Below, in pieces: positions 1 to 64,000 of a DNA stretch of 64,000 nucleotides; position 1 is the first letter of the stretch, and every line of letters begins with the position of its first letter. The notes under the pieces are model-generated. The model saw only the letters and a list, made by a program, of their open reading frames with translations. It did not search any database and was not told where the DNA came from. The position numbers were made by a program, and so were the translations under genes. Origin of the DNA: Sphingomonas hankookensis. GTDB taxonomy: Bacteria > Pseudomonadota > Alphaproteobacteria > Sphingomonadales > Sphingomonadaceae. The stretch is from NCBI RefSeq assembly GCF_001619955.1, contig NZ_LQQO01000056.1:1-64000 (forward strand), read 5' to 3'.

Positions 1-85
1 CACCCCCTCCGCCGCCACCCCCGCCGCCTCCGCCGCCCCCGCCGCCATCGCGGGGCAGGTGACGCTGCGATGGGGGTCAGTTTAA
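1..85 (+). CDS. Possible 3' end of an unidentified gene (partial)
   Basis: Reading the plus strand from base 2 gives an Ala/Pro-rich stretch ending Q-V-T-L-R-W-G-S-V and a TAA stop at 83-85. Codons end almost entirely in G or C, as in real genes here, and the stop sits in the loop of a strong hairpin, as expected for a gene end facing the convergent BRO gene. The same bases on the minus strand give an open Gly-rich frame and a possible ATG at 48-50 without a clear ribosome-binding site, so the strand is not settled. Confidence 0.35.
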   Translation, partial: TPSAATPAASAAPAAIAGQVTLRWGSV

Positions 86-99
86 ATGACCCCCATCGC
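67..99. terminator. Perfect 13-bp stem-loop between convergent ends
   Basis: GCGATGGGGGTCA at 67-79 pairs perfectly with TGACCCCCATCGC at 87-99 around a 7-base loop GTTTAAA. It lies just past the BRO gene stop (minus strand) and contains the stop of the plus-strand frame in its loop. It has no long T tract, so it is a likely bidirectional transcript end, but rho-independence is not certain. Confidence 0.6.
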
Positions 100-105
100 C
101 GCAGG

Positions 106-876
106 TCAGTCGATCAGCCTTATGCCGATGCGATAGACGACATTGGCCCGAATGCTGCCAAGGCCACAATGCGTCAGCGTCTTGCCGAACGCGGTCAGCG
201 AAACGACCTCATTCGGGCTAACGCTCTCGCCCTTCGCCCAATCCAGATAGTCGCGATACAGCACCATCGCCGACACCCGGTGTCCCGGCGCGGCCTCCGT
301 ACGCGCATCCAGCCAGTCGGCGACCGACTGATGCAGCCGACCGATCACCGCCACCCCGACCGACAAGATCGGCGCGGCCTCCGCCAGCCCCAGATCGGGC
401 AGACCGGCAATCGCCCATGCCCGCCGCGCACCGCGCGTGCCGAACGCGATCCGGGCTTCGCGCACCAGGTTCAGTTGCAGCCGCAGCCGTTCGGTTTCGT
501 CGGCCAGCGGTTCGGCCGCCTCCGGCGCGATCGGGTCGTTCGCGATCTCGTAGCGGCCGGTGGTACGGATCGCCGGCAGGACTTCCTGTGTCACCCAGCG
601 GCGGAAGCGCTTGGCGGCTTCCTTCCGGCTCGTGAACACCAGCGCGTACACGCCGGACTCCGATATGATGACCATTTCCTTGGTCCGGCCGACACTGTCA
701 TTACTAATGATAGTGTCGCGCTCGTCAGCTTCTAAACGACTTACAGCCTGAGCCGCGTTTCCGACCTCCAGTGCCGCACAAACATCGGCGGCGATGAACC
801 AGGCGACGCCACCACGATCGACAGCGCGAACCAGCTGATCGCCGAAGCCGAAGCTCTGCAATGCCACGGCGCTCAT
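106..876 (-). CDS. BRO-family phage antirepressor
   Basis: This 256-residue protein starts with a BRO-N domain (about residues 8-110). It has the family pattern of a short beta-rich start, a sequence like WFIAADVCAALEVGNAAQAV, a V-x-I-S-E-S-G-V-Y-A-L-V-F-x-S-R core, and the closing RFRRWVTQEVLPAIRTTG helix. BRO/Ant proteins bind DNA and in temperate phages often act as antirepressors. The C-terminal half (about 120-256) is a separate domain that I do not recognise. Its start overlaps the end of the next gene upstream by 4 nt (ATGA), so the two are translationally coupled. It lies between the tail genes and the window edge, a common place for prophage accessory genes. Confidence 0.85.
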   Translation of the reverse strand: MSAVALQSFGFGDQLVRAVDRGGVAWFIAADVCAALEVGNAAQAVSRLEADERDTIISNDSVGRTKEMVIISESGVYALVFTSRKEAAKRFRRWVTQEVLPAIRTTGRYEIANDPIAPEAAEPLADETERLRLQLNLVREARIAFGTRGARRAWAIAGLPDLGLAEAAPILSVGVAVIGRLHQSVADWLDARTEAAPGHRVSAMVLYRDYLDWAKGESVSPNEVVSLTAFGKTLTHCGLGSIRANVVYRIGIRLID

Positions 877-1193
877 GCCGCGATCCCCGACAGAGCAACC
901 GGCGAGGTCAGCGCCCGCAGATCGTCCAGCGACTGCCAGATATGCCCCAGCGCCCGCGATACATATTTGTCGAGTTCGTCCAGACCGCTCAGCAGCGCTA
1001 CGACGGCCATCAGATCGTCGATGCGATTGTCTATTTCCTCGATCCGCCGTTCCAGTGGGGAAACCAGATGCTGAGCAATCAACGGACTGCCGGGATGCAG
1101 GTCGAGATGAACGGTTGTGGTGGAAATTCTCCGGCGATTTCCCGGTGACGAGTTCGCGTCGCGGGTGCTACCCGCCGTATCAGCCTGTTGCAT
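873..1193 (-). CDS. Hypothetical protein coupled to the BRO gene
   Basis: A 106-residue protein without a recognised domain. The N-terminal third is Thr/Ser/Arg-rich and probably disordered. The rest looks helical, with hydrophobic heptads from about residue 45 (LERRIEEIDNRIDDLMAVVA), suggesting a short coiled coil. I chose the ATG at 1191-1193, not the one at 1226, because GGAG lies 6 nt upstream of it. It overlaps the antirepressor by 4 nt and is transcribed away from the ribbon-helix-helix gene at 1278. It may regulate or partner the antirepressor, but that is inference from position only. Confidence 0.6.
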   Translation of the reverse strand: MQQADTAGSTRDANSSPGNRRRISTTTVHLDLHPGSPLIAQHLVSPLERRIEEIDNRIDDLMAVVALLSGLDELDKYVSRALGHIWQSLDDLRALTSPVALSGIAA

Positions 1194-1251
1194 GGGTCGC
1201 TCCGTGCGATGGGTTAGGGCGTGCATGGTGTTGGTAGCACCTTGTCACGCC

Positions 1252-1301
1252 CGCCTTTCTGGCGCTAGAAAGGCGTCATGTCAATATCTGACGCCAGAAA
1301 G
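1252..1301. promoter_or_regulatory. Inverted repeats upstream of the RHH gene (probable operator)
   Basis: CGCCTTTCT (1252-1260) and AGAAAGGCG (1267-1275) form a perfect 9-bp inverted repeat ending two bases before the RHH start codon. CTTTCTGGCG (1255-1264) and CGCCAGAAAG (1292-1301) form a second, 10-bp pair that reaches into the coding sequence. Repeated AGAAAG half-sites around the start of a small ribbon-helix-helix gene fit autorepression, and the site sits in the divergent gap with the leftward operon. Confidence 0.5.
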
Positions 1302-1457
1302 ATCGGAAGGCCCAAAGTTGGCTCCACCCCCGTTAACGTGCGATTCCCACCTGCGGAACTTGCGAAACTAGACCTATGGATCGAGAAGAACCCTGACATC
1401 ACATCGCGGGCCGAAGCCGTTCGCCGATTAGTTGAGCATTCACTCCGTTCAAAATAG
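1278..1457 (+). CDS. Small ribbon-helix-helix (Arc/CopG-type) DNA-binding protein
   Basis: A 59-residue basic protein starting at ATG 1278. After a short tail it has a beta strand (S-T-P-V-N-V-R-F), then helix 1 (PAELAKLDLWIEKNP), a turn and helix 2 (SRAEAVRRLVEHSL). This is the ribbon-helix-helix fold, in which the paired strands enter the DNA major groove. Such proteins usually repress their own promoter, and inverted repeats lie directly at its start. It is the only plus-strand gene in this part of the prophage and ends tail to tail with the secreted-protein gene, overlapping it by 9 bases. It could be a maintenance or lysogeny regulator. No toxin partner is seen next to it. Confidence 0.75.
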   Translation: MSISDARKIGRPKVGSTPVNVRFPPAELAKLDLWIEKNPDITSRAEAVRRLVEHSLRSK

Positions 1458-1856
1458 AGTCTTTATCTCTGGCAAACCCGTGAATTTGCGAACTTCACAA
1501 ACAGCCTTTACGTTCAGCATCGATCCTCGCTTGCTATACAGCATCGAGTAAGCACCATTCTTGCGATTTATTTGATTTATCTTCATCGCCTGCCCCGGCG
1601 CTGGCTCTGTAACAGACTCTTCGAGAATTATAGCTTCATCCGTTACAGAGAATAGGTCCGCGATATCCGGACAGGAATCTGCACAAATCTTTTTCTTTTG
1701 AAGATCGACCCTGAATGTTCTCTTGAATGGCGTCGTCTCATTCGAAAGCAATTCTTGCTCGATTACTTGCTGTGTTCCAGTGCATTCTAGATTGAATTGC
1801 TGGGCCGAAGCCGGTGTAGTTTGAACAAGCGCAAGCGCCAACCAACTTGCAGACAT
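1449..1856 (-). CDS. Small secreted protein of unknown function (prophage cargo)
   Basis: A 135-residue protein with a short Sec-type signal peptide (MSASWLALALVQTTPASAQQ, cleavage likely after ASA near residue 18). The mature part is about 115 residues with four cysteines (two close together in ICADSC), so one or two periplasmic disulfides are likely. ATG 1854-1856 has a good AGGGGAG 6 nt upstream. Base composition is clearly more AT-rich than the tail genes, with many codons ending in A or T, which points to separate acquisition. It sits where lambda-like phages place the tape-measure gene and looks like a moron. No family recognised. Confidence 0.65.
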   Translation of the reverse strand: MSASWLALALVQTTPASAQQFNLECTGTQQVIEQELLSNETTPFKRTFRVDLQKKKICADSCPDIADLFSVTDEAIILEESVTEPAPGQAMKINQINRKNGAYSMLYSKRGSMLNVKAVCEVRKFTGLPEIKTLF

Positions 1857-1879
1857 AGCTAGCTCCCCTTCTAGAGGGC

Positions 1880-2221
1880 CTAGCCTACTCGCCGAATCGT
1901 CATCGGTACACCCGAAGCGCGAATGGCTTCGAACGTAGCCAGCAACTCCCTTGGCGTTTGCCGCGTCCGCTTCTCCTGCGCGAGCATCGACTTGGCATAG
2001 TGCGGGAACCCCCGCAGCTTCTCCTCGCGGGCGAACCGCTCGGTCGCCCAAGCCCCGAACAACACCCGCTCCCGATCGCGCTTCAGCGCATCCCCCGCGC
2101 CGCGCATCGCCGCCCCGTACGTCGCCTGACATTGATCCCAGAAGGTCGACGGCGAAAACCCCGCCGCCGCCCACGCGCGTTCTAGTGCTTCCCAGTCGGT
2201 CGGCGCGTACGGGTCCGGGGC
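1880..2221 (-). CDS. Tail assembly chaperone, frameshift extension (gpT-like)
   Basis: This frame is open from the slippery site leftward and would add 113 residues to the upstream chaperone, making a 238-residue fusion, as gpG-T does in lambda. The first 38 residues (including TDWEALERAWAAAGFSPSTF) lie before the first ATG of the frame at 2107, yet use good GC-ending codons and look like protein. They are therefore probably translated through the frameshift, not from an internal start. The downstream part (AMRGAGDALKRDRERVLF and so on) is helical and charged. In the family this domain recruits tail-tube protein to the tape measure. Independent initiation at 2107 remains possible but would leave the coding-like upstream part unexplained. 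Confidence 0.7.
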   Translation of the reverse strand, partial: APDPYAPTDWEALERAWAAAGFSPSTFWDQCQATYGAAMRGAGDALKRDRERVLFGAWATERFAREEKLRGFPHYAKSMLAQEKRTRQTPRELLATFEAIRASGVPMTIRRVG

Positions 2222-2595
2222 TTTCCCGGCGCTTTCTCGCCCTCCTCGGTCACCCGATCGGCGGCGGCGGCGATGGCGGTGCCGATGATTTCGCCGAACC
2301 GCTTGAACCCCAGATCGTCGATGATTTCGTCGACCTGATCGACCGTCAGGCCGCAGTGATACTTGGCAAGCCCATGCAGCGCGAAGCTGCGCAGCGTGCC
2401 GATCCGCAGATCGCGCGCCGCCTTCGCCATCTTCGCCTTGTCCTCGACATCGCCCAGCCCGACCGAAGGCATCGCGTCCTGCAGGATCGCGAAGAACCCC
2501 TTGTCATGCTCCTGCTCCAGCGCGCACTGGGCCGCCGTCCCGATGAACAGCGTCCAGCGCCCGCCCAGCGCCTCGAAAGGAACCTCGCCGCGCAT
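2182..2595 (-). CDS. Tail assembly chaperone (gpG-like / GTA gp10-like)
   Basis: A 137-residue protein matching the tail-tube-associated chaperone placed after the major tail protein in lambda-like and GTA-like clusters. Family-like features are the opening GEVPFEALGGRWTLFIGTAA and a helical middle (LGLAKYHCGLTVDQVDEIIDD-like), then a basic tail with the frameshift site at residues 123-125. ATG 2593-2595 overlaps the stop of the tail-tube gene (TAATG), so translation is coupled. The unshifted product would be the more abundant G-like form and the shifted fusion the minor GT-like form, as known for lambda. Confidence 0.75.
   Translation of the reverse strand: MRGEVPFEALGGRWTLFIGTAAQCALEQEHDKGFFAILQDAMPSVGLGDVEDKAKMAKAARDLRIGTLRSFALHGLAKYHCGLTVDQVDEIIDDLGFKRFGEIIGTAIAAAADRVTEEGEKAPGKPRTRTRRPTGKH
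2221..2227 (-). other. -1 ribosomal frameshift heptamer GGGAAAG
   Basis: On the minus strand the bases read G GGA AAG in the frame of the upstream gene, a perfect X-XXY-YYZ heptamer and the same sequence used by lambda gpG/gpGT. Slipping back one base joins residue 125 of the upstream gene to the open frame that continues to 1880. The upstream frame itself ends 12 codons later at 2182. Confidence 0.75.
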
Positions 2596-3041
2596 TATGC
2601 GCCCGCCGCTTCGCCGGTCGCGCCGGTGAAGCGCACGCTGATCGACTGCGTCATGCGGTCGCCGATCGGCACCGCGCGCGCACGGCTCTTGACGATCAGG
2701 AAGCCGGTCACCTCCCAAGTGCCGTCACCATCGGGAATGATCGCCTTGTACGCCCGCGTCTTGCCGTCGTTGTGCGCGGCGCGCAGCAGCACGTCGGTCG
2801 GCGATCCGGGGATGTAATTGACCATCAACGTGCCTTCGCCCGGTTCGATCAGGCCGGCCTTGTATTCCTTGCGCCGACCGGGCGACTTGAAGTGCGTCAC
2901 CTCGACATCGTCCGCCGTCTCTTCGGCGAGCGGAATTTCCGTCACTTCGTCCAGCTCGGTCAGCACCCCGGCGGCATTCGCCAGCCAGAATTCGCTGCCC
3001 CACCCGATCTGGGCTTCGCTGTTGCCATTTGCGTCGGCCAT
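2595..3041 (-). CDS. Major tail (tube) protein
   Basis: A 148-residue protein with the layout of siphophage tail-tube proteins: a start about an altered sequence (GWGSEFWLANAAGVLTELDEVTEIPL), V-E-V-T-H-F-K-S-P-G-R-R-K-E-Y-K (the conserved threonine/tyrosine stretch followed by a G-L-I-E-P-G-E-G turn), and a beta-rich end with F-L-V/I-K-S. It would polymerise as rings to form the tail tube. It follows the tail-completion gene by 15 bases and couples to the chaperone gene through TAATG, the standard order in HK97/lambda tail modules. Confidence 0.85.
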   Translation of the reverse strand: MADANGNSEAQIGWGSEFWLANAAGVLTELDEVTEIPLAEETADDVEVTHFKSPGRRKEYKAGLIEPGEGTLMVNYIPGSPTDVLLRAAHNDGKTRAYKAIIPDGDGTWEVTGFLIVKSRARAVPIGDRMTQSISVRFTGATGEAAGA

Positions 3042-3056
3042 GATGTGCTCCTGCGG

Positions 3057-3449
3057 TTAACCGTTGTGCGTGAAAAGAATGTCGATGATCTGGCGATACA
3101 GATCGGTGCCATCGGCGGCGGTCTCGTGATCGGCACGAACCGACACGCCTTGCCCGCGCTGGAACCGGATGCCGTCGACCGTGGCGGCCGGCACCAGCAC
3201 AGCTAGGATGGCTTCGCGCAAAGGCAGCGACGCCGCGAACGATGCCGTCCACAGATCAATCTGGACCCGCGTCACCGCGGGATGGAAACCGGTCATATGC
3301 TGGTCGCGTCGGTCGGAAATCGTCTGGAGCGTGATCGCCGGCAGCGCTGCGCCTTGGACGCGCCGCATCCAATCGACCCGAGAACCGACCGCATCGGTGA
3401 TGACGGCGGCAGAAAGCAGCCTATTTGCGAGCGCGGCTTCGAAGGTCAT
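3057..3449 (-). CDS. Tail terminator / completion protein (DUF3168 family)
   Basis: A 130-residue protein of the small tail-terminator group that caps the tube after the tape measure sets its length. The family pattern is visible: an N-terminal helix with the L-A-N-R-L-L-S start, P-A-I-T-L-Q-T-I-S-D-R-R-D-Q-H-M, then V-Q-I-D-L-W-T and a C-terminal helix Y-R-Q-I-I-D-I-L-F. Its start overlaps the end of the gp10-like gene by 4 nt. Gene order (adaptor, gp10-like, terminator, tube) matches HK97-type phages. Confidence 0.8.
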   Translation of the reverse strand: MTFEAALANRLLSAAVITDAVGSRVDWMRRVQGAALPAITLQTISDRRDQHMTGFHPAVTRVQIDLWTASFAASLPLREAILAVLVPAATVDGIRFQRGQGVSVRADHETAADGTDLYRQIIDILFTHNG

Positions 3450-3862
3450 CGCGAAGCCTCCTGCACCAGGGCGCGCAACCCAGCGACGACGATACCGATC
3501 GCTTCGTCGCCCTTGTTGTCAATCGACGGTCGCGCGAACGGATGCGCGGCCGAATGTGACGTACCCCACTCCAGCAGGTGCATCGTCGATCCTGCGCCGC
3601 CGCGACGCGGGCCGATGAATATCGACACATCGCGCGGCCCCATGCCGTCGATCGTGAAACCCGAAGCATTGGTTACGGTGATGGTCCGGCGGTGCCGCCC
3701 CGTCACGACGCGGATCAATCGCCGCTGTTCGTCCGCGATCACGGTCGCGGCGACCCTCAACACCCCGTCGACCTTCCGCCGCGGCGTTGCCTGGGCAAGC
3801 CGCGCCAGCTTGCGGTCAAGCTGCCGGAATCCCGTGGTTCCGAACGATCCCGCCTTGCCCAT
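3446..3862 (-). CDS. HK97 gp10-family neck/tail protein
   Basis: A 138-residue protein with the family layout: an N-terminal helix over G-F-R-Q-L-D-R-K-L-A-R-L, a basic middle (RRLIRVVTGRHRRTITV), the I-F-I-G-P-R strand, and the hallmark E-W-G-T-S-H-S-A-A-H-P-F-A-R-P segment where the side chains sit at the head-tail interface. It starts one base inside the stop of the upstream adaptor and overlaps the terminator by 4 nt. Known members connect the head adaptor to the tail. Confidence 0.85.
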   Translation of the reverse strand: MGKAGSFGTTGFRQLDRKLARLAQATPRRKVDGVLRVAATVIADEQRRLIRVVTGRHRRTITVTNASGFTIDGMGPRDVSIFIGPRRGGAGSTMHLLEWGTSHSAAHPFARPSIDNKGDEAIGIVVAGLRALVQEASR

Positions 3863-4227
3863 CAGGACACGACCCGCACGACGCCGATATCGATGCCGAC
3901 CCGCCGGCCATAGGGCTGGATCGATACGATCTCGTACAGCGTCCCATCAGGCCTTGCCGGATGCCGGATGCGATCCTTGACGCTGACCCCGGAGGGACTG
4001 TCAGGATCCAGTGCGATGTCCCAGCGAACACGAAACAGACCCGGCGCCGAAGCTGCCGTTTCAGCATTCACATAGCGCTCCCCCCCGGGCGAGCCGATGT
4101 ATTTTGCGTACCTTTTCCAATGCAGACTGAACGCTCCCGGCACATTCTGCACGCCGTCGTGGTGCGGTTCGCCAAGGCGTTCGATGTGGATCAATCGATC
4201 CAGTTCGCGGGCGTCGATACGGGGCAT
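3862..4227 (-). CDS. Head-tail adaptor / head closure protein (SPP1 gp16-like)
   Basis: A 121-residue beta-barrel-type protein of the head closure family. Recognisable are the opening R-L-I-H-I-E-R with D-G-V-Q-N-V-P-G (the usual DGYGG-x-x-x-W region), R-V-R-W-D-I-A-L, D-R-I-R-H-P-A-R and Y-E-I-V-S-I-Q-P-Y-G-R-R near the end. It binds the connector and stops DNA leak after packaging. Coupled to its neighbours by one-base to four-base overlaps. Confidence 0.8.
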   Translation of the reverse strand: MPRIDARELDRLIHIERLGEPHHDGVQNVPGAFSLHWKRYAKYIGSPGGERYVNAETAASAPGLFRVRWDIALDPDSPSGVSVKDRIRHPARPDGTLYEIVSIQPYGRRVGIDIGVVRVVS

Positions 4228-4757
4228 CAGCCGGCAACCGGAGTGCGGTACTGGGCGTCGAGCAGTGCCGTGACCGTCGCCGGCACGTCGTCGACCGATC
4301 CACCATCGAAGAGATGCTTGATCATCATCAGGGCAGCAACTTGAAGGCCCGGCGCTTCGGTAGCGACATCATCGTATCCGGCGTCGAACGTCACGGTGAT
4401 CGGTCCGCAGGCCACAGGCCACCGCGGTTCCTGCACCGGCAACACCCGGCCGTTTCGATCCCACCTGACCCGTACAGTTGCAGGCTGATCGCCGGTATCG
4501 GTGTAGGCGACCGAAGCGACAGAACGCACTGGCTGGCGTTTCAGCCATAATGCGCCGTCGAAACGGTTGAAAACCGCCGTCCACTGCCGCCGGGCTAGGG
4601 AGTGCCCGGTATGCTGCTCGACCCACATCAGCGCCGTCAGGCGCAGGCTGTCGACCAGCAATTCCTGCCCTTCGCCGGGCTTCACATACTGGTTGATCAG
4701 CGCGTCGGGCAACACCGCCGGCCCGTCGATCGGGGCGGCTGCCGTGATGGTGACCAC
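4227..4757 (-). CDS. Head-tail connector protein (gp6-like family)
   Basis: A 176-residue protein of the phage connector family (HK97 gp6/phiE125 gp8-like). It has an N-terminal helical part with D-S-L-R-L-T-A-L-M-W-V-E-Q-H-T-G, then L-W-L-K-R-Q-P-V-R-S-V-A-S-V-A-Y, the typical insertion where a cloning-like repeat of beta strands carries P-I-T-V-T-F-D-A-G-Y-D, and C-terminal helices (V-A-A-L-M-M-I-K-H-L-F). Twelve or thirteen copies form a ring under the portal. The portal gene itself is absent from this window. Confidence 0.8.
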   Translation of the reverse strand: MVTITAAAPIDGPAVLPDALINQYVKPGEGQELLVDSLRLTALMWVEQHTGHSLARRQWTAVFNRFDGALWLKRQPVRSVASVAYTDTGDQPATVRVRWDRNGRVLPVQEPRWPVACGPITVTFDAGYDDVATEAPGLQVAALMMIKHLFDGGSVDDVPATVTALLDAQYRTPVAG

Positions 4758-4769
4758 CGCCCCGACCCC

Positions 4770-5441
4770 TTACTTCGCGCGCGAAGTCGTCGACTTCGCC
4801 GCCGCCGCTTCCAGTTCGGCCACCCGCGCCTCGGCCTTTTCCAGCGAGGCGTTGGCGCCCTTCAGCTGCGCCGCCAGATCGACGTTTTCGGCCCGCAGAC
4901 CTTCCACCGCCGTCAGGTCGGTCCGTGCGGTCTGAAGGTCATTCTGGAGCGCCGTCAGATCGCCGGTCAGCTTGTCGCGATCGGTGGTGATGGTGGCGAG
5001 GTTCGCCCGCACCGTCTCCAGTTCCTCGGTCAGTTCGTCGATACGACCGGTGCCGTGATTCTCCCGGTCGATCGCATGGGCCAGATCGGCGCGCAGCTGC
5101 GCCACCTCGGTTTCGCTCAAGCCGATGCTGTCGGGCTGGCCGGCAAACACGGCAGCCGTGCCCGGACCGCTCGATGCGCGGGCCGGAGCGTCGAGGCCGA
5201 TGACCTCGCCACCGCGACCGGTGTCCGCGAAGCGGCGATCGGTCGTGACGACGATCGCGACCGGCTCGCGCACGATCGGCTCATAGTCCTCGTTGAGAAC
5301 CTTGCCATCGACCAGAAAGCCGGCGACGCCCAGGCGGACGAAGTACAGTTCGCTTTCGGGCGAACGCTCGACTTCCTGATCGACCTTGAACACCTCCGCC
5401 GGGGCCGACTTGGTGGTATAGTCCTGAAGGAACTTGATCAT
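4770..5441 (-). CDS. Coiled-coil virion-associated hypothetical protein
   Basis: A 223-residue protein of two parts. Residues 1-90 are mixed and contain F-L-V-D-G-K-V-L-N-E-D-Y-E-P-I. Residues 105-215 are one long coiled coil rich in Leu, Glu, Asp, Arg and Ala (R-A-D-L-A-H-A-I-D-R-E-N and many later heptads), ending in a Lys/Ser tail. It lies between the capsid-region gene and the connector gene. It may be a minor head or scaffold-like component; I do not recognise a family. Confidence 0.6.
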   Translation of the reverse strand: MIKFLQDYTTKSAPAEVFKVDQEVERSPESELYFVRLGVAGFLVDGKVLNEDYEPIVREPVAIVVTTDRRFADTGRGGEVIGLDAPARASSGPGTAAVFAGQPDSIGLSETEVAQLRADLAHAIDRENHGTGRIDELTEELETVRANLATITTDRDKLTGDLTALQNDLQTARTDLTAVEGLRAENVDLAAQLKGANASLEKAEARVAELEAAAAKSTTSRAK

Positions 5442-5452
5442 GGTCGCCCTCC

Positions 5453-5902
5453 TTAGCTGACCGTCTGTGCGACGCTGGAAAGCTGGTTGGCACCGCCCGC
5501 GCCATAGCGCAGGTCGAACGCAACCAGCATGGCGGACAGGAAGGATGCGGCACCGCCCACGGTCACCGTGATCCGCGCGAACCGATAGCCCGCGTTCTTG
5601 TCCATATCCTCCTGCCGCAGGTTGATCGCGGCTTGACGGTTGTCACCGCCCGCCTTCACGATCTGGGCAACGGCAAGGCCCGCGACCGGCTTCGCGCCCG
5701 TGCCGTTGACATCGGTCGCCTGCTCGATCCGCGCGTCGATCGTGCCGGCGGCACCGATCACGCCGATGTTCAGCGTCGCCAGCATCTCGAAGGCGTTGCG
5801 CATATCGACCCAGCCCGAACTGATCGCGCCGACCGCCGCTTGCTGCGCCGGAATGACCCCGACCATCGCCACACGGGCGCTGGGGTCCAGATTACCCATC
5901 AT
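5453..5902 (-). CDS. Capsid-region hypothetical protein (possible decoration protein)
   Basis: A 149-residue protein encoded right after the capsid gene, with a good AGGAG ahead of ATG 5900-5902. It is Ala/Gly/Val-rich with predicted beta strands (Y-R-F-A-R-I-T-V-T-V-G, M-L-V-A-F-D-L-R-Y-G) and no cysteine. The size and place fit a head decoration or head-stabilising protein, but there is no motif to prove this. It is intact, in contrast to the capsid gene upstream. Confidence 0.55.
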   Translation of the reverse strand: MMGNLDPSARVAMVGVIPAQQAAVGAISSGWVDMRNAFEMLATLNIGVIGAAGTIDARIEQATDVNGTGAKPVAGLAVAQIVKAGGDNRQAAINLRQEDMDKNAGYRFARITVTVGGAASFLSAMLVAFDLRYGAGGANQLSSVAQTVS

Positions 5903-5920
5903 CGTCTTGTCTCCTAAGCT

Positions 5921-5960
5921 GCCGGGCGAACCATCGCCCGGCCCCGCGCGATGGCGCGGG
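5921..5960. terminator. Two tandem stem-loops after the capsid fragment
   Basis: GCCGGGCG (5921-5928) pairs with CGCCCGGC (5935-5942), and CCCGCGC (5943-5949) pairs with GCGCGGG (5954-5960). Both are perfect. They sit between the capsid remnant and the next virion gene on the minus strand. They have no T tract, so they could be partial terminators or transcript-stabilising hairpins after a highly expressed gene. Confidence 0.5.
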
Positions 5961-5974
5961 TCCGGTGTCGAGGA

Positions 5975-6373
5975 TCAGGCGCGCTCGGCGAGCGCGACGA
6001 AGTGCGACTTGGTCGTACCGCCATTGGCGGGCTGGACCGGCTTCGACAGCACCGGCTGACCGCCGATGCGGAACACCCAGCGGAACGCGCGGATGTTGTA
6101 GTCGAAATAGAGGTGGATCGAATCGGCGAAGCTGACACCGTTCTGCTTGCGGAACGCCTCGTACCCGTTCGGGTTGACGAACTGGATGTCGCCCAGCTGG
6201 CCGACGCTGCGGCTGTGTTCGTTGAACACGACCGGCCGACCCAGCAGCGTGCCACCCGGCGACTCCTGATAGTTGCCGAACCACAGCGGCAGGCCGGCGC
6301 TGTTCTTCAGGTCCATCAGCGTCGGCATCACGTCGCTGTTGACCAGCCAGCTTGCCTGACTGGGCATGATCAT
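5975..6373 (-). pseudogene. HK97-type major capsid protein, C-terminal fragment
   Basis: About 132 residues corresponding to the last third of an HK97-fold major capsid protein. Recognisable are W-L-V-N-S-D-V-M-P-T-L-M-D-L-K-N (P-domain spine), the G-G-T-L-L-G-R-P-V-V-F-N-E-H turn, I-Q-F-V-N-P-N-G-Y-E-A and the R-A-F-R-W-V-F-R-I-G-G-Q-P-V end. The usual protein is about 400 residues with a propeptide, E-loop and N-arm, all missing here. The sequence upstream of about 6373 does not continue the family and instead belongs to a truncated primase. A short product from the ATGs near 6373 could still be made but cannot form a head. Confidence 0.85.
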
Positions 6374-6436
6374 GGCATGAGACGGACACGGGCACGGGCA
6401 ACCTCCTTCACGACAAAGCGGGAAGGTCAGTCTGCC
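6374..6436. other. Deletion junction between primase and capsid genes
   Basis: Two minus-strand genes from different phage modules are cut within about 65 bases of each other: the primase-polymerase ends after its N-terminal domain at 6437, and the capsid protein begins mid-domain at about 6373. No terminase, portal or protease gene lies between them. One deletion joining an early gene to a late gene explains this best. The exact breakpoint cannot be placed from this sequence alone. Confidence 0.75.
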
Positions 6437-7027
6437 TCAACCGGCGCCAGCCCGCGCCCATGGGATCTTTTTGCCCCCTTGCGCGAGGTCGCCGATTCGT
6501 TCGGATGGTGGCGCGATGATGTACCCGCCCTGCCCCCGCACATCGATATGCTTGGGCAGGTTGCCACGGTTGCCGATCGGCTCGCCCGCCGGCATCCGGA
6601 ACCAGTGATGTTCCCCGCCCGACGGCGTAACCGACGTGAGCGTCGCCGGCAGCGCCTCGCCCATCTGGGCGAGCAGCGCCGCCTTCAGCCGGTCGACCGT
6701 CCACGTATCGGCCAGGACTTCGCCCGTCTCCGGGTCGACGGTTTCGTCGACGCGCGGATCGAAGTCGAGGTGCAGCAGGCCGCTGACGCCCGAATGCAGC
6801 CCGATCTGGGCGACCGGCCAACGCCGCCACCACGCCTCGATCTGCGCTTCGTCGCGCGTGGCCTTGTGCAGGCCACCGCTGTTCTTGATGACATTGCCGT
6901 CGTCGTCGCGATCGCCACCAACAAGCGGGCGGCCGTTCTGGACGTTGCACGGGAAGACGAACCACCCCCGACGCGCGAAAGCAATCGCCGCCTGCCCCAT
7001 GGGCGACAGCGTGGAATTGGACGACAC
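6437..7027 (-). pseudogene. Bifunctional primase-polymerase (Prim-Pol), N-terminal part only
   Basis: 196 residues matching the Prim-Pol domain: A-A-I-A-F-A-R-R-G-W-F-V-F-P-C at the start, W-W-R-R-W-P-V-A-Q-I-G-L-H-S-G, the metal-binding L-H-L-D-F-D-P-R, P-S-G-G-E-H-H-W-F, and G-Q-G-G-Y-I-I-A-P-P-S. Phage primases of this type normally continue for several hundred residues into a linker and a helicase domain. Here the frame stops right after the Prim-Pol core, at the deletion junction. The catalytic core looks complete, so residual activity is possible. It follows the zinc-ribbon gene in the leftward early operon. Confidence 0.85.
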
Positions 7028-7067
7028 GGTATCGGTCCCCTGTTCGCGCGGAAGCGCGGGGTTGATG

Positions 7068-7655
7068 TCAGGCGAGCAGTGCCTTGAACTGGGCGAGCTT
7101 TTCCTCGGCCGCGGCTGCGCGGGTTTCGGCCGCTGTCGCGCGCTCGGTCATCGCGGCCAGTTCGGCCGAATGATCCGGGCGATCGTCGAACGCCGCGCGC
7201 AGCTGATCGAGCAACTCGGGCACGCCGAGCGTCCGTGCAACCACGGTCGGCGCTTCGGCGGCCGGCGGGGCGATCTCGCGATCGATCAGTTCGGCCGCCG
7301 CCTGACCGATCGACATGCCTTTCGCCGCCGCAAGTTCGGTAACCTTGCGAATGGCGCTCTGCGCAGCGGCGGGAAGCTGGATGGATTTTGCGGACATCGG
7401 TGCAGGTTCCTTGCTGATAGCGGGCGCAGCCGGCGCCGACGGGGAATTTGGGGGGACCGGGGGTTCCCAGTCTGCGGGGCGCGGGCGACCGTCGCGGCAA
7501 TAGGGACACAGCCCGCCGACGAGTCGGGGCATCCACCACTCGCATCCGTCGCACTCGCCCGGCACGCCGAGGGCGATCGGCTGCGCGGCAGCAGCGACGC
7601 CCCGCGCGATGCGATCCGCTTCGATCTGCGCGGCCAGGTCGACGACATCGGACAT
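7068..7655 (-). CDS. Zinc-ribbon (DksA/TraR-like) protein with C-terminal coiled coil
   Basis: 195 residues. Around residues 34-53 there is C-D-G-C followed after 14 residues by C-P-Y-C, a four-cysteine zinc ribbon of the small TraR/DksA type. Residues 60-90 are a Pro/Ala-rich linker. The rest is helical, ending in a coiled coil (residues 150-195, T-E-R-A-T-A-A-E-T-R-A-A-A). It begins two bases after the clamp stop, in the same operon. Small phage TraR-like proteins can bind RNA polymerase; whether this larger one does so is not shown by the sequence. Confidence 0.6.
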   Translation of the reverse strand: MSDVVDLAAQIEADRIARGVAAAAQPIALGVPGECDGCEWWMPRLVGGLCPYCRDGRPRPADWEPPVPPNSPSAPAAPAISKEPAPMSAKSIQLPAAAQSAIRKVTELAAAKGMSIGQAAAELIDREIAPPAAEAPTVVARTLGVPELLDQLRAAFDDRPDHSAELAAMTERATAAETRAAAAEEKLAQFKALLA

Positions 7656-7657
7656 CG

Positions 7658-8794
7658 TCAGACCTGCATCGGCATGATGACGAAGGTTGCTGGCGACCCC
7701 TCACGATCGCGCCACAGCACCGGGCCCTTCGGATCGGTGAATGTCGCCTCGACCTCGATCGCGGTCATGTGCGCCATAATTTCGAGCAGATACCGGGAAT
7801 TGAACCCGATCGTCAGCGGCGACCCCGACCATTCGCACGGGATCTCTTCGTCGCCCGTGCCATGCTCGGGGCTGGACACCGACAGCGCGATCGCGTCGTG
7901 CCGGATGCTCAATTTCACTGCGCGAACCTTGTCGCTCGATACCGTCGTCACGCGGTTGACCGCCGCAACCAGGGTTTCCCGATCGACCTTCAGCAGACCG
8001 TCATACTGCGTCGGAATCACCCGCGCATAATCCGGGAACGTGCCGTCGATGACCTTGGCTTGCAGCGTCGTCTCGCCGATTTCAAAGGCGACGGCCGACG
8101 AACAGGCACGGACGGTTACCTGCCCCTCATAGCGACCGAGCAAGGTTGTCAGCACCTTGACAACCTTCGACGGGACGATGATGTCCGGCAGCGTAGCGGC
8201 ACCGTCGGGCAACGCGACGATGCCGCGCGCGAGCCGATGCCCGTCCGTGGCAGCAAACCGAAGGTCCCCGTGCTGCGCGTGAACCAGCACGCCGCCCAGA
8301 TAGTAGCGCGTCTCGTCCGTCGAGGTGGCGAACGCCACGGTGGACAAGGCCGCGCCCAGATTGATCGCCGGAATCTCGAACTCACTGTCCCAAGCCTTGT
8401 CGGGTGCGTTCGGGAAATCGTCCGCGGGCAACGTCGGCAAGGTGAACCGCGACCGGCCGGCGCTGACCGTCAGCTTGCCATCGGTCAGCGCCAGGCGCAC
8501 CCGGTCGCTGGCCGTCAGCTTGTCGGCGATCTTGGCGAGCGTGCCGGCATGGACGGTGATCCGCATCGGATCGGCATCGCCGTCAAGCGTGACATGGCGT
8601 TCGCCCCAGCTGTCCAGGTCGGTGCCGCTCAGCACCAGCGCCGTGGGCGATACCGTCATCAGCACGTTCGACAGCAGCGGGATCGTGGTGCGCTTCTCGA
8701 CGATGTCCCCCACATCCTTCAGCCCGGCCCGCAGGCTGGGCGCGTCGATCTCGAACGACCGGGTCGCGGAAGCGCCGGATGCCTTCTTCGTCAT
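7658..8794 (-). CDS. Phage-encoded DNA polymerase sliding clamp (beta, DnaN-like)
   Basis: A 378-residue protein of the usual clamp length with three repeated domains. Features include L-R-A-G-L-K-D-V-G-D-I-V-E-K-R-T-T-I-P-L-L-S-N-V-L in domain 1, R-Y-Y-L-G-G-V-L-V-H in domain 2 with A-A-T-D-G-H-R-L-A, then F-P-D-Y-A-R-V-I-P in domain 3, and the C-terminal V-I-M-P-M-Q-V, close to the VMPMRL end typical of DnaN. It would form a ring on DNA and tether a polymerase. ATG 8792-8794 overlaps the upstream stop (ATGA). A second clamp encoded inside a prophage early operon is unusual, since the host dnaN normally serves. Confidence 0.9.
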   Translation of the reverse strand: MTKKASGASATRSFEIDAPSLRAGLKDVGDIVEKRTTIPLLSNVLMTVSPTALVLSGTDLDSWGERHVTLDGDADPMRITVHAGTLAKIADKLTASDRVRLALTDGKLTVSAGRSRFTLPTLPADDFPNAPDKAWDSEFEIPAINLGAALSTVAFATSTDETRYYLGGVLVHAQHGDLRFAATDGHRLARGIVALPDGAATLPDIIVPSKVVKVLTTLLGRYEGQVTVRACSSAVAFEIGETTLQAKVIDGTFPDYARVIPTQYDGLLKVDRETLVAAVNRVTTVSSDKVRAVKLSIRHDAIALSVSSPEHGTGDEEIPCEWSGSPLTIGFNSRYLLEIMAHMTAIEVEATFTDPKGPVLWRDREGSPATFVIMPMQV

Positions 8795-9327
8795 GCTGCA
8801 ATTCCCGTGATCTGGCCGGTGGCCACGATGATGATCCGGCGCTGTGTCGGCGCCGATACTTTCTGGATGCGGATCAGGTGCGCCGCCGCCATCGCGACCA
8901 GCCCGTCCCGGACCTGCTCCGGTGTCAGCTTCGCCCGCGCCGCCAGCTGGCGATCGGTCGGGCACGGCCGCCCATGATGCGCGAACCGCGACAGCACCGG
9001 CAGGAGCGCGTCGGTGATCGCCGCTTCGTCCTGCGACAGCGCCGGCTCGGCCAGCACGAGCATGGTCCGGGTCGGTCGGGTCAACGCGGTCGGTTTGGCC
9101 GTCCGCTGGGCGACGTAATTGAAGAAATCGGCGTTCAGCGTCGATCGCGCCTGCGACAGCGTGACGAGGCCGCGCTCCGCCAACAGACGCATATGCTTGC
9201 CGGTGCGACACCCGGTCGGCAGGAACTGGCGCGACGCATAGACGAAGCGATCGCCGGTACGGGCGATCTCCATCCATGCGTCGATGCGGTCCGGCTCCGC
9301 GATGACACCGGGCGTTTCGTCGATCAC
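8791..9327 (-). CDS. Phage regulatory or replication-associated protein with winged-helix-like C-terminus
   Basis: 178 residues. The N-terminal half includes D-R-F-V-Y-A-S-R-Q-F-L-P-T-G-C-R-T-G and an L-A-E-R-G-L-V-T-L helix. The C-terminal part from about residue 118 reads like a winged helix (P-T-D-R-Q-L-A-A-R-A-K-L-T-P-E-Q-V-R-D-G-L-V-A-M, then I-R-I-Q-K and R-R-I-I-I-V). It couples through ATGA both to the clamp and to the 97-residue gene upstream. A DNA-binding role in early regulation or replication is likely, but I cannot name the family. Confidence 0.55.
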   Translation of the reverse strand: MIDETPGVIAEPDRIDAWMEIARTGDRFVYASRQFLPTGCRTGKHMRLLAERGLVTLSQARSTLNADFFNYVAQRTAKPTALTRPTRTMLVLAEPALSQDEAAITDALLPVLSRFAHHGRPCPTDRQLAARAKLTPEQVRDGLVAMAAAHLIRIQKVSAPTQRRIIIVATGQITGIAA

Positions 9328-9617
9328 GCCGCCCGCCGCATCTTCCGTGCCGGCACCGGATCACCCCATCGCCCGCGCGGGGCGACGGACCAGTCGCGGA
9401 CCGTCACCGCGTCACCGGTCGCCAGTGTGATCGCAAAACGTTCGTCGGCTCCCGGCAGCAGTTCGCCGGTGACCATCCGATCCAGCTTGCCGAAATCGAT
9501 GCCGACCGAGGCCAATGCAGAACGCGCCCGGATTGCCGGCCGCGAAAGGAACCACGCCGCCAGACGCCGCGCGCCTTCGTTTGGCACCTTAGCTGGCAGG
9601 AACAGCTTACCCATCAC
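9324..9617 (-). CDS. Small basic hypothetical phage protein
   Basis: 97 residues, strongly basic at both ends, with G-K-L-D-R-M-V-T-G-E-L-L-P-G in the middle, which has the shape of a short helix-turn-helix (S-A-L-A-S-V-G-I-D-F-G-K-L-D-R-M). It shares 4-nt overlaps with genes on both sides in the leftward early operon. No family recognised. Confidence 0.5.
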   Translation of the reverse strand: MMGKLFLPAKVPNEGARRLAAWFLSRPAIRARSALASVGIDFGKLDRMVTGELLPGADERFAITLATGDAVTVRDWSVAPRGRWGDPVPARKMRRAA

Positions 9618-10090
9618 TTCCTCCCCGCGCGAACCGCGCTCTGTCGTGTTTGCATTGCGGTGATCGCACGAGCGCAGGCGTCCAGCGCGTCAGCCGGGAT
9701 CGCCATCAACTCTGCGTCATCCAGCGCGCCGGGGGTGCTTTGGTCGGAGAAGGCCATACTCAGCAGGTGCGACACCTTCAGCAGGTTGCAGAGTGCATCG
9801 CCGTCCGCCGCACCCACGCACTCGATCGGCACCGAACGCCGACCGGCCCGGAGAAGAAACCCGTCCAGCGCCTCTGGATTGAGGCCAAGGGCGTTGATCA
9901 AAAGGTCGATCCGTAGTGTCGACGTTTCATCTCGCGCGTTGCGCACGGTCTTTTCATCGCAACCCAGAACCTTGCTGACACGCAATGGTCCAAGGTTCTG
10001 ACACAGAGGGACCAGCAAATTGCGGGTCAATTCGCGGGCGTCGTCTTCCGTCAGCGGGACGAAAGCCGGGGGGACGATTCCGGCGGTCAT
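9614..10090 (-). CDS. Helix-turn-helix protein (CII-like position)
   Basis: 158 residues. Residues 36-75 form a Cro/C1-type helix-turn-helix: L-R-V-S-K-V-L-G-C-D-E-K-T-V-R-N-A, then R-I-D-L-L-I-N-A-L-G-L-N-P-E-A-L-D-G-F-L. The rest is helical, with D-A-E-L-M-A-I-P-A-D-A-L-D-A-C-A-R-A. It lies third in the operon after the Cro-like gene and a small membrane protein, about where lambda has cII. An activator role is inference from position. Confidence 0.55.
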   Translation of the reverse strand: MTAGIVPPAFVPLTEDDARELTRNLLVPLCQNLGPLRVSKVLGCDEKTVRNARDETSTLRIDLLINALGLNPEALDGFLLRAGRRSVPIECVGAADGDALCNLLKVSHLLSMAFSDQSTPGALDDAELMAIPADALDACARAITAMQTRQSAVRAGRK

Positions 10091-10248
10091 CGGATAGCTC
10101 CATTCTCATGATTGGACCTGCACCCACAAACCTGATCATGGCCGCGGACGCGGCGCACGAACCGCCAGTCGGCCCATTTGCGCCGACACTCTATGACGGC
10201 GATGGGCACGACGATCGCGGCTGCGAGAATGACCAGCGCAGCGTTCAT
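10087..10248 (-). CDS. Small single-pass membrane protein
   Basis: 53 residues. Residues 1-20 (M-N-A-A-L-V-I-L-A-A-A-I-V-V-P-I-A-V-I-E) form one hydrophobic segment, followed by a basic tail with two cysteines (V-C-G-C). ATG 10246-10248 overlaps the Cro-like stop, and its own stop overlaps the next start by 4 nt, so it is well integrated in the operon. Function unknown; possibly superinfection or membrane related. Confidence 0.55.
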   Translation of the reverse strand: MNAALVILAAAIVVPIAVIECRRKWADWRFVRRVRGHDQVCGCRSNHENGAIR

Positions 10249-10454
10249 GCCGCCACCTCGGCCGATGCATCGAGCAGCATATCGGCACTGGTAACGACAC
10301 CATCCGTCGCCCGTTCGATCTTCACCGCCAACGGCAGAGAAGGTTGCCGCTGCCGGTACGCGATTTTCCGTATCGTCGAGATTGCCTCTCCGATCCGATT
10401 TGCGAAATCGTCCACGCTTTCGCCGGTCGATTTGAGATGATCGTGCAGTTGCAT
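10245..10454 (-). CDS. Cro-like repressor
   Basis: 69 residues from ATG 10452-10454, consisting almost entirely of one helix-turn-helix domain: L-H-D-H-L-K-S-T-G-E-S-V-D-D-F-A-N-R-I-G, then S-T-I-R-K-I-A-Y-R-Q-R-Q-P-S-L-P-L-A. It is divergent from the cI gene and is the first gene of the leftward early operon, as Cro is in lambda-like phages. Operators lie between the two genes. A TTGACC box (minus strand, 10491-10486) is a plausible -35 for its promoter. Confidence 0.75.
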   Translation of the reverse strand: MQLHDHLKSTGESVDDFANRIGEAISTIRKIAYRQRQPSLPLAVKIERATDGVVTSADMLLDASAEVAA

Positions 10455-10465
10455 GACGGGTCTTC

Positions 10466-10482
10466 TGACCCACAATGGGTAA
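10466..10482. promoter_or_regulatory. Operator O1 (TGACCC-N5-GGGTAA)
   Basis: A partly symmetric site TGACCC-ACAAT-GGGTAA just upstream of the Cro-like gene. It matches, with one base changed, the perfect site at 10525 and the same 5-base spacing is kept. Confidence 0.65.
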
Positions 10483-10524
10483 ATAGGTCAATACCCAATG
10501 TTACCCGCATCCACAGTCCCGCGA

Positions 10525-10543
10525 TTTACCCTGTTCGGGTAAA
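10525..10543. promoter_or_regulatory. Operator O2 (perfect TTTACCC-N5-GGGTAAA)
   Basis: A perfect inverted repeat TTTACCC-TGTTC-GGGTAAA ending 7 bases before the cI start codon. It covers the leader of cI, so binding there should shut off cI (autocontrol). Confidence 0.75.
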
Positions 10544-10550
10544 AGGCCGC

Positions 10551-11126
10551 ATGGCAAATCGCATCCGCACCCTTCGAGAAGAGAAACAGCTGACCCGCGC
10601 GGCACTCGCGGCGTTGGCAGGAACTGGCGCGACCCAGATCAACAAGCTGGAAACGGGCGAGCGCCGTTTGTCCGATCACTGGGCACAGCGGCTCGCGCCA
10701 CACCTGGGCGTCGAACCCTACGAACTTTTCATGGACGCCGGCCAGACCCGGACCGTTCGGTGGGTGCCAATTATCGGCGAGGTTTCCTGCGGAAATCTTA
10801 CGGAAGCGATCGAACGGCCCGACGGCTTTGTGCCGACGACCAGTGGCGGTCCGAGGGTGTTCGCGTTGAAGCCACGGGGCGACAGCATGAACCTCCTGAT
10901 CGACGAGTCCGGCTATGCACTGGTCGACCCCGACCAAGTCGATCTGATCGACGGCAAGGTGTACGTCGTGGTGAACGGTCAGAACGAAACGACCGCCAAA
11001 CGCTTCCGCGCCAGCCCAGCGCGGCTAGTCCCCTGCTCGACCAACGATACCCACACGGACATCGTGATCGGCAGCGAACCGTTCACGGTTGTGGGTAGGA
11101 TCATAGAGGTCGTTAGACCGGTTTGA
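10551..11126 (+). CDS. CI-like lysogeny repressor (HTH plus S24 peptidase)
   Basis: 191 residues from ATG 10551 (AAAAGG 4 nt upstream). Residues 1-60 are a Cro/C1 helix-turn-helix (R-E-E-K-Q-L-T-R-A-A-L-A-A-L-A-G-T-G). Residues 75-190 are an S24/LexA-type domain with the self-cleavage site C80-G81, nucleophile S112 (P-R-G-D-S-M-N) and K150 (T-T-A-K-R-F). It should repress the lytic promoters on both sides and be cleaved after RecA activation. All key residues are present, so the switch itself looks functional although the prophage cannot build heads. Confidence 0.9.
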   Translation: MANRIRTLREEKQLTRAALAALAGTGATQINKLETGERRLSDHWAQRLAPHLGVEPYELFMDAGQTRTVRWVPIIGEVSCGNLTEAIERPDGFVPTTSGGPRVFALKPRGDSMNLLIDESGYALVDPDQVDLIDGKVYVVVNGQNETTAKRFRASPARLVPCSTNDTHTDIVIGSEPFTVVGRIIEVVRPV

Positions 11127-11140
11127 CCCATTGCGGGTAA
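11124..11140. promoter_or_regulatory. Operator O3 (TGACCC-N5-GGGTAA)
   Basis: TGACCC-ATTGC-GGGTAA begins at the TGA stop of cI. It has the same half-sites and spacing as O1 and so belongs to the same repressor system on the far side of cI. Confidence 0.65.
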
Positions 11141-11147
11141 ATGATGT

Positions 11148-11174
11148 TTGACAATTACCCGTAGTGGGTAATAC
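11148..11174 (+). promoter_or_regulatory. Rightward early promoter covered by operator O4
   Basis: A perfect operator TTACCC-GTAGT-GGGTAA lies at 11155-11171. A consensus -35 TTGACA at 11148-11153 and a -10-like TAATAC at 11169-11174 bracket it, with a somewhat short 15-base spacer. Repressor on O4 would block this promoter, which faces the rightward operon starting at 11214. Confidence 0.65.
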
Positions 11175-11213
11175 GTAGCCCATCCGCCGCATGTCGCGGC
11201 GATGGAGGCTGCG

Positions 11214-11834
11214 ATGCAAACCGCGTTCATCACCGACCTACGCGCTACGATGGTCCCGCTGGCGAAAGCCGACGGCACGAGCGCTGCAATCTCGATCCGC
11301 TACTTCGATCACACTGGCCGGCAGGTCGGCACTTCGGTGACGACCGCCGAGGAATTGGCGACACAGGCACGGGCAATGCTCGCCATGGCCGAAGCCGCCG
11401 TGCTCCACGCCGCCAATGCCGACGGCGCGGTGCGACCGCCCTACCATCACTTTCCCTTGCCGCCGGCCGGTAGCGCCGCAGCCCGGCCTCCGTTCCTTCA
11501 CTTCCCCATGATGCGCGATGTCCGTGTCGCGGACGAACCGGGCGTGGCCGTGCCGGCGAAACCGTCGGTCGTGATCTACGGCCCTCGCGCAAGCGGGAAA
11601 ACTTTCCACGCCGAGCAGCTGCGCAAGCGTTACGAGTGCGCGCGGATCCTCGACCTCAGCGGCGTACCCGGCAAATGCCGCGTCAGCCCAGGTACGATGG
11701 TCCTGACCGATGCGACCAAAGCGGACGCCCGCGCGCGCTACGGTCGCGATGTGCTGTTAGTGTCGATCCACGATGCTCGCAGCGCGATCGGCGTCGGCCC
11801 GGTCCGCGCCCTCGCCGAATGGCGCGCGGAATGA
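11214..11834 (+). CDS. P-loop protein, first gene of the rightward operon
   Basis: 206 residues from ATG 11214, chosen because GGAGG lies 5 nt upstream. Residues 1-65 are an alpha/beta part, 70-115 a Pro/His-rich linker, and from 116 there is a Walker A motif G-P-R-A-S-G-K-T (123-130) after a hydrophobic strand V-V-I-Y. A matching D-V-L-L-V-S-I-H strand near residue 180 could be the Walker B region, though it lacks the full acidic pair. It may be a small NTPase or kinase-like protein. It is the first gene under the operator-controlled promoter. Family not recognised. Confidence 0.55.
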   Translation: MQTAFITDLRATMVPLAKADGTSAAISIRYFDHTGRQVGTSVTTAEELATQARAMLAMAEAAVLHAANADGAVRPPYHHFPLPPAGSAAARPPFLHFPMMRDVRVADEPGVAVPAKPSVVIYGPRASGKTFHAEQLRKRYECARILDLSGVPGKCRVSPGTMVLTDATKADARARYGRDVLLVSIHDARSAIGVGPVRALAEWRAE

Positions 11835-11971
11835 TGGCCGTCGCCACCAGCGCGCTGTTCGCCAGCGCCGCAGCCATCGCCGTCACGACGATCGTCGCGG
11901 CGATAGTCCCCCAGCGCGGCCGCATCGCCCGCATGCTGCGCCACGGGCCGGAATGGACGGTCGGGGTATGA
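11831..11971 (+). CDS. Tiny membrane protein 1
   Basis: 46 residues, with one hydrophobic segment at residues 3-28 (A-V-A-T-S-A-L-F-A-S-A-A-A-I-A-V) and a basic end (R-G-R-I-A-R-M-L-R). ATG 11831 overlaps the P-loop gene stop (ATGA), and its own stop overlaps the next ATG. It is too short for most gene finders, but the unbroken chain of 4-nt overlaps argues that it is real. Confidence 0.5.
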   Translation: MMAVATSALFASAAAIAVTTIVAAIVPQRGRIARMLRHGPEWTVGV

Positions 11972-12081
11972 CCCGCGCCGATCTCTCCCGGGTCGCGCGT
12001 CGCACCGCCATCGCGATCGCCGTCGTAATCCTGCTGATCGCCTACACCGCGATCCTGGGCGCCGTGACGGGGGAAGCATGA
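11968..12081 (+). CDS. Tiny membrane protein 2
   Basis: 37 residues: a basic start (T-R-A-D-L-S-R-V-A-R-R) and one membrane segment (A-I-A-I-A-V-V-I-L-L-I-A-Y-T-A-I-L). It starts in an ATGA overlap with the preceding gene and ends in another with the following one. No family. Confidence 0.5.
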   Translation: MTRADLSRVARRTAIAIAVVILLIAYTAILGAVTGEA

Positions 12082-12197
12082 TGCACCGCCCCACCCTCCA
12101 GCGCCCCAGCCTATGGCGCATCGTCGTCGCGTGCGGGTCGCTGCTGCTGCTCGCCATCGCCGCCGCAACCGTTTCGATTCTGCGAGGTGACCAATGA
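12078..12197 (+). CDS. Tiny membrane protein 3
   Basis: 39 residues: a polar start, then one membrane segment (I-V-V-A-C-G-S-L-L-L-L-A-I-A-A-A). Its stop overlaps the ATG of the ParB-like gene (ATGA), and AGGT just before its end serves as the ribosome-binding site for that gene. No family. Confidence 0.5.
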   Translation: MMHRPTLQRPSLWRIVVACGSLLLLAIAAATVSILRGDQ

Positions 12198-14230
12198 CCA
12201 CCACCGTCAACCGCAACCGCCCCGTCGAGCAGGTCGCGCTCGATCGCCTGACCTATTCGGGCATGAACGTCCGGTCGGCCGATGATCTCGCCATCGATAA
12301 GGAACTGACCGCCCTTGCTGCCTCGATCGAGAGCATTGGCCTGTTGGCGCCGCCGATCGTCGGGAAGCCGAAGCGCAAGGGGGCGTCGCAACCGGTCTAT
12401 GCAGGCCGGCGGCGCCTCGCCGCGCTGCGCTTGCTGGTCGACGCCGGCAAGCTGGCGGCCGACGCACCGGTGACCGTCATCGTCGTCCAGGACGAAGCGG
12501 AGGCGACCGAGGTATCGCTGGCCGAGAACTATGCCCGCCAGCAGATGGCGCCCGTCGAGATCTACGACGCCTTCGCCACGATCCGCCGCCAGAAGCCCGA
12601 CGCGACCCCTGCCGAGATAGGGGCAATGTTCGGCTACGACGCGCAGCGCACCGCCCGGATCCTCCGCATCGCCAACCTCTCGCACAAGGTCATGGAAGCG
12701 TACCGCGCCGGCACGCTGACCGATGCCCAGGCACAGGCATTCGCCGCGACCGAGGATCACGACCTGCAGGACCGGGTACTCGGCGAGATCGACGGCATCC
12801 AGTACGAACACCAGCGCGGGCCGGCCGCCATCAAGCGCCTCATGGGCGCGATGGACCAGGACGAACGCGCGATGTTCGATCTGGTCGGCCGCATCCAGTA
12901 CGAAGCCGAAGGCGGCATCTACGAAGAGGATTTGTTCGAGCGCGGCGCCGGCCGCATCATGAACCCGGAGATACTGAAGCGTCTCTACCATGCACGCGTG
13001 AAGGAACTGCAATCGCAGTTCTCCTACCGGCTGAAGCGCAACGGCCGCATGATAAAGACCGACGGCGCATGGGGCTTGGCGGATCTCGACATCGCGTTCG
13101 TCAGCGAACCGCCCCAAACCATGCAGTACGGCTATCGTCACACCGACGACGAACTGCGGATCCGCACGCCGAAGGTCGAACCTGCCGGCGCGGACATCGG
13201 GCATTCCGACACCGTCATCGTGCTGCCGAAGAAAGGCGCGATCGTCGTCACGACGACGCTGAAGGCGAACAGCGACAACGGCGCGTACCTGACATTCGAC
13301 CTGTGGTATCGCGACAAGGCGGCGAAGGGCGGCGCGCAGGCAGCGGACCCGAAGGCCGCCGACACCAGTACGCCGAACCCCAAGAGTGACGCGCAGAAGC
13401 GGCGCGAGGCCATGGGGCTGGTCAAGGATACTGCCGGCGCCGCCTGCATCATTCGGCGCGACCTCTTCCGCGACCAGTTGTTCGGCGACCCGGTGTTGGC
13501 GCTTGATCTCCTAATTTTCACGCAAGCCCGCACCATACTGGCCCCAAAGAAAGGGTTCGGCGGTAGCGAGTACTTCGACGGCGTACCGCAAGGCATCGAA
13601 ACTCCAGCCTGCCAGATGACGGGGACGGGATCGCCTCCGAAAAAGCAGCGTGACATTGCGGACACCGTGACCCGAGCGTCGACGCTGAAGCATCAGCACG
13701 CGATCCTGTCCGCTCACCCGGCGTTCACGATGCCCGATCCGATCGACGGCTTTGCTCGGTTCCGAATGGACCGCGATCGCATCCTCGAACCTGCCACTGC
13801 CTTGGTCGCAGGCTGGGCCGTTCGCGCCGCTGACAGCTTCTACGGTGACCCGGAGGTGCCGCGGTTCATCGAGCATATCTCGGCCGACTACATGGCAGAG
13901 GCGGAAGGCGCTGCGCCATGGCATTCCTTGGTCGAAATGGATCAGGCGTTCTTCGAGCTGCTGACCCACAAGACGCGCGTGCGGATCCTCCAGGACTGGG
14001 GACAAACCGAACTGGCGGAGCGCGTGAAGTCGAAGGACAGCGCGGCCGAGTGTGCGAAGATCCACGCCGCTTGCATCGAGGGCTACGTCGGCGCCAGCGA
14101 GGCGGTGCTGAAGCTGCTCGCCATCAGCGCCGATGATGCGGCCGAGATCTCCAACTGGCGTCCCGACTGGATGGAACCCACCCGGCCGGCACCCCTGCCC
14201 GCCGCCAAGTCCGCACAACCGGCCGAATGA
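12194..14230 (+). CDS. ParB/RepB/Spo0J-like nuclease-domain protein (large)
   Basis: 678 residues. Residues 8-110 are a ParB N-terminal domain (V-A-L-D-R-L, S-G-M-N-V-R, A-A-S-I-E-S-I-G-L-L, then P-V-Y-A-G-R-R-R-L-A-A-L-R). Residues 120-200 are the KorB/ParB helix-turn-helix (Q-Q-M-A-P-V-E-I-Y-D, A-E-I-G-A-M-F-G-Y, R-T-A-R-I-L-R-I-A-N-L). The remaining 450 residues are unique and predicted mostly helical, longer than normal ParB (about 300). Proteins of this kind occur on plasmids and phages without a ParA partner, and none is seen here. They may bind or cut DNA, or act in phage genome maintenance or gene control. Confidence 0.8.
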   Translation: MTTTVNRNRPVEQVALDRLTYSGMNVRSADDLAIDKELTALAASIESIGLLAPPIVGKPKRKGASQPVYAGRRRLAALRLLVDAGKLAADAPVTVIVVQDEAEATEVSLAENYARQQMAPVEIYDAFATIRRQKPDATPAEIGAMFGYDAQRTARILRIANLSHKVMEAYRAGTLTDAQAQAFAATEDHDLQDRVLGEIDGIQYEHQRGPAAIKRLMGAMDQDERAMFDLVGRIQYEAEGGIYEEDLFERGAGRIMNPEILKRLYHARVKELQSQFSYRLKRNGRMIKTDGAWGLADLDIAFVSEPPQTMQYGYRHTDDELRIRTPKVEPAGADIGHSDTVIVLPKKGAIVVTTTLKANSDNGAYLTFDLWYRDKAAKGGAQAADPKAADTSTPNPKSDAQKRREAMGLVKDTAGAACIIRRDLFRDQLFGDPVLALDLLIFTQARTILAPKKGFGGSEYFDGVPQGIETPACQMTGTGSPPKKQRDIADTVTRASTLKHQHAILSAHPAFTMPDPIDGFARFRMDRDRILEPATALVAGWAVRAADSFYGDPEVPRFIEHISADYMAEAEGAAPWHSLVEMDQAFFELLTHKTRVRILQDWGQTELAERVKSKDSAAECAKIHAACIEGYVGASEAVLKLLAISADDAAEISNWRPDWMEPTRPAPLPAAKSAQPAE

Positions 14231-14673
14231 TTCCCGCAATGGCCTCTGACTGGACCAGCCTAGCCGCAGCTGCGCGCCGCGTCCTCGCCCAGCGCGAGGC
14301 CGGCGACGCGGCGTGGGTAGAAAAGGGCCGGCTGACCCAGGCGGAGGCCGCCGCTCGCCTGCGCATCGCTCGGGCGTTGGTCACTCTCTGGGACAGCGTC
14401 GTTGCGGGTAAGTCACCCTACGATGCCGAAACGGCATGGATCGAGAGCCGCGGTACTGAAGGCTGCTACCCGCACGAGTTGCGGACGGACCTCACCGCCG
14501 CGGCCGATCGCGCCTGGCTGCTCGCCGAACGCAACCCGGAGGATCTGGACGCCGCCCGATTCGCCGAAGCAGTCGCCGCGCTGGCGTGGCACGCCCGGCC
14601 GGCCGATCACATCAGCAGCATCATCGACGTAGCGCACGTCAACGCCGCTGCCCGCGCTGGACGCGCGCCATGA
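14227..14673 (+). CDS. Hypothetical phage protein
   Basis: 148 residues, acidic and Ala-rich, almost all helical. It contains A-E-A-A-A-R-L-R-I-A-R-A-L-V-T-L-W, which could be a degenerate helix-turn-helix. It overlaps both the ParB-like gene and the next small gene by 4 nt. No family recognised. Confidence 0.5.
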   Translation: MIPAMASDWTSLAAAARRVLAQREAGDAAWVEKGRLTQAEAAARLRIARALVTLWDSVVAGKSPYDAETAWIESRGTEGCYPHELRTDLTAAADRAWLLAERNPEDLDAARFAEAVAALAWHARPADHISSIIDVAHVNAAARAGRAP

Positions 14674-14810
14674 AGTCGATCACCAAGCCAGCGCCGGAGT
14701 TGGTTGATTTCGTCCGCGCCCTTGCGCGCGCGTCGGTTGCGCGTGACATTGCAGCCGCCCGACAAAAGGAAAGTCCCCGTGCGGACGGTAATCTACGCCC
14801 GCTATTCTAG
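14670..14810 (+). CDS. Small protein overlapping the recombinase start
   Basis: 46 residues, basic and helical (P-E-L-V-D-F-V-R-A-L-A-R-A-S-V-A-R-D-I-A-A). ATG 14670 overlaps the preceding stop, and its last 32 bases overlap the recombinase reading frame. It carries the recombinase ribosome-binding site inside its coding sequence, so its translation could set recombinase level. Confidence 0.45.
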   Translation: MKSITKPAPELVDFVRALARASVARDIAAARQKESPRADGNLRPLF

Positions 14811-16365
14811 CCAGCTGCAGAACGCGCGGTCGATCGAGGATCAGATCGCCGTGTGTCGCGAACGCGCCGATCGCGAAGGCTGGACGATCGTCGAGGTCTA
14901 TACCGACTATGCGATCAGCGGGGCCGCCGGCATCGAAGGCGCGCAGCGTCCCGGCCTGAACGCCATGATGGCGCGCGTGGAAGCCGGCGGCGTCGATCAG
15001 GTGCTGACTGAATCGACCGACCGGGTCGCCCGGCACCAGGGCGACGCATTCGCGATCCGCGAACGGCTCCAGTTCGTCGGCGCGCGCCTGTTCACGTTGA
15101 TGGACGGCGAGGTCGACGACATCACCGGGACGATCAAGGGATTGATGGACGCCCGGTTCCGCAAGGATCTCGGCGCGCGCATCAAGCGAGGTCAGCGCGG
15201 CACGATCAAGCAAGGCCGCGCGCCTGCCGGCATCGCCTACGGCTACCGCCGCGCCAACCGCCTCGACGAACGCGGGGAGCTTGTCCGCGGCCTGCGCGAG
15301 ATCGACGAAGATCAGGCCGAGATCGTCCGCCGGATATTCCGGGAATATGCCGACGGCCGCGCGCCGCAGGCCATCGCCAAGGCACTCAACGCCGAAGGCA
15401 TCACTCCCCCGCGCGGCACGACATGGCGACAGACGACGATTCTTGGCGATCGGCAGCGCCAGAACGGTATGCTCAACAACCGCGTGTATGCCGGCGTGCT
15501 TGTCCACAATCGGACGAGCAAGGTCGTCAACCCGACGACGCGCAAGACGATCATCCGCCCGAACCCTGAAAGCGAATGGATCGAGCAGGCCGCGCCCGAT
15601 CTGCGCATCGTCGACGATGCGCTGTGGCAGCGGGTGCAAGCCATTCGCGCCGAAGGTGCCGGCGTTCACCGCACCTATCAGCGCCGGCCGAAGCACCTGC
15701 TCTCCGGCCTCGGTCGATGCGGCGTCTGCGGCGGGGGCTGGATTCGGCGTACCGGCGAATACTGGGCGTGCGGGCGGCATCACGATGGCGCCGGCTGCAC
15801 CAACAACCGCACGATCAAGAACGACAATTACGAGCGTCAGGTGCTCGAGCATTTGCAGCACCAGCTGCTCGCGCCCGAACTGGTCGCGGAATATGTCCGC
15901 GAGTATCATCGCGAACATGCCCGTCTCGCGGGTGAGGGACAACGCGAACGCGCGTCGATCGAGCGCCGGCATGCCGAAGCAAAGCGGAAGGTCGACCGGC
16001 TTGTCGAAGCCATTGCGGCCGGCGGCGCCGAGTTCGCCGAAATCCGCGACGTGCTGGCAAAGGCGCGCGCCGATCGCGACGCCTTCGCCAGTCAGCTGGC
16101 CGGCATCGACGCCGTGCCGGTGATCGCCCTGCATCCCACGATCGCGGACGATTACCGTCGACAGGTACAAGCGCTCCAGGACGCACTGAACGGCAATCCC
16201 GCCGCCCAGCTGGAAGCGGTGCCCCGCTTGCGCGCGTTGATCGATCACGTCGTCCTGACGCCGAAGGAAGCCGGCCGCGGCGTCGACGTACACGTTGTCG
16301 GTCGAATCGAGGAAGCTATTGGCCTCGCTGGACACACCGCTACGACATTACAAAAGCGCGCCTAA
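14779..16365 (+). CDS. Large serine recombinase (phage integrase)
   Basis: 528 residues from GTG 14779, with AAGGAAAG 5 nt upstream. Residues 1-150 are the resolvase catalytic domain: Y-A-R-Y-S-S (nucleophile S10), then Y-A-I-S-G-A, E-S-T-D-R-V-A-R. The recombinase domain follows (about 165-270, G-R-A-P-A-G-I-A-Y-G-Y and I-F-R-E-Y-A-D-G). A four-cysteine zinc ribbon (C-G-V-C, then C-G-R and G-C) lies near residues 315-350, with a long coiled coil behind it. It would integrate and excise the prophage at att sites. It is the last gene of the rightward operon and is closed by a strong terminator. One prophage end should lie nearby. Confidence 0.95.
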   Translation: MRTVIYARYSSQLQNARSIEDQIAVCRERADREGWTIVEVYTDYAISGAAGIEGAQRPGLNAMMARVEAGGVDQVLTESTDRVARHQGDAFAIRERLQFVGARLFTLMDGEVDDITGTIKGLMDARFRKDLGARIKRGQRGTIKQGRAPAGIAYGYRRANRLDERGELVRGLREIDEDQAEIVRRIFREYADGRAPQAIAKALNAEGITPPRGTTWRQTTILGDRQRQNGMLNNRVYAGVLVHNRTSKVVNPTTRKTIIRPNPESEWIEQAAPDLRIVDDALWQRVQAIRAEGAGVHRTYQRRPKHLLSGLGRCGVCGGGWIRRTGEYWACGRHHDGAGCTNNRTIKNDNYERQVLEHLQHQLLAPELVAEYVREYHREHARLAGEGQRERASIERRHAEAKRKVDRLVEAIAAGGAEFAEIRDVLAKARADRDAFASQLAGIDAVPVIALHPTIADDYRRQVQALQDALNGNPAAQLEAVPRLRALIDHVVLTPKEAGRGVDVHVVGRIEEAIGLAGHTATTLQKRA

Positions 16366-16374
16366 CGCACGCAA

Positions 16375-16400
16375 AAAGCCCCGCCAAAAGACGGGGCTTT
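16375..16400 (+). terminator. Rho-independent terminator after the recombinase
   Basis: AAAGCCCCG (16375-16383) pairs with CGGGGCTTT (16392-16400) around an 8-base loop. A T run forms the right end and the mirrored A run makes it usable from either side. Confidence 0.85.
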
Positions 16401-16424
16401 CAGTCCGTTACCGGAAGTTGGGAA

Positions 16425-16565
16425 TTACGCGGCGAGACGTTGCTCTGCACGCGCTGCAGACGGGAACATCGACATACGTCGCACACCGTCGATACCCACC
16501 GCTGCTACTGCCGAATGAACAGCCGCATTGATGGCTGCCACCATCCGGGGGTCAAGATTGGTCAT
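16425..16565 (-). CDS. Small hypothetical protein
   Basis: 46 residues from ATG 16563-16565, with GGGAGA about 7 nt upstream. It contains a helix M-V-A-A-I-N-A-A-V-H-S-A-V-A-A-V-G-I. It ends convergent with the recombinase terminator. The AT-richer sequence upstream (16566-16683) probably holds its promoter. No family recognised. Confidence 0.45.
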   Translation of the reverse strand: MTNLDPRMVAAINAAVHSAVAAVGIDGVRRMSMFPSAARAEQRLAA

Positions 16566-16683
16566 CGTACTTTCTCCCTGTCCACCGGGGTTCCAACCTC
16601 GATGGACTGTATCGCATATAACTACGAATAAGCCATCTGCACAGTGGGTAACCGCAGGTAACTCGTAAAACGTTATCGTCACG

Positions 16684-17223
16684 TTAAAGGGTGACGTACA
16701 ACCAGCTACCTTTGGTTTCCACCTTGGTAGCAACGCCCGAAGCACCAAAAGCGGTTCCAAACGCAGCAAAGAAAGCTTTATCCGCAGGGCTTCGAAGGTT
16801 CATGTGAATGTGATCGGCGCCGAGCGACGTGCCAGCGAGGTGGAACACGCCGTTCAAAGTGCCAATGATCACATCCGGATACATCGCAACCGCAGCCATG
16901 TCGCAATCGATCAACGGCGAGACCGTCATCTCCCGCACGCGCAGAACGCGACCATCCCAGCCGGGCAGGCCCGCCCGATTGAGCAAGGCCGCCAAGTAAT
17001 AGTGCTCGGTGTCATTGTCCCATAATGCGGCAATGACACTGGTGTTCAGCGGACCAAGCGAGGCGCCCGTGCCGTCCACGACCCCTTTGAACAGGCGGAG
17101 GCTGGTCGGCGCATACTCGTCGAACTCGCTGTCGCCCTTTTGGCACTGATTGCGCCAGTCCTGTTCGAACCGATCCCAACTACCATCGGCAACGGCTAGT
17201 ATGTGTGTCTCGAAATTAGGCAT
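16684..17223 (-). CDS. Hypothetical protein, possible prophage cargo
   Basis: 179 residues without signal peptide or membrane segment. It is mixed alpha/beta with S-W-D-R-F-E-Q-D-W-R-N-Q-C-Q-K-G near the start, D-C-D-M-A-A-V-A-M-Y-P-D-V-I-I-G-T-L in the middle and a beta end (G-S-W-L-Y-V-T-L). Codon use is slightly less GC-biased than in the chromosomal genes to the right. It lies between the recombinase and the first clear chromosomal gene, where prophages often carry accessory genes. I do not recognise a family, and whether it is inside the prophage is unknown. Confidence 0.5.
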   Translation of the reverse strand: MPNFETHILAVADGSWDRFEQDWRNQCQKGDSEFDEYAPTSLRLFKGVVDGTGASLGPLNTSVIAALWDNDTEHYYLAALLNRAGLPGWDGRVLRVREMTVSPLIDCDMAAVAMYPDVIIGTLNGVFHLAGTSLGADHIHMNLRSPADKAFFAAFGTAFGASGVATKVETKGSWLYVTL

Positions 17224-17383
17224 CGCGTGGTTCTAGCCAAAAAGATCACCCCCGCAACGATTCTCGTGGGTTACAACCACTATGGTTGCAATCCAATTCC
17301 CTTCACCCGCTCCACCTTCCTGACATCGCAAACCTCGCGTCTTTCCCATCGCGCTCGGCTGCCTTGTGCGCTAGGGGCGGCGC

Positions 17384-18187
17384 GTGGCGTCGACAATGTA
17401 TCAGGAACGGTTCTCCGCGCGTCGCCCGGTTCCGCTGCAGCGCCGCATCGCCACGCTGGCGCTGGTGGTGGCGATCCATGTCGCTATCCTGTGGCTGTTG
17501 CTGCGCATCGCACCGACGATGATGTCTCCGCCGCCCGGCGAGAAATCGCCGCTGATCGTCGACATGCTGCCCGCCGATCAGGTCGCCCCGGCTGCCGCGC
17601 CCGCCAGGCAGGTACAGCGCAAGGCGGCTGCCGGTAGCGCCAGCACCGCCCCGCCGGTCACCGCCGTCGCGCCGCCGCCCGACGTAACGCCCCCACCCCC
17701 CGTGCCAGCCACGCCGTCGAACGATGTCTGGTCGAAGGTCATTCCAATGACCGGCCGCGAGTTCGCCCGTGCCGCGATCACGCCCGGCACCCGCAGCATC
17801 GGCGAAGGCGCCGGACGCAGCGATGCGGCGGGTGACAGCGGCGACGGCGATGCGGATACCGATGCCGGCGGCGGCAGCGGCGGTGGCGAGCGGCTCTACG
17901 CCGCCGACTGGTATCGCCGCCCGACCCATGCCGAGCTGTCGACCTATCTCCCCCGCAACGCACGACCCGGCTGGGGCGAGGTCGCCTGCCGCACCATCCC
18001 CAACAACCAGGTGACCGACTGCCGGGAGATCGGCCAGTCGGCGCGCGGATCGGGGTTGGCCGGCGCGGTGCGGCAGGCGGCGTGGCAGTTCCGCATCCTG
18101 CCCCCGCGCGTCGGCGGCAAGCCGCTGATCGGCAGCTGGGTGCGGATCCGGATCACCTATACCGACTCAGGCGCGGCGGTGGAGTAG
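17384..18187 (+). CDS. TonB-like membrane-anchored periplasmic protein
   Basis: 267 residues. Residues 20-45 are a membrane segment ([19 protein letters not shown]), then a long Pro/Ala-rich stretch to about 115 ([12 protein letters not shown]), a Gly/Asp-rich linker, and a C-terminal domain from about 180 ([27 protein letters not shown]). This resembles energy transducers of the TonB kind, but the C-terminal signature is not canonical. GTG 17384 (AGGGG upstream) or ATG 17396 could start it. First clear chromosomal gene after the prophage. Confidence 0.65.
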
Positions 18188-18201
18188 CACCGCCCACCCT
18201 G

Positions 18202-18303
18202 GTCGTCATTCCGGCGAAGGCCGGAATCCATTGTGTCGGGTGTTCACGACTCTACGCGGCCGGCCCGCATCCATGGATTCCTGCCTTCGCCGGAAGGACG
18301 ACG
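18202..18303. repeat. Palindromic intergenic element (GTCATTCCGGCGAAGG type)
   Basis: The left arm begins GTCGTCATTCCGGCGAAGGC and the right arm ends with the matching CTTCGCCGGAAGGACGAC, with ATCCAT/ATGGAT also mirrored and about 45 unmatched bases between. It lies between the TonB-like gene and thrS. Related elements occur at 21026 and 55830. Confidence 0.75.
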
Positions 18304-18393
18304 TCGGCAACGGACAAGCGCGTGTCCTTGCCCTCCCCGCGCCCAGCGGCTAACCGACAGGCGTTTATCCTCCGACATTCCAGGTGTTCCTTC

Positions 18394-20406
18394 ATGTCCG
18401 CAATGTTCCGCATCACCCTTCCCGACGGTGCCGTCCGTGAGGTGATGCCGGGCACTACTCCCGCAGACATCGCCGCCGCGATCTCGCCGGGCTTGCGCAA
18501 GGCGGCGATCGCCGCGCGGGTCGACGGGCAGGTGCGCGACCTGAACCGGCCGTTCGACGGCGACGCCTCGCTGGCGCTCGTGACGGCGAAGGACGAAGCG
18601 GACGCGCTGGAACTCCACCGCCATGACTTCGCCCACGTCCTCGCCGAAGCGGTGCAGACGCTGTATCCGGGCACGCAGATCACCTTCGGTCCGGCGACAG
18701 ACGACGGCTTCTATTACGACTTCGCCCCTGCCCCCGGCCGCGGCATGTTCACCGACGAGGACCTGCCGCTGATCGAGGCGGAGATGCGCAAGATCATCGC
18801 GAAGGGCGAAAAGTTCGAACGCGAGGTCGTCACGCGCCAGCAGCTGATCGACCGCTGGACCGCACAGGGCGAGACGTTCAAGGCCGAATGGGCCGCCGAA
18901 CTGCCCGAGGGCGAGGAACTGACCATCTATCGCCAGGGCGAATGGCTCGACATGTGTCGCGGTCCGCACCTCGAATCGACGGCCAAGCTCGATCCGGCGG
19001 CGTTCAAGTTGACCCGCGTGTCGGGCGCCTATTGGCGCGGCGACCAGAAGAATGCGATGCTCAGCCGCATCTACGGCACCGGCTGGCTGTCGAAGAAGCA
19101 GCTCGACGCGCATCTCACCCGGCTGGAGGAAGCGGCCAAGCGCGACCATCGCAAGCTGGGCGCGGAGATGGACCTGTTCCACCTCCAGTCCGAAGCGCAG
19201 GGGTCGGTGTTCTGGCACCCCAACGGCTATATGATGTGGCGGCAGCTGGAGGCGTATATGCGCCGCCGGCTGGACGCCCACGACTATCAGGAAGTGAAGA
19301 CGCCGCAGTTGATGGATGCGCGGCAATGGGAACAGTCGGGCCATTGGGGCAAATATCGCGAGAATATGTTCGTGGTGCCCGACGAAATCCCGAATACCGA
19401 GGACGAGGGCGCGATCGTCAGCGCCGATGCCGACATGATGGCGTTGAAGCCGATGAACTGCCCGGCGCACGTCCTGATCTTTCGCCAGGGGATCAAGTCG
19501 TATCGCGACCTGCCAATCCGCATGGCCGAATTCGGCTGCTGCCACCGCAACGAACCGCATGGCGCGCTGCACGGCATCATGCGCGTCCGCCAGTTCACGC
19601 AGGACGACGCGCACATCTTCTGTCGTGAGGACCAGCTGATCGAGGAAGTCCGCGACTTCTGCGAACTGCTCGACTCGGTCTATCAGGATCTGGGCTTCAC
19701 CGATTATGCGGTGAAGCTGGCGCTGCGCCCCGAGAAGCGCTTCGGGTCGGACGCGATGTGGGACAAGGCCGAGGCGGAGCTGCGCGAGGCGGTGCTGTCG
19801 TCGAACCTGTCGCAGGACATCAAGGACAAGTTCGAGGAACTGCCGGGTGAAGGCGCCTTCTATGCGCCGAAGCTGGAATTCCACCTGACCGACGCGATCG
19901 GGCGGACGTGGCAGGTCGGCACGATCCAGTCGGACCGCGTGCTGCCCGAACGACTCGATGCGACCTATGTGGGTGAGGACGGCAACCGCCACCGCCCGGT
20001 GATGCTCCACCGCGCGATCCTCGGCACGTTCGAACGCTTCCTCGGCATCCTGATCGAACATCATGCCGGGCGAATGCCGATGTGGCTGTCGCCGGTGCAG
20101 GCGGTGGTCGCGACGATCGTTTCGGACGCCGACGATTACGCGAACGAGGTCGCCGCAGCGCTCAAGGCCGCCGGAATCCGCGTCGAAACCGATCTGCGCA
20201 ACGAAAAGATCAACTACAAGGTGCGCGAACATTCGCTCGCCAAGGTTCCGGCGCTGGTCGTCGTCGGCAAGCGCGAGGCGGAGGAGCGCACCGTGGCGCT
20301 GCGTCGCCTCGGCAGCCAGGGGCAGCAGGTCATCGGCCTCGACAAGCTGGTCGCGATGCTGAAGGCAGAGGCACTTGCCCCCGATCTTGCGCGGAACCTT
20401 TCGTAA
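18394..20406 (+). CDS. thrS: Threonyl-tRNA synthetase
   Basis: 670 residues from ATG 18394 (AGGTG 7 nt upstream). It charges tRNA-Thr. Domains in order: TGS (residues 4-64), the editing SAD domain with HxxxH (H77-D-F-A-H81), the class II catalytic core with the zinc-binding M-N-C-P-A-H and motif 2 (F-G-C-C-H-R-N-E), [11 protein letters not shown] motif 3, and the C-terminal anticodon-binding domain (from about 565, W-L-S-P-V-Q). The thrS-infC order is widespread in bacteria. Length is normal and all motifs are present. Confidence 0.98.
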
Positions 20407-20416
20407 CCGCGCAAGA
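20385..20416 (+). other. Stem-loop at the thrS-infC junction
   Basis: TCTTGCGCGG (20385-20394) and CCGCGCAAGA (20407-20416) form a perfect 10-bp stem, with the thrS TAA stop in the 12-base loop. No T run follows, so it may be a processing or attenuation element before infC instead of a full terminator. A TATATA that could be a -10 box follows at about 20422. Confidence 0.5.
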
Positions 20417-20457
20417 TTGATTATATAGGACTTTCGACAACTACAGGAGCAGCACCT

Positions 20458-21003
20458 ATCCGTCCGCCCATGATGCGTCGCCCGAATGCGCCGCCGCCGA
20501 TGAACGGCCCCCGATTCAATGAGTTCATCCAGAGCCCGAAGGTCCGCGTGATCGATCACGAGGGCGAGAATCTGGGTGTCATGTACACGCGCGAAGCGAT
20601 CGCGCAGGCGGCCGAGGTCGGGCTCGATCTGGTCGAAGTGTCGCCGAACGCCGACCCGCCCGTCGCGAAGTTCCTCGACGTGGGCAAGTTCAAGTACGAG
20701 GCGCAGAAGAAGGCGAACCTCGCCCGCAAGACCCAGAAGACGCAGGAGATCAAGGAGATCAAGATGCGTCCGAACATCGACGATCATGACTATGATACGA
20801 AGATGAAGAAGGTCGAGCAGTTCATCACCGAGGGCGACAAGGTGAAGGTCACGATGCGCTTCCGCGGTCGTGAGCTGAGCCACGGCCAGCTCGGCATGGC
20901 GGTGTTGCAGCGTGTCGCCGAAGCGACGCAGGAAATCGCCAAGGTCGAAGCCTATCCGCGCATGGAAGGCCGCCAGATGCTGATGGTGCTGGCACCGAAG
21001 TAA
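20458..21003 (+). CDS. infC: Translation initiation factor IF-3, probable AUC start
   Basis: About 181 residues. The N-domain runs over [14 protein letters not shown] and [19 protein letters not shown]; the linker is lysine-rich; the C-domain has [13 protein letters not shown] and [13 protein letters not shown]-3 keeps subunits apart and checks start codons. The first ATG (20470) is 20 nt from the AGGAG at 20445-20449, too far, while ATC at 20458-20460, in frame, is 8 nt from it. A rare Ile-codon start fits the known AUU start of E. coli infC, which allows autocontrol by IF-3. Confidence 0.9.
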
Positions 21004-21025
21004 CGGCGGGGCACGTTTCTCCACT

Positions 21026-21122
21026 CGTCATTCTCGCGAAGGCGGGAATCCATACACGCCAACGGTTCGGCAGGAGCCGCGATGATAGCGTTCATGGACT
21101 CCCGCCTCCGCGGGAGTGACGA
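21026..21122. repeat. Palindromic intergenic element (GTCATTC type)
   Basis: The left arm TCGTCATTCTCGCGAAGGCG mirrors the right arm CGCCTCCGCGGGAGTGACGA imperfectly, with ATCCAT/ATGGA also mirrored. It follows infC and precedes that gene's terminator. Same family as the elements at 18202 and 55830. Confidence 0.7.
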
Positions 21123-21144
21123 ACAGGGCAAGTTTGCCGACACC

Positions 21145-21184
21145 AAAAGCCGTCATGTTCCCTCCGCGAACATGACGGCTTTTT
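21145..21184 (+). terminator. Strong rho-independent terminator after infC
   Basis: AAAAGCCGTCATGTTC (21145-21160) pairs perfectly with GAACATGACGGCTTTT (21168-21183) around CCTCCGC, with a T run. The gap from here to the next start at 21407 holds no other feature that I can support. Confidence 0.9.
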
Positions 21185-21406
21185 CATGTTTCTCCGCCTT
21201 GACCGACTCGCCCGACAGGCGCATCCGCGCGCTCGGACGATCCGACCGTCCCTTTCCGCCAACGTCCCGAGACAGGGTCCATGTCCAACAACGATTCCAG
21301 TCGATCGACCGAGCCGCACCGGCCGTCACCGCGTATCGCCTGATCGTTGGGGCGCCTCGCGGGGGATCGGCCGGCGCGGCCGGTCGCATCGCGCGAGGTG
21401 CATAGC

Positions 21407-21853
21407 ATGAACACCACCATCCGGTTCCTGACCGAACCCTTCCGCCGCACCGGTTCGGTGCGCGATCCCAACACCGCGTTCGACGATACGATGACGCTGG
21501 GCGAACGCCTGGCCGACCGCGTCGCGGCGATCGGTGGGTCGTGGGGCTTCATCACCGCCTTCTGCCTGTTCCTAGTCGGATGGTCGGTGCTCAACACCAT
21601 CATCCTCGGCACGGGGGCGTTCGACCCGTTCCCGTTCATCTTCCTCAACCTGATGCTGTCGATGCTGGCAGCGTTGCAGGCGCCGATCATCATGATGAGC
21701 CAGAACCGGCAGGCGGCGAAGGACCGGCTGGAGGCGCGGATGGATTATGAAACCAACCTGCGCGCCGAAGCACAGATCAACCGGTTGCTGGAGGAAGTGG
21801 CGGCGATCCGCGCCGAGTTGTCCTGCGGCGCTCGGGTCCGTCAGAGAGCGTGA
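21407..21853 (+). CDS. DUF1003 inner-membrane protein
   Basis: 148 residues from ATG 21407 (GAGGTG 6 nt upstream). It has the DUF1003 pattern: a basic N-terminus, L-A-D-R-V-A-A-I-G-G-S-W-G-F-I, two membrane segments (about 45-65 and 75-97, F-D-P-F-P-F-I-F-L-N-L-M-L-S-M-L-A-A-L-Q-A-P-I-I-M-M-S-Q-N-R-Q) and a charged C-terminal helix. Function unknown; members are common in alphaproteobacteria. It stands alone after the infC terminator. Confidence 0.85.
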   Translation: MNTTIRFLTEPFRRTGSVRDPNTAFDDTMTLGERLADRVAAIGGSWGFITAFCLFLVGWSVLNTIILGTGAFDPFPFIFLNLMLSMLAALQAPIIMMSQNRQAAKDRLEARMDYETNLRAEAQINRLLEEVAAIRAELSCGARVRQRA

Positions 21854-21871
21854 TTGGGATGCGGCGACGGG

Positions 21872-22078
21872 TCAGTCGCCGCCGCCCCCGCCATCGCAAC
21901 CGCCGCCATCGCTGCTGCCGCAGTCCGATGACCCGCCGCTGTCCCCAAAATCGAACCATCCTGTTCCGTCGACACCCCCATCGGTTCGACGCCGGGTCCG
22001 AGGGTTGGCGGTAGCGGCGATGGCAGCGATCACCATCACGACGGCAGCTGCAAGGAACAGCAGGATCAGGAAGTCCAT
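21872..22078 (-). CDS. Small membrane-anchored Gly/Ser/Asp-rich protein
   Basis: 68 residues: one membrane helix at residues 2-22 (F-L-I-L-L-F-L-A-A-A-V-V-M-V-I-A), a short basic turn (R-T-R-R-R), then a tail of Gly, Asp, Ser with two cysteines ending in five Gly and Asp. Such tails occur on small membrane proteins of sphingomonads; function unknown. It lies downstream of glnD on the same strand (40-base gap). Confidence 0.6.
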   Translation of the reverse strand: MDFLILLFLAAAVVMVIAAIAATANPRTRRRTDGGVDGTGWFDFGDSGGSSDCGSSDGGGCDGGGGGD

Positions 22079-22118
22079 GCGACGGAAGCTAGCCTAATCC
22101 ATACCGACCTACAAGGAA

Positions 22119-24902
22119 TTACACGAAGCCGGCAAATTCCTTGCCCGCCGCCGCGTCCAGCATTCGCCGCTCAAGCGATTTCAGCCGCAGCTGGCCCGTG
22201 ATGCGGTCGCCGGTCAGGTCGGTGACATAGAAGGTATCGACCGCACGCTCGCCATAGGTCGCGACATGCGCCGAATGCAGCGTCACCTTCGACTGGAACA
22301 GCGCCTGTGCCAGGTGATGGAGCAGTGCCGGCCGGTCGCGGGCATTGACCTCGATCACGGTGAAGCGGTTCGACGCCGCATTGTCGATCAACACGTTCGG
22401 TTCGATCGGGAACGCCTCGGCACGCGGCCGCGACAGCGGCTTGGCCGCCAGCCGGTCGTTCAGCTTCATGCGGTTGGCCAGCGCGTCGGCGATCGCGGTC
22501 TTGAGCCGCTGCAACTGCCCGGCTTCGTCGAACGGCCCGCCGAGCGGATTCTGGACGAGGAAATTGTCGAGCGCCATGCCGGTGCGGGTCGTGTGGATGC
22601 GCGCGTCGATGATGTTGCCACCCGCCGCATGGATCGCGCCGGCGATGCGATAGAACAGCCCCGGATGGTCGGCGGCATGGACCGTCACCAGCGTCGCGCC
22701 GCGATCCTCGTCGACGCTGGTATCGATCGTCAGGCGGGTGTCGCCCGACTGGTCGACCATGCGCGCATTGGCGGCGATGACGTCGTCCGGCTCGGCGATC
22801 CAATAGGCCGGGGGGAGATGCCGGACATAGGCGGCCAGCGTGTCCTTGTCCCAACCCAGCGTCCGGCGCAGGGTTTCCTGCTTCTCGGCGATGCGTTCGT
22901 CCCGGCCGCGCTGCTTATGGCCGAGGCGCAGCACCTCCTCGGCGGTTTCGAACAGGGTGGTGAGCAACTGCCGCTTCCACCCGTTCCACGTCCCCGGCCC
23001 GACCGCGCGGATATCGACCACGGTCAGCACCAGCAGCATGCGCAGCCGCTGCGGCGACTGGACGATGCTGGTGAAGTCGAGGATCGTCTTGAAATCCGAC
23101 AGATCGCGCTTGAACGCGGTCGCCGACATCAGCAGGTGATAGCGCACCAGCCACGCGACCGTCTCGGTCTCGGCCGGGGTCAGGCCGAGCCGTGGGCACA
23201 GCCGCTCGGCGACCTCCGCGCCCAGGATCGAATGGTCGCCACCGCGCCCCTTGGCGATGTCGTGGCACAGCACCGCGACGAACAGCGCGCGGCGCTGGAC
23301 GATGCCACCGAACAGCGCGGTCGCCAGCGGATGCTCTTCGCGACAGATGCCGCGCTCGACCTGCGACAGCAGCCCGATCATGCGGATGGTATGCTCGTCC
23401 ACCGTATAATGGTGGTACATGTCGAACTGCATCTGCGCGACGATGCGGCCGAAATCGGGAATGAAGCGGCCGAACACGCCGCATTCGTTCATCCAGCGCA
23501 GCACCAGCTCGGGATCGCGCGGGGAGGTCAGCACGTCGAGGAACAGCTGGTTGGCGCGCGGGTGCGAGCGGACCTGCGCCGCCAGTCGTGCATCCCGCGA
23601 CGCCGCGCGCATCGCCAACGGATGGATTTCCAGCCCGTGCAGATCGGCCAGCGCAAAGATCTCGATCAGGCGAACCGGGTCCTCGGCGAAGAAATCATCC
23701 TTGGGCAGCGCCAGCCGCCCCCGATCCAGCACGAAGCCGTGCAGCCGGCGCGGACGACGCCGCAGCCGGGGAAAGCCGAACCGGCTGCCCCGCGCGGCAT
23801 AGGTTTCGTCGAGATGGCTGAGGAACATGCCGGTCAGGTCGCCGACTCGCTTCGCCTGCAGGAAATAATATTGCATGAAGCGTTCGACGCGCGACTTGCC
23901 GACCCGGTCGCTATAGCGCATCCGCGTCGCGATCTCGGTCTGCACGTCGAAGGTCAGCCGCTCCTCCGCACGCCCGGTAATAAGGTGCAGGTGACAGCGC
24001 ACCGCCCACAGGAAATCCTCGGCCCGGTTGAACTTGCGAAGCTCCGGCGCGCTGAGCAGTCCGGCGGGCACCAGATCGGCGGCGCGGCGGACGTTATAGG
24101 CATATTTGCCGATCCAGAAGAGGGCGTGCAGGTCACGCAAGCCCCCCTTCCCTTCCTTCACATTGGGTTCGACGACATAGCGCGTGTCGCCCAGCTTCTT
24201 GTGCCGCGCGTCGCGTTCGGCCAGTTTCTCGGCGATGAAGGTGCGAGCGGTCCCTTCCTGCACCTCGGTCTTGAAGCGCTGCGCCGCCTCCGCATAGAGC
24301 GCGGTGTCGCCCCAGACATAGCGCCCCTCGACCAATGCGGTGCGCACGGTCACGTCGCCCTTGGCCTGCCGCACCATTTCGTCGAGCGAGCGCGACGAAT
24401 GGCCGACCTTCAGCCCCAGGTCCCATAGCGCGTACAGGGTGGATTCGATGACCTGTTCCGACCAGGGCGTCTGCTTCCACGGGGTCAGCACGCCGATATC
24501 GACGTCCGAATGCGGCGCCATCTCACCCCGGCCATAGCCGCCGACCGCGATCAGCGTCATCCGCTCGGCGGCAGTCGGGTTGTGGTTGGGATGGACGCGC
24601 TCGACGATGAAGCCGATCAGCGCGACGAGGATCGCATCGGTCAGATAGGCATAGGCGGCCGCCGTCTCCAGCCCGTGGCTGGGATTGGCGCGCAGCCGCC
24701 GCTCGATCTCCGCACGGCCCTGCGCCATGGCGTCGCGCAGTACCGCGGTCGCCGCGCGCCGCAGCGCCACGCCGTCCTGTCCCTCGCCGGAAAGTGCCGA
24801 AAGTGCCGCATTCAACGCGCCGCGGTCGACGATCGCCTCGGGATGGACGATGCGTTCGAACCGCGGCGGGGTGGCGAGGTCGGGCTGGACCGAGTCGTTC
24901 AG
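22119..24902 (-). CDS. glnD: [Protein-PII] uridylyltransferase / uridylyl-removing enzyme, probable CTG start
   Basis: About 927 residues. It senses glutamine and uridylylates or deuridylylates PII. Visible parts: nucleotidyltransferase core (G-G-Y-G-R-G-E-M-A-P-H-S-D-V-D), the N-V-K-E-G-K-G-G-L-R-D-L linker, HD domain (Y-H-H-Y-T-V-D-E-H-T, C-H-D-I-A-K-G), and two C-terminal ACT domains (A-D-H-P-G-L-F-Y-R-I and A-R-D-R-P-A-L-L-H-H-L). The first ordinary start, TTG 24815, would cut off about 29 coding-like residues (P-P-R-F-E-R-I-V-H-P-E-A-I-V) seen in relatives. CTG 24902 has GGAGG 7 nt upstream and overlaps the grpE stop as CTGA. Confidence 0.93.
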   Translation of the reverse strand: MNDSVQPDLATPPRFERIVHPEAIVDRGALNAALSALSGEGQDGVALRRAATAVLRDAMAQGRAEIERRLRANPSHGLETAAAYAYLTDAILVALIGFIVERVHPNHNPTAAERMTLIAVGGYGRGEMAPHSDVDIGVLTPWKQTPWSEQVIESTLYALWDLGLKVGHSSRSLDEMVRQAKGDVTVRTALVEGRYVWGDTALYAEAAQRFKTEVQEGTARTFIAEKLAERDARHKKLGDTRYVVEPNVKEGKGGLRDLHALFWIGKYAYNVRRAADLVPAGLLSAPELRKFNRAEDFLWAVRCHLHLITGRAEERLTFDVQTEIATRMRYSDRVGKSRVERFMQYYFLQAKRVGDLTGMFLSHLDETYAARGSRFGFPRLRRRPRRLHGFVLDRGRLALPKDDFFAEDPVRLIEIFALADLHGLEIHPLAMRAASRDARLAAQVRSHPRANQLFLDVLTSPRDPELVLRWMNECGVFGRFIPDFGRIVAQMQFDMYHHYTVDEHTIRMIGLLSQVERGICREEHPLATALFGGIVQRRALFVAVLCHDIAKGRGGDHSILGAEVAERLCPRLGLTPAETETVAWLVRYHLLMSATAFKRDLSDFKTILDFTSIVQSPQRLRMLLVLTVVDIRAVGPGTWNGWKRQLLTTLFETAEEVLRLGHKQRGRDERIAEKQETLRRTLGWDKDTLAAYVRHLPPAYWIAEPDDVIAANARMVDQSGDTRLTIDTSVDEDRGATLVTVHAADHPGLFYRIAGAIHAAGGNIIDARIHTTRTGMALDNFLVQNPLGGPFDEAGQLQRLKTAIADALANRMKLNDRLAAKPLSRPRAEAFPIEPNVLIDNAASNRFTVIEVNARDRPALLHHLAQALFQSKVTLHSAHVATYGERAVDTFYVTDLTGDRITGQLRLKSLERRMLDAAAGKEFAGFV

Positions 24903-25456
24903 GCCCCGCCCTCCGGCGCCTTGGCCACGCCGACCAGCGCCGGGCGCAGCAGCCGGTCGCGGATCATGTAGCCGGTCTGGATTTCCTGCACGACCGTGCC
25001 GGGCTTCGCATCGGCCGACGGCACTTCGAACATCGCCTGATGTTTGTTCGGGTCGAGCGGTTCGCCGACCGATACCAGCTTGGTAATGCCGTGACGGCCG
25101 AACACGCTTTCCAGCTCGCGGCCAGTCGCTTCCAAGCCGGTGATCAGGCCCTTCAGCCGGTCGTCGCCGCGCAGGTCGTCGGGGATCGCCGACAAGGCGC
25201 GCGACAGATTGTCGGCGACCGACAGGATGTCGCGCGAGAACGCGGTCGCGGCATAGGCGCGGGCGTCGGCCACTTCCTTTTCGGCGCGGCGGCGGACATT
25301 CTGCAGGTCGGCACGGGCATAGAGCACCTCGGCCTGCGCATCGGCGAGCTTCGCCTCCAGTTCGGCATGGCGATCCGCTTCGGCGACTTCGGGGGCGGCC
25401 TCTGCGGTGGCTTCGCGCAGGTCGTTCGTATCGTCGTTGGCGGGGATGTCGTTCAT
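24899..25456 (-). CDS. grpE: GrpE nucleotide exchange factor
   Basis: 185 residues, normal length. An acidic N-terminal tail is followed by the long dimer coiled coil (about 30-90, A-D-A-Q-A-E-V-L-Y-A-R-A-D-L-Q-N-V-R-R-R) and the beta domain with G-V-A-K near the end, preceded by the signature around L-D-P-N-K-H-Q-A-M-F and G-Y-M-I-R-D-R-L-L-R-P-A-L-V. It drives ADP release from DnaK. It sits between hrcA and glnD, with the hrcA-grpE pair typical of alphaproteobacteria. Confidence 0.97.
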   Translation of the reverse strand: MNDIPANDDTNDLREATAEAAPEVAEADRHAELEAKLADAQAEVLYARADLQNVRRRAEKEVADARAYAATAFSRDILSVADNLSRALSAIPDDLRGDDRLKGLITGLEATGRELESVFGRHGITKLVSVGEPLDPNKHQAMFEVPSADAKPGTVVQEIQTGYMIRDRLLRPALVGVAKAPEGGA

Positions 25457-25477
25457 TCCGGTCTCTTCTTCGTCTGG

Positions 25478-26515
25478 TCAGCCCAGCAGGCGCGCGAGCG
25501 TCGCTGCGGTGAAATCCACCATGGGCACGACACGGGCATAGTTCAACCGGACAGGCCCGATCACGCCGACGACGCCGACGACGCGCCCGTCCAGCGCGCG
25601 GACCGGCTTGGCGATCACCGACGATCCGGTCAATGCGAATAGTTTGTTCTCGGACCCGATGAAGATGCGTGCGGCATCGCCATCCTGCGCCGATTCGAGC
25701 AGCCGGGCGATCTCTTCCTTGCCCTCCAGTTCATCCAGCAGCTGGCGCACCCGGTCGAGGTCGTGGCTGGCGGCATCGTCGATCAGCCGCGCCTGCCCGC
25801 GCACGATCAGCACCGGGCGGTGATCGCCATCCTCGCTCCACATGACGAGCCCGCGTTCGACCAGCGCACGGGCGGCGGCATCCAGTTCGGCGCGTTCCTG
25901 CCCGATCTCGCGCAGGATGCGGGATCGCGCCTCGCTGAGCGTCAAACCCGACAGCCGTGCGGTCAGGTAGTTGCCCGCCTCGACCAGCGCGGCCGGACTG
26001 GCACCCGGCGTTTCCAGCACGCGGTTCTCGACCGAACCGTCGGCACCGACCAGCACCGCCAGAGCGCGCGTGCCCGACAGCGGCACGAACGATACCTGCC
26101 GCAGCACCGGCTCGCGCTTGGGCACCAGCACGACGCCGGCACTCGCCGACAGGCCGGAGAGCGCAGCGGCGGTGCCGGCCAGCGCTTCCTCGACCGGCCC
26201 CGCACTGTCCGCCTGCGCGGCGATGGTCGCGCGCTCCTGCGCCGATGGCTCCATCGCATGCATCATGCCGTCGACGAACAGGCGGAGGCCCGTTTCGGTC
26301 GGCATCCGTCCCGCACTGACATGCGGCGCGGCGAGCAGCCCGGCCTCCTCGAGGTCCTGCATCACGCCGCGGATCGAGGCGGGGGAGAGGTTCAAACCCG
26401 AAAGCTGCGCGATGGTGCGCGATCCGACCGGCGCCCCGGTGGCGAGATAGCTGTCGACCACGATCCGAAACACGTCGCGTGCGCGGTCGGTCAGTTCATG
26501 GATCGGTTGGGCCAT
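25478..26515 (-). CDS. hrcA: Heat-inducible transcription repressor HrcA
   Basis: 345 residues if started at the second Met (MAQPIHELTDRARDVF), which matches the family start; a start 17 codons upstream is also open, and neither has a strong ribosome-binding site. N-terminal winged helix (V-G-S-R-T-I-A-Q-L-S-G-L-N-L-S-P-A-S-I-R-G-V-M-Q-D-L-E), then S-A-G-R-M-P-T, and a C-terminal GAF-like domain. It represses chaperone operons through CIRCE sites; no CIRCE element is seen in this window, so its targets lie elsewhere. Confidence 0.95.
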   Translation of the reverse strand: MAQPIHELTDRARDVFRIVVDSYLATGAPVGSRTIAQLSGLNLSPASIRGVMQDLEEAGLLAAPHVSAGRMPTETGLRLFVDGMMHAMEPSAQERATIAAQADSAGPVEEALAGTAAALSGLSASAGVVLVPKREPVLRQVSFVPLSGTRALAVLVGADGSVENRVLETPGASPAALVEAGNYLTARLSGLTLSEARSRILREIGQERAELDAAARALVERGLVMWSEDGDHRPVLIVRGQARLIDDAASHDLDRVRQLLDELEGKEEIARLLESAQDGDAARIFIGSENKLFALTGSSVIAKPVRALDGRVVGVVGVIGPVRLNYARVVPMVDFTAATLARLLG

Positions 26516-26580
26516 GGGGGGAATGTAGGGCGACGAAGCCGCGAGCGGAACCCGGTTCCTCCCCATTCATGGGGAGGAGC

Positions 26581-27078
26581 TTACGGCGCCTCGATGAACT
26601 CGCGGATCGGCAGCTCGTTCGGGGCCGAGCGCAGCGCTTCGTTCATCGCCTGATCGTGCATCCGGCAACCATAATAGAGCGACAGATGCTGCGACGCGCC
26701 CGAGGGCTCGTTCCAGCGGATATCGACCGAGGGCATGTCGGTCGCCACCTGCCCGCATCCCGGCTGGCCCGGCTGGATCAGTTGCTCGCCTTGCGGACGA
26801 TAGGGCTGCAGCTTCGCGGCGAAGGCACGATATTGCGCCGGGGTGGCGCGGAAGTTGCGGGTGCCGACGACCTTCGTGAACTGGCGCCCTTCGAACACAC
26901 CGGTCCCATCGGGCTGGACCGTAACGCGGTAGACCGGACAGGTCCCAAAACAGCGCGAGGTTTCATAGCTGATCGTCTCGCGCTCGATCGCCACCGGGGC
27001 CGTTTGGGTGGTCGTATTGCCGCCCGCCATCACGCACCCGCCCAGCATCGGCAGTATCGCCAGCGCCATTTTTCGCAT
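26581..27078 (-). CDS. DUF6438-type lipoprotein
   Basis: 165 residues from ATG 27076-27078 (GGGAG upstream). The N-terminus M-R-K-M-A-L-A-I-L-P-M-L-G-G-C is a lipoprotein signal with the lipid-bearing Cys at residue 15. The mature domain contains S-R-C-F-G-T-C-P-V-Y-R-V-T-V-Q-P-D-G-T-G, the family hallmark with a conserved cysteine pair, and later C-G and Y-G-C. Function not known. It is divergent from rph. Confidence 0.75.
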   Translation of the reverse strand: MRKMALAILPMLGGCVMAGGNTTTQTAPVAIERETISYETSRCFGTCPVYRVTVQPDGTGVFEGRQFTKVVGTRNFRATPAQYRAFAAKLQPYRPQGEQLIQPGQPGCGQVATDMPSVDIRWNEPSGASQHLSLYYGCRMHDQAMNEALRSAPNELPIREFIEAP

Positions 27079-27194
27079 CAGTCGCTCCCTGTTCCGGGGC
27101 CATTCGTTGCGACCCCGTTCCCTTTGCCTAACGCGCCGTGGCTGGCGCGGCGATGAACGGACGGCTAGGGCTGAGGAAATTTCAGGAGACTCCC

Positions 27195-27911
27195 ATGCGC
27201 CCATCCGGCCGCACCCCCGACGAAATGCGTGCCATCACGATCGAAACGAACTTCACCCGCCATGCGGAGGGTTCGTGCCTGATCGGCTTCGGCGATACCA
27301 AGGTGCTGGTCACCGCCTCGCTGGAAGAGCGGCTACCGCCGTGGCTGCGCGGCAAGGGCGAAGGCTGGGTCACGGCCGAATACGGCATGCTGCCCCGCGC
27401 CACCCATACCCGCGGCAGCCGTGAGGCGGCCAAGGGCAAGCAGTCGGGCCGCACGCAGGAGATCCAGCGGCTGATCGGGCGTTCGCTGCGCGCGGTCGTC
27501 GACCTGAAGGCGCTGGGCGAACGGCAGATCACGCTCGACTGCGACGTGATCCAGGCCGATGGCGGCACCCGCACCGCCTCGATCTCCGGCGCATGGGTGG
27601 CGCTGCGCCTCGCGGTCGATGGCCTCCTGCGCGAAGGCAAGCTGGAAGTCGATCCGATCAGCCGCCAGGTCGCCGCGGTCAGCTGCGGCATTCATCAGGG
27701 CACGCCGGTGCTCGACCTCGACTATATCGAGGATTCGGCCGCCGATGCCGATGCGAACTTCGTGCTGACCAGCGACAACAACATCGCCGAGGTACAGGCG
27801 ACCGCCGAAGGGGCGTGCTATGACGAGGAGGCGCTGCTGCGTCTGCTGCGCCTCGCCCGCATCGGCTGCGGGCGCATTTTCGCCGAACAACTGCGGGCGA
27901 CCGGTCGATGA
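27195..27911 (+). CDS. rph: RNase PH
   Basis: 238 residues from ATG 27195 (CAGGAG 7 nt upstream). It trims tRNA 3' ends with phosphate. Seen are [11 protein letters not shown], the [17 protein letters not shown] strand, the [12 protein letters not shown] motif, the phosphate-binding [10 protein letters not shown], and [15 protein letters not shown]. Its stop overlaps rdgB by 4 nt; rph-rdgB is a common pair. Confidence 0.97.
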
Positions 27912-28537
27912 GCGGCGAGGGCAAGGAGCCGCAGGCGATCCGCAAGCTGACCCCCGGCAAGCTCGTCATCGCCAGCCACAATCCGGGCAAGATCCGCGAG
28001 ATCGCGGCACTGCTCGGCCCGTACGGCGTCACCCCGATTTCGGCCGGCGAACTCGACCTGCCCGAACCGGAGGAAACCGGCACGACCTTCGTCGCCAATG
28101 CCGAGCTGAAGGCGTTGCAGGCCGCCGACCTGTCGGGCCTGCCCGCGCTCGCCGACGATAGCGGCCTGTGCGTCGAGGCGCTGAACGGCGATCCGGGCAT
28201 CTTTTCCGCCCGCTGGGCCGGCCCGTCGAAGGATTTCGACGCGGCGATGCGGCTGGTCGAGGAACGGATGCAGGCGACCGGGCCGGAGCACAGCCGCGCC
28301 GCGCATTTCGTCTGCGCGCTGGCGCTGGCATGGCCCGACGGGCACGTCGAATGGTTCGAGGGCCGCGTCGACGGACAGCTGGTATGGCCGCCGCGCGGGG
28401 ACCATGGCTTCGGCTACGACCCGATGTTCGTCCAGGACGGCATGGACCAGAGCTATGGCGAGATCGATCCCGACCACAAGCATGCGATCAGCCACCGCGC
28501 CGATGCGTTCGCGCAGCTGGTGAAGGCGGTGTTTTGA
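27908..28537 (+). CDS. rdgB: Non-canonical purine NTP pyrophosphatase (dITP/XTP)
   Basis: 209 residues. It hydrolyses ITP, dITP and XTP to keep them out of nucleic acids. Motifs: [15 protein letters not shown] at the N-terminus, [32 protein letters not shown], and G-F-G-Y-D-P-M-F with S-H-R-A-D-A near the end. Coupled to rph through ATGA. Confidence 0.96.
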
Positions 28538-28550
28538 TGTCATCCGAACC

Positions 28551-28628
28551 GTACCCCTGCGCAGGCGGGGGTCCAGGGTAACAGAGGACGACGTCCATGG
28601 CTCTGGACCCCCGCCTGCGCGGGGGTAC
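28551..28628. repeat. Palindromic intergenic element (GTACCCC type)
   Basis: GTACCCCTGCGCAGGCGGGG at the left end mirrors CCCCGCCTGCGCGGGGGTAC at the right, with GGTCCAG/CTGGACC also mirrored and about 25 bases between. It lies right after rdgB and may end its transcript. The same type occurs at 55986. Confidence 0.75.
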
Positions 28629-28700
28629 AAACAGCCTGATTACCGCAAGGCTGGAACGCCCGCCCCGCCCCGAACATTGGACGCCCCGAAAGGAAATCCG

Positions 28701-28916
28701 ATGTCCGACGCGATCACCGAAACCCGCCACCGCGAGATCGCGGTCGAGCATCTCCTGTTCTGGACGATGCGCTATGTCGAACAGCAGCATCCGGGCCTGC
28801 TCGACTCGCTGGAGGCCAGCCTCGACAAGCTGGGCGACCCGACCCATGGCGGCGACAAGAATGACGATGCGGTACGCCATATCGCCGCGAAGATGATCGC
28901 CGGCGCGCGCGGATGA
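28701..28916 (+). CDS. Small hypothetical protein
   Basis: 71 residues from ATG 28701 (AAGGA 7 nt upstream). Helical and charged (H-R-E-I-A-V-E-H-L-L-F-W-T-M-R-Y-V-E-Q-Q-H-P-G), with D-D-A-V-R-H-I-A-A-K-M-I near the end. No signal peptide. Small proteins of this look are common in sphingomonads; function unknown. Confidence 0.6.
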   Translation: MSDAITETRHREIAVEHLLFWTMRYVEQQHPGLLDSLEASLDKLGDPTHGGDKNDDAVRHIAAKMIAGARG

Positions 28917-28985
28917 TCCACATTCGTTCTTGATACGTTCGCGTAACAAGTCTATCCTGCCCGCATAATAACGGGAGGATGGACG

Positions 28986-29369
28986 ATGAGCGTATATGCG
29001 ACGGTCGGCGTGGTCGACCCGGCGGTGTCCCATGCATTCTACGACGCGGTGCTGGCCACGATCGGGTGGAGCAGCCATGCCGATTTCCCCGGCTGGCGCG
29101 GCTATTCGAAGGGCGGCAGCGGGGAAGGCTTCGTCCTGTGGGCCGCCACGCCGTTCGACGGCGGCCCCGCCACGCCCGGCAACGGCGCGATGATCGGCTT
29201 CTTCGTCGACAGCCGGGAGGAGGTTCACGCCTTCCACGCCGCCGCGATGGCACAGGGCGGCAGCGACGAAGGTCCGCCGGGGCCACGCCCCGCCTACGGC
29301 CCCAACTGGTATGCCGCCTATCTCCGCGATCCGGCGGGCAACAAGCTGGCGGTCGTCCGCAATCCCTGA
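28986..29369 (+). CDS. VOC-family (glyoxalase-like) protein
   Basis: 127 residues, a normal length for a single VOC unit of two beta-alpha-beta-beta-beta modules. It opens V-G-V-V-D-P-A-V-S-H-A-F-Y-D-A-V-L and ends Y-A-A-Y-L-R-D-P-A-G-N-K-L-A-V-V, the usual terminal pattern with D-P-x-G-N-K. Substrate unknown. GGGAGG lies 8 nt before the ATG. Confidence 0.8.
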   Translation: MSVYATVGVVDPAVSHAFYDAVLATIGWSSHADFPGWRGYSKGGSGEGFVLWAATPFDGGPATPGNGAMIGFFVDSREEVHAFHAAAMAQGGSDEGPPGPRPAYGPNWYAAYLRDPAGNKLAVVRNP

Positions 29370-29375
29370 CGCGGA

Positions 29376-29939
29376 TCAGAAGGCGCGCTGCCCGACATAA
29401 TTGCCGGCCGGGACATAGCGGCAGACGATATAGTCGTCCTTCGCGCTGCTCGCCTCGGCACAGCCGAACCGCTGGGTCGCGCGCCACATGATCTGGGTAT
29501 AATGGCCGACATCCTCGAACCGGCCGGTGCGCGACACCGCCGGCAGGATGCCGGGGACATAGTCGCGCTTTTCCGCGACCCAATGCCCGACCATTTCTGC
29601 ATAGCGATAGGCGCCGCGCGTGCCGGTCCACAGATTCTCGCCCTGTTCGGGCACCCCGCGCGGTTGCGGCGAATGTTCGAAACGGCGGGTCGTGGCGAGC
29701 GTGTCGGCATAGGCCTGCGCATCGCGCGCCAGCGCCGGGTCCCAGGCAAGCGGCGGCAGGCCCGCCTGCGCCCGCGCGGCGCGATGCCCGGCCTCCATCG
29801 CCTGGCGCAGCAGCGCCGGCCCGCGCGGCGCGCTGCCGTCGAACGCACGGGGTTCGACCACCCGCTCGGGCACGTGATTGGGTCCGGCGGAACAGGCGCC
29901 GAGCAACAGCGCCGCCATCAGCATTTGTATCGCTCGCAT
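29376..29939 (-). CDS. CAP/SCP-domain secreted lipoprotein
   Basis: 187 residues from ATG 29937-29939. The lipoprotein signal L-L-L-G-A-C puts the lipidated Cys at about residue 16. A CAP domain follows (P-P-L-A-W-D-P-A-L-A-R-D-A-Q-A-Y-A, G-E-N-L-W-T-G, then G-H-Y-T-Q-I-M-W-R-A-T, and C-R-Y-V-P-A-G-N-Y). The His and Glu cluster of the CAP cavity is present. Roles of bacterial members are mostly unknown. It overlaps no neighbour and is divergent from hemW. Confidence 0.85.
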   Translation of the reverse strand: MRAIQMLMAALLLGACSAGPNHVPERVVEPRAFDGSAPRGPALLRQAMEAGHRAARAQAGLPPLAWDPALARDAQAYADTLATTRRFEHSPQPRGVPEQGENLWTGTRGAYRYAEMVGHWVAEKRDYVPGILPAVSRTGRFEDVGHYTQIMWRATQRFGCAEASSAKDDYIVCRYVPAGNYVGQRAF

Positions 29940-29959
29940 CGCGCCCATATGGGACGGCG

Positions 29960-31108
29960 ATGCAGCCCGACCAAGCACCCCTCGCACTGTACGTCCATTG
30001 GCCGTTCTGCGTGTCGAAATGCCCCTATTGCGACTTCAACAGCCATGTTCGCGAGAGCGTGGACCAGGCGGCATGGATGCAGGCGCTGCTGGCCGATCTG
30101 GCGCATGAGGCGGCCGCCCTGCCCGGCCGGCGGCTGGCATCGATCTTCTTCGGGGGCGGCACCCCGTCGCTGATGCCGCCTGCGACGGTGGCGGCGGTGA
30201 TCGAGGCGGCGTGCGGCTATTGGCCGCCGACCGACGAAATCGAAATCACGCTGGAGGCGAACCCGTCCTCGGTCGAAGCGGCGCGCTTTGCCGACATCGC
30301 CGCCGCCGGGGTCAATCGCGTGTCGCTGGGCGTGCAGGCGCTGCACGACGATGCGCTGGCGTTCCTCGAACGCGCCCATGGCGTCGACGAAGCGCTGGCG
30401 GCGCTGGGCGTGGCGCAGCGACATTTCGCACGGGTCAGCTTCGACCTGATCTATGCCCGGCCGGGCCAGTCGCTGCCCGCATGGGAGGCGGAACTCGCCC
30501 GCGCGCTGTCGTTCGGGACCGAGCATCTGTCGCTCTACCAGCTGACCATCGAGCCGGGCACCCGCTTCGCGACGCTGGCGGCCAAGGGGCAGTTGACGCT
30601 GCCCGATGCCGACCTGTCCGCCGACCTGTTCGAAACGACGCAGGCGATGACCGCTGCCGCCGGCCTGCCGCTGTACGAGGTGTCGAACCATGCCCGGCCG
30701 GGGGCGGAGAGCCGCCACAACCTGACCTATTGGCGCTATCGCGACTATGCCGGGATCGGTCCCGGCGCGCATGGGCGGCGCTCCGGCCTCGCAACCGTGC
30801 GCCGCAAGAAGCCGGAGAACTGGATCGCCGCGGTCGAGCGCAACGGTCACGGGATCGAGCGGGAGGATGCGCTGACCCCCGACGAGCGCGTGACCGAGGC
30901 GCTGGTGATGGGCCTCAGGATGCGCGAGGGCGTCGATCTCGCCCGGATCGCGCGCCTGGGCCAGCGTCCGATCGATGCGGTCGTGCGGCCGGATGCGGTA
31001 TCGCTCTTGGCGCGACAGGGGTTGCTGGTCCGCGACGGCGACCGGCTGGCGCTGACCCCGGCGGGGATTCCGGTGCTCGACGCGGTGCTGCGCGAGATCG
31101 CCGTCTGA
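29960..31108 (+). CDS. hemW: HemW, radical SAM heme chaperone-like protein
   Basis: 382 residues, normal length. The radical SAM cluster is C17-x3-C21-x2-C24 (F-C-V-S-K-C-P-Y-C-D-F), followed by F-F-G-G-G-T-P-S-L and the Y-Q-L-T-I-E-P-G-T and Y-E-V-S-N-H-A conserved blocks, then N-L-T-Y-W-R-Y. The extra upstream Cys found in true coproporphyrinogen III dehydrogenase is not seen, which supports HemW. HemW takes part in heme handling. Confidence 0.94.
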   Translation: MQPDQAPLALYVHWPFCVSKCPYCDFNSHVRESVDQAAWMQALLADLAHEAAALPGRRLASIFFGGGTPSLMPPATVAAVIEAACGYWPPTDEIEITLEANPSSVEAARFADIAAAGVNRVSLGVQALHDDALAFLERAHGVDEALAALGVAQRHFARVSFDLIYARPGQSLPAWEAELARALSFGTEHLSLYQLTIEPGTRFATLAAKGQLTLPDADLSADLFETTQAMTAAAGLPLYEVSNHARPGAESRHNLTYWRYRDYAGIGPGAHGRRSGLATVRRKKPENWIAAVERNGHGIEREDALTPDERVTEALVMGLRMREGVDLARIARLGQRPIDAVVRPDAVSLLARQGLLVRDGDRLALTPAGIPVLDAVLREIAV

Positions 31109-31172
31109 TCCCCTTGCCCGTTTCGCCGGGAGTGCGCACAACCGCGCATCACCAGTGAAAAGAGGGCGCTTC

Positions 31173-32168
31173 ATGCCGACCATCACCCGCCGCACCGCCA
31201 TCGCCGGCCTCGCCGCCGCGACCGGCGCGGCCCGCCTGCCCGCGCAGCCCCGCGCGACCTCGACGCTGCGGGTCGCCTCGACCTGGGACTTCGGCGCCGC
31301 CGCCAACGATGCGGCGGTCGCGCGGTTCAGGAGCGGCGGCAGCCTGATCGACGCGCTGGAGGCCGGCGCGAAAGTGCCCGAGGCCGACCTGACCAACCAT
31401 TCGGTCGGCAAGGGTGGCTATCCCGACCGCGACGGCCGGGTGACGCTGGACGCGGTCATCATGGACGACAAGGGCCATGTCGGCGCGGTCGCGGCGATGG
31501 AGGACATCGCCCACCCGATCTCGGTCGCGCGCGCGGTAATGGAGCGCACGCCGCACACCTTCCTGGTCGGGGACGGCGCACGGCAGTTCGCGCTGGCCAA
31601 TGGCTTCACCGCCGAAAAGCTGCTGACGCCGGAGGCCGAGGCCGAATGGCGCAAATGGCTGAAGACATCGAAATACCAGCCCGTCGCCAATAGCGAGAAT
31701 GCGCGCGCGCCGCTGGGCGGGCCGCTCGACCATGACACGATCGGCATGATCGCCCGCGCGCCAAACGGCGAGCTGGCGGGTGCCTGCACGACATCGGGCA
31801 TGGCGTTCAAGCTGCACGGCCGGGTGGGTGATTCCCCGCAGGTCGGCAGCGGCCTGTTCGTCGAGGCGGGCGTGGGTGCAGCCACCGCCACCGGCCTGGG
31901 TGAGGAAGTCACCCGTATCGCCGGCACCGCCCGCGTCGTATCGTCGCTGCGCGCGGGCATGACGCCGATGAACGCGTGTCGCGAGGCAGTCGAGCATATC
32001 GCCCGCTTACGCGGGTCGGCGCTCGACGGGGTACAGGTCGGCTTCCTTGCGATGGACCGGAACGGACAGGTCGGCGCCTTCGCGATCCTGCCCGGCTTCA
32101 CCTATGCCGTCACCGGCGACGACGGGCGCAGCACCGTGCTGCCATCGGCCAGCCTGCGAAAGGGCTGA
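31173..32168 (+). CDS. Secreted glycosylasparaginase (N4-(beta-GlcNAc)-L-asparaginase)
   Basis: 331 residues from ATG 31173 (GAGGG 6 nt upstream). A twin-arginine signal (T-R-R-T-A-I-A-G-L-A-A-A) sends it to the periplasm. It is an N-terminal nucleophile hydrolase: H-D-T-I-G-M-I-A carries the predicted processing and catalytic Thr (about residue 189), after S-V-G-K-G-G-Y-P-D, and G-S-G-L-F-V-E-A-G-V-G-A-A-T-A-T-G follows. It would cleave the GlcNAc-Asn bond left after glycan removal. Such enzymes also resemble isoaspartyl peptidases, but the HDT context and the surrounding N-glycan locus favour this call. A terminator follows. Confidence 0.85.
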   Translation: MPTITRRTAIAGLAAATGAARLPAQPRATSTLRVASTWDFGAAANDAAVARFRSGGSLIDALEAGAKVPEADLTNHSVGKGGYPDRDGRVTLDAVIMDDKGHVGAVAAMEDIAHPISVARAVMERTPHTFLVGDGARQFALANGFTAEKLLTPEAEAEWRKWLKTSKYQPVANSENARAPLGGPLDHDTIGMIARAPNGELAGACTTSGMAFKLHGRVGDSPQVGSGLFVEAGVGAATATGLGEEVTRIAGTARVVSSLRAGMTPMNACREAVEHIARLRGSALDGVQVGFLAMDRNGQVGAFAILPGFTYAVTGDDGRSTVLPSASLRKG

Positions 32169-32177
32169 ACCGAAAAC

Positions 32178-32210
32178 GGCCCGCCCCCATCATGGGAGCG
32201 GGCCTATTTT
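32178..32210. terminator. Terminator between convergent genes
   Basis: GGCCCGC (32178-32184) pairs with GCGGGCC (32198-32204), with an inner CCCAT/ATGGG stem, and is followed by TATTTT. It separates the glycosylasparaginase gene from the TonB receptor gene facing it. Confidence 0.75.
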
Positions 32211-32228
32211 CCTGTCCGTTCGCCGGGA

Positions 32229-35200
32229 TCAGAAGCGGACGGTCGCGCCGGCCACGATCTGACGACCCAGCAGGTCGTAGCGGAACACCGTGTTGTTGCG
32301 CAGCAGCCCCAGCTCCGACCGCGAGTTCGGGATCAGCGGCGGATCGCGGTCGAACAGGTTGTTGACCGCGAGGCGCAGGACGAAGCGCTTGGCCACGTTG
32401 AACGTCGTCGCCAGATCGAAATAATCATAGGCCTCGATCCGGTTGTAGGTCGAACGACGGTTCGCCGGGCCGTACGGAATGCCGGTGTCCGCGTCCGCAT
32501 TGAACGTGATCGTCATCGGCCCCTGATGGCGCCAGTTGAGCGAGATGTTCACGACATTGTCCTGCGTCGACCAGGTCGTGCGCAGGCCGTGCACCCATTT
32601 CGGGAAGCCTTCGCCGCAGAACGGACCATAATAGCCGACGCACTGGCGTGCGGTGACGGTCGGCGATTCCTGGCTGCCGATCGACGTCATCAGCGTCCCG
32701 TTGAAGCTCAGGTCGAGCCGTCCGGCCGTGTCGAGGTTCAGCGCATACTGCCCCTGGAAATCCCAGCCGTGCGAGTCGCTCTTATACCCGTTGCTGGTGC
32801 CCTGGATGATGAACCCGGTCGTCGGGTTGCTCGCCGCCGGACTGAACAGCGTGTAGCTGCCCGGATTGCGCACGATGCCGCGGCAATAATAGGGGTTCTG
32901 CGTCTGTACGCAGCCGTTCACGAAATCGCCCGCGCTGAAATAGCTGATCGAATCGTTCAGATCGATCAGGAACCGGTCGATCGAGACGGTCAGCCCCGGC
33001 AGGAAGCGCGGACGCAGCACGACGCCGAACGTCTTGGTGTACGCGGTTTCCGGCGTCAGGTTGAACCCGCCGTTGCGGATCGTGCACAGCGCGTCCGGGC
33101 AGTTCAGCGTCTGGCTGCCGTACAGATTGTCGGGCAGGCCGGTCGCACGGCACGCTTCGATGCTGGCGGTCGGCGCCAGGAAGCGACCCGGATTCTGCGG
33201 ATCGGGGGTGGTGGCGCACGGATCGTTGCGCGATCCGACCGTCACATAGTTGATGTTGCTCGCCTGCACCGCCTGGATCAGCGACGGCGCGGCCTGCGCC
33301 TTGTTGATCGATCCGCGCAGGGTGATGTCGTCGATCGGCGCCCACAGGCCCTCGACCTTCCACGTGTCGAACGCGCCGTCGAGCCGGTTGTACTTCGACT
33401 TGCGATAGCCGAGGTTGACCTGCAGCAATTGGGTCCAGCTCTGGTCCTCGACCAGCGGCAGCTGCGCTTCGACGTTGCCTTCGACGACATTCTGGGTGAA
33501 GCGCGCGTCGGTGCCGCCATTGGTCAGGCGGAACTGCGCATCGGCGGTCGAGATGAAGCGTTCGGCGCGGAACTCGACGCCGGCGGCGATCGCCACCCCC
33601 TGATCGGCGAACGGCGACTTGATGCCATATTCGCCGAGATCGCCCGACACCGTGCCGAGCACCTGCCACATGCTGGGCTTGCTGATCTGGCGACCGTCGA
33701 CGCTTTCATAGACCGAATCGACGAAGGCTGCGGCGTTGTTGTACGGCCGGAACGGGTTGAACGGCACGCAGGCGGCGCCCCCGGTCCGGCAGGTCGGCAC
33801 GCCGCCCACGTTATCGACGATCAGCGACTGGCGCAGCCGGTCCTCGTTCGGGAAGGGCGGGTAGCTGTCGGTCGACCGGTTGGCGGAATAGACGCCGGCA
33901 ATGTCGTAGTTCCACGCCTTCAGCACCTTGCCGCGAATGCCGCCGGTGACGCGGTAGCCGAGGTTCTCGAACTTGTTGTACGCCGGCGGCAGTCCGTCGA
34001 AGCGATAGAGCAGGTTGAACGGCACCAGCGTGTTGGTGCCGGCCGCGCCGCCGCACAGGGTCTGCCCCTGCGACGCCGACAGGAACGGGTTGTTGCAATT
34101 CACCTGATAGGGCGTCGAACCGTAGATGCCCGAGGGATAGACGCGCAGCGGCGTCGGGTTCTGCGACCGGTCGCGATAGGCGAGGAAGGTCGAATAGATT
34201 TCGGCCGCCTCCGACAGGTCGATCGTCAGGAAGCCGCCGGCGTTGATGCGGTTGAACTCACGCTGCGCGGCGAATTCGTCGAATGGATTGGCGGCCGCCC
34301 CGGCGACCGATCCCCAGGGAATAAGATTGCCCGACCCGTTAGGATTGTTGACCAGCACCCGCCCCGCATTCGCCCCGCTGCCGGGAATGATCGTGCCGAC
34401 CTGCGTATACTGGCTGCGCGTGCAGGTGAGCGCCGAGTCCTTGGTCGGCTGGGTCACTTCGCATGCCGACCACGACCGTGCGCCCTGCGGCAGCAGGTCC
34501 GACTGGCGGTAGCTGAAGAAGCCGGTAAGGTTGACGCGGTTGTCGAGGAACGACTTGCCCGCCGTCATCGTGACGTCCATCCGGGCGCCGTCGTTCGTCA
34601 TGCCGAGCGGCGTCTGGAAAAAGGCGCGACGCGCCGCGTCGGTCACCGGGTTTTCGCGGTTCTGGTGGTTGTAGAAGCTGTAATTGCCGTTCAATTCCAC
34701 CCCGTCGAAATTCTTTTTCAGGATGAAATTGACGACGCCCGACACCGCGTCCGACCCGTAGACCGACGACGCACCACCGCTCAGCACGTCGATCCGTTCG
34801 ACCAGCGAGGCCGGGATGATGCCGACGTCCATGCCGTTCTGGATGCCGAGGCGCAGGCCGTCGACCAGCGTCAGCGTGCGTTCGAAGCCGAGGCTGCGCA
34901 GCTTGATCCGCTGGCGGCCGCTCGATTCCGCATAATTCTGTTCGGCGTTCGGCGCGACCTGCGGCAGGCGGTTCAGCACCTCCTCGATCGTGGTCGCGCC
35001 CTGCGCCTGGATCTCCTGCGACGTGACGGTGGCGATCGGCGCAGCCGATTTGTTGTTCGGGCGCACGATGCGCGTGCCGGTGACGACGATCGCCTTGTCC
35101 GCATCCTCGTCGGTCGTGGTAGATGCGGCGTTGGTGTCGGGCAGCGCCTCGACCGGCACGACCTGGGCATGGGCGGTTCCCGCCAGCATGGTCGCGAGAC

Positions 35201-35234
35201 ACGATGTCGTCAGCAGCATGGTGATCGGCTTCAT
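32229..35234 (-). CDS. TonB-dependent outer-membrane receptor (nag operon)
   Basis: 1001 residues from ATG 35232-35234 (AGGGGGA upstream). Signal peptide to A-H-A-Q at about residue 24. The TonB-box region I-V-V-T-G-T-R is followed by the plug domain (E-V-L-N-R-L-P-Q-V, R-T-L-T-L-V-D-G, I-D-V-L-S-G-G-A-S-S-V-Y-G-S-D-A-V-S-G-V-V-N) and a long beta-barrel ending in the aromatic V-R-F. It is last in the leftward nag operon behind nagE, so its likely cargo is a GlcNAc-containing oligosaccharide. The upstream gap 35235-35398 holds a GAACGTTC palindrome and a possible TTGACC -35. Confidence 0.92.
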   Translation of the reverse strand: MKPITMLLTTSCLATMLAGTAHAQVVPVEALPDTNAASTTTDEDADKAIVVTGTRIVRPNNKSAAPIATVTSQEIQAQGATTIEEVLNRLPQVAPNAEQNYAESSGRQRIKLRSLGFERTLTLVDGLRLGIQNGMDVGIIPASLVERIDVLSGGASSVYGSDAVSGVVNFILKKNFDGVELNGNYSFYNHQNRENPVTDAARRAFFQTPLGMTNDGARMDVTMTAGKSFLDNRVNLTGFFSYRQSDLLPQGARSWSACEVTQPTKDSALTCTRSQYTQVGTIIPGSGANAGRVLVNNPNGSGNLIPWGSVAGAAANPFDEFAAQREFNRINAGGFLTIDLSEAAEIYSTFLAYRDRSQNPTPLRVYPSGIYGSTPYQVNCNNPFLSASQGQTLCGGAAGTNTLVPFNLLYRFDGLPPAYNKFENLGYRVTGGIRGKVLKAWNYDIAGVYSANRSTDSYPPFPNEDRLRQSLIVDNVGGVPTCRTGGAACVPFNPFRPYNNAAAFVDSVYESVDGRQISKPSMWQVLGTVSGDLGEYGIKSPFADQGVAIAAGVEFRAERFISTADAQFRLTNGGTDARFTQNVVEGNVEAQLPLVEDQSWTQLLQVNLGYRKSKYNRLDGAFDTWKVEGLWAPIDDITLRGSINKAQAAPSLIQAVQASNINYVTVGSRNDPCATTPDPQNPGRFLAPTASIEACRATGLPDNLYGSQTLNCPDALCTIRNGGFNLTPETAYTKTFGVVLRPRFLPGLTVSIDRFLIDLNDSISYFSAGDFVNGCVQTQNPYYCRGIVRNPGSYTLFSPAASNPTTGFIIQGTSNGYKSDSHGWDFQGQYALNLDTAGRLDLSFNGTLMTSIGSQESPTVTARQCVGYYGPFCGEGFPKWVHGLRTTWSTQDNVVNISLNWRHQGPMTITFNADADTGIPYGPANRRSTYNRIEAYDYFDLATTFNVAKRFVLRLAVNNLFDRDPPLIPNSRSELGLLRNNTVFRYDLLGRQIVAGATVRF

Positions 35235-35398
35235 GTAGTCCCCCTGTCGGTGCCGCGTCACAAGGCGCGATTATTTCACCTGTGAGACAGTTTTCCGCCA
35301 GCGAGCAGTCAGGTCAATATCATCTGAAACCGTTTTTCATCCATGCCGATCGTATTGCTTGCCCGGCGTGCTATTTGAGCAACACACCGGGAACGTTC

Positions 35399-37072
35399 TC
35401 AAACCAGCAGGTGCAGCGTGGTCGGGGTCAACTGCGCCGCGCCGCGCACCCCCGGCAGGGTCGCGACATCGACCGGGCGTGCGTCCCGCAGTTCGACGCG
35501 TACCCGGCCGGCCAGCGTCCGGGCTTCGCGGATCGCCCCTGCCCCGCCCAATGCGGCGACGAGCGCCGGCGGCAGGTCGGCCGTGGCCCCCGCCGATTCG
35601 GAAGACGGGAAAGCGACGGCAGCCATCGGCGCGCCCGCCCCGGCCGCGCGGATTTCCTCCGCCACCTGATCGGCGATCGGGCCGACGATCACCTGCACCG
35701 CCCGGTCCGACGGTCGGATCACGCCCATCGCGCCGAGCGACTTGAGCGCAGCTTCGTCGACCAATGCCTGATCGGCGACCACCAGTCGCAGCCGCGTCGT
35801 GCAGGCGCCGATGCTGGCGAGGTTCGCGCTGCCGCCCAGTGCCGCCAGGAACGCCCGTCCCCGAACGCCCCCCTCGGCCGGCGCCCCGCCCATCGGCGCG
35901 GCGCTGGCGTCACGCCCCGGCGTCTTCAGGTCGAACCGGACGATGAAGAAGCGGAACACGCCATAATAGACCGCGAAATAGACCGCGCCGATCGGCAGCA
36001 GCAGCAGCGGCTGCGTCGCCTTTCCATAATTCAGCACATAGTCGAACAGCCCGGCCGAAAAGCCGAAGCCCAGCCGCACGCCCAGCGCATCCATCACCGC
36101 CATCGACACGCCGGTCAGCACCGCATGGATCGCGTAGAGCACGGGGGCGAGGAACATGAAGGAGAATTCGATCGGCTCAGTCACACCGGTCAGGAAACTT
36201 GTTAACGCTAGGCTGAGCAGCATGCCGCCCACCGCCTTGCGCCGGTCGGGCAATGCCGAGCGGTACATGGCGAGGCATGCGGCGGGCAGGCCGAACATCA
36301 TGATCGGGAAAAACCCGGCCATGAACGCACCGGCATTGGGGTCGCCGGCAAAGAAGCGCCGCAGGTCGCCGGTGGTGCCGTTGAAGTCGCCCAGTACGAA
36401 CCATGCGACATTGTTGAGGATATGGTGCAGCCCGGTCACCAGCAGCAGCCGGTTGAGCAGGCCGAACCCGAACAGCCCGATGCTGCCCGATGCCACCAGG
36501 GCGCGACTGGTCAGGTCGAGCGCCGCGCTGATCCCCGCAAAGCTCAGCCCCACCAGCACGGCGATGGCGATGCCGGCCAGCCCGCTGACGATCGGCACGA
36601 AACGGCGACCGCCGAAGAAGGCGAGATATTCCGGCACCTTGATCGTCGCGAACCGGTTGTAGAAACTGCCGCCGATCAGGCCGGAGACGATGCCGATCGG
36701 CACGTCGAGCTTGGCGAAGGCCTTTACCTTCCACGCCGCGGACAGGGTCGCGGCGGTCGCTTCGTCGAAGCCGCGCGTGATCTCCGGCGGCACGGTCAGG
36801 AACACCGGCCCGCCATTCTTGACGACCAGATAGCAGACGACCCCGGCAAGACACGCCGCGCCGTTGCCGTCGCGCGCGATGCCGCAAGCGACGCCGATCG
36901 CGAACAACAGCCCCAGATTGTTGAAGAGCGCATCGCCCGCCGCCGCAAGCAGGCCGATGTCGAGCAGGTCGGGCTGGCCCAGCCGCAGCAGCAGCCCCGC
37001 CACCGGCAGGACCGCGATCGGCAGCATCAGCGCGCGGCCGATGGGTTGCAACGCTTCGACGACGGACCTCAT
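35399..37072 (-). CDS. nagE: PTS GlcNAc transporter EIICB with a second, cysteine-less EIIB-like domain
   Basis: 557 residues. Start is ATG 37072, which overlaps the EIIA-HPr-EI stop as ATGA. Residues 1-385 are the EIIC membrane channel (P-I-A-V-L-P-V-A-G-L-L-L-R, H-H-I-L-N-N-V, G-V-T-E-P-I-E-F). A linker leads to EIIB (about 405-480) with the phospho-cysteine C424 in S-I-G-A-C-T-T-R-L-R. A third region (about 490-557, L-V-A-A-L-G-G-A-G-A-I then R-V-R-V-E-L-R-D) repeats the EIIB pattern but lacks the cysteine. It should import GlcNAc as GlcNAc-6-phosphate. Confidence 0.9.
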   Translation of the reverse strand: MRSVVEALQPIGRALMLPIAVLPVAGLLLRLGQPDLLDIGLLAAAGDALFNNLGLLFAIGVACGIARDGNGAACLAGVVCYLVVKNGGPVFLTVPPEITRGFDEATAATLSAAWKVKAFAKLDVPIGIVSGLIGGSFYNRFATIKVPEYLAFFGGRRFVPIVSGLAGIAIAVLVGLSFAGISAALDLTSRALVASGSIGLFGFGLLNRLLLVTGLHHILNNVAWFVLGDFNGTTGDLRRFFAGDPNAGAFMAGFFPIMMFGLPAACLAMYRSALPDRRKAVGGMLLSLALTSFLTGVTEPIEFSFMFLAPVLYAIHAVLTGVSMAVMDALGVRLGFGFSAGLFDYVLNYGKATQPLLLLPIGAVYFAVYYGVFRFFIVRFDLKTPGRDASAAPMGGAPAEGGVRGRAFLAALGGSANLASIGACTTRLRLVVADQALVDEAALKSLGAMGVIRPSDRAVQVIVGPIADQVAEEIRAAGAGAPMAAVAFPSSESAGATADLPPALVAALGGAGAIREARTLAGRVRVELRDARPVDVATLPGVRGAAQLTPTTLHLLV

Positions 37073-39576
37073 GCGGCAAGCTCCTGACAAAATTCGCGGG
37101 CCATGGCGCGGACCTCACGCGGCGACGATGCCGCCAGCGCGCGGAGGGCAAGGCGGTGGCAGGCGGCGGTATCGAGCCGGCGGACCAGCGCCTTCAATTC
37201 GGGGACGAAGCGCGGGGAAGCCGACAATTCGGTGATGCCGAGGCCGATCAGCAACGGCACCGCCAACCGGTCGGAGGCAAGCCCGCCGCAGACACCGACC
37301 CAGCGGCCGTGACGCTTCGCCCCGTCGGTCGTATGCGCGATCAGTTGCAGCACCGCCGGGTGGAGGCCGTCGACACCGCCGGCGACCGCCGGATTGCCGC
37401 GATCCATGGCCAGCGCATATTGGGTCAGGTCGTTGGTGCCGATCGACAGGAAATCGGCATGGGCGGCCAACGTCGCCGACGTGACCGCCGCCGCCGGGGT
37501 TTCGACCATGATGCCGACCTCGACCCGCTCCGTAATGTCCATCTCGACGCGCAGCCGGTCGACGACCGCACGGACGGCGGTAATCTCGTCGACGCTGGCG
37601 ACCATCGGCACCATGATCCGGCATTGCCCGACCGGCTGCACCGACAGGATGCCGCGCAGCTGTGCCTCAAGGATGTCCGGCATGGCCAACGCGACGCGGA
37701 TGCCGCGCAGGCCGAGCGCCGGATTTTCCTCCGGCGCGATCGGCAGATAGGAGGCCGGCTTGTCGCCGCCGACGTCGAGCAGCCGCACGATCAGCGGCCG
37801 CCCCTCCAGTGTGGCGGCGATGTTGCCATAGAGTGCGGCCTGTTCGGCGGCGTCGGGGGCGGTATCGCGCTCGAGAAACAGGAATTCGGTGCGCAGCAGC
37901 CCCGATCCTTCCGCGCCGTTCGCCATGGCGACGACCGCATCCTCGACCGATCCCAGATTGGCAAAGGCTTCGATGCGGACGCCATCGGCGGTGACGCAAT
38001 GCTCGGCCGCCTGGGCGAGCGCGGCGGCGCGATCGGCGGCGCGGCGCTCCATCCGCGTCCGCGCCTCCGCCAGCGTCGCGTCGTCGGGTGCGACGTGCAG
38101 GACGCCATTGTCGGCATCTAGGATCAGCGTCGCCCCGTCCGCCACCTCGTTCAGCGGCGCACCCACCGCGACCAGCGCGGGCAGGCCCATCGTCGCCGCA
38201 AGGATCGCAACATGGGAGGTCGGGCCGCCCCGCTCGACCACCAGGCCGACCACGCAGGCGGGATCGAGCGCCATCACCTGCGACGGCAAAAGGTCGTCGG
38301 CGAGCAGGATCGTGCCCGGCGCGAACGCCAACGCATCGTCCGCCGCCCCGGTCAGTTCGCGCAGCACCTGCCGTTCGAGGTCGAGCAGATCGTCGGCCCG
38401 TTCGGCCAGCCGCGCATCGCCGAGGCTACGCAGCACCTCGGCCTGTGCGCGGGTCGCCTGTCGCCATGCGTGGCCGGCGTCGCGCCCGGCGCCCACGTCG
38501 CGGTCGGCGGCCTTGCGCAGTTCGGGATCGTCGAGGAACGCGATATGCGCCGCACGGATCGTCGCGCCCGCATGCGTGCCGTCCTCCGCCGATAACCGGT
38601 CGCGCACCGCCGCCAGCGCGCTGTCGAGCCGCGCAGCCTCCACGCCCGGCCCCTGTCCGTCGACCGGCACGGCAATGTCGGCGACGCGCAGCCAGCGCGC
38701 TGTGCCGATGGCGAAGCCCGGCGCGGCGAGCGTTCCGGCCAGCTGCCCCTCTGGCAGGTCGACGGGCTGGGCGGGCGGCGGGGCGGCGATCGGCGCGGCG
38801 GGCACTTCGCCCACGCCCTCGCCCATGCCGCCCTCGATCAGGTCGACCAGCGCGGTCACCGCCTGTGCCGCATCCGGTCCGCTGGCGATGACGCTGATCG
38901 TATCGCCATGGCGGATGCCGAGGCCCAGCAGGCCGACCGCGCCCGATGTCCGGGCCTCCGTGCCGTTCTTCGCCAGCCAGCAGGTCGCGGCGAAGCCCTT
39001 CGCGACCTCGCCGATCCGCGCGGCCGGGCGGGCATGGATGCCGTGTGCCAGCGGCACGCGGACATCGGCGACGACCCGCTCGCCGCCCGACGCCTGCGTA
39101 TCGACCGCTACCGCACCCAGCGGCTCCAGCGTCAGCAGCGGATCGCCGACCGCGACCGCGCGGCCCCCGGTGCGATCGACGATCCGGAACGCGTCGCCAT
39201 TGGTGACGATGATCGGCGTCATCAGCGACGGCGCGGCCTGCACCAAGGCGTCGAGGTCGAAGTCGATCAGCGGCTGGCCGCGCGTCACCATGTCGCCGAC
39301 CGCGACCTTCGCGGTAAAGCCGCTGCCGCCCAGCTGCACGGTGTCGATGCCGATATGCATCAGCAGCTCGACCCCGCCCTCCCCGCGCAGGGTGATGGCA
39401 TGGCCGCCGGCGTGCAGCGTCAGCACCTGTCCATCGCAGGGCGCATGCAGCGTGGTGCCCAGCGGATCGATCGCCGCACCGTCGCCCAGCATGCGTCCCG
39501 CGAACACTGCATCGGGCACATCGTCGAGCGCGGCCGCCCACCCGTGAAGCGGCGCGGTCAGCTGGATGGCGGTCAT
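37069..39576 (-). CDS. Fused PTS phosphotransferase EIIA-HPr-EI
   Basis: 835 residues from ATG 39574-39576. In order: EIIA-Glc-like domain with phospho-His H74 (L-L-M-H-I-G-I-D-T-V), HPr with H181 (H-G-I-H-A-R-P-A-A), and EI with H455 (G-G-P-T-S-H-V-A-I-L) plus the PEP-binding R-T-E-F-L-F and I-G-T-N-D-L-T-Q-Y in its C-terminal half. The whole soluble phosphorelay from PEP to the transporter is in one chain. It is co-transcribed with nagE, so the locus carries a complete dedicated PTS and needs no general enzymes from elsewhere. Similar fusions occur in xanthomonads and caulobacters. Confidence 0.93.
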   Translation of the reverse strand: MTAIQLTAPLHGWAAALDDVPDAVFAGRMLGDGAAIDPLGTTLHAPCDGQVLTLHAGGHAITLRGEGGVELLMHIGIDTVQLGGSGFTAKVAVGDMVTRGQPLIDFDLDALVQAAPSLMTPIIVTNGDAFRIVDRTGGRAVAVGDPLLTLEPLGAVAVDTQASGGERVVADVRVPLAHGIHARPAARIGEVAKGFAATCWLAKNGTEARTSGAVGLLGLGIRHGDTISVIASGPDAAQAVTALVDLIEGGMGEGVGEVPAAPIAAPPPAQPVDLPEGQLAGTLAAPGFAIGTARWLRVADIAVPVDGQGPGVEAARLDSALAAVRDRLSAEDGTHAGATIRAAHIAFLDDPELRKAADRDVGAGRDAGHAWRQATRAQAEVLRSLGDARLAERADDLLDLERQVLRELTGAADDALAFAPGTILLADDLLPSQVMALDPACVVGLVVERGGPTSHVAILAATMGLPALVAVGAPLNEVADGATLILDADNGVLHVAPDDATLAEARTRMERRAADRAAALAQAAEHCVTADGVRIEAFANLGSVEDAVVAMANGAEGSGLLRTEFLFLERDTAPDAAEQAALYGNIAATLEGRPLIVRLLDVGGDKPASYLPIAPEENPALGLRGIRVALAMPDILEAQLRGILSVQPVGQCRIMVPMVASVDEITAVRAVVDRLRVEMDITERVEVGIMVETPAAAVTSATLAAHADFLSIGTNDLTQYALAMDRGNPAVAGGVDGLHPAVLQLIAHTTDGAKRHGRWVGVCGGLASDRLAVPLLIGLGITELSASPRFVPELKALVRRLDTAACHRLALRALAASSPREVRAMAREFCQELAA

Positions 39577-39596
39577 CAATGCCCCCTTGGGTCAAG

Positions 39597-39628
39597 GGCC
39601 CGGCCGCGCCTGCTGCGCTCACCGGGCC
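39597..39628. other. Stem-loop between nagA and the PTS gene
   Basis: GGCCCGG (39597-39603) pairs with CCGGGCC (39622-39628) in the 58-base gap between the two genes. It has no T run, so it may set relative transcript levels within the operon instead of ending it. Confidence 0.4.
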
Positions 39629-39634
39629 GGATCA

Positions 39635-40762
39635 TCAGACGATGCGGTTGCCCGCGATCCACGTGCCGCGCACGCTCAGGTCGGCGGCGAGCCAGACGAA
39701 ATCGGCGCTGTGGCCGACATCGATGCTGCCGATGCGGTGCGACAGGCGCAGGAAGGCGGCCGGGTTTGCCGACGCCATCGCCACCGCATCCTCGAACGCG
39801 ACACCCAGTTCGACCGTGTTCCTGACCGCGGTGGCCATATCGAGGTCACAGCCGGCCAGCGTGCCGTTGGCATCGACGCACACGCCGTTCTCGACATGGA
39901 TCGGCTGGCCGTTGAGCACGAATTCCTTCGACGCCGCGCCGACGGTCGGCATCGCGTCGGTCACCAGCATGAACCGGTCGATCGGCCGCGCCGCCAGCGC
40001 CACGCGGATCGCCGCCGGGTGCAGATGCGCGCCGTCAACGATCAGTCCGGCATAGATATTCCGGTCCTCCAGCACCGCGCCGACCACGCCGGGATCGCGA
40101 TGCTTCAAGGGCGACATGGCATTGTAGAGATGGGTGACGCCGCGCGCACCGGCATCGATCGCCGCGCGCGCCTGTTCGTAGCTCGCATCGCTATGGCCAA
40201 TGCTGACGATCACGCCCGCCGCGACCAGCCGCTCGATCGCGGCAACGTCGTTGCGCTCGGGCGCCAGCGTGACCATCACCACGCCCTTGCGGGGGCGCGT
40301 CAGCAGGTCGATCGCCGCATCGTCCAGTGCGCGGAAATGCTTGTCGTCGTGAATCCCCTTGCGCGCCGGGTTCAGGAACGGCCCCTCGACATGGATGCCG
40401 ACGACGCCCGGCACCCCCTGTTCGATCGCGGCATCGACCGCGTCGAGACCGGCGGCAACGATATCCAGCGAATCGCTGATCAGCGTCGGCAGGAAGGCGG
40501 TGGTGCCGTACTTCGCATGCGCCGCACCGATCGCACGAATGCCCTCGACCGTCGGATGGTCGTTGAAGAGAACGCCGCCCCCGCCATTGACCTGCGTATC
40601 CACGTAACCCGGCACCAGCCAGCCGCCGTCGAGGTCGATGACCTCCGCGTCGGCACCGGCATGGAAGTCGGCGATGACGCCGTTCTCGACGCGGAACGCG
40701 CAGCTGTCCTGCGTACAATGATCGGCGAGCACGCGGCCGCCGCGAACAACGAAACTGCTCAT
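39635..40762 (-). CDS. nagA: N-acetylglucosamine-6-phosphate deacetylase
   Basis: 375 residues. It removes acetate from GlcNAc-6-phosphate. Family blocks: G-W-L-V-P-G-Y-V-D-T-Q-V-N-G-G-G-G, the metal-binding G-I-H-V-E-G-P-F-L-N-P-A-R-K-G, I-S-I-G-H-S-D-A, G-V-T-H-L-Y-N-A-M-S-P, and L-V-T-D-A-M with the catalytic Asp. Its start overlaps the deaminase stop by 4 nt. Confidence 0.96.
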   Translation of the reverse strand: MSSFVVRGGRVLADHCTQDSCAFRVENGVIADFHAGADAEVIDLDGGWLVPGYVDTQVNGGGGVLFNDHPTVEGIRAIGAAHAKYGTTAFLPTLISDSLDIVAAGLDAVDAAIEQGVPGVVGIHVEGPFLNPARKGIHDDKHFRALDDAAIDLLTRPRKGVVMVTLAPERNDVAAIERLVAAGVIVSIGHSDASYEQARAAIDAGARGVTHLYNAMSPLKHRDPGVVGAVLEDRNIYAGLIVDGAHLHPAAIRVALAARPIDRFMLVTDAMPTVGAASKEFVLNGQPIHVENGVCVDANGTLAGCDLDMATAVRNTVELGVAFEDAVAMASANPAAFLRLSHRIGSIDVGHSADFVWLAADLSVRGTWIAGNRIV

Positions 40763-41817
40763 CGGGTTTCCGTTACCTTGCGCAGGTGCGGCGGCTGATC
40801 GGGGTTCAGCCCGCGCCGCAACGACACCATGTTGACCATGCGATAGAAGCTCTGGATCATCAGGATCGGCTCGATCGCGGGATGGCTGCGGATCGCCGGC
40901 GGATGGCTGTCGTCGCTCGCCGCGTCGGCCAGATGCACCGCCGCACCACGCCCGGCAAACTCCGCCGCCGCCGCCCGGACATCGTCGCCGGCATCGTCGG
41001 AGGTGGCAAAGCCCAGCAGCGGAAAGCCGTCGTTTATGATCGCCATCGGCCCGTGGCGGACCTCGGCGCTGCTGAATGCCTCGGCATGCAGCGCGGAGGT
41101 TTCCTTCATCTTCAGCGCCGCCTCCTGCGCCACGCCGAAGCTGTAGCCGCGCCCGATCACGAACAGATTGCGCGCATCGACCAGCGTATCGGCGACTGCG
41201 CTCCAGTCGAGGTCGAACGCCGCTTCCAACTGAGCAGGCAGGTTATCGAGCGCCGCCAGCAGCGCCGCATCCTCGCTCCAATGCGCGGCGATGGCGGCAA
41301 GGCCGGCGAGCGAGGTGATGAATGACTTGGTTGCCGCGACCGAGGTCTCCGCCCCCGCCGACAGCGGCAGCACCGTGTCGGCAAGGGCTGCGAGCGGCGA
41401 ATCCTCGACATTCACCAGCGCCACCACGCGCGCGCCGGCTGCCTTGTAGCTTTCGACGGTGCGCAGCAGGTCGGGGCTGCGGCCCGATTGCGACACCGCG
41501 ATCACCAGCGCGTTCATCCGCTCCATCCGCGTCGCATAGACCGACGCGACCGACGGCGCCGCCGAGGCGACCGGAACGCCGCACAATGTCTCGACCAGAT
41601 ATTTGCCATAGGTCGCGGCATGGTCCGACGATCCGCGCGCACAGGTCACGACCAGCGCCGGCGGGTCGGCGCGCAGCGATTGCCCCAGCGCGGCGAGCGT
41701 GTCGGCGTTGCGCGACAGGAAGCGGGCGACCGCTGCGCCGCCCTCCCCCGCCTCGCGGTGCATGGCGGTGTGCCCGGCTGCGACCGGCTTCGGCCCGGCT
41801 TCGGCGATAGACGTCAT
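40759..41817 (-). CDS. SIS-domain glucosamine-6-phosphate deaminase (NagB-II type)
   Basis: 352 residues with two SIS domains like the isomerase half of GlmS: V-T-C-A-R-G-S-S-D-H-A-A-T-Y-G-K-Y, A-V-S-Q-S-G-R-S-P-D, E-T-S-V-A-A-T-K-S-F, and the second domain L-F-V-I-G-R-G-Y-S-F-G-V-A-Q-E-A-A-L-K-M-K-E-T. No glutaminase domain is present, which fits the deaminase that replaces classical NagB in many proteobacteria. It would turn GlcN-6-phosphate into fructose-6-phosphate and ammonia. Coupled to nagA. Confidence 0.9.
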   Translation of the reverse strand: MTSIAEAGPKPVAAGHTAMHREAGEGGAAVARFLSRNADTLAALGQSLRADPPALVVTCARGSSDHAATYGKYLVETLCGVPVASAAPSVASVYATRMERMNALVIAVSQSGRSPDLLRTVESYKAAGARVVALVNVEDSPLAALADTVLPLSAGAETSVAATKSFITSLAGLAAIAAHWSEDAALLAALDNLPAQLEAAFDLDWSAVADTLVDARNLFVIGRGYSFGVAQEAALKMKETSALHAEAFSSAEVRHGPMAIINDGFPLLGFATSDDAGDDVRAAAAEFAGRGAAVHLADAASDDSHPPAIRSHPAIEPILMIQSFYRMVNMVSLRRGLNPDQPPHLRKVTETR

Positions 41818-41848
41818 GAACCCCCTCTTGGACCCGGCCGGCGCCGGA

Positions 41849-42643
41849 TCAGCTTGCGTTCAGTTCGGCGACGACGTCGTACGCGTCGCCACGATAATAG
41901 GATTGGGTGAATTCGACCGTGTCGCCATCGGCCAGGAAGCCGCGCCGTTCGATGAACAGCCCGGCATGGCCGACCTCGACGCCCAGCCGCTTCGCCTGTT
42001 CGGCGGGAAACGCCATGGCGCGCAACCGTTGCAGCGCACGCACCGGGCGACAGCCGGTGACCTCCAGCGCGGCATAGAGCGACTCGCCGACCGCATCGAC
42101 GCTGGGCAGGCAATGGCCGGCGATCGCCGAATATTCGACCGCCATCCGCACATCGTCGGCAAAGCGCATGCGCTGGAACCGATAGACCGGCGTACCGGGC
42201 GACAGGCCGAGCGACATCGATTCCTCGGGCGTCACCAGCCCGGCCGACTTCGCCACCCATGCGCTGCTCGGCACCCGTCCGCGCGCGACCATATCCTCCG
42301 AGAAGGACGACAGTTTCGAAAAGCTCTTGTCGACCCGCGCCGCGACGAAGGTGCCCGCGCCCCGCCGACGCACCACCAGCCCCTCGTTCGCCAGCCCCTC
42401 GATCGCCTTGCGCACGGTGATCCGCGATACGGCATATTCGGCGGCCAGATCGCGCTCGGGCGGGATGGCGTCGTCCTGCAACAGGATCCGCCGCTCGATC
42501 GCGCTGCGCACCAGCTGCTGCAACTGGACATAGAGCGGCGCGTGGGCATCGCCGCGCAACTGCCCGACCCGCTCGGAAAAGGCCGTACCGCCGCTAACCG
42601 GGGCGGACGAACGAACGATGGCGGAGGCGGACGATGCGGACAC
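41849..42643 (-). CDS. GntR/UTRA regulator of the GlcNAc operon
   Basis: 264 residues. Residues 35-100 are a GntR winged helix (P-L-Y-V-Q-L-Q-Q-L-V-R-S-A-I, P-S/P-E-R-D-L-A-A-E-Y-A-V-S-R-I-T-V-R-K-A-I, R-G-A-G-T-F-V-A). From about 115 is a UTRA effector domain (S-F-S-E-D-M, ending F-T-Q-S-Y-Y-R-G-D-A-Y-D). Regulators of this group respond to GlcNAc-6-phosphate or GlcN-6-phosphate. It heads the nag operon and likely controls it and the divergent TonB receptor gene. Confidence 0.88.
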   Translation of the reverse strand: MSASSASAIVRSSAPVSGGTAFSERVGQLRGDAHAPLYVQLQQLVRSAIERRILLQDDAIPPERDLAAEYAVSRITVRKAIEGLANEGLVVRRRGAGTFVAARVDKSFSKLSSFSEDMVARGRVPSSAWVAKSAGLVTPEESMSLGLSPGTPVYRFQRMRFADDVRMAVEYSAIAGHCLPSVDAVGESLYAALEVTGCRPVRALQRLRAMAFPAEQAKRLGVEVGHAGLFIERRGFLADGDTVEFTQSYYRGDAYDVVAELNAS

Positions 42644-43068
42644 GCCCCTCTGATAGGTATGTTTTTGGTACTATGCAATGCCGATTCCGCAGGCCGGATC
42701 ATGCCATTCAGCCCGCTGTTCGCGGTATCATCCAGCGAATTGGATCGGTCATCGCGGTCGTTTGCATAGGACCATGCGCTATCCGACGGAACCCGCCTTT
42801 GTTTTGGATTAAGCAATTTTATTGCGTCAAAGACTCGCACAACCTCGCCATAGGCGGCGATTGCACGCAAATCGGATCAAATTTCTCACCAGTGAAGATT
42901 GTTTTCATTTTTATGTAGATTTTATGATTGCGATTGGTCACATTGCCGTCGACCAAAACGAGCCTGCATGGAACCAATATAGGTCCAATGCTGGACGCAT
43001 GTCGTCTCGCCCGTCGCGGCCACATCGGGGGAGCGCCTTTCGCGCTCGGATTTAAGGGGTAGGGGTCC
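42644..43068. promoter_or_regulatory. Divergent regulatory region between gntR and the TonB receptor gene
   Basis: A 425-base gap that is AT-richer than its surroundings, especially 42790-42930. It contains paired GG motifs that could be GntR sites: AGGTATG-TTTT-TGGTACT at 42655-42672, TGGACCT-ATAT-TGGTTCC on the minus strand at 42987-42970 (both 7-4-7), and an inverted repeat TTGGTC-N11-GACCAA at 42934-42956. These are candidates only. I see no gene in this gap. Confidence 0.5.
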
Positions 43069-45792
43069 ATGGCATTTTCGCGTTTCGCATATCTGGCATC
43101 CACCGCGTTGGTGGCGCTCGCCACGCCGGCCTTCGCGCAGGAAGCGCCCGCGCCGACCACGACGGACGACGCCGACACGATCACCGTCACCGGCATCCGC
43201 AAGTCGATCGCGGACTCGATCGCGACCAAGCGTGACGCCGGGTCGATCGTCGACGTCATCTCGGCCGAAGACGTCGGCAAGTTTCCCGACGCGAACGTCG
43301 CCGACTCGCTGGCGCGCCTGCCGGGCGTGACGGTCGACCGCCAGTTCGGCGAAGGCGAGGAGCTGTCGATCGCGGGTGTCGAGCCGGCGCTGAACCGCCT
43401 GACCGTCGACGGCCACTCGGTCGCCTCGGCCGACTGGGGCGGCAACCCGTCCGACCGGTCGAGCCGCACCTTCAACTATTCGCTGCTGTCGCCGACGATC
43501 ATCAGCCAGGCGGTCGTGTACAAGACCCCCGAAGCGCGCCTGCAGGAAGGCGCGATCGGCGCCAGCGTCGACGTCGTCACCCGCAAGCCGCTCGACCTGA
43601 AGTCGGGCACGATCGCCGCGACCGCCGGCGGCGAATATAACGACCGTGCGAAGCGCGGCAGCTTCCGCGGATCGGCGCTGTACAGCTGGCACAATGCCGA
43701 CGACACGATCGGCTTCCTCGGCTCGGTCAGCTATGACAAGGAACAGCTCAGCCGCGCCGGTTCGGCGGTGTACTGGTATCGCACCGGCGACGCGCTGCTC
43801 GCCAACGCACCCAATACCGCGACGATCAACGGCAAGAACATCACCGCGCTGACCGCCGCCGAACGCGCCAGCTTCAGCAGCGCGCGCTTCGCCTCGTTCC
43901 TCGCCCGCGAATTCTTCAAGCAGGAACGTGAGCGCATCGGGTTCTCGGGTGCGGTGCAGGCCCGTCCGACCGACAACCTGACCGTGACCGCGACCGGCCT
44001 GTTCATCCGCGGCAATTACGACAACGTGTCGAACTCGGCCTATACCTATGGCTTCGAAGGCTCGCGGCTGATCTCGGCACAGTCGTCGGACGGCCTCGTC
44101 ACCTCGGCGACCTTCGCCGGCATCCCGACCGGCCAGGCCGGCGCGACCGGCCAGCTCGACACCAATTATCGCCGCACCCGCCTGAAGAACGATTCGGTCA
44201 CGCTGCTCGTCGACTGGACGCCCGGCGACTGGACGATCAACGGCAATGTCGGCGGCACCAAGGCGACCGGCGGCAAGGACCCCGAATATCTGCTCGACTT
44301 CCGTACGCAGCAGGGCTTCACCTCGGGCGCCAACGGCCAGAACACCGTCGTCAACTGGGCCAAGCCGGCCAGCGACCCGTCGATGTGGCTGAGCAACTTC
44401 ACCGCCGTCGGCGGCGAAAATCTCGGTGCGCAGGATCTGGCCCGCAACGGCGGGCAGCAGTTCTTCGGTCGCCAGATCGGTGGCATCCCGCTCCAGTCGG
44501 GCTTCACGATGGACCAGGAAAAGTTCGCCGAAATCAACTTCAAGCACCCGGTCGAATTCGGTCCGATCAAGGAAATCCTGTTCGGCGGCCGTTATGTCGA
44601 CCACGACAACAAGCAGACGACCTACAGCAACGCCGTCTTCACCAACCAGAACTTCACGCTGGCCGACCTGCCCTATTACGTGCTGCCGGGCGGTCTCTAT
44701 AACGGCCTCGGCGTGTCGGGGAACGGCACGCCTTACGCCACGCTGGACAAGGACGGCATCATCGCCGCGCTGGCCAAGTACGGCAACAAGCAGATCGATC
44801 GCGGCTTCTCGTTCAACGAATTCTTCGGCGTGAACGAAAAGATCGCGGCCGCCTATGCCCAGGCGAATTTCGAAACCGGCAAGTTCCGCGGCAACGTCGG
44901 CGTCCGCTTCGCCCACACCAGCGACGAAGCGAAGTTCTACACCGCCAGCAACCGCGCGGGTCAGCTGTTCCCGATCTACACCTACACGCCGGTCAAGAAC
45001 GACTATAACCGCCTGCTGCCCTCGGCCAACGTGATCTACCAGGCGGGCGACGACGTGGTGCTGCGTGCGTCGGCGGCGAAGGTGCTGGCCCGCCAGCGCT
45101 ACAGCGACCTTGCCGGTTCGCTGTCGCTCGACGACAACCAGCTGTCGGGCAGCGGCGGCAACCCGGCGCTCAAGCCGTATGAAGCCACCAACTATGGTCT
45201 GTCGGCGGAATGGTATTTCGCGCCGGCCAGCTTCCTGGCGGCCGAATTCTTCTACCGCGACATTTCGAACTACACCGTCAACCAGGTGAACAACGAGACG
45301 CAGTTCAACGTCCTGCTCGCCCGCAACGCGACCTATGCCGTTTCGCGGCCGGTCAATGGCGGCACCGCGCAGGTCACCGGCTTCTCGCTGTCGGGCAACA
45401 CCAACCTGATCTGGGGCTTCGGCTTCCAGGGCAGCTACACCTTCGCCGATGCCGAAGCCTCGCTGGCGACCGGCCTGCCGTACCTGTCGCGCCACACGCT
45501 CCAGCTCTCGCCCTATTACGAGAACGGGCCGTTCCAGGCGCGGGTCAGCTACAACCGCCGCTCGAAGTATTTCTACCGCTTCGGCCGCCAGTCGTCGCAG
45601 GACTATACCGACGCCTATCGCCAGCTCGACGCGCAGATCAGCTATGCGCTGACCGAAGGCGTGTCGATCACGGCACAGGCTTCGAACCTGCTCGACGAAA
45701 CCTACTATCAGTACAGCAGCACGCCGAACGCGCCGACCTCGGTCTACAAGAACGGCCGCGTGTTCTCGCTCAACGCCACCTTCCGCATGTAA
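43069..45792 (+). CDS. TonB-dependent receptor (Caulobacter-type) for the glycan locus
   Basis: 907 residues. Signal peptide ends at A-F-A-Q near residue 24. The TonB-box region I-T-V-T-G-I-R leads into a plug with the subgroup's start R-K-S-I-A-D-S-I-A-T-K-R-D-A and V-G-K-F-P-D-A-N-V-A-D-S-L-A-R-L-P-G-V, then a barrel ending F-S-L-N-A-T-F-R-M. This plug type belongs to large receptors in sphingomonads and caulobacters used for oligosaccharides. It lies between the nag operon and the glycosidase operon, with AGGGG upstream of its ATG. Confidence 0.92.
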   Translation: MAFSRFAYLASTALVALATPAFAQEAPAPTTTDDADTITVTGIRKSIADSIATKRDAGSIVDVISAEDVGKFPDANVADSLARLPGVTVDRQFGEGEELSIAGVEPALNRLTVDGHSVASADWGGNPSDRSSRTFNYSLLSPTIISQAVVYKTPEARLQEGAIGASVDVVTRKPLDLKSGTIAATAGGEYNDRAKRGSFRGSALYSWHNADDTIGFLGSVSYDKEQLSRAGSAVYWYRTGDALLANAPNTATINGKNITALTAAERASFSSARFASFLAREFFKQERERIGFSGAVQARPTDNLTVTATGLFIRGNYDNVSNSAYTYGFEGSRLISAQSSDGLVTSATFAGIPTGQAGATGQLDTNYRRTRLKNDSVTLLVDWTPGDWTINGNVGGTKATGGKDPEYLLDFRTQQGFTSGANGQNTVVNWAKPASDPSMWLSNFTAVGGENLGAQDLARNGGQQFFGRQIGGIPLQSGFTMDQEKFAEINFKHPVEFGPIKEILFGGRYVDHDNKQTTYSNAVFTNQNFTLADLPYYVLPGGLYNGLGVSGNGTPYATLDKDGIIAALAKYGNKQIDRGFSFNEFFGVNEKIAAAYAQANFETGKFRGNVGVRFAHTSDEAKFYTASNRAGQLFPIYTYTPVKNDYNRLLPSANVIYQAGDDVVLRASAAKVLARQRYSDLAGSLSLDDNQLSGSGGNPALKPYEATNYGLSAEWYFAPASFLAAEFFYRDISNYTVNQVNNETQFNVLLARNATYAVSRPVNGGTAQVTGFSLSGNTNLIWGFGFQGSYTFADAEASLATGLPYLSRHTLQLSPYYENGPFQARVSYNRRSKYFYRFGRQSSQDYTDAYRQLDAQISYALTEGVSITAQASNLLDETYYQYSSTPNAPTSVYKNGRVFSLNATFRM

Positions 45793-45839
45793 GGGGCCGG
45801 TGATCCGGGGGGTGCGGCCCGTGCCCTCCGTTTCGCGTG

Positions 45840-45868
45840 AAGGCCCCGGCTTTGCCGGGGCCTTTTTT
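45840..45868 (+). terminator. Rho-independent terminator after the TonB receptor
   Basis: AGGCCCCGGC (45841-45850) pairs with GCCGGGGCCT (45854-45863), a 10-bp stem with a 3-base loop, followed by a T run. It separates the receptor gene from the glycosidase operon, so the latter needs its own promoter in 45869-45931. Confidence 0.95.
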
Positions 45869-45931
45869 CGTTCGGGCCGCTAGAGTTTCGGACAGAGCCG
45901 AATCGGCCTGCCAACCCAAGGGGAGTATCGC

Positions 45932-48220
45932 GTGAAGCACCGTCTGACCTGGGCAGCCCTCGCTGCCGCCACCGCGATCGTTGCCCCGGCATCGGCACAG
46001 ACCGCCCCCCTCCTGCCCCTCCCCGCACAGATGACGCCGGCCAGCGGATCGATCACCATCGCGAACGGCGCCGGCATCGCCGCCCCGGCCGCCGACCAGG
46101 GTGCCGCCACCGCCGCGCGCCTGCTGGCCGACCGGGTGAAGGTCGATCGCGGCCTGACCCTGACGCCTGCCACGACCGGTCCGATCCGCTTCGTCCGCGA
46201 CGCGGCCATAGCCGGTGACGAAGCGTACCGCCTGACCGTAACGCCGCGCGCGATCACCATCGCCGCCAGCGGCGACCGCGGCCTGATCTGGGGCGCGATG
46301 ACGCTCGCCCAGCTGCTCAGCCCCGACACCGCGTTCGGCAAGCCGGTGCGCGTCGCCGCGACCACCATCAACGACGCCCCACGCTTCCGCTGGCGCGGGT
46401 TGATGGTCGACGTGACCCGTTCGTTCCAGCCGATCGATACGCTCTATCCGGTCATCGACACCATGGCCGCGCAGAAGCTCAACACGCTGCACATGCACCT
46501 GTCGGACGATCAGGGATGGCGCGTCGAGATCAAGCGCTACCCCAAGCTGACCGAAATCGGCGGCTTCCGCGTGCCGCCCATCGCCGGGGGACAGCCGGGC
46601 CCGAAGGTCGGCGGCTTCTATACGCAGGACGAGCTGCGCAAGCTGGTCGCCTATGCGGCGGAGCGCGGCATCACCATCGTCCCCGAAATCGACATGCCCG
46701 GCCATGCCCAGGCGGCGGTCGCGGCGTACCCTGAGGAGGTCGGCGTGCTCGGCGACCGCCCGCCGGTCGGCCATGACTGGGGCGTCAATCCATGGCTCTT
46801 CTCCCCCAGCCCCCGCAGCATGACCTTCATCAAGAACGTACTCGACGAGCTGATCGACATCTTCCCCGGCCAGTTCATCCATGTCGGCGGCGACGAGGCG
46901 ATCAAGGACCAGTGGCAGCGCTCGCCGGAGGTGCAGGCGCAGATGAAGGCGCTGGGCCTGAAGACCGAGAACCAGATGCAGGGCTGGATGATCTCCGAGC
47001 TTGGCAAGCATCTGGCATCCAAGGGCCGCCGCCTGATCGGCTGGGACGAGATTCTCGAAGGCGACGTGCCGACCAGCGCGACCGTCATGTCGTGGCGCGG
47101 CGAGGCGGGCGCGGTCGAGGCCGCGAACAAGGGGCATGACGTGGTCATGTCGCCTGCCCCCAACCTCTATCTCGACAATATCCAGTCGACCGCCGGCGAC
47201 GAACCGCCCGGCCGCATCGGGCTGCAGACGCTGGAGATGGTCTATGGCTATGAACCGGTCCGCCCCGGCGTGACCGCAGAAGCCGCCGCGCATGTGCTGG
47301 GCGCGCAGGGCAATGCCTGGTCCGAATATCTCGCGACCGCCAAGCAGAAGGAGCACGCCACCTTCCCGCGCCTGTCCGCGATCGCCGAATTCACCTGGAG
47401 CCCGCGCGACAAGCGCGACTGGAAGGGCTTCGTCGAACGCCTCCAGCCGCAGATGCTGCGGTACGAGCGACAGGGGATCGCCGCCGCCGACGCGGCCTTC
47501 GCCGTGACCTATGCGCTCGATGGATCGAAGGGCGACGTGCTGCGCGGCAAGGCGCCGAAACTGGCGCTGACCACCCAGACCGGCGCGGGCACGATCCGCT
47601 ACACCACCGATGGCAGCCAGCCGACCGCCCGCTCGCGTGCCTATGCCGCCCCGATCGCGGTGAAGCCGGGGCAGACGATCACTGCCGCCGCCTTCGCCAG
47701 CGACGGCCACGCCCTCGCCCGCCCCCGTGCCTTCGACGCGACCCGCCCGGCGCTGCTGCGCGCGACCGGCACGGCCGACATGGTCGCCTGTCCGAAGGGC
47801 GCCCTGGGCCTGCGCGTGCCGCTGGTCTCGGGCCAGTCGGGCGATGCCCCGGCGTACAACGTCAACATCTTCGACACCTGTACCCAGGCGCAGAAGATGC
47901 CGCTCGACGTGGCGCAGGCGTTCACGGTGACGGTCGCCCGCCTGCCGCGCCACTATGGCCTCGCCCATGACTATAAGGCGCTGCGCGAACATTTCGCGGT
48001 GACCGAACATGGCGAGCTGGTGATGCGGACCGGCGGCTGCGACGGCACCATCGCCGCCACCTTCCCGCTGCCCGACCCGGATACCGCGCCCAACCGGTTC
48101 AGCTTTACCGGGACCTTCGCGAAACAGCCGGGTGATGCGGACGTGTGCCTGCAATTCACCTCCCCGCTGTCCGACCCCTTCTACACGGTCGACACGCTGC
48201 AACTGGAAAGCGCCAAGTGA
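45932..48220 (+). CDS. GH20 beta-N-acetylhexosaminidase
   Basis: 762 residues from GTG 45932 (AAGGGGAG 6 nt upstream). Signal peptide to S-A-Q at residue 23. An N-terminal GH20b domain precedes the catalytic barrel (F-R-W-R-G-L-M-V-D-V-T-R-S-F, M-H-L-S-D-D-Q-G-W-R-V-E), with the catalytic pair D321-E322 in H-V-G-G-D-E-A. From about 520 come chitobiase-like C-terminal beta domains. It removes terminal GlcNAc or GalNAc, here likely the antennal GlcNAc of N-glycans. First gene of the operon. Confidence 0.94.
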   Translation: MKHRLTWAALAAATAIVAPASAQTAPLLPLPAQMTPASGSITIANGAGIAAPAADQGAATAARLLADRVKVDRGLTLTPATTGPIRFVRDAAIAGDEAYRLTVTPRAITIAASGDRGLIWGAMTLAQLLSPDTAFGKPVRVAATTINDAPRFRWRGLMVDVTRSFQPIDTLYPVIDTMAAQKLNTLHMHLSDDQGWRVEIKRYPKLTEIGGFRVPPIAGGQPGPKVGGFYTQDELRKLVAYAAERGITIVPEIDMPGHAQAAVAAYPEEVGVLGDRPPVGHDWGVNPWLFSPSPRSMTFIKNVLDELIDIFPGQFIHVGGDEAIKDQWQRSPEVQAQMKALGLKTENQMQGWMISELGKHLASKGRRLIGWDEILEGDVPTSATVMSWRGEAGAVEAANKGHDVVMSPAPNLYLDNIQSTAGDEPPGRIGLQTLEMVYGYEPVRPGVTAEAAAHVLGAQGNAWSEYLATAKQKEHATFPRLSAIAEFTWSPRDKRDWKGFVERLQPQMLRYERQGIAAADAAFAVTYALDGSKGDVLRGKAPKLALTTQTGAGTIRYTTDGSQPTARSRAYAAPIAVKPGQTITAAAFASDGHALARPRAFDATRPALLRATGTADMVACPKGALGLRVPLVSGQSGDAPAYNVNIFDTCTQAQKMPLDVAQAFTVTVARLPRHYGLAHDYKALREHFAVTEHGELVMRTGGCDGTIAATFPLPDPDTAPNRFSFTGTFAKQPGDADVCLQFTSPLSDPFYTVDTLQLESAK

Positions 48221-50829
48221 AGCCTGCCCTGTTCCTGCTCCTCGCCGCCGCTCCCGCCGCCCTGTGGGCCGCCCCGCGCGAGACGGTGACGCTCGACAAG
48301 GGCTGGCAGGTCCGCCTAGCCCCCGGCGATACCGCGGCGAAGGAGCATCCGAAGGCCGCACGCTGGTTGCCCGCCAAAGTGCCGGGCTATGTCCAGACCG
48401 ACCTGATCGCGGCGAAGGTCACGCCCGATCCGTTCATCGGCCTGAACGAAGCCACCATCCAATGGGTCGGGCGCAGCGACTGGGAGTATAAAGGCACGCT
48501 CAACGCCTCGCCGCTGCTGCTGGCGCGCGGGCATGTCGATCTGGTGTTCGACGGGCTGGACACCTTTGCCGAGGTGTTCGTCAACGGACAGAAGCTCCTC
48601 GCCGCCGACAATGCACATCGCCGCTGGCGCGCCGACGCCAAGCCGCTGCTGAAGGCCGGCGCGAACGAGATCCGCATCCTCTTCAAATCGCCGCTGGGCG
48701 TGTTGAAGCCGATGGTGGCTGGACTCGAAAACCCCCTGCCCGGCGAATATGACTCGACCGCTGGCGACGAGCCGGAAGGTCGGCAGACCTCGCCCTATAT
48801 CCGCAAGCCCAAATATCATTATGGCTGGGACTGGGGGCCCCGCATCATCAATGTCGGTCCCAACGGCCCGGTCAGGATCGATGCGTGGGACGACGTCCGC
48901 ATCGATACGCTCCGCGTCCAGCAGGAGGCGGTGACGGCGGTCGAGGCGCGCCTGTCCGCCGACGTCACCCTGATCGCCGATCGCGATGCGACCGTGCAGG
49001 TCGATGCGATCGTCACCGCCCCCGACGGCACCAAGGTCCGCGCCACCCGCACCGTCGCGGTGACGGCGGGCGAGAACCGGGTTAGCGTTCCCCTCACCAT
49101 CGCCAACCCGCAGCTCTGGTATCCCGCCGGCTATGGCGCGCAGCCGCTCTACACCGTCGCGACCGAAACCCGCCTCGATGGCGAACTGGTCGACGCCCAG
49201 CAGCGCTCGACCGGCATCCGTACCGTCGAACTGGTCCGCGAGAAGGACGCGATCGGCCGGGGGATGCTGTTCCGCATCAATGGCATCCCCGTATTCGCCA
49301 AGGGCGCGAACCTGATCCCGTTCGACAGCTTCGGCCCGCGGGTCACCAATGCATACATGGCGAAGATCATGGGCGACGCGAAGGCGGCGAACATGAACAT
49401 GATCCGCATCTGGGGCGGCGGCATGTACCTGCCCGACAGCTTCTTCGACACCGCCGACCGGCTGGGGCTGATGATCTGGTCCGACTTCATGTTCGGCGGC
49501 GCGATCACCCCCTATGATCCCGACTATCGCGAATCGGTGAAGATCGAGGCCGAGGAACAGGTCGATCGGGTACAGGCGCATCCCTCGATCGTGCTCTGGT
49601 CGGGCAATAACGAAGTACTGTCGGGCTGGGAGGGGTGGAGCGACCGTACCGCCTTCAAGAAGCGCGTCGGGGCCGATGAACAGGAACGCGTCGGGGTCGG
49701 CATGGCGATCCTGTTCGATCGTGTGCTGCGTGACGCCGCCTCCGCCCGAGACGCCGACGTCCCCTACTGGCCCGGCAGCCCGAGCGCCAATTACGAGGGC
49801 AAGCCCGATCAGGACGGCAATGGCGACCGCCATTATTGGGACGTATGGGGCGGCAAGAAGCCCGCCACCGCCTATCTCGACAGCTGCCCGCGCTTCATGT
49901 CGGAATATGGGCTGCAGGCGATGCCCGACATGGCGACCATCGCGAAGTTCGCGAAGCCTGCGGACTACGCGATCGACTCCCTCGTCATGACCGCGCACCA
50001 GAAGTTCCTGAAGGGCGCGGGGCAACAGCGGCTGCTCGACTATATCCGCATGCGCTATCGCGAACCCCGCGACTTCGCCGATTTCGTCTATCTCAGCCAG
50101 GTGATGCAGGCCGACGGTATCCAGCTGGGCGCATTGCACCACCGCGCCTGCCGTCCGGTCACCAGCGGTTCGCTCTACTGGCAGCTGAACGACGTCTGGC
50201 CCGGCGCGTCCTGGTCGAGCATCGACTATTATGGCCGGTGGAAGGCGCTACACTTCGCCGCCCGTCGCTTCTACGCCCCGCTCGCCGTCTCGGCGGCGCG
50301 CAAGCCGACCGGCACCACCGACATCACACTGATCTCCGACCGGACTGCTCCCGTCACCGCGCGCTGGCGGATGCGGACGATGGACATGGATGGCAAGGTG
50401 ACGATGGCGCATGAAACCGCGATCCAGTTGCCCGCGCTGTCGGCGACGAAGGTCGCGACGATGACCGATGCGGACCTGTTCAAGGGCGCCGATCCGAAGC
50501 GTAGCGTGACCGTGGTCGAACTGCTGGTCGACGGCGCGGTCGCGTCGCGCGCGCTGGTGACCGCCTTGCCCGAAAAGGACATGACGCTGCCCGATCCGGG
50601 GCTCGTCACCCGCTGGTCGACGGTCGATGGCAAGCCGGCGCTGACCGTGACCGCCACCCGCCTCGCCCGTGCGCTGTGGATCGGCTTCGGCACGCTCGAC
50701 GTGCAGGCGTCGGACAATTTCCTCGACCTGTTGCCCGGCGAAAGCGCGACGGTGACGATCGAGGGCAAGGCATCGGCCGGCTCGCTCAAGAAGGCGCTCC
50801 GGCTGCAAACGCTCGGAGCCGCCAAGTGA
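48217..50829 (+). CDS. GH2 beta-mannosidase
   Basis: 870 residues from GTG 48217, which overlaps the GH20 stop as GTGA. Signal peptide to W-A-A. The sugar-binding and immunoglobulin-like domains lead into the barrel with K-G-A-N-L-I-P-F-D-S-F, acid/base E466 (W-S-G-N-N-E-V) and nucleophile E563 (S-E-Y-G-L-Q). The L-W-Y-P-A-G-Y-G and Y-H-Y-G-W-D-W-G-P-R stretches are those of beta-mannosidases. It would cleave the core Man-beta-1,4-GlcNAc link of N-glycans. Confidence 0.92.
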   Translation: MKPALFLLLAAAPAALWAAPRETVTLDKGWQVRLAPGDTAAKEHPKAARWLPAKVPGYVQTDLIAAKVTPDPFIGLNEATIQWVGRSDWEYKGTLNASPLLLARGHVDLVFDGLDTFAEVFVNGQKLLAADNAHRRWRADAKPLLKAGANEIRILFKSPLGVLKPMVAGLENPLPGEYDSTAGDEPEGRQTSPYIRKPKYHYGWDWGPRIINVGPNGPVRIDAWDDVRIDTLRVQQEAVTAVEARLSADVTLIADRDATVQVDAIVTAPDGTKVRATRTVAVTAGENRVSVPLTIANPQLWYPAGYGAQPLYTVATETRLDGELVDAQQRSTGIRTVELVREKDAIGRGMLFRINGIPVFAKGANLIPFDSFGPRVTNAYMAKIMGDAKAANMNMIRIWGGGMYLPDSFFDTADRLGLMIWSDFMFGGAITPYDPDYRESVKIEAEEQVDRVQAHPSIVLWSGNNEVLSGWEGWSDRTAFKKRVGADEQERVGVGMAILFDRVLRDAASARDADVPYWPGSPSANYEGKPDQDGNGDRHYWDVWGGKKPATAYLDSCPRFMSEYGLQAMPDMATIAKFAKPADYAIDSLVMTAHQKFLKGAGQQRLLDYIRMRYREPRDFADFVYLSQVMQADGIQLGALHHRACRPVTSGSLYWQLNDVWPGASWSSIDYYGRWKALHFAARRFYAPLAVSAARKPTGTTDITLISDRTAPVTARWRMRTMDMDGKVTMAHETAIQLPALSATKVATMTDADLFKGADPKRSVTVVELLVDGAVASRALVTALPEKDMTLPDPGLVTRWSTVDGKPALTVTATRLARALWIGFGTLDVQASDNFLDLLPGESATVTIEGKASAGSLKKALRLQTLGAAK

Positions 50830-53408
50830 GCCTTCTCCTCGCCCTGCTCGCCGGCACGGCCGAACCCGACCCGCAGATCGCCGCGACCATCGCGGCGATG
50901 ACGCCTGCGGAAAAGGCGGCGCAACTGCAAAGCACCGCCCCGGCGCAGGGCGATGTCCTGCCCGCCTATGACTATTGGAACGAGGCGCTGCACGGCCTCG
51001 CCCGCAACGGCGTCGCCACCGTGTTTCCGCAGGCGATCGGCCTCGCCGCGACGTGGGATGCGCCGTTGATGGAGCGGATCGGCACCGTCGTGTCGACCGA
51101 GGCCCGCGCCAAATACAACGCCCTGCCGAGCAAGAACCGGCGGCGCTACGAGGGGCTGACCATCTGGTCGCCCAACATCAACATCTTCCGCGATCCCCGC
51201 TGGGGCCGCGGGATGGAAACCTATGGCGAGGACCCGGTGCTGACCGGCGCGCTGGCGGTCGGTTATGTCCGTGGCCTGCAAGGCCCCGACCCGCTGCAAC
51301 CCCGCGTCATCGCCACGCCCAAGCATCTGGTCGCCCATAGCGGGCCGGAGGCGGGCCGAGACGCGTTCAGCGTGCAGACCGCACCCTATGACATGGAGGC
51401 GACGTACCTCCCCGCCTTCCGTCGCGCGCTGACCGAGGGGAAGGCGCAGTCGGTGATGTGCGCCTATAACGGCGTCCACGGCGTGCCGGTCTGTGCCGCC
51501 GACTGGCTGCTCAACGATCGCATCCGCCGCGACTGGGGCTGGAACGGGCTGGTCGTGTCGGACTGCGACGCGATTGGCAACATCGCCCATTATCAGCGTT
51601 ATGCGCTCGACAATGCCGCCGGCTCCGCCGCCGCGATCAATGCCGGTATGGATGTCAATTGCGGCACCGCCTACGCCGCGCTGCCCAGGGCACTCGAACG
51701 CGGCCTGACGACACAGGCGGTCATCGACCGCGCGCTCACCCGCACCTTCGAAGCTCGCAAGCGCCTCGGCCATGCGTTCGGCGCCAAGAGCCGGTGGGAT
51801 TCGATTCCCACCAGCGCCCTCCACACCCCCGCCAACCGCGCGCTGGCGCTGGAGGCCGCGCGCAAGTCGCTGGTCCTGCTCCAGAACAACGGCGTCCTGC
51901 CGTTGAAGCGCGGCGCCCGGATCGCGGTCGTCGGCCCCAATGCCGACAGCCTCGACGTGCTGGAAGCGAATTACAACGGCACCTCCGCCGCCCCGGTAAC
52001 GCCGCTCAAAGGGCTGACCGACCGCTTCGCCGTCACCTATGCGCAAGGGTCGACACTGGCCGAGGGCGTTCCCCTCCCCGTCCCGCAGACGGCGTTCGGT
52101 TCGGGGCTGAAGGCCGAGTTCTTCGCAGACCCGGCGATGACCGGCACACCGGTGCTGACCCGCACCGACCGCACCATCGATTTCAACTGGGCGCGCACCA
52201 GCCCCGCCGCGAACCTGCCCGTCGACCACTACGGCGTGCGCTGGACCGGCACGCTGACCCCGCCGGGGCCGGGCCGCTACACGCTGCGCATCGACATCAA
52301 CCGCTGCTGGGACAAATGCTCGGGCCGCGACGCGGTGAGATTGTGGGTCGATGGCAAGGACGTGCTCAGCGCCACCGGCACCGCCGCCGTCGAAGGCGCC
52401 GCGAACGACAGCAAGTCCGAACGGATGGAGGCGCTGCTCGACTTCGCCGACACGTCGCCCAAAGCCTTCCGCCTAGACCTGATCCATGCCAGCACCGACG
52501 ACAGCATCCGCCTGACCTGGATCGCCCCCGCCGATCCGCAGCGCACACAAGCCGTTGCCGCCGCGCAATCCGCCGATGCCGTTATCGCCTTCGTCGGCCT
52601 GTCCCCCGCCGTCGAGGGCGAGGCACTCCGCCTCGAAGTCGCCGGCTTCTCGGGCGGCGACCGCACCGACATCGCGCTCCCGCAGGCGCAGCAACAACTG
52701 CTCGAAGCGGTCAAGGCAACCGGCAAGCCGCTGATCGTCGTCCTGCTCTCGGGCAGCGCGGTCGCGATGGAATGGGCGAAACAACACGCCGATGCGATCG
52801 TCGCCGGCTGGTATCCGGGTGAGGTCGGCGGCACCGCCATCGCCGATGTCCTCGACGGCACGACCAACCCCTCGGGCCGCCTGCCCGTCACCTTCTACGC
52901 CCGCACCAGCGACCTGCCCGCCTTCGTCGATTACAATATGAAGGGCCGCACCTATCGCTATTTCGACGGCCAGCCGCTCTGGGGCTTCGGCCACGGCCTG
53001 AGCTACACCGACTACGCCTATGCCGACGCCAAGGCGCCGACAACCCTCACCGCCGGTCAGCCACTTACCGTCACCGCCCGCATCACCAACACCGGCAAGC
53101 GCAGCGGCGAGGAAGTCGCGCAAGCCTATCTGATCGCACCCGCCGCACTCAACCGGATCGGCGCATGGAACGATCCGGTCCTGCGCCACAGCCTCGTCGC
53201 CTTCCAGCGCGTCGCGCTCAAGCCCGGTCAGGCAAAGACCGTGACCTTCACCCTCGACCCGCGCCTGCTCAGCACCGTGTCGCTCGACGGCACCCGCGCG
53301 GTGCGGCCGGGCGCCTATCGCTTGTTCCTCGGCGGCGGCCAGCCGGGCAGCACCCCCGGACAGGAGGTCGCCTTCACCATCACGGGCACGCAGGAGTTGC
53401 CGAAATGA
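50826..53408 (+). CDS. GH3 beta-xylosidase/beta-glucosidase-like enzyme with PA14 insert
   Basis: 860 residues from GTG 50826, overlapping the previous stop (GTGA). GH3 N-domain with R-D-P-R-W-G-R-G-M-E-T-Y-G-E-D-P and nucleophile D246 (V-V-S-D-C-D-A-I); the C-domain L-V-L-L-Q-N-N-G-V-L-P-L is interrupted at about 420-560 by a PA14 domain (Y-G-V-R-W-T-G-T-L-T-P-P-G-P-G-R-Y); a fibronectin III-like end follows. The start is short and the signal peptide weak. In a plant N-glycan locus a beta-1,2-xylosidase role is attractive, but specificity is inferred. Confidence 0.9.
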   Translation: MSLLLALLAGTAEPDPQIAATIAAMTPAEKAAQLQSTAPAQGDVLPAYDYWNEALHGLARNGVATVFPQAIGLAATWDAPLMERIGTVVSTEARAKYNALPSKNRRRYEGLTIWSPNINIFRDPRWGRGMETYGEDPVLTGALAVGYVRGLQGPDPLQPRVIATPKHLVAHSGPEAGRDAFSVQTAPYDMEATYLPAFRRALTEGKAQSVMCAYNGVHGVPVCAADWLLNDRIRRDWGWNGLVVSDCDAIGNIAHYQRYALDNAAGSAAAINAGMDVNCGTAYAALPRALERGLTTQAVIDRALTRTFEARKRLGHAFGAKSRWDSIPTSALHTPANRALALEAARKSLVLLQNNGVLPLKRGARIAVVGPNADSLDVLEANYNGTSAAPVTPLKGLTDRFAVTYAQGSTLAEGVPLPVPQTAFGSGLKAEFFADPAMTGTPVLTRTDRTIDFNWARTSPAANLPVDHYGVRWTGTLTPPGPGRYTLRIDINRCWDKCSGRDAVRLWVDGKDVLSATGTAAVEGAANDSKSERMEALLDFADTSPKAFRLDLIHASTDDSIRLTWIAPADPQRTQAVAAAQSADAVIAFVGLSPAVEGEALRLEVAGFSGGDRTDIALPQAQQQLLEAVKATGKPLIVVLLSGSAVAMEWAKQHADAIVAGWYPGEVGGTAIADVLDGTTNPSGRLPVTFYARTSDLPAFVDYNMKGRTYRYFDGQPLWGFGHGLSYTDYAYADAKAPTTLTAGQPLTVTARITNTGKRSGEEVAQAYLIAPAALNRIGAWNDPVLRHSLVAFQRVALKPGQAKTVTFTLDPRLLSTVSLDGTRAVRPGAYRLFLGGGQPGSTPGQEVAFTITGTQELPK

Positions 53409-55699
53409 CGACGCTTTCCCGCCGCGCCCTGCTCGGCAGCAGCGCGGGCCTCGCCGTCGCCGCCGCGCTGCCGGCGACGACCGTCACCCCGCCCCCTGCC
53501 CGCCCGAACCTGTTCGTCGGCACCGGCGGCGACGGCCATACCTTCCCCGGCGCGACGATGCCGTTCGGGATGGTGCAGCTGTCGCCCGACACCGACACCG
53601 CGCGCTGGGCGACCTGTTCGGGCTATCACAAGGACGACGGCTCGATCCTCGGCTTCAGCCACACCCACCTGTCGGGGACCGGCATCGGCGACATGCTCGA
53701 CGTGCTGGTCGTGCCGACACGCGGGCCCGTGTTACTGGAAGGCGGCCCGCTCGACGACCCCGACAAGGGCTATCGCCAGCGGTTCAGCCAGGAGGTCGCC
53801 GAACCCGGCTATTACGCCGTCACCCTCGAAAGCGGGGTGCGTGCCGAGCTGACCGTTACCGACCGCACCGGTATCCAGCGCCACCGCTTCCCCGCCGGCC
53901 CCGGCCATATCCTGATCGACCTCTCGCACCTCGTGTTGGAGGGTCCGAACCAGCGCCCCTATATCGACGAGGCCGCACTCACCCTCGAACCCGACGGCAC
54001 CCTGACCGGCACCCGCCGCGTGTTCCGTTGGGCCAAGGGCCGCCGCATCTTCTTCGCGATGCAGCTGTCGCGCAAACCCGATCGCGTCGAGTTCTTCAGC
54101 GACAACGACACCCCGGCCGGCGACAAGGGCGTCACCGGCAAGCGCCTGAAGGCAGTGCTCCATTATAACGACGCGGGCGCCGCGCCGATCGTCATCCGCA
54201 CCGGCATCTCCGCCGTCGACCTGGGCGGCGCCAAGGCCAATCTGACCGCCGAAGCGAAGCATTGGGACTTCGACCGCTACGCCCGCGCCGCCCGGTCGGC
54301 ATGGGCGCGCGAACTCAACCTGATCCGGTTCGACGGCGGCACCGAGCAACAGCGCGTGGTCGCGGCGTCGGCGCTCTACCACGCCTCGATCGGCCCGACG
54401 CTCTTCTCCGACGTCGATGGCCGCTATGTCGGCCTCGACCGCCAGACGCACACCGTCCCGCGCGGCGAGGCGGCCTATAGCGCCTATTCGCTGTGGGACA
54501 CCTATCGCGCCTTCCACCCGCTCCAGACGCTGATCCGCCCGAAGCTGACCCAGGCCTTCACCCGCGACCTGATCCGCCAGACCCAGCAAAGCCCGTTCGG
54601 CCCGCCCGTCTGGCCGCTACAGGGGGTGGAAACCGGCACGATGATCGGCTGGCACGCCGTCCCCGTCCTCGCCGAAGCGCGCGCGAAAGGCATCGCCGCC
54701 GACTATGCCGCCGCATGGGGCGGGGTGAAGAAGCGCTCGTTCGACTGGACTACGCCCAATCTCGACAACAGCATCGGCGTGAAGGCGTATGACGAACTCG
54801 GCTATGCGCCCGCCGACCGCATCTTCGAAAGCGTGTCCAAGACGCTGGAGTTTTCCTACGACGATTATGCCGGCGCGTTCATCGCCGACGCGGCGGGCGA
54901 CTCCGCCGGGGCCGCGCGCCTGCGCAAGCGCTCGGGCAACTGGCGCAACGTGTTCGACCAGCGGATCGGCTTCGCCCGCGGCCGGATGGCGGACGGCAGC
55001 TGGGCCGAACCCTACGCCCCCAATGCGCTCGGCCACTCGAAGAAATGGCGCGACTTCACCGAAAGCAATGGCTGGCAGGCGACCTTCCTCAACCAGCACG
55101 ACATTCCCGGCCTGATCGCGGCGATGGGCGGCGATGCCGCGTTCGAAGCGAAGCTCGACGGCCTGTTCACCGCCTCGTCCGAACTCCCCGCCGACGCCCC
55201 GCCCGATATCTCGGGGCTGGTCGGCCAGTACGCGCATGGCAACGAACCCAGTCACCATGTCGCGTACATGTACGCCTGGTGCGGAAGCCCGTGGAAAACG
55301 CAGGCGATGGTCCGCCGCCTGCTGACCGAAATGTACCACGACCGGCCCGACGGCATCATCGGCAACGACGATTGCGGGCAGATGAGCGCATGGTATCTGC
55401 TCTCGGCACTGGGCTTCTATCCGGTCGATCCGGTCAGCGCGACCTATGTGCTGGGCAGCCCGCTGTTCGACCGCGCGACCGTCCAGGTCGGCGGCGGCAA
55501 ACGGCTGATCGTCGAGGCGCGCGGCAACGCCCCCGACCGCCCCTATGTCCGCAGCGTCACCTGGAACGGGCGTCCGTGGACGAAAAGCTGGATCGCGCAT
55601 GCCGATCTGGTCCGGGGCGGACGGCTGGTGTTCGACATGGCGGCCGAACCGAACAAGGCATTCGGGCGCGACCCGAAGGACCGCCCCGGCCACGCATGA
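53405..55699 (+). CDS. GH92 alpha-mannosidase
   Basis: 764 residues from ATG 53405, in an ATGA overlap with the GH3 stop. Tat signal (S-R-R-A-L-L-G-S-S-A-G). GH92 blocks: V-G-T-G-G-D-G-H-T-F-P-G-A-T-M-P-F-G-M-V-Q-L-S-P-D-T, F-S-H-T-H-L-S-G-T-G, Y-S-L-W-D-T-Y-R-A-F-H-P-L, and the acidic G-N-D-D-C-G-Q-M-S-A-W-Y-L with Y-A-H-G-N-E-P-S-H-H. These Ca-dependent enzymes trim alpha-1,2/1,3-linked mannose from N-glycans. Confidence 0.95.
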   Translation: MTTLSRRALLGSSAGLAVAAALPATTVTPPPARPNLFVGTGGDGHTFPGATMPFGMVQLSPDTDTARWATCSGYHKDDGSILGFSHTHLSGTGIGDMLDVLVVPTRGPVLLEGGPLDDPDKGYRQRFSQEVAEPGYYAVTLESGVRAELTVTDRTGIQRHRFPAGPGHILIDLSHLVLEGPNQRPYIDEAALTLEPDGTLTGTRRVFRWAKGRRIFFAMQLSRKPDRVEFFSDNDTPAGDKGVTGKRLKAVLHYNDAGAAPIVIRTGISAVDLGGAKANLTAEAKHWDFDRYARAARSAWARELNLIRFDGGTEQQRVVAASALYHASIGPTLFSDVDGRYVGLDRQTHTVPRGEAAYSAYSLWDTYRAFHPLQTLIRPKLTQAFTRDLIRQTQQSPFGPPVWPLQGVETGTMIGWHAVPVLAEARAKGIAADYAAAWGGVKKRSFDWTTPNLDNSIGVKAYDELGYAPADRIFESVSKTLEFSYDDYAGAFIADAAGDSAGAARLRKRSGNWRNVFDQRIGFARGRMADGSWAEPYAPNALGHSKKWRDFTESNGWQATFLNQHDIPGLIAAMGGDAAFEAKLDGLFTASSELPADAPPDISGLVGQYAHGNEPSHHVAYMYAWCGSPWKTQAMVRRLLTEMYHDRPDGIIGNDDCGQMSAWYLLSALGFYPVDPVSATYVLGSPLFDRATVQVGGGKRLIVEARGNAPDRPYVRSVTWNGRPWTKSWIAHADLVRGGRLVFDMAAEPNKAFGRDPKDRPGHA

Positions 55700-58194
55700 T
55701 CGCCGCCGCGCTCCTCGCCACCGCCGCGCCGCTGACGGTGCCGCTGGCCGCCGCCTGTGTCGTCGGCACCGACCCGGCGGCGCAGGTCCTGCGCGAGCGG
55801 TTGGCGGAACGCGGCGCTATCTGCCCCCCGTCATCCCGGCGCAAGCCGGGATCCATGAATGGGGAAACGGTCGCGCAGGAAGCGACAGCCCCCGACACCA
55901 TGGATTCCGGCCTTCGCCGGAATGACGGGTTGGCGGGTCAGGCTACGCCCGAACCACAACCACAACCACAACCACAACCACGTCCGTACCCCCGCGCAGG
56001 CGGGGGTCCAGAGCCAAGCAAACCGAACGGCTGTGAGTCCCACCCTGGATCCCCGCCTTCGCGGGGATACGGAGTGTGCTGGGAAAAGACGGTCACCATC
56101 CGCTTCGCCCCGGCCCGCCTCGCCCCCGAAGCCTTCACCATCACCACCAGCCGCGACGCGATCACCATCCGCGCCGCCACCACCCGCGCGCGCCTCTACG
56201 CCGCCGGCTACCTCCTGCGCCACCTCGATCATCTCACCCTCACCGCGCCACCCTACGTCACCGAAGCCCCGGCGATGGCGATCCGCGGCACCCAGATCGG
56301 TTACCGCGCCAAGAACAACAGCTACGATGCCTGGGACGTCCCCATGCTGACCCGCCGGATCGAGGATTTCGCGCTGCTCGGCGGCAACCGCATCCAGTTC
56401 GTCGCGCCGGTATCCGACGACGCCGCGACCTCGCCGCTTTCCCCGCTGCCGGCCACCGAAACGCTGATCGCGGTCGCGAGCGCCACCCGCCGCCTCGGCC
56501 TCGACGTCGCGCTCTTCTACCCGCTGCTGCGCGATTACGGCAAACCGGGCAGCGCCGATGCGGAGGTCGCCGACTTCACCGCGCTGGCCGCCAAGCTCCC
56601 CGCGCTCGACGCGCTCTACATCCCCGGCGGCGATCCCGGCCATACCGCGCCCGACCGGCTGTTCCCACTCGCGCAGCGCATCGCCACCGCCCTCCGCCAG
56701 CGTTTCGCGAAAGCCGAAGTCCTGCTGTCGACCCAGGGGTTCGACGCCGCCGGGCTCGACGCCTTCCACGCACAACTCGCCAAAAACCCGCGCTGGCTCA
56801 GCGCCATCTTCGTCGGCCCGCAGACCCGCGACGGGATCGAGGCGCATCGCGCGCGCATCGCCGGGCGATACCCGATCGAAACCTATCCCGACACCGCGCA
56901 CACCATGCACGCGCAATTCCCGATTCCCGACTGGCATCCGGCCTTCGCGCTCACGCAAGGGCGCGAGCCCGTAAACCCGCGCCCTGCCGCCACGACCCGC
57001 ATCTTCGCCTATCTCGCGCCGGCCACGCGCGGCTTCGTAACCTATAGCGAAGGGGTCAATGACGACTGGAACGTGACCCAGTGGTTCCGCCTCGGCTGGC
57101 ATCCCGCCACGCCAGCATCCGACATCGCCGCCGACTACGCGCGGATGTTCATCGGCGACATGGCCTTCGTCGCCGTGCCGGAGGCGCTGGAGGGCAATTG
57201 GCGCGGCGACCCGTCGGCCAATGCCGGGATCGACGCCACCGCGCGGCTGGTCGCCGACCTGCGCCCCGCCCCCTGGGCCGACTGGCGCATCGATCTCTAC
57301 CGCTACCGCGCCACCTATGACGCGCTGGTCCGCCACCGGCTGATCGCCGCCAAGGCCAATGAAAGCGAAGCACGCTGGACGCTGCGACAGGCCCCGGCGA
57401 TCGGTGCAGAGGCCACCGTCGCCGCCGCGCGCTTCGCCTATGCCCGGCCCGAACCGGCGATCGTCGCCCCGCTGCGTGCCGACCTGACCGCCATCGCCGA
57501 CCGGCTCTGGACGCGCGCCCGCATGCAGCTGTCGGTCCCGCGCTATGGGGCCTCCCATTGGGAACGCGGCGCCAATCTCGACCGTGCCGACATCCAGCTC
57601 AACGATCGCACCGTGGTAGAGGCGGAGATGGCCGAGGCACTCACCCGTCCCGACGCCGCCGCCCGCCTCTACGCGATCGGCGACCCCTGGCGCACCCGCG
57701 ACATGGCGCTGTACGACGATCTCGGCGATCCGACCGCCGAACCGCATCTGGTGCGCGGCCCCGGCTTCGATGCCGACCCGCAATCGATGGAAAGTGCCAT
57801 CGACGGCGTCGCCGACCATATCCCCGACCAGGGCTGGCGCATGGCGGATTTGAGCTATGCGGAGGGGCTGTACGAAACCCCGGTGCGGCTGCGCTATACC
57901 GGGCTGGAGCGGGGTCGCCGCTACCGTCTGATCGCGCGCTGGGCGGGCGAGGATTATGCCCTGCCGATGCGCCTGACCGGCGGCGGCGTCGAACTCCACG
58001 GCTTTCGCGCACGACAGGGCGACCGCGAGACCGTCGAAACCGCCATCCCGCCATCGCTCACCGCCGATGGCGCGCTGACCCTCGAATGGCACCGCCCGCC
58101 GGGCATCGGCGGCGGCGGGCGCGGTCATCAGATCGCGCAGACCTGGCTGATCCCCGAACCTTTCGCACCCACCGATCCCGGAGCAGAGCAATGA
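55696..58194 (+). CDS. Unassigned glycosidase-like secreted protein carrying repeat elements in frame
   Basis: 832 residues from ATG 55696 (ATGA overlap with GH92), signal peptide to about residue 20. Residues about 20-44 and 128-190 look like a GH20b/GH67-type N-domain (T-T-R-A-R-L-Y-A-A-G-Y-L-L-R-H-L). A barrel-like part follows (R-I-E-D-F-A-L-L-G-G-N-R, L-Y-I-P-G-G-D-P-G-H, F-V-T-Y-S-E-G-V-N-D-D-W-N), with a beta-rich C-terminus. Residues about 45-125 are translated palindromic repeats, not family sequence. I cannot place it in a numbered GH family; it might act on N-glycan or uronic-acid-like links. Confidence 0.75.
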   Translation: MIAAALLATAAPLTVPLAAACVVGTDPAAQVLRERLAERGAICPPSSRRKPGSMNGETVAQEATAPDTMDSGLRRNDGLAGQATPEPQPQPQPQPRPYPRAGGGPEPSKPNGCESHPGSPPSRGYGVCWEKTVTIRFAPARLAPEAFTITTSRDAITIRAATTRARLYAAGYLLRHLDHLTLTAPPYVTEAPAMAIRGTQIGYRAKNNSYDAWDVPMLTRRIEDFALLGGNRIQFVAPVSDDAATSPLSPLPATETLIAVASATRRLGLDVALFYPLLRDYGKPGSADAEVADFTALAAKLPALDALYIPGGDPGHTAPDRLFPLAQRIATALRQRFAKAEVLLSTQGFDAAGLDAFHAQLAKNPRWLSAIFVGPQTRDGIEAHRARIAGRYPIETYPDTAHTMHAQFPIPDWHPAFALTQGREPVNPRPAATTRIFAYLAPATRGFVTYSEGVNDDWNVTQWFRLGWHPATPASDIAADYARMFIGDMAFVAVPEALEGNWRGDPSANAGIDATARLVADLRPAPWADWRIDLYRYRATYDALVRHRLIAAKANESEARWTLRQAPAIGAEATVAAARFAYARPEPAIVAPLRADLTAIADRLWTRARMQLSVPRYGASHWERGANLDRADIQLNDRTVVEAEMAEALTRPDAAARLYAIGDPWRTRDMALYDDLGDPTAEPHLVRGPGFDADPQSMESAIDGVADHIPDQGWRMADLSYAEGLYETPVRLRYTGLERGRRYRLIARWAGEDYALPMRLTGGGVELHGFRARQGDRETVETAIPPSLTADGALTLEWHRPPGIGGGGRGHQIAQTWLIPEPFAPTDPGAEQ
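55830..55926. repeat. Palindromic element A inside the reading frame
   Basis: It begins GTCATCCCGGCGCAAGCCGG and ends with the mirrored CCTTCGCCGGAATGAC, including ATCCAT/ATGGAT in the arms. This is the same element type as the intergenic copies at 18202 and 21026, here within a coding sequence and without an in-frame stop. Confidence 0.85.
55954..55981 (+). repeat. CCACAA hexamer repeat (encodes Pro-Gln)
   Basis: Four complete and one partial copies of CCACAA between the two palindromic elements, giving a Pro-Gln run. It lies in the same reading frame. Confidence 0.85.
55986..56070. repeat. Palindromic element B inside the reading frame
   Basis: It begins GTACCCCCGCGCAGGCGGGG and ends with the mirrored CCCCGCCTTCGCGGGGATAC, with GGTCCAG/CTGGATC in the arms. 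This is the type found between genes at 28551. Confidence 0.85.
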
Positions 58195-60092
58195 AGTTTT
58201 CCCGCCGCACCCTGATGGGCAGCAGCCTGATCGCCGGGGCGACCGCCTGCACCCGCTACAACAGCATCGTGCCGGTGCCGCCCGAGACGCCGGCCCCCTG
58301 GGGTGCCACGCCGTCGCCGCGCCAGCTGAAATGGCACGACCATCGCCAGTACGGCTTCGTCCATTTCTCGATCAACACCTTCACCGACAAGGAATGGGGT
58401 TACGGCGACGAAGACCCGAAGCTGTTCAACCCGACCGATTTCGACCCCGACCAGATCGTGGCGGCGGCCAAGGCGGGCGCGCTGACCGGGCTGATCCTGA
58501 CCGCCAAGCATCATGACGGCTTCTGCCTGTGGCCGACGATGTTGACCGAACACTGCATCCGCAATTCCCCCTATAAACAGGGGAAAGGCGACATCGTCGG
58601 CGAGCTGGAGGCGGCGTGCCGGCGCGGCGGGATCAACTTCGGCGTGTATCTGTCACCCTGGGACCGCAACCGCGCGGACTATGGCACGCCCAGCTACATC
58701 ACCTATTACCGCGCGCAGCTGACCGAATTGTGCACCCGCTATGGCAAGCTGTTCGAAGTGTGGTTCGACGGCGCGAACGGCGGCGACGGCTATTATGGCG
58801 GCGCGCGCGAGACGCGGAAAATCGATGCGGTTCAATACTATAACTGGCCGTCGATCGTGAAGCTGGTCCACGACCTGCAACCCGATGCCTGCACCTTCGA
58901 TCCCTTGGGCGCCGACATCCGCTGGGTCGGCAACGAAGACGGCCACGCCGCCGACCCCTGCTGGCCGACCATGCCCAACGAACCCTATGATCAGGCAAAG
59001 GGCAACACCGGCGTGCGCGGCGCCGAACTCTGGTGGCCGGCGGAGACCAACGTCTCGATCCGGCCGGGCTGGTTCTACCATGCCGATGAGGACGCAAAGG
59101 TAAAATTACCCAGCAAAATCATGGAGATGTACGATCAATCGGTCGGCCATGGCACCACCTTCCACCTGAACCTCCCCCCCGACCGCCGCGGCCGCATCCA
59201 TGACCGCGACGTCGCCAGCCTGACCGCCTTCGGCAACGCGTTGCGCGCAACCTTCGCCAACAATCGGGCCGATGGCGCGGTCGCGACCGCCAGCGCCGAC
59301 CTGCCCGGCAATTCCGCCCGCAACGTCAATGACGGCCGGCTCGACACCTTCTGGCTCGCCCCGCCCGAGGCAAAAAACGCCAGCATTATCCTCGACCTAC
59401 CACCCGGCCGCAGCTTCGACACGGTGCGGTTGCAGGAATGGCTCCCGCTCGGCCTGCGCGTCACCCGCTTCGCCATCGACGTGTCGGACGGCGGCGATAG
59501 CTGGACCACGGTGGCGGAGAAGGACATGGTCGGACCGCAGCGCCTCGTCCGCCTGCCCGCCCCGATCACCCCGCGCCGCGTGCGATTCCGCACCGTCGCC
59601 GCCGAAGCCGGTCCTGCACTCCGCGAATTCGCGCTGTTCCGCTCGGTCGCGCCGGTCGACCTGCCGCCGCTGAAGGTCACCGACGCCAGCATCGTCGACC
59701 GCGCCGGCTGGAAGGTCACCGCCGCCAGCGCGCCCGGCGGTGAAGCCATCCTCGACGACAGCCCACGCACCGCCTGGACCAGCCCCGCGCCCGCATCGCT
59801 GACGATCGACATGGGCCGCAGCGAAACGCTGGCCGGCTTCACCCTGACGCCGACCCGCCATGTCGATCCGAACGCTGCGCCACCGATGAAATATCGCGTC
59901 GAAACCAGCGTCGACGGCAGGACGTGGACGCCGGGCGGCGAAGGCGAGTTCCAGAACATCAATTACGCGCGGGCGACCCAGCGGCTGCCGTTCACGACAG
60001 CACGACCGGCCCGCTACCTGCGCTTCGCCTTCCCCCAGCCGGCGGTGCCCGCCCCGGCGATCGCGGTCGCGGAGATTGGGGCGTTCCGGTAA
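58191..60092 (+). CDS. GH29 alpha-L-fucosidase with C-terminal F5/8-type domains
   Basis: 633 residues from ATG 58191 (GGAG 7 nt upstream, ATGA overlap). A Tat lipoprotein-type signal: S-R-R-T-L-M-G-S-S then G-A-T-A-C. GH29 barrel: F-V-H-F-S-I-N-T-F, A-K-H-H-D-G-F-C-L-W, nucleophile D193 (V-W-F-D-G-A-N-G). Two F5/8C-like domains follow (about 370-490 and 500-633, N-V-N-D-G-R-L-D-T-F-W). It removes alpha-linked fucose, here likely core or Lewis-type fucose of N-glycans. Last gene of the operon. Confidence 0.93.
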   Translation: MKFSRRTLMGSSLIAGATACTRYNSIVPVPPETPAPWGATPSPRQLKWHDHRQYGFVHFSINTFTDKEWGYGDEDPKLFNPTDFDPDQIVAAAKAGALTGLILTAKHHDGFCLWPTMLTEHCIRNSPYKQGKGDIVGELEAACRRGGINFGVYLSPWDRNRADYGTPSYITYYRAQLTELCTRYGKLFEVWFDGANGGDGYYGGARETRKIDAVQYYNWPSIVKLVHDLQPDACTFDPLGADIRWVGNEDGHAADPCWPTMPNEPYDQAKGNTGVRGAELWWPAETNVSIRPGWFYHADEDAKVKLPSKIMEMYDQSVGHGTTFHLNLPPDRRGRIHDRDVASLTAFGNALRATFANNRADGAVATASADLPGNSARNVNDGRLDTFWLAPPEAKNASIILDLPPGRSFDTVRLQEWLPLGLRVTRFAIDVSDGGDSWTTVAEKDMVGPQRLVRLPAPITPRRVRFRTVAAEAGPALREFALFRSVAPVDLPPLKVTDASIVDRAGWKVTAASAPGGEAILDDSPRTAWTSPAPASLTIDMGRSETLAGFTLTPTRHVDPNAAPPMKYRVETSVDGRTWTPGGEGEFQNINYARATQRLPFTTARPARYLRFAFPQPAVPAPAIAVAEIGAFR

Positions 60093-60121
60093 GGTAGGCT
60101 CTGCCCTTTCCCCGCCCCCAT

Positions 60122-60248
60122 CCCCCCGTTTGCTTCGAGCGCAGGTTCGAGCCTGTCGAGAACTGAAGTCGAGAAGGGCTGCCCCAAACGGGGAGTTCTC
60201 GACGGACGCTTCTCGACAAGCTCGAAGCTGCTCGAACCGAACGGGGGG
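60122..60248. repeat. Long inverted-repeat element between convergent operon ends
   Basis: Outer arms CCCCCCGTTTG and CGAACGGGGGG, with several inner copies of TTCGAGC/GTCGAGAA on either strand (for example CTTCTCGACAAGCTCGAAGC). It can fold into a large hairpin between the fucosidase and beta-galactosidase genes and may serve as a two-way terminator. It is unrelated to the GTCATTC/GTACCCC elements. Confidence 0.75.
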
Positions 60249-60273
60249 AGGGGATAACGGGAGGTAGGGCGCC

Positions 60274-63180
60274 CTACCCCTTCGGCACCAGCCGCACCGC
60301 CCCGGTAATCCCAGACCGCGCACCCGGCACCGCCTCGATCAGCACCGCCACCCCCTTCGCTCCGGCCGGCACCGGCACCACCAGCGCACCGGCCGCCGGG
60401 TCGGTCTTCGCCCCGACCTGCCGCCCGTCGACATAGACGCTCGCCCGCCCCTCGACCTGCGCGAAGCTCAGCGTCCCGCCCTGCGCCATCACCCGCCGCC
60501 GCTCGGGCAACACCGCGCGGTACAAACGGAACGACGGCCCGCTCTCCGGCGCAGCAGGCGTGCCGCTGCGGGTGAAGTCCCAGCTGTTATTGTCGTTCAC
60601 CGGCGGGGTCATGCCCGGATCGGGCGCGGTCGCGAACGACTTCGACCGTCGCCAGCCGAGGATGAACGCACCCGGCGGCGTCACCTCGACCTGCGCCCGC
60701 GGGGTCGCGGCCACCCGGTCGATCACCAGCCGCGCCGGCCGCAGCCCGTCGGCGGTGGCGACGATTGTCCCCCGCCCACGCCCCTCGCCCGCCTGCACCA
60801 GCATCTGCGCCAGGCCGTTGAACAGCGAGCGTTCGGGCGCCTTCTCACTCTCATGGCTGTTCGGATCGCCGTTGCCGACGCCGATCAGCGTTGCGCCATC
60901 GATCGTAAAGCGTGTCATCCGGTTTTCGGTCGGGACATGCCGCCCCTTGGCGTCGACCGCATCGATCGTGACCGGCACGACGTCCTCGTTATCGCCCAGC
61001 ATCTGCCGCCGCGCCGGCGTCAGCCGCAGCGCGACCGCCGCCCCCGCCGTCTCATGCACCGCCCGCGCGACCTCGCGCCCGCCCTTCAGCGCCACCGCCT
61101 CCAGCGTCCCCGGCACATAGGGCACGGTGAAGGCATTCCCCATGATCCGGTCGACCGCCTGCTCGCCGATCATCCGCCCGTTCAGCACCACCCGCACCCG
61201 CTCGGCATTGCTGGTGACGAGCAGCTCGACCGGCTGCCCCTCCTTGCCCGGCCAGGTCCAGTGCGGCGCGATGCCGACCACCGGCTGGTCGTCGATCCAG
61301 TGGGCGCGATGAATGTCGTACGCGGTCTTGGGGAAGCCGCACAGGTCGAGGATGCCGAAGAAGCTGGCGATGGTCGGCCAGGTGAACGGCGTCGGCTCAC
61401 CATGATAGTCGAACCCGGTCCACACGAACCCGCCGGCGATGAAGCGGCGCTTGGCCATCTCCGCCCAGGCCTGGCGATGCGTCGCCCCCCATGGCGCCGC
61501 CTCGGTATCCATCGACGACATGACATGGGCGGCCCTGTCGGTCGCATAGGCGCCGCGCGTCATGAACGCGCTGGTGTCTTCCGACGACGTGCTGGGCTTG
61601 GCGGGGTTCAGCGCGTGGAACTTGTCGTAATCGCCCTGATAGTAATTGAACCCCATCACATCGACGACGCTCGACACGTTCTGGGGATCGTAGAAGCTGC
61701 CGTTCATCGCCGCCGTCACCGGGCGGCTGTCGTCGAGCGCATGGACGCGCGCCGCCATCCGCCGCACCATCTCGACGCCCGCTTCGGTGCCCTGCATCGG
61801 TTCCTCGTTGAACACCGACCACAGGATGATGCTGGGGTGATTGCGATGCGCCCTCACCAGCCATTCCAGCTGCGCCATATTCTCAGGAGCGGGGTTGAAG
61901 ATGCGATTTTCGTCCATCACGACGAACCCCATCCGATCACACAGCTGATAGAAGGCGTCGGCCTGCGCATTGTGCGAACAGCGGATGGCGTTGACGCCGG
62001 TATCCTTCATCCGTTGCAACCGCCATGCGAGCAGCGCGTCGGGCACCGCGACGCCGACGCCGGCATGATCCTGATGCAGGCATACGCCCTTCAGCTTCAC
62101 CGGCTGCTCGTTCAGGAAGAAGCCGGCCTGCGCATCGAAGCGGATCGTGCGGAAACCGATCGCGATGCGCCGTTCGTCGCCGCCGCCCGGCGCGTCGGTG
62201 GTGACGCGGACGGTGTAGAGCGTGGGGCGCTCGATCGACCAGCGCTGCGGGTTGTCGACCGGCAGCGACAGGCTGACCTCCACCCCGCCCAGCGGTTGCA
62301 ACTGCGCCTGTCCGCGCGCGCTGGCGACGACCTTGCCCGTGGGGTCGAGCAGGTCGACCATGATGGTCGCGGTCGCAGGCGCACGCGCGATACTCTCCAG
62401 CGCGACCGACACCGGCACCGTCCAACGCCCGTCGCTGCCGAGGCGCGGGTCGCAATGCACGCCATCCGTCGCGATCGATACCGGCGACCGCTTCGCGAGC
62501 CAGACATGGCGGTACAGGCCAGCACCTTCATACCACCAACCCTCCATCGCCGTGGCATCGACCCGGATGGCGATGACGTTCAGTTCGTCCCCGAACCGCG
62601 CGAACGGCGTCAGGTCGATGGTGATCGCGTTGTAGCCGGAGAAGTTGCGCGCGACGACGCTGCCGTTGATCCAGATCGTCGCGGCGGTCGCGATCGCCCC
62701 GAAATGGAGTTCGAGCTTCCTGCCCCGGTCTTCCGGCTCCAGCCGCAGCGTGCGCCGATACCAGCCGATCCCGCGCGGGCGATACCCCTGCGCGACATTC
62801 GCCGTCTCGACAAAGCCCTGCGCCGATGCCCAGTCGTGCGGCACGCTGACCTGTGCCCAGTCGGTATCGTCATAATCCATCGCCGCCGCGCCGCGCGCAT
62901 TGCCGGCCTTGGCATTGGTATAGGTCTCGTCATGCGTCTGCGGCGCGGGCGGCACGATATCGCCTTCGTGGAACAACCAGCCGTGCGACAGCAGGGTGCG
63001 CGACGGGTCCTCGGCCGGCAACCGTTCGGGCAGGCCCGGGCGCGGCGACAGACCGTGCAGCAGTCCGCTCGGCTCCGCATCGCGCCGCGCCGCCCGTGCC
63101 GACAGCGGCAGCCCGGCCGTCGCGAGCGTCCCCGCAGTTCCCGCCAGCAGCGTCCGGCGATCGATCGGCACGAAGTTCAT
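60274..63180 (-). CDS. GH2 beta-galactosidase (GalA-type, DUF4982)
   Basis: 968 residues. Tat signal (D-R-R-T-L-L-A-G-T-A-G). The GH2 sugar-binding domain (H-F-G-A-I-A-T-A-A-T-I-W-I-N-G) and Ig-like part lead to the barrel (K-L-K-G-V-C-L-H-Q-D-H-A-G), with acid/base E459 (W-S-V-F-N-E-E) and nucleophile E534 (S-T-S-S-E-D-T-S). A DUF4982 and further beta domains follow. It would remove beta-galactose, for example from complex or Lewis-a-like antennae. It faces the glycosidase operon but belongs to its own leftward unit with the CutC-family gene. Confidence 0.9.
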   Translation of the reverse strand: MNFVPIDRRTLLAGTAGTLATAGLPLSARAARRDAEPSGLLHGLSPRPGLPERLPAEDPSRTLLSHGWLFHEGDIVPPAPQTHDETYTNAKAGNARGAAAMDYDDTDWAQVSVPHDWASAQGFVETANVAQGYRPRGIGWYRRTLRLEPEDRGRKLELHFGAIATAATIWINGSVVARNFSGYNAITIDLTPFARFGDELNVIAIRVDATAMEGWWYEGAGLYRHVWLAKRSPVSIATDGVHCDPRLGSDGRWTVPVSVALESIARAPATATIMVDLLDPTGKVVASARGQAQLQPLGGVEVSLSLPVDNPQRWSIERPTLYTVRVTTDAPGGGDERRIAIGFRTIRFDAQAGFFLNEQPVKLKGVCLHQDHAGVGVAVPDALLAWRLQRMKDTGVNAIRCSHNAQADAFYQLCDRMGFVVMDENRIFNPAPENMAQLEWLVRAHRNHPSIILWSVFNEEPMQGTEAGVEMVRRMAARVHALDDSRPVTAAMNGSFYDPQNVSSVVDVMGFNYYQGDYDKFHALNPAKPSTSSEDTSAFMTRGAYATDRAAHVMSSMDTEAAPWGATHRQAWAEMAKRRFIAGGFVWTGFDYHGEPTPFTWPTIASFFGILDLCGFPKTAYDIHRAHWIDDQPVVGIAPHWTWPGKEGQPVELLVTSNAERVRVVLNGRMIGEQAVDRIMGNAFTVPYVPGTLEAVALKGGREVARAVHETAGAAVALRLTPARRQMLGDNEDVVPVTIDAVDAKGRHVPTENRMTRFTIDGATLIGVGNGDPNSHESEKAPERSLFNGLAQMLVQAGEGRGRGTIVATADGLRPARLVIDRVAATPRAQVEVTPPGAFILGWRRSKSFATAPDPGMTPPVNDNNSWDFTRSGTPAAPESGPSFRLYRAVLPERRRVMAQGGTLSFAQVEGRASVYVDGRQVGAKTDPAAGALVVPVPAGAKGVAVLIEAVPGARSGITGAVRLVPKG

Positions 63181-63195
63181 TCTTTCCCTCCCCCG

Positions 63196-63939
63196 TCAGG
63201 CGTCGATCGCCGCGCGCAGCGCACGCACGATCGCTTCATCGGTCCGCGCCAGTCCCGGCCCGGCAAAGCCCAGCGCCTGCACGCGCGGATCGTCCTGCAC
63301 GACCGGGGCGCTGGCGGAGGCATGGACCTCCTCCGCCCCGGTTGCAGCCAGAAGCGTCGCAACATTGTCGGGCCGGACGCCCGATCCCGGCATCACCGCA
63401 ATCCGTCCCGCCGCCTGCTCGCGCATCGCCCGGATCATCCCTGCGCCATCGATGGCGCGGACTGCGCCACCGGAAGTCAGGATACGCTGAAATCCCAATG
63501 TAATGGCCTGTTCGACCGCCGCGACCGGATCGGCGAGCAGATCGACCGCACGGTGCAGGGTCAGGTCGATATCGGCGCGCACCGCCCGCATCGCGTTGAT
63601 CCACGATGTCAGCGCGTCGCGATCGAGGCTACCGTGGCGTGCGGCACCGAATACCAGCCCGTCGACGCCCGCGAGGATCAGCGCCTTCCCCTCGGAAATG
63701 GCGGTCGAGAGCTCCCGCGCGTCATAGGCGAAGTCCCCCGCGCGCGGCCGGACCATCGCATGTACCCGCACGCCGGCCGCTCCGGCCAGATGCAGGACCT
63801 CCGCCACCAGCCCTGCCGAAGGCGTCAGTCCCCCGACCGACAACGCCCCGCATAGTTCGATCCGGTCCGCCCCGCCCGCGATCGCGGCACCGCACCCCGC
63901 GACGCTGTCGATGCAGATTTCCAGTGTCGTACGCGGCAT
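63196..63939 (-). CDS. cutC: CutC-family TIM-barrel protein
   Basis: 247 residues. Family start L-E-I-C-I-D-S-V-A-G-C, then G-A-D-R-I-E-L-C-G-A-L-S-V-G-G-L-T-P-S, V-H-A-M-V-R-P-R-A-G-D-F, F-G-A, L-T-L-H-R-A-V-D and I-L-T-S-G-G. Once tied to copper handling, such genes are often found in glycosidase clusters, as here. Its actual role is not shown. It is the first gene of the unit, 15 bases before the beta-galactosidase; its promoter should lie in 63940-64000. Confidence 0.9.
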   Translation of the reverse strand: MPRTTLEICIDSVAGCGAAIAGGADRIELCGALSVGGLTPSAGLVAEVLHLAGAAGVRVHAMVRPRAGDFAYDARELSTAISEGKALILAGVDGLVFGAARHGSLDRDALTSWINAMRAVRADIDLTLHRAVDLLADPVAAVEQAITLGFQRILTSGGAVRAIDGAGMIRAMREQAAGRIAVMPGSGVRPDNVATLLAATGAEEVHASASAPVVQDDPRVQALGFAGPGLARTDEAIVRALRAAIDA

Positions 63940-64000
63940 GGCCCCTCCAGAATTATCTGACTAATGAAGCGAGATGCGGCGGGGTCAAGCCGCTTCGCAC

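Follow-up and report, generated by a model that had tools for sequence, protein, structure and literature searches.

A disordered loop of a glycosidase-like Sphingomonas gene occupied in frame by changing REP dimers across a clade

In the window analysed here (64,000 nt of the Sphingomonas hankookensis genome, which has 3.8 Mb in 63 contigs), two palindromic repeat elements and a hexamer array lie within one open reading frame, that of a glycosidase-like gene. Comparison with relatives makes it highly probable that dimers of REP sequences entered one disordered loop of the encoded protein in the ancestor of a clade; since then copies would have been passed on, lost, replaced or exchanged at this spot without ever breaking the frame, and translated as tolerated filler. 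In-gene REPs are already known as a kind, since both intragenic CGTC REPs and in-frame Rickettsia palindromic elements (RPE) have been described; the new part is the occupation of one loop across a clade, with changing element types. The features concerned are:

53405 to 55699, plus strand: upstream glycosyl hydrolase family 92 (GH92) gene (open reading frame 53165-55699; Pfam PF07971 and PF17678 on 53435-55696)
55696 to 58194, plus strand: glycosidase-like gene, 832 aa, an open frame; its ATG overlaps the TGA of the GH92 gene (ATGA)
55696 to 55818, plus strand: first 41 codons, with a hydrophobic start, strands in residues 13-22 and a helix in 27-38 (model pLDDT, pooled pS/pN)
55834 to 56082, plus strand: disordered loop, residues 47-129 (pLDDT <50, without secondary structure)
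55829 to 55927, plus strand: element A, 99 nt, an inverted dimer of CGTC-type REP halves (pattern matches, alignments)
55952 to 55981, plus strand: hexamer AACCAC, five copies, between A and B, a Pro-Gln run when translated
55985 to 56071, plus strand: element B, 87 nt, an inverted dimer of CGTA-tagged REP halves (pattern matches, alignments)
18205 to 18299, no strand assigned: A-type dimer (pattern match in the window)
21027 to 21120, no strand assigned: A-type dimer of the CCCGCG subtype, imperfect (pattern match in the window)
28550 to 28629, no strand assigned: B-type dimer (pattern match in the window)

The GH92 start at 53405 was chosen by eye inside its longer open frame. The 832-aa product has a structure model built on 15 sequences (mean pLDDT 63.9) that resembles glycosidases: Foldseek matches it to GH138, GH84, GH20 and GH67 structures with E values of 1e-12 to 1e-10 (best 7.3e-13, with a TM-score of 0.35). 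The fold may thus be related to that of known glycosidases; identities are low (8-13%), as are TM-scores (at most 0.50 among the 50 matches listed), and the protein has no Pfam family at E<=0.001. Enzymes of the GH138, GH84, GH20 and GH67 types have a small N-domain ahead of the barrel. In the model, the strand and helix that lead up to the insert (residues 11-40, pLDDT about 90) and the strands that follow it (residues 131-190, about 90 or higher) are confidently placed, while the insert itself has a pLDDT of 25-36. The first part of the N-domain would thus precede the insert, which would interrupt a single domain after its first strand and helix rather than lie, as the first-pass annotation proposed, between a signal peptide and the N-domain. 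Although residues 1-20 are hydrophobic, strands at residues 13-22 in the model leave the term “signal peptide” unproven.

Element A has its halves at 55829-55855 and 55901-55927, with a spacer of 45 nt, and is translated as SSRRKPGS...MDSGLRRND; the halves of B are at 55985-56011 and 56045-56071, with a spacer of 33 nt, and the translation is YPRAGGGPE...GSPPSRGYG. An A half consists of CGTC, an 8-bp stem opening with two A-T pairs, a 4-nt loop and CCA. Both A halves and the right half of B have an 8-bp stem beginning A-T then T-A and a 4-nt loop; the left half of B has one A-T pair, then C-G. All seven in-gene copies of A in the clade (below), that of the window included, have CGTC at the start and GACG at the end (that of locus L011 has CCG where the others have CCA), and all eight of B begin with CGTA, so that the CGTC tag is lacking. 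B closely resembles the CGTC REPs with CGTA in place of CGTC, and on its sequence may be filed with them as similar only. The elements fold better than shuffled sequence both as DNA (z -5.2 and -6.8, on slightly wider stretches) and as RNA (z -6.7 and -6.4; energies -60.5 and -55.5 kcal/mol). A known Rfam RNA at 55600-56300 was rejected: the best E value was 0.0022, and all eight matches listed fell far under their gathering scores. The AACCAC array, seen by eye in none of the other 13 clade species, lengthens the Pro-Gln run separating A from B and is found in the window's species only.

Orthologs were collected in two ways: a scan of named genomes gave 17 loci (13 from the clade, one from Sphingobium and three distant), and a search of 295 genomes of the genus gave matches in 43, of which 30 loci were examined: 15 are more distant orthologs, 13 come from the clade species already found, and the other two are the window itself and a second strain of its species. 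The second strain differs at 1 of 5,064 bases, and not within the insert. Among the 14 clade species, none has an internal stop in the gene (the L018 loop holds 66 unread N), and the loop contents vary widely. A with B is found in the window, L009 and L010; A, B and a further dimer, D, in L012; and A with a third type, C, in L011. L013 and L014 have a hybrid (left half of C, right half of A) followed by B. A is alone in L016 and L017, B in L020 and L021 (by eye, L020 retains the apparent left end of a lost A ahead of it), and C in L015; L018 has C with another repeat-like sequence, unlike the rest (SHPWKGGVGGG ... APPFQGGE) and partly masked by a stretch of N. L019 has just a single decayed B half, matching at 22 of 23 bases with one extra base; its score of 36, against at most 29 in 500 shuffles, was obtained with a query variant picked after the sequence was seen, though one that does occur in the genome.

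At least one dimer is therefore present in 13 of the 14 species, and a relic in the fourteenth. The elements had been thought private to the strain, with an exact gap expected in its closest relatives; neither idea survives, as these relatives carry elements too, and a short loop appears only in the distant L193 (64% identical) and L022 (Sphingobium). L194 and the other distant orthologs have different sequence at the loop. Nor do relatives carry the insert as conserved protein sequence: what they have are REP dimers differing between species. On a tree of the post-insert part of the gene (insert excluded; 6 of 12 inner branches well supported), the layouts need at least eight changes, by a parsimony count that scores L019 as empty. 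The L012 locus comes from a record titled “Bacillus sp. 2B10” (RPSH01000018.1), with the gene at 80% identity and placed within the Sphingomonas tree; this record is probably mislabelled or contaminated.

For several copies descent in place is favoured. The A of L010 shares 93% of its bases with the in-gene copy of L016, 91% with that of L017 and 89% with that of L011, while the best other copy in its own genome, among the matches listed, reaches 83%. Against this, 89% is also reached by two copies elsewhere in the G206 and G223 genomes, and the L009 and L012 in-gene copies stand at only 85% and 84%. The window A differs from that of L009 at 8 of 99 positions (92% identity) and is at most 86% identical to the other scored copies in its own genome. 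The A spacers, by contrast, contradict the gene tree: that of L009 is like the window's, while that of its sister L010 is like those of L016 and L017 (14 of 45 sites differ between L009 and L010, 5 between L010 and L016). Exchange between lineages, or conversion, must therefore also occur. Between L009 and L010, dS is 0.46 over the 41 upstream codons and 0.63 over the insert, as compared with 0.24 in the core, a sequence pattern which suggests that the 5′ end of the gene may have recombined.

Copies elsewhere in the window, reported in the first-pass annotation, are borne out by the A-like dimers at 18205-18299 and 21027-21120 and the B-like dimer at 28550-28629; in all, the window has six A-pattern matches (0.01 expected by chance) and four B-pattern matches (0.00 expected). 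Genome-wide, 193 halves match the A type with at most 2 mismatches and 235 the B type with at most 3, and control patterns gave 0. For a census of copies inside genes, the 100 places listed per half-element search gave 132 regions with flanks and 137 element groups, 49 of them inverted B dimers (B+B-) and 45 inverted A dimers (A+A-); being a sample, it can be escaped by diverged copies. Coding calls used a codon model trained on this genome, for which the true frame was best in 89% of 240-nt windows. Two of the 137 sampled groups are in frame inside a gene: those of the glycosidase-like gene and L069. Further weak candidates (including L075, L070, L147 and lower) lie outside this count. L053 and L104, with frames open across the elements but weakly coding, were not counted as genes, and L170 was rejected as a gene broken by an element, its stop falling just before it.

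At L069 (G000:C2:105810-108436, minus strand) a B-like element lies in frame just past a hydrophobic N-terminus. The protein was matched in all 14 other genomes searched; 11 ortholog loci were examined, 8 of them with a readable start (L247, L248 and L250, with unreadable starts, were left out of the presence/absence count). The element is present in the same species and in the species of L016, L013 and L012, half present in that of L011, and absent in those of L020, L021 and L018.

What translation adds to the forces acting on the elements can be seen in their lengths. Every in-gene A (7 of 7 species) measures 99 nt and every in-gene B (8 of 8) 87 nt, while A dimers in the same genome (CCGGCG subtype) range from 94 to 99 nt (n=24) and B dimers from 80 to 93 nt (n=71). 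At an orthologous intergenic A locus, L158, the dimer is 97 nt in three species, 98 in five and 99 in two; these length counts are not independent, given shared descent, and this one locus is the control. It covers the window and 9 of its 13 sister species (L010 has two A dimers there, of 99 and 98 nt, one of which was used); of the others, the locus is absent in G149 and G245, G206 aligned without a pattern-detectable dimer, and G317, not recovered with flanks, is outside the count. A B-type intergenic control, L063, yielded dimers only in the window's species, L225 and L226. C dimers measure 83 nt (3 of 3 species) and D, which occurs in one species, 92 nt, neither divisible by three: here the flanks make up the frame, and only the loop as a whole is divisible. 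In the phase used here, 25 of 46 A and 111 of 140 B are open by chance; 9 of 46 and 37 of 140 are both open and divisible by three.

Within the gene, A stems diverge by 0.067 and A spacers by 0.240 (21 pairs), B stems by 0.041 and B spacers by 0.300 (28 pairs); the intergenic A at L158 gives 0.068 and 0.247 (0.057 and 0.186 minus L009), and fourfold sites in the core 0.292. The spacers, though translated, thus evolve at about the synonymous rate, that is, nearly neutrally. With A stems like those of an untranslated copy and spacers near the synonymous rate, the frame is what translation adds.

A different reading is that the hairpins are kept for a nucleic-acid job at the gene junction, such as mRNA stability, attenuation between the GH92 gene and the glycosidase-like one, or early slowing of the ribosome on an exported protein. 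As the GH92 and glycosidase-like genes overlap, there is no intergenic room, and such a hairpin must sit in coding sequence. The presence of at least one dimer or a relic in all 14 species despite swapped types would fit this, but the intergenic A locus is retained at a rate that is not clearly lower. In the half-hairpins every A cell (112 of 112) and nearly every B cell (124 of 128) keeps its pairing; A stems are equally conserved at the intergenic site, however, so nothing special is needed here. At one pair per element there are two-sided changes, with pairing kept in 2 of 7 A and 2 of 8 B rows while both encoded residues are swapped (Ser..Gly to Phe..Glu), but the paired states are two common genomic subtypes, which conversion or replacement would explain equally, and covariation is weak, its score being reached by 27 of 500 shuffles for A and 64 of 500 for B. 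No two-sided change was found in the full-length A hairpin. The RNA folding energies given above, and the position of the other in-gene case (L069), also past a hydrophobic protein start, add some weight. Overall we consider a junction role unlikely.

A little less likely again is a more specific form, in which the loop would be a selected docking place: some REP hairpin, of any type, would be needed in the mRNA about 45 codons in, and the disordered loop would be kept so that types could be swapped in frame. That position would coincide either with the emergence of the exported protein's nascent chain from the ribosome or with the end of the overlapping upstream gene.

Could the elements be untranslated, with a true start downstream and an upstream frame open by accident? 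REPs near annotated N-termini often reflect misannotated starts (PMC3733652), and the window (56074-56076) and L010 have, by eye, a GTG right behind B. By eye again, no hydrophobic stretch follows this GTG, which is absent in L009, L012, L013, L014, L020 and L021. In the range scanned (14 codons before to 59 after the EAF motif), no post-insert start is shared by the species ahead of a Met that lies 49 codons beyond the motif and that 3 of the 14 lack, which disposes of the first-pass annotation's concern about a start after 56070. The upstream codons, on the other hand, behave as protein: a start codon (ATG, GTG or TTG) overlaps the upstream stop as NTGA in 14 of 14 species, the 41 codons have a pooled pS of 0.325 and pN of 0.115 (14 species), and the strand and helix they encode pack confidently in the model. 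In 10 pairs (Nei-Gojobori), dN/dS is 0.06-0.25 in the core, 0.16-0.66 in the upstream 41 codons and 0.36-0.86 in the insert, where pairs with unlike elements (e.g., the window vs. L015) align poorly. The segments flanking the insert on both sides are under purifying selection. With no start shared species-wide near the insert and the start/stop overlap kept in every species, a downstream start was rejected, and we give it very little credence. Translation through the elements is well supported, and the elements are very probably translated; we infer that the protein is made with its insert, and that the loop tolerates it at no cost. That the gene is a pseudogene in which insertions are harmless, as the wide variation in loop length and the insert dN/dS of up to 0.86 might hint, is highly implausible given the core dN/dS, the 14 species without internal stops, and the many residues that stay invariant even when homologs of as little as 38% identity are aligned.

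We thus prefer tolerated insertion. Ordinary CGTC-type REP dimers would have entered an exposed disordered loop of the glycosidase-like protein in the clade ancestor, and would afterwards have been inherited, lost, replaced and exchanged in the loop, always in frame; how they move is something we infer. The peptide would be tolerated filler, and the only clear constraint added by translation would be the avoidance of stops and a net loop length divisible by three. The stems would be kept by the same force as in intergenic copies, whether hairpin selection, palindrome correction or gene conversion.

Several known systems invite comparison. RAYT-borne REPINs are inverted REP dimers of about 90-100 nt. 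The elements here are likewise inverted dimers, but RAYT-borne REPs have the tag GTAG rather than CGTC, and this genome has no match to the RAYT transposase (Y1_Tnp, PF01797; 0 matches, with the control positive in 5 of 14 named genomes).

Sphingomonads include S. wittichii, S. chlorophenolicum, S. alaskensis and N. aromaticivorans. All four are named in a study of CGTC REPs (Di Nocera et al., 2013, PMC3733652). According to that study, these REPs are mostly alpha-proteobacterial, with intragenic copies known and no dedicated transposase, and are defined by an 8-9 bp stem starting with two A-T pairs, a 4-5 nt loop and a CCA tail, with TGTC and CCTC also on record as variants of the tag. Element A shares the CGTC tag, 8-bp stem with A-T start, 4-nt loop and CCA tail, and both there and here the elements form inverted dimers, mostly intergenic with some in ORFs; B differs in having CGTA. 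The study also describes recB of X. campestris and X. oryzae, with different REPs at about the same site. What sets the present case apart is that a single loop has been filled, in 14 species, by at least five element types, with hybrids and losses, and that the in-gene A was compared with an orthologous intergenic copy. No report on this gene or loop was found among openly licensed papers, and neither clade-wide loop occupancy with changing types nor a direct comparison with an intergenic ortholog was met in that literature.

The first-pass annotation had likened the insertions to those of Rickettsia. In-frame RPEs and other mobile-element fusions have been described (PMC10969869, PMC2229807, and Ogata et al. 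cited therein), and the elements here are likewise palindromic repeats in frame within protein genes, in this case a gene under selection. The likeness is one of behaviour: these are CGTC-type REPs, a class not specific to RPEs (RPE-6 and RPE-4 have themselves been equated with CGTC-1 and CGTC-4 REPs; PMC3733652), and few copies are in frame inside genes (2 of the 137 groups sampled), compared with nearly half of R. conorii RPEs in ORFs according to PMC10969869.

Single cases seldom tell whether a translated repeat serves the protein or is just tolerated by it. Here the loop, the elements and an intergenic control stand side by side in closely related environmental bacteria, so that what is due to frame, to hairpin and to peptide can be told apart. 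A loop with different element sets in different species amounts to a natural experiment on how far a protein tolerates hairpin-forming DNA.
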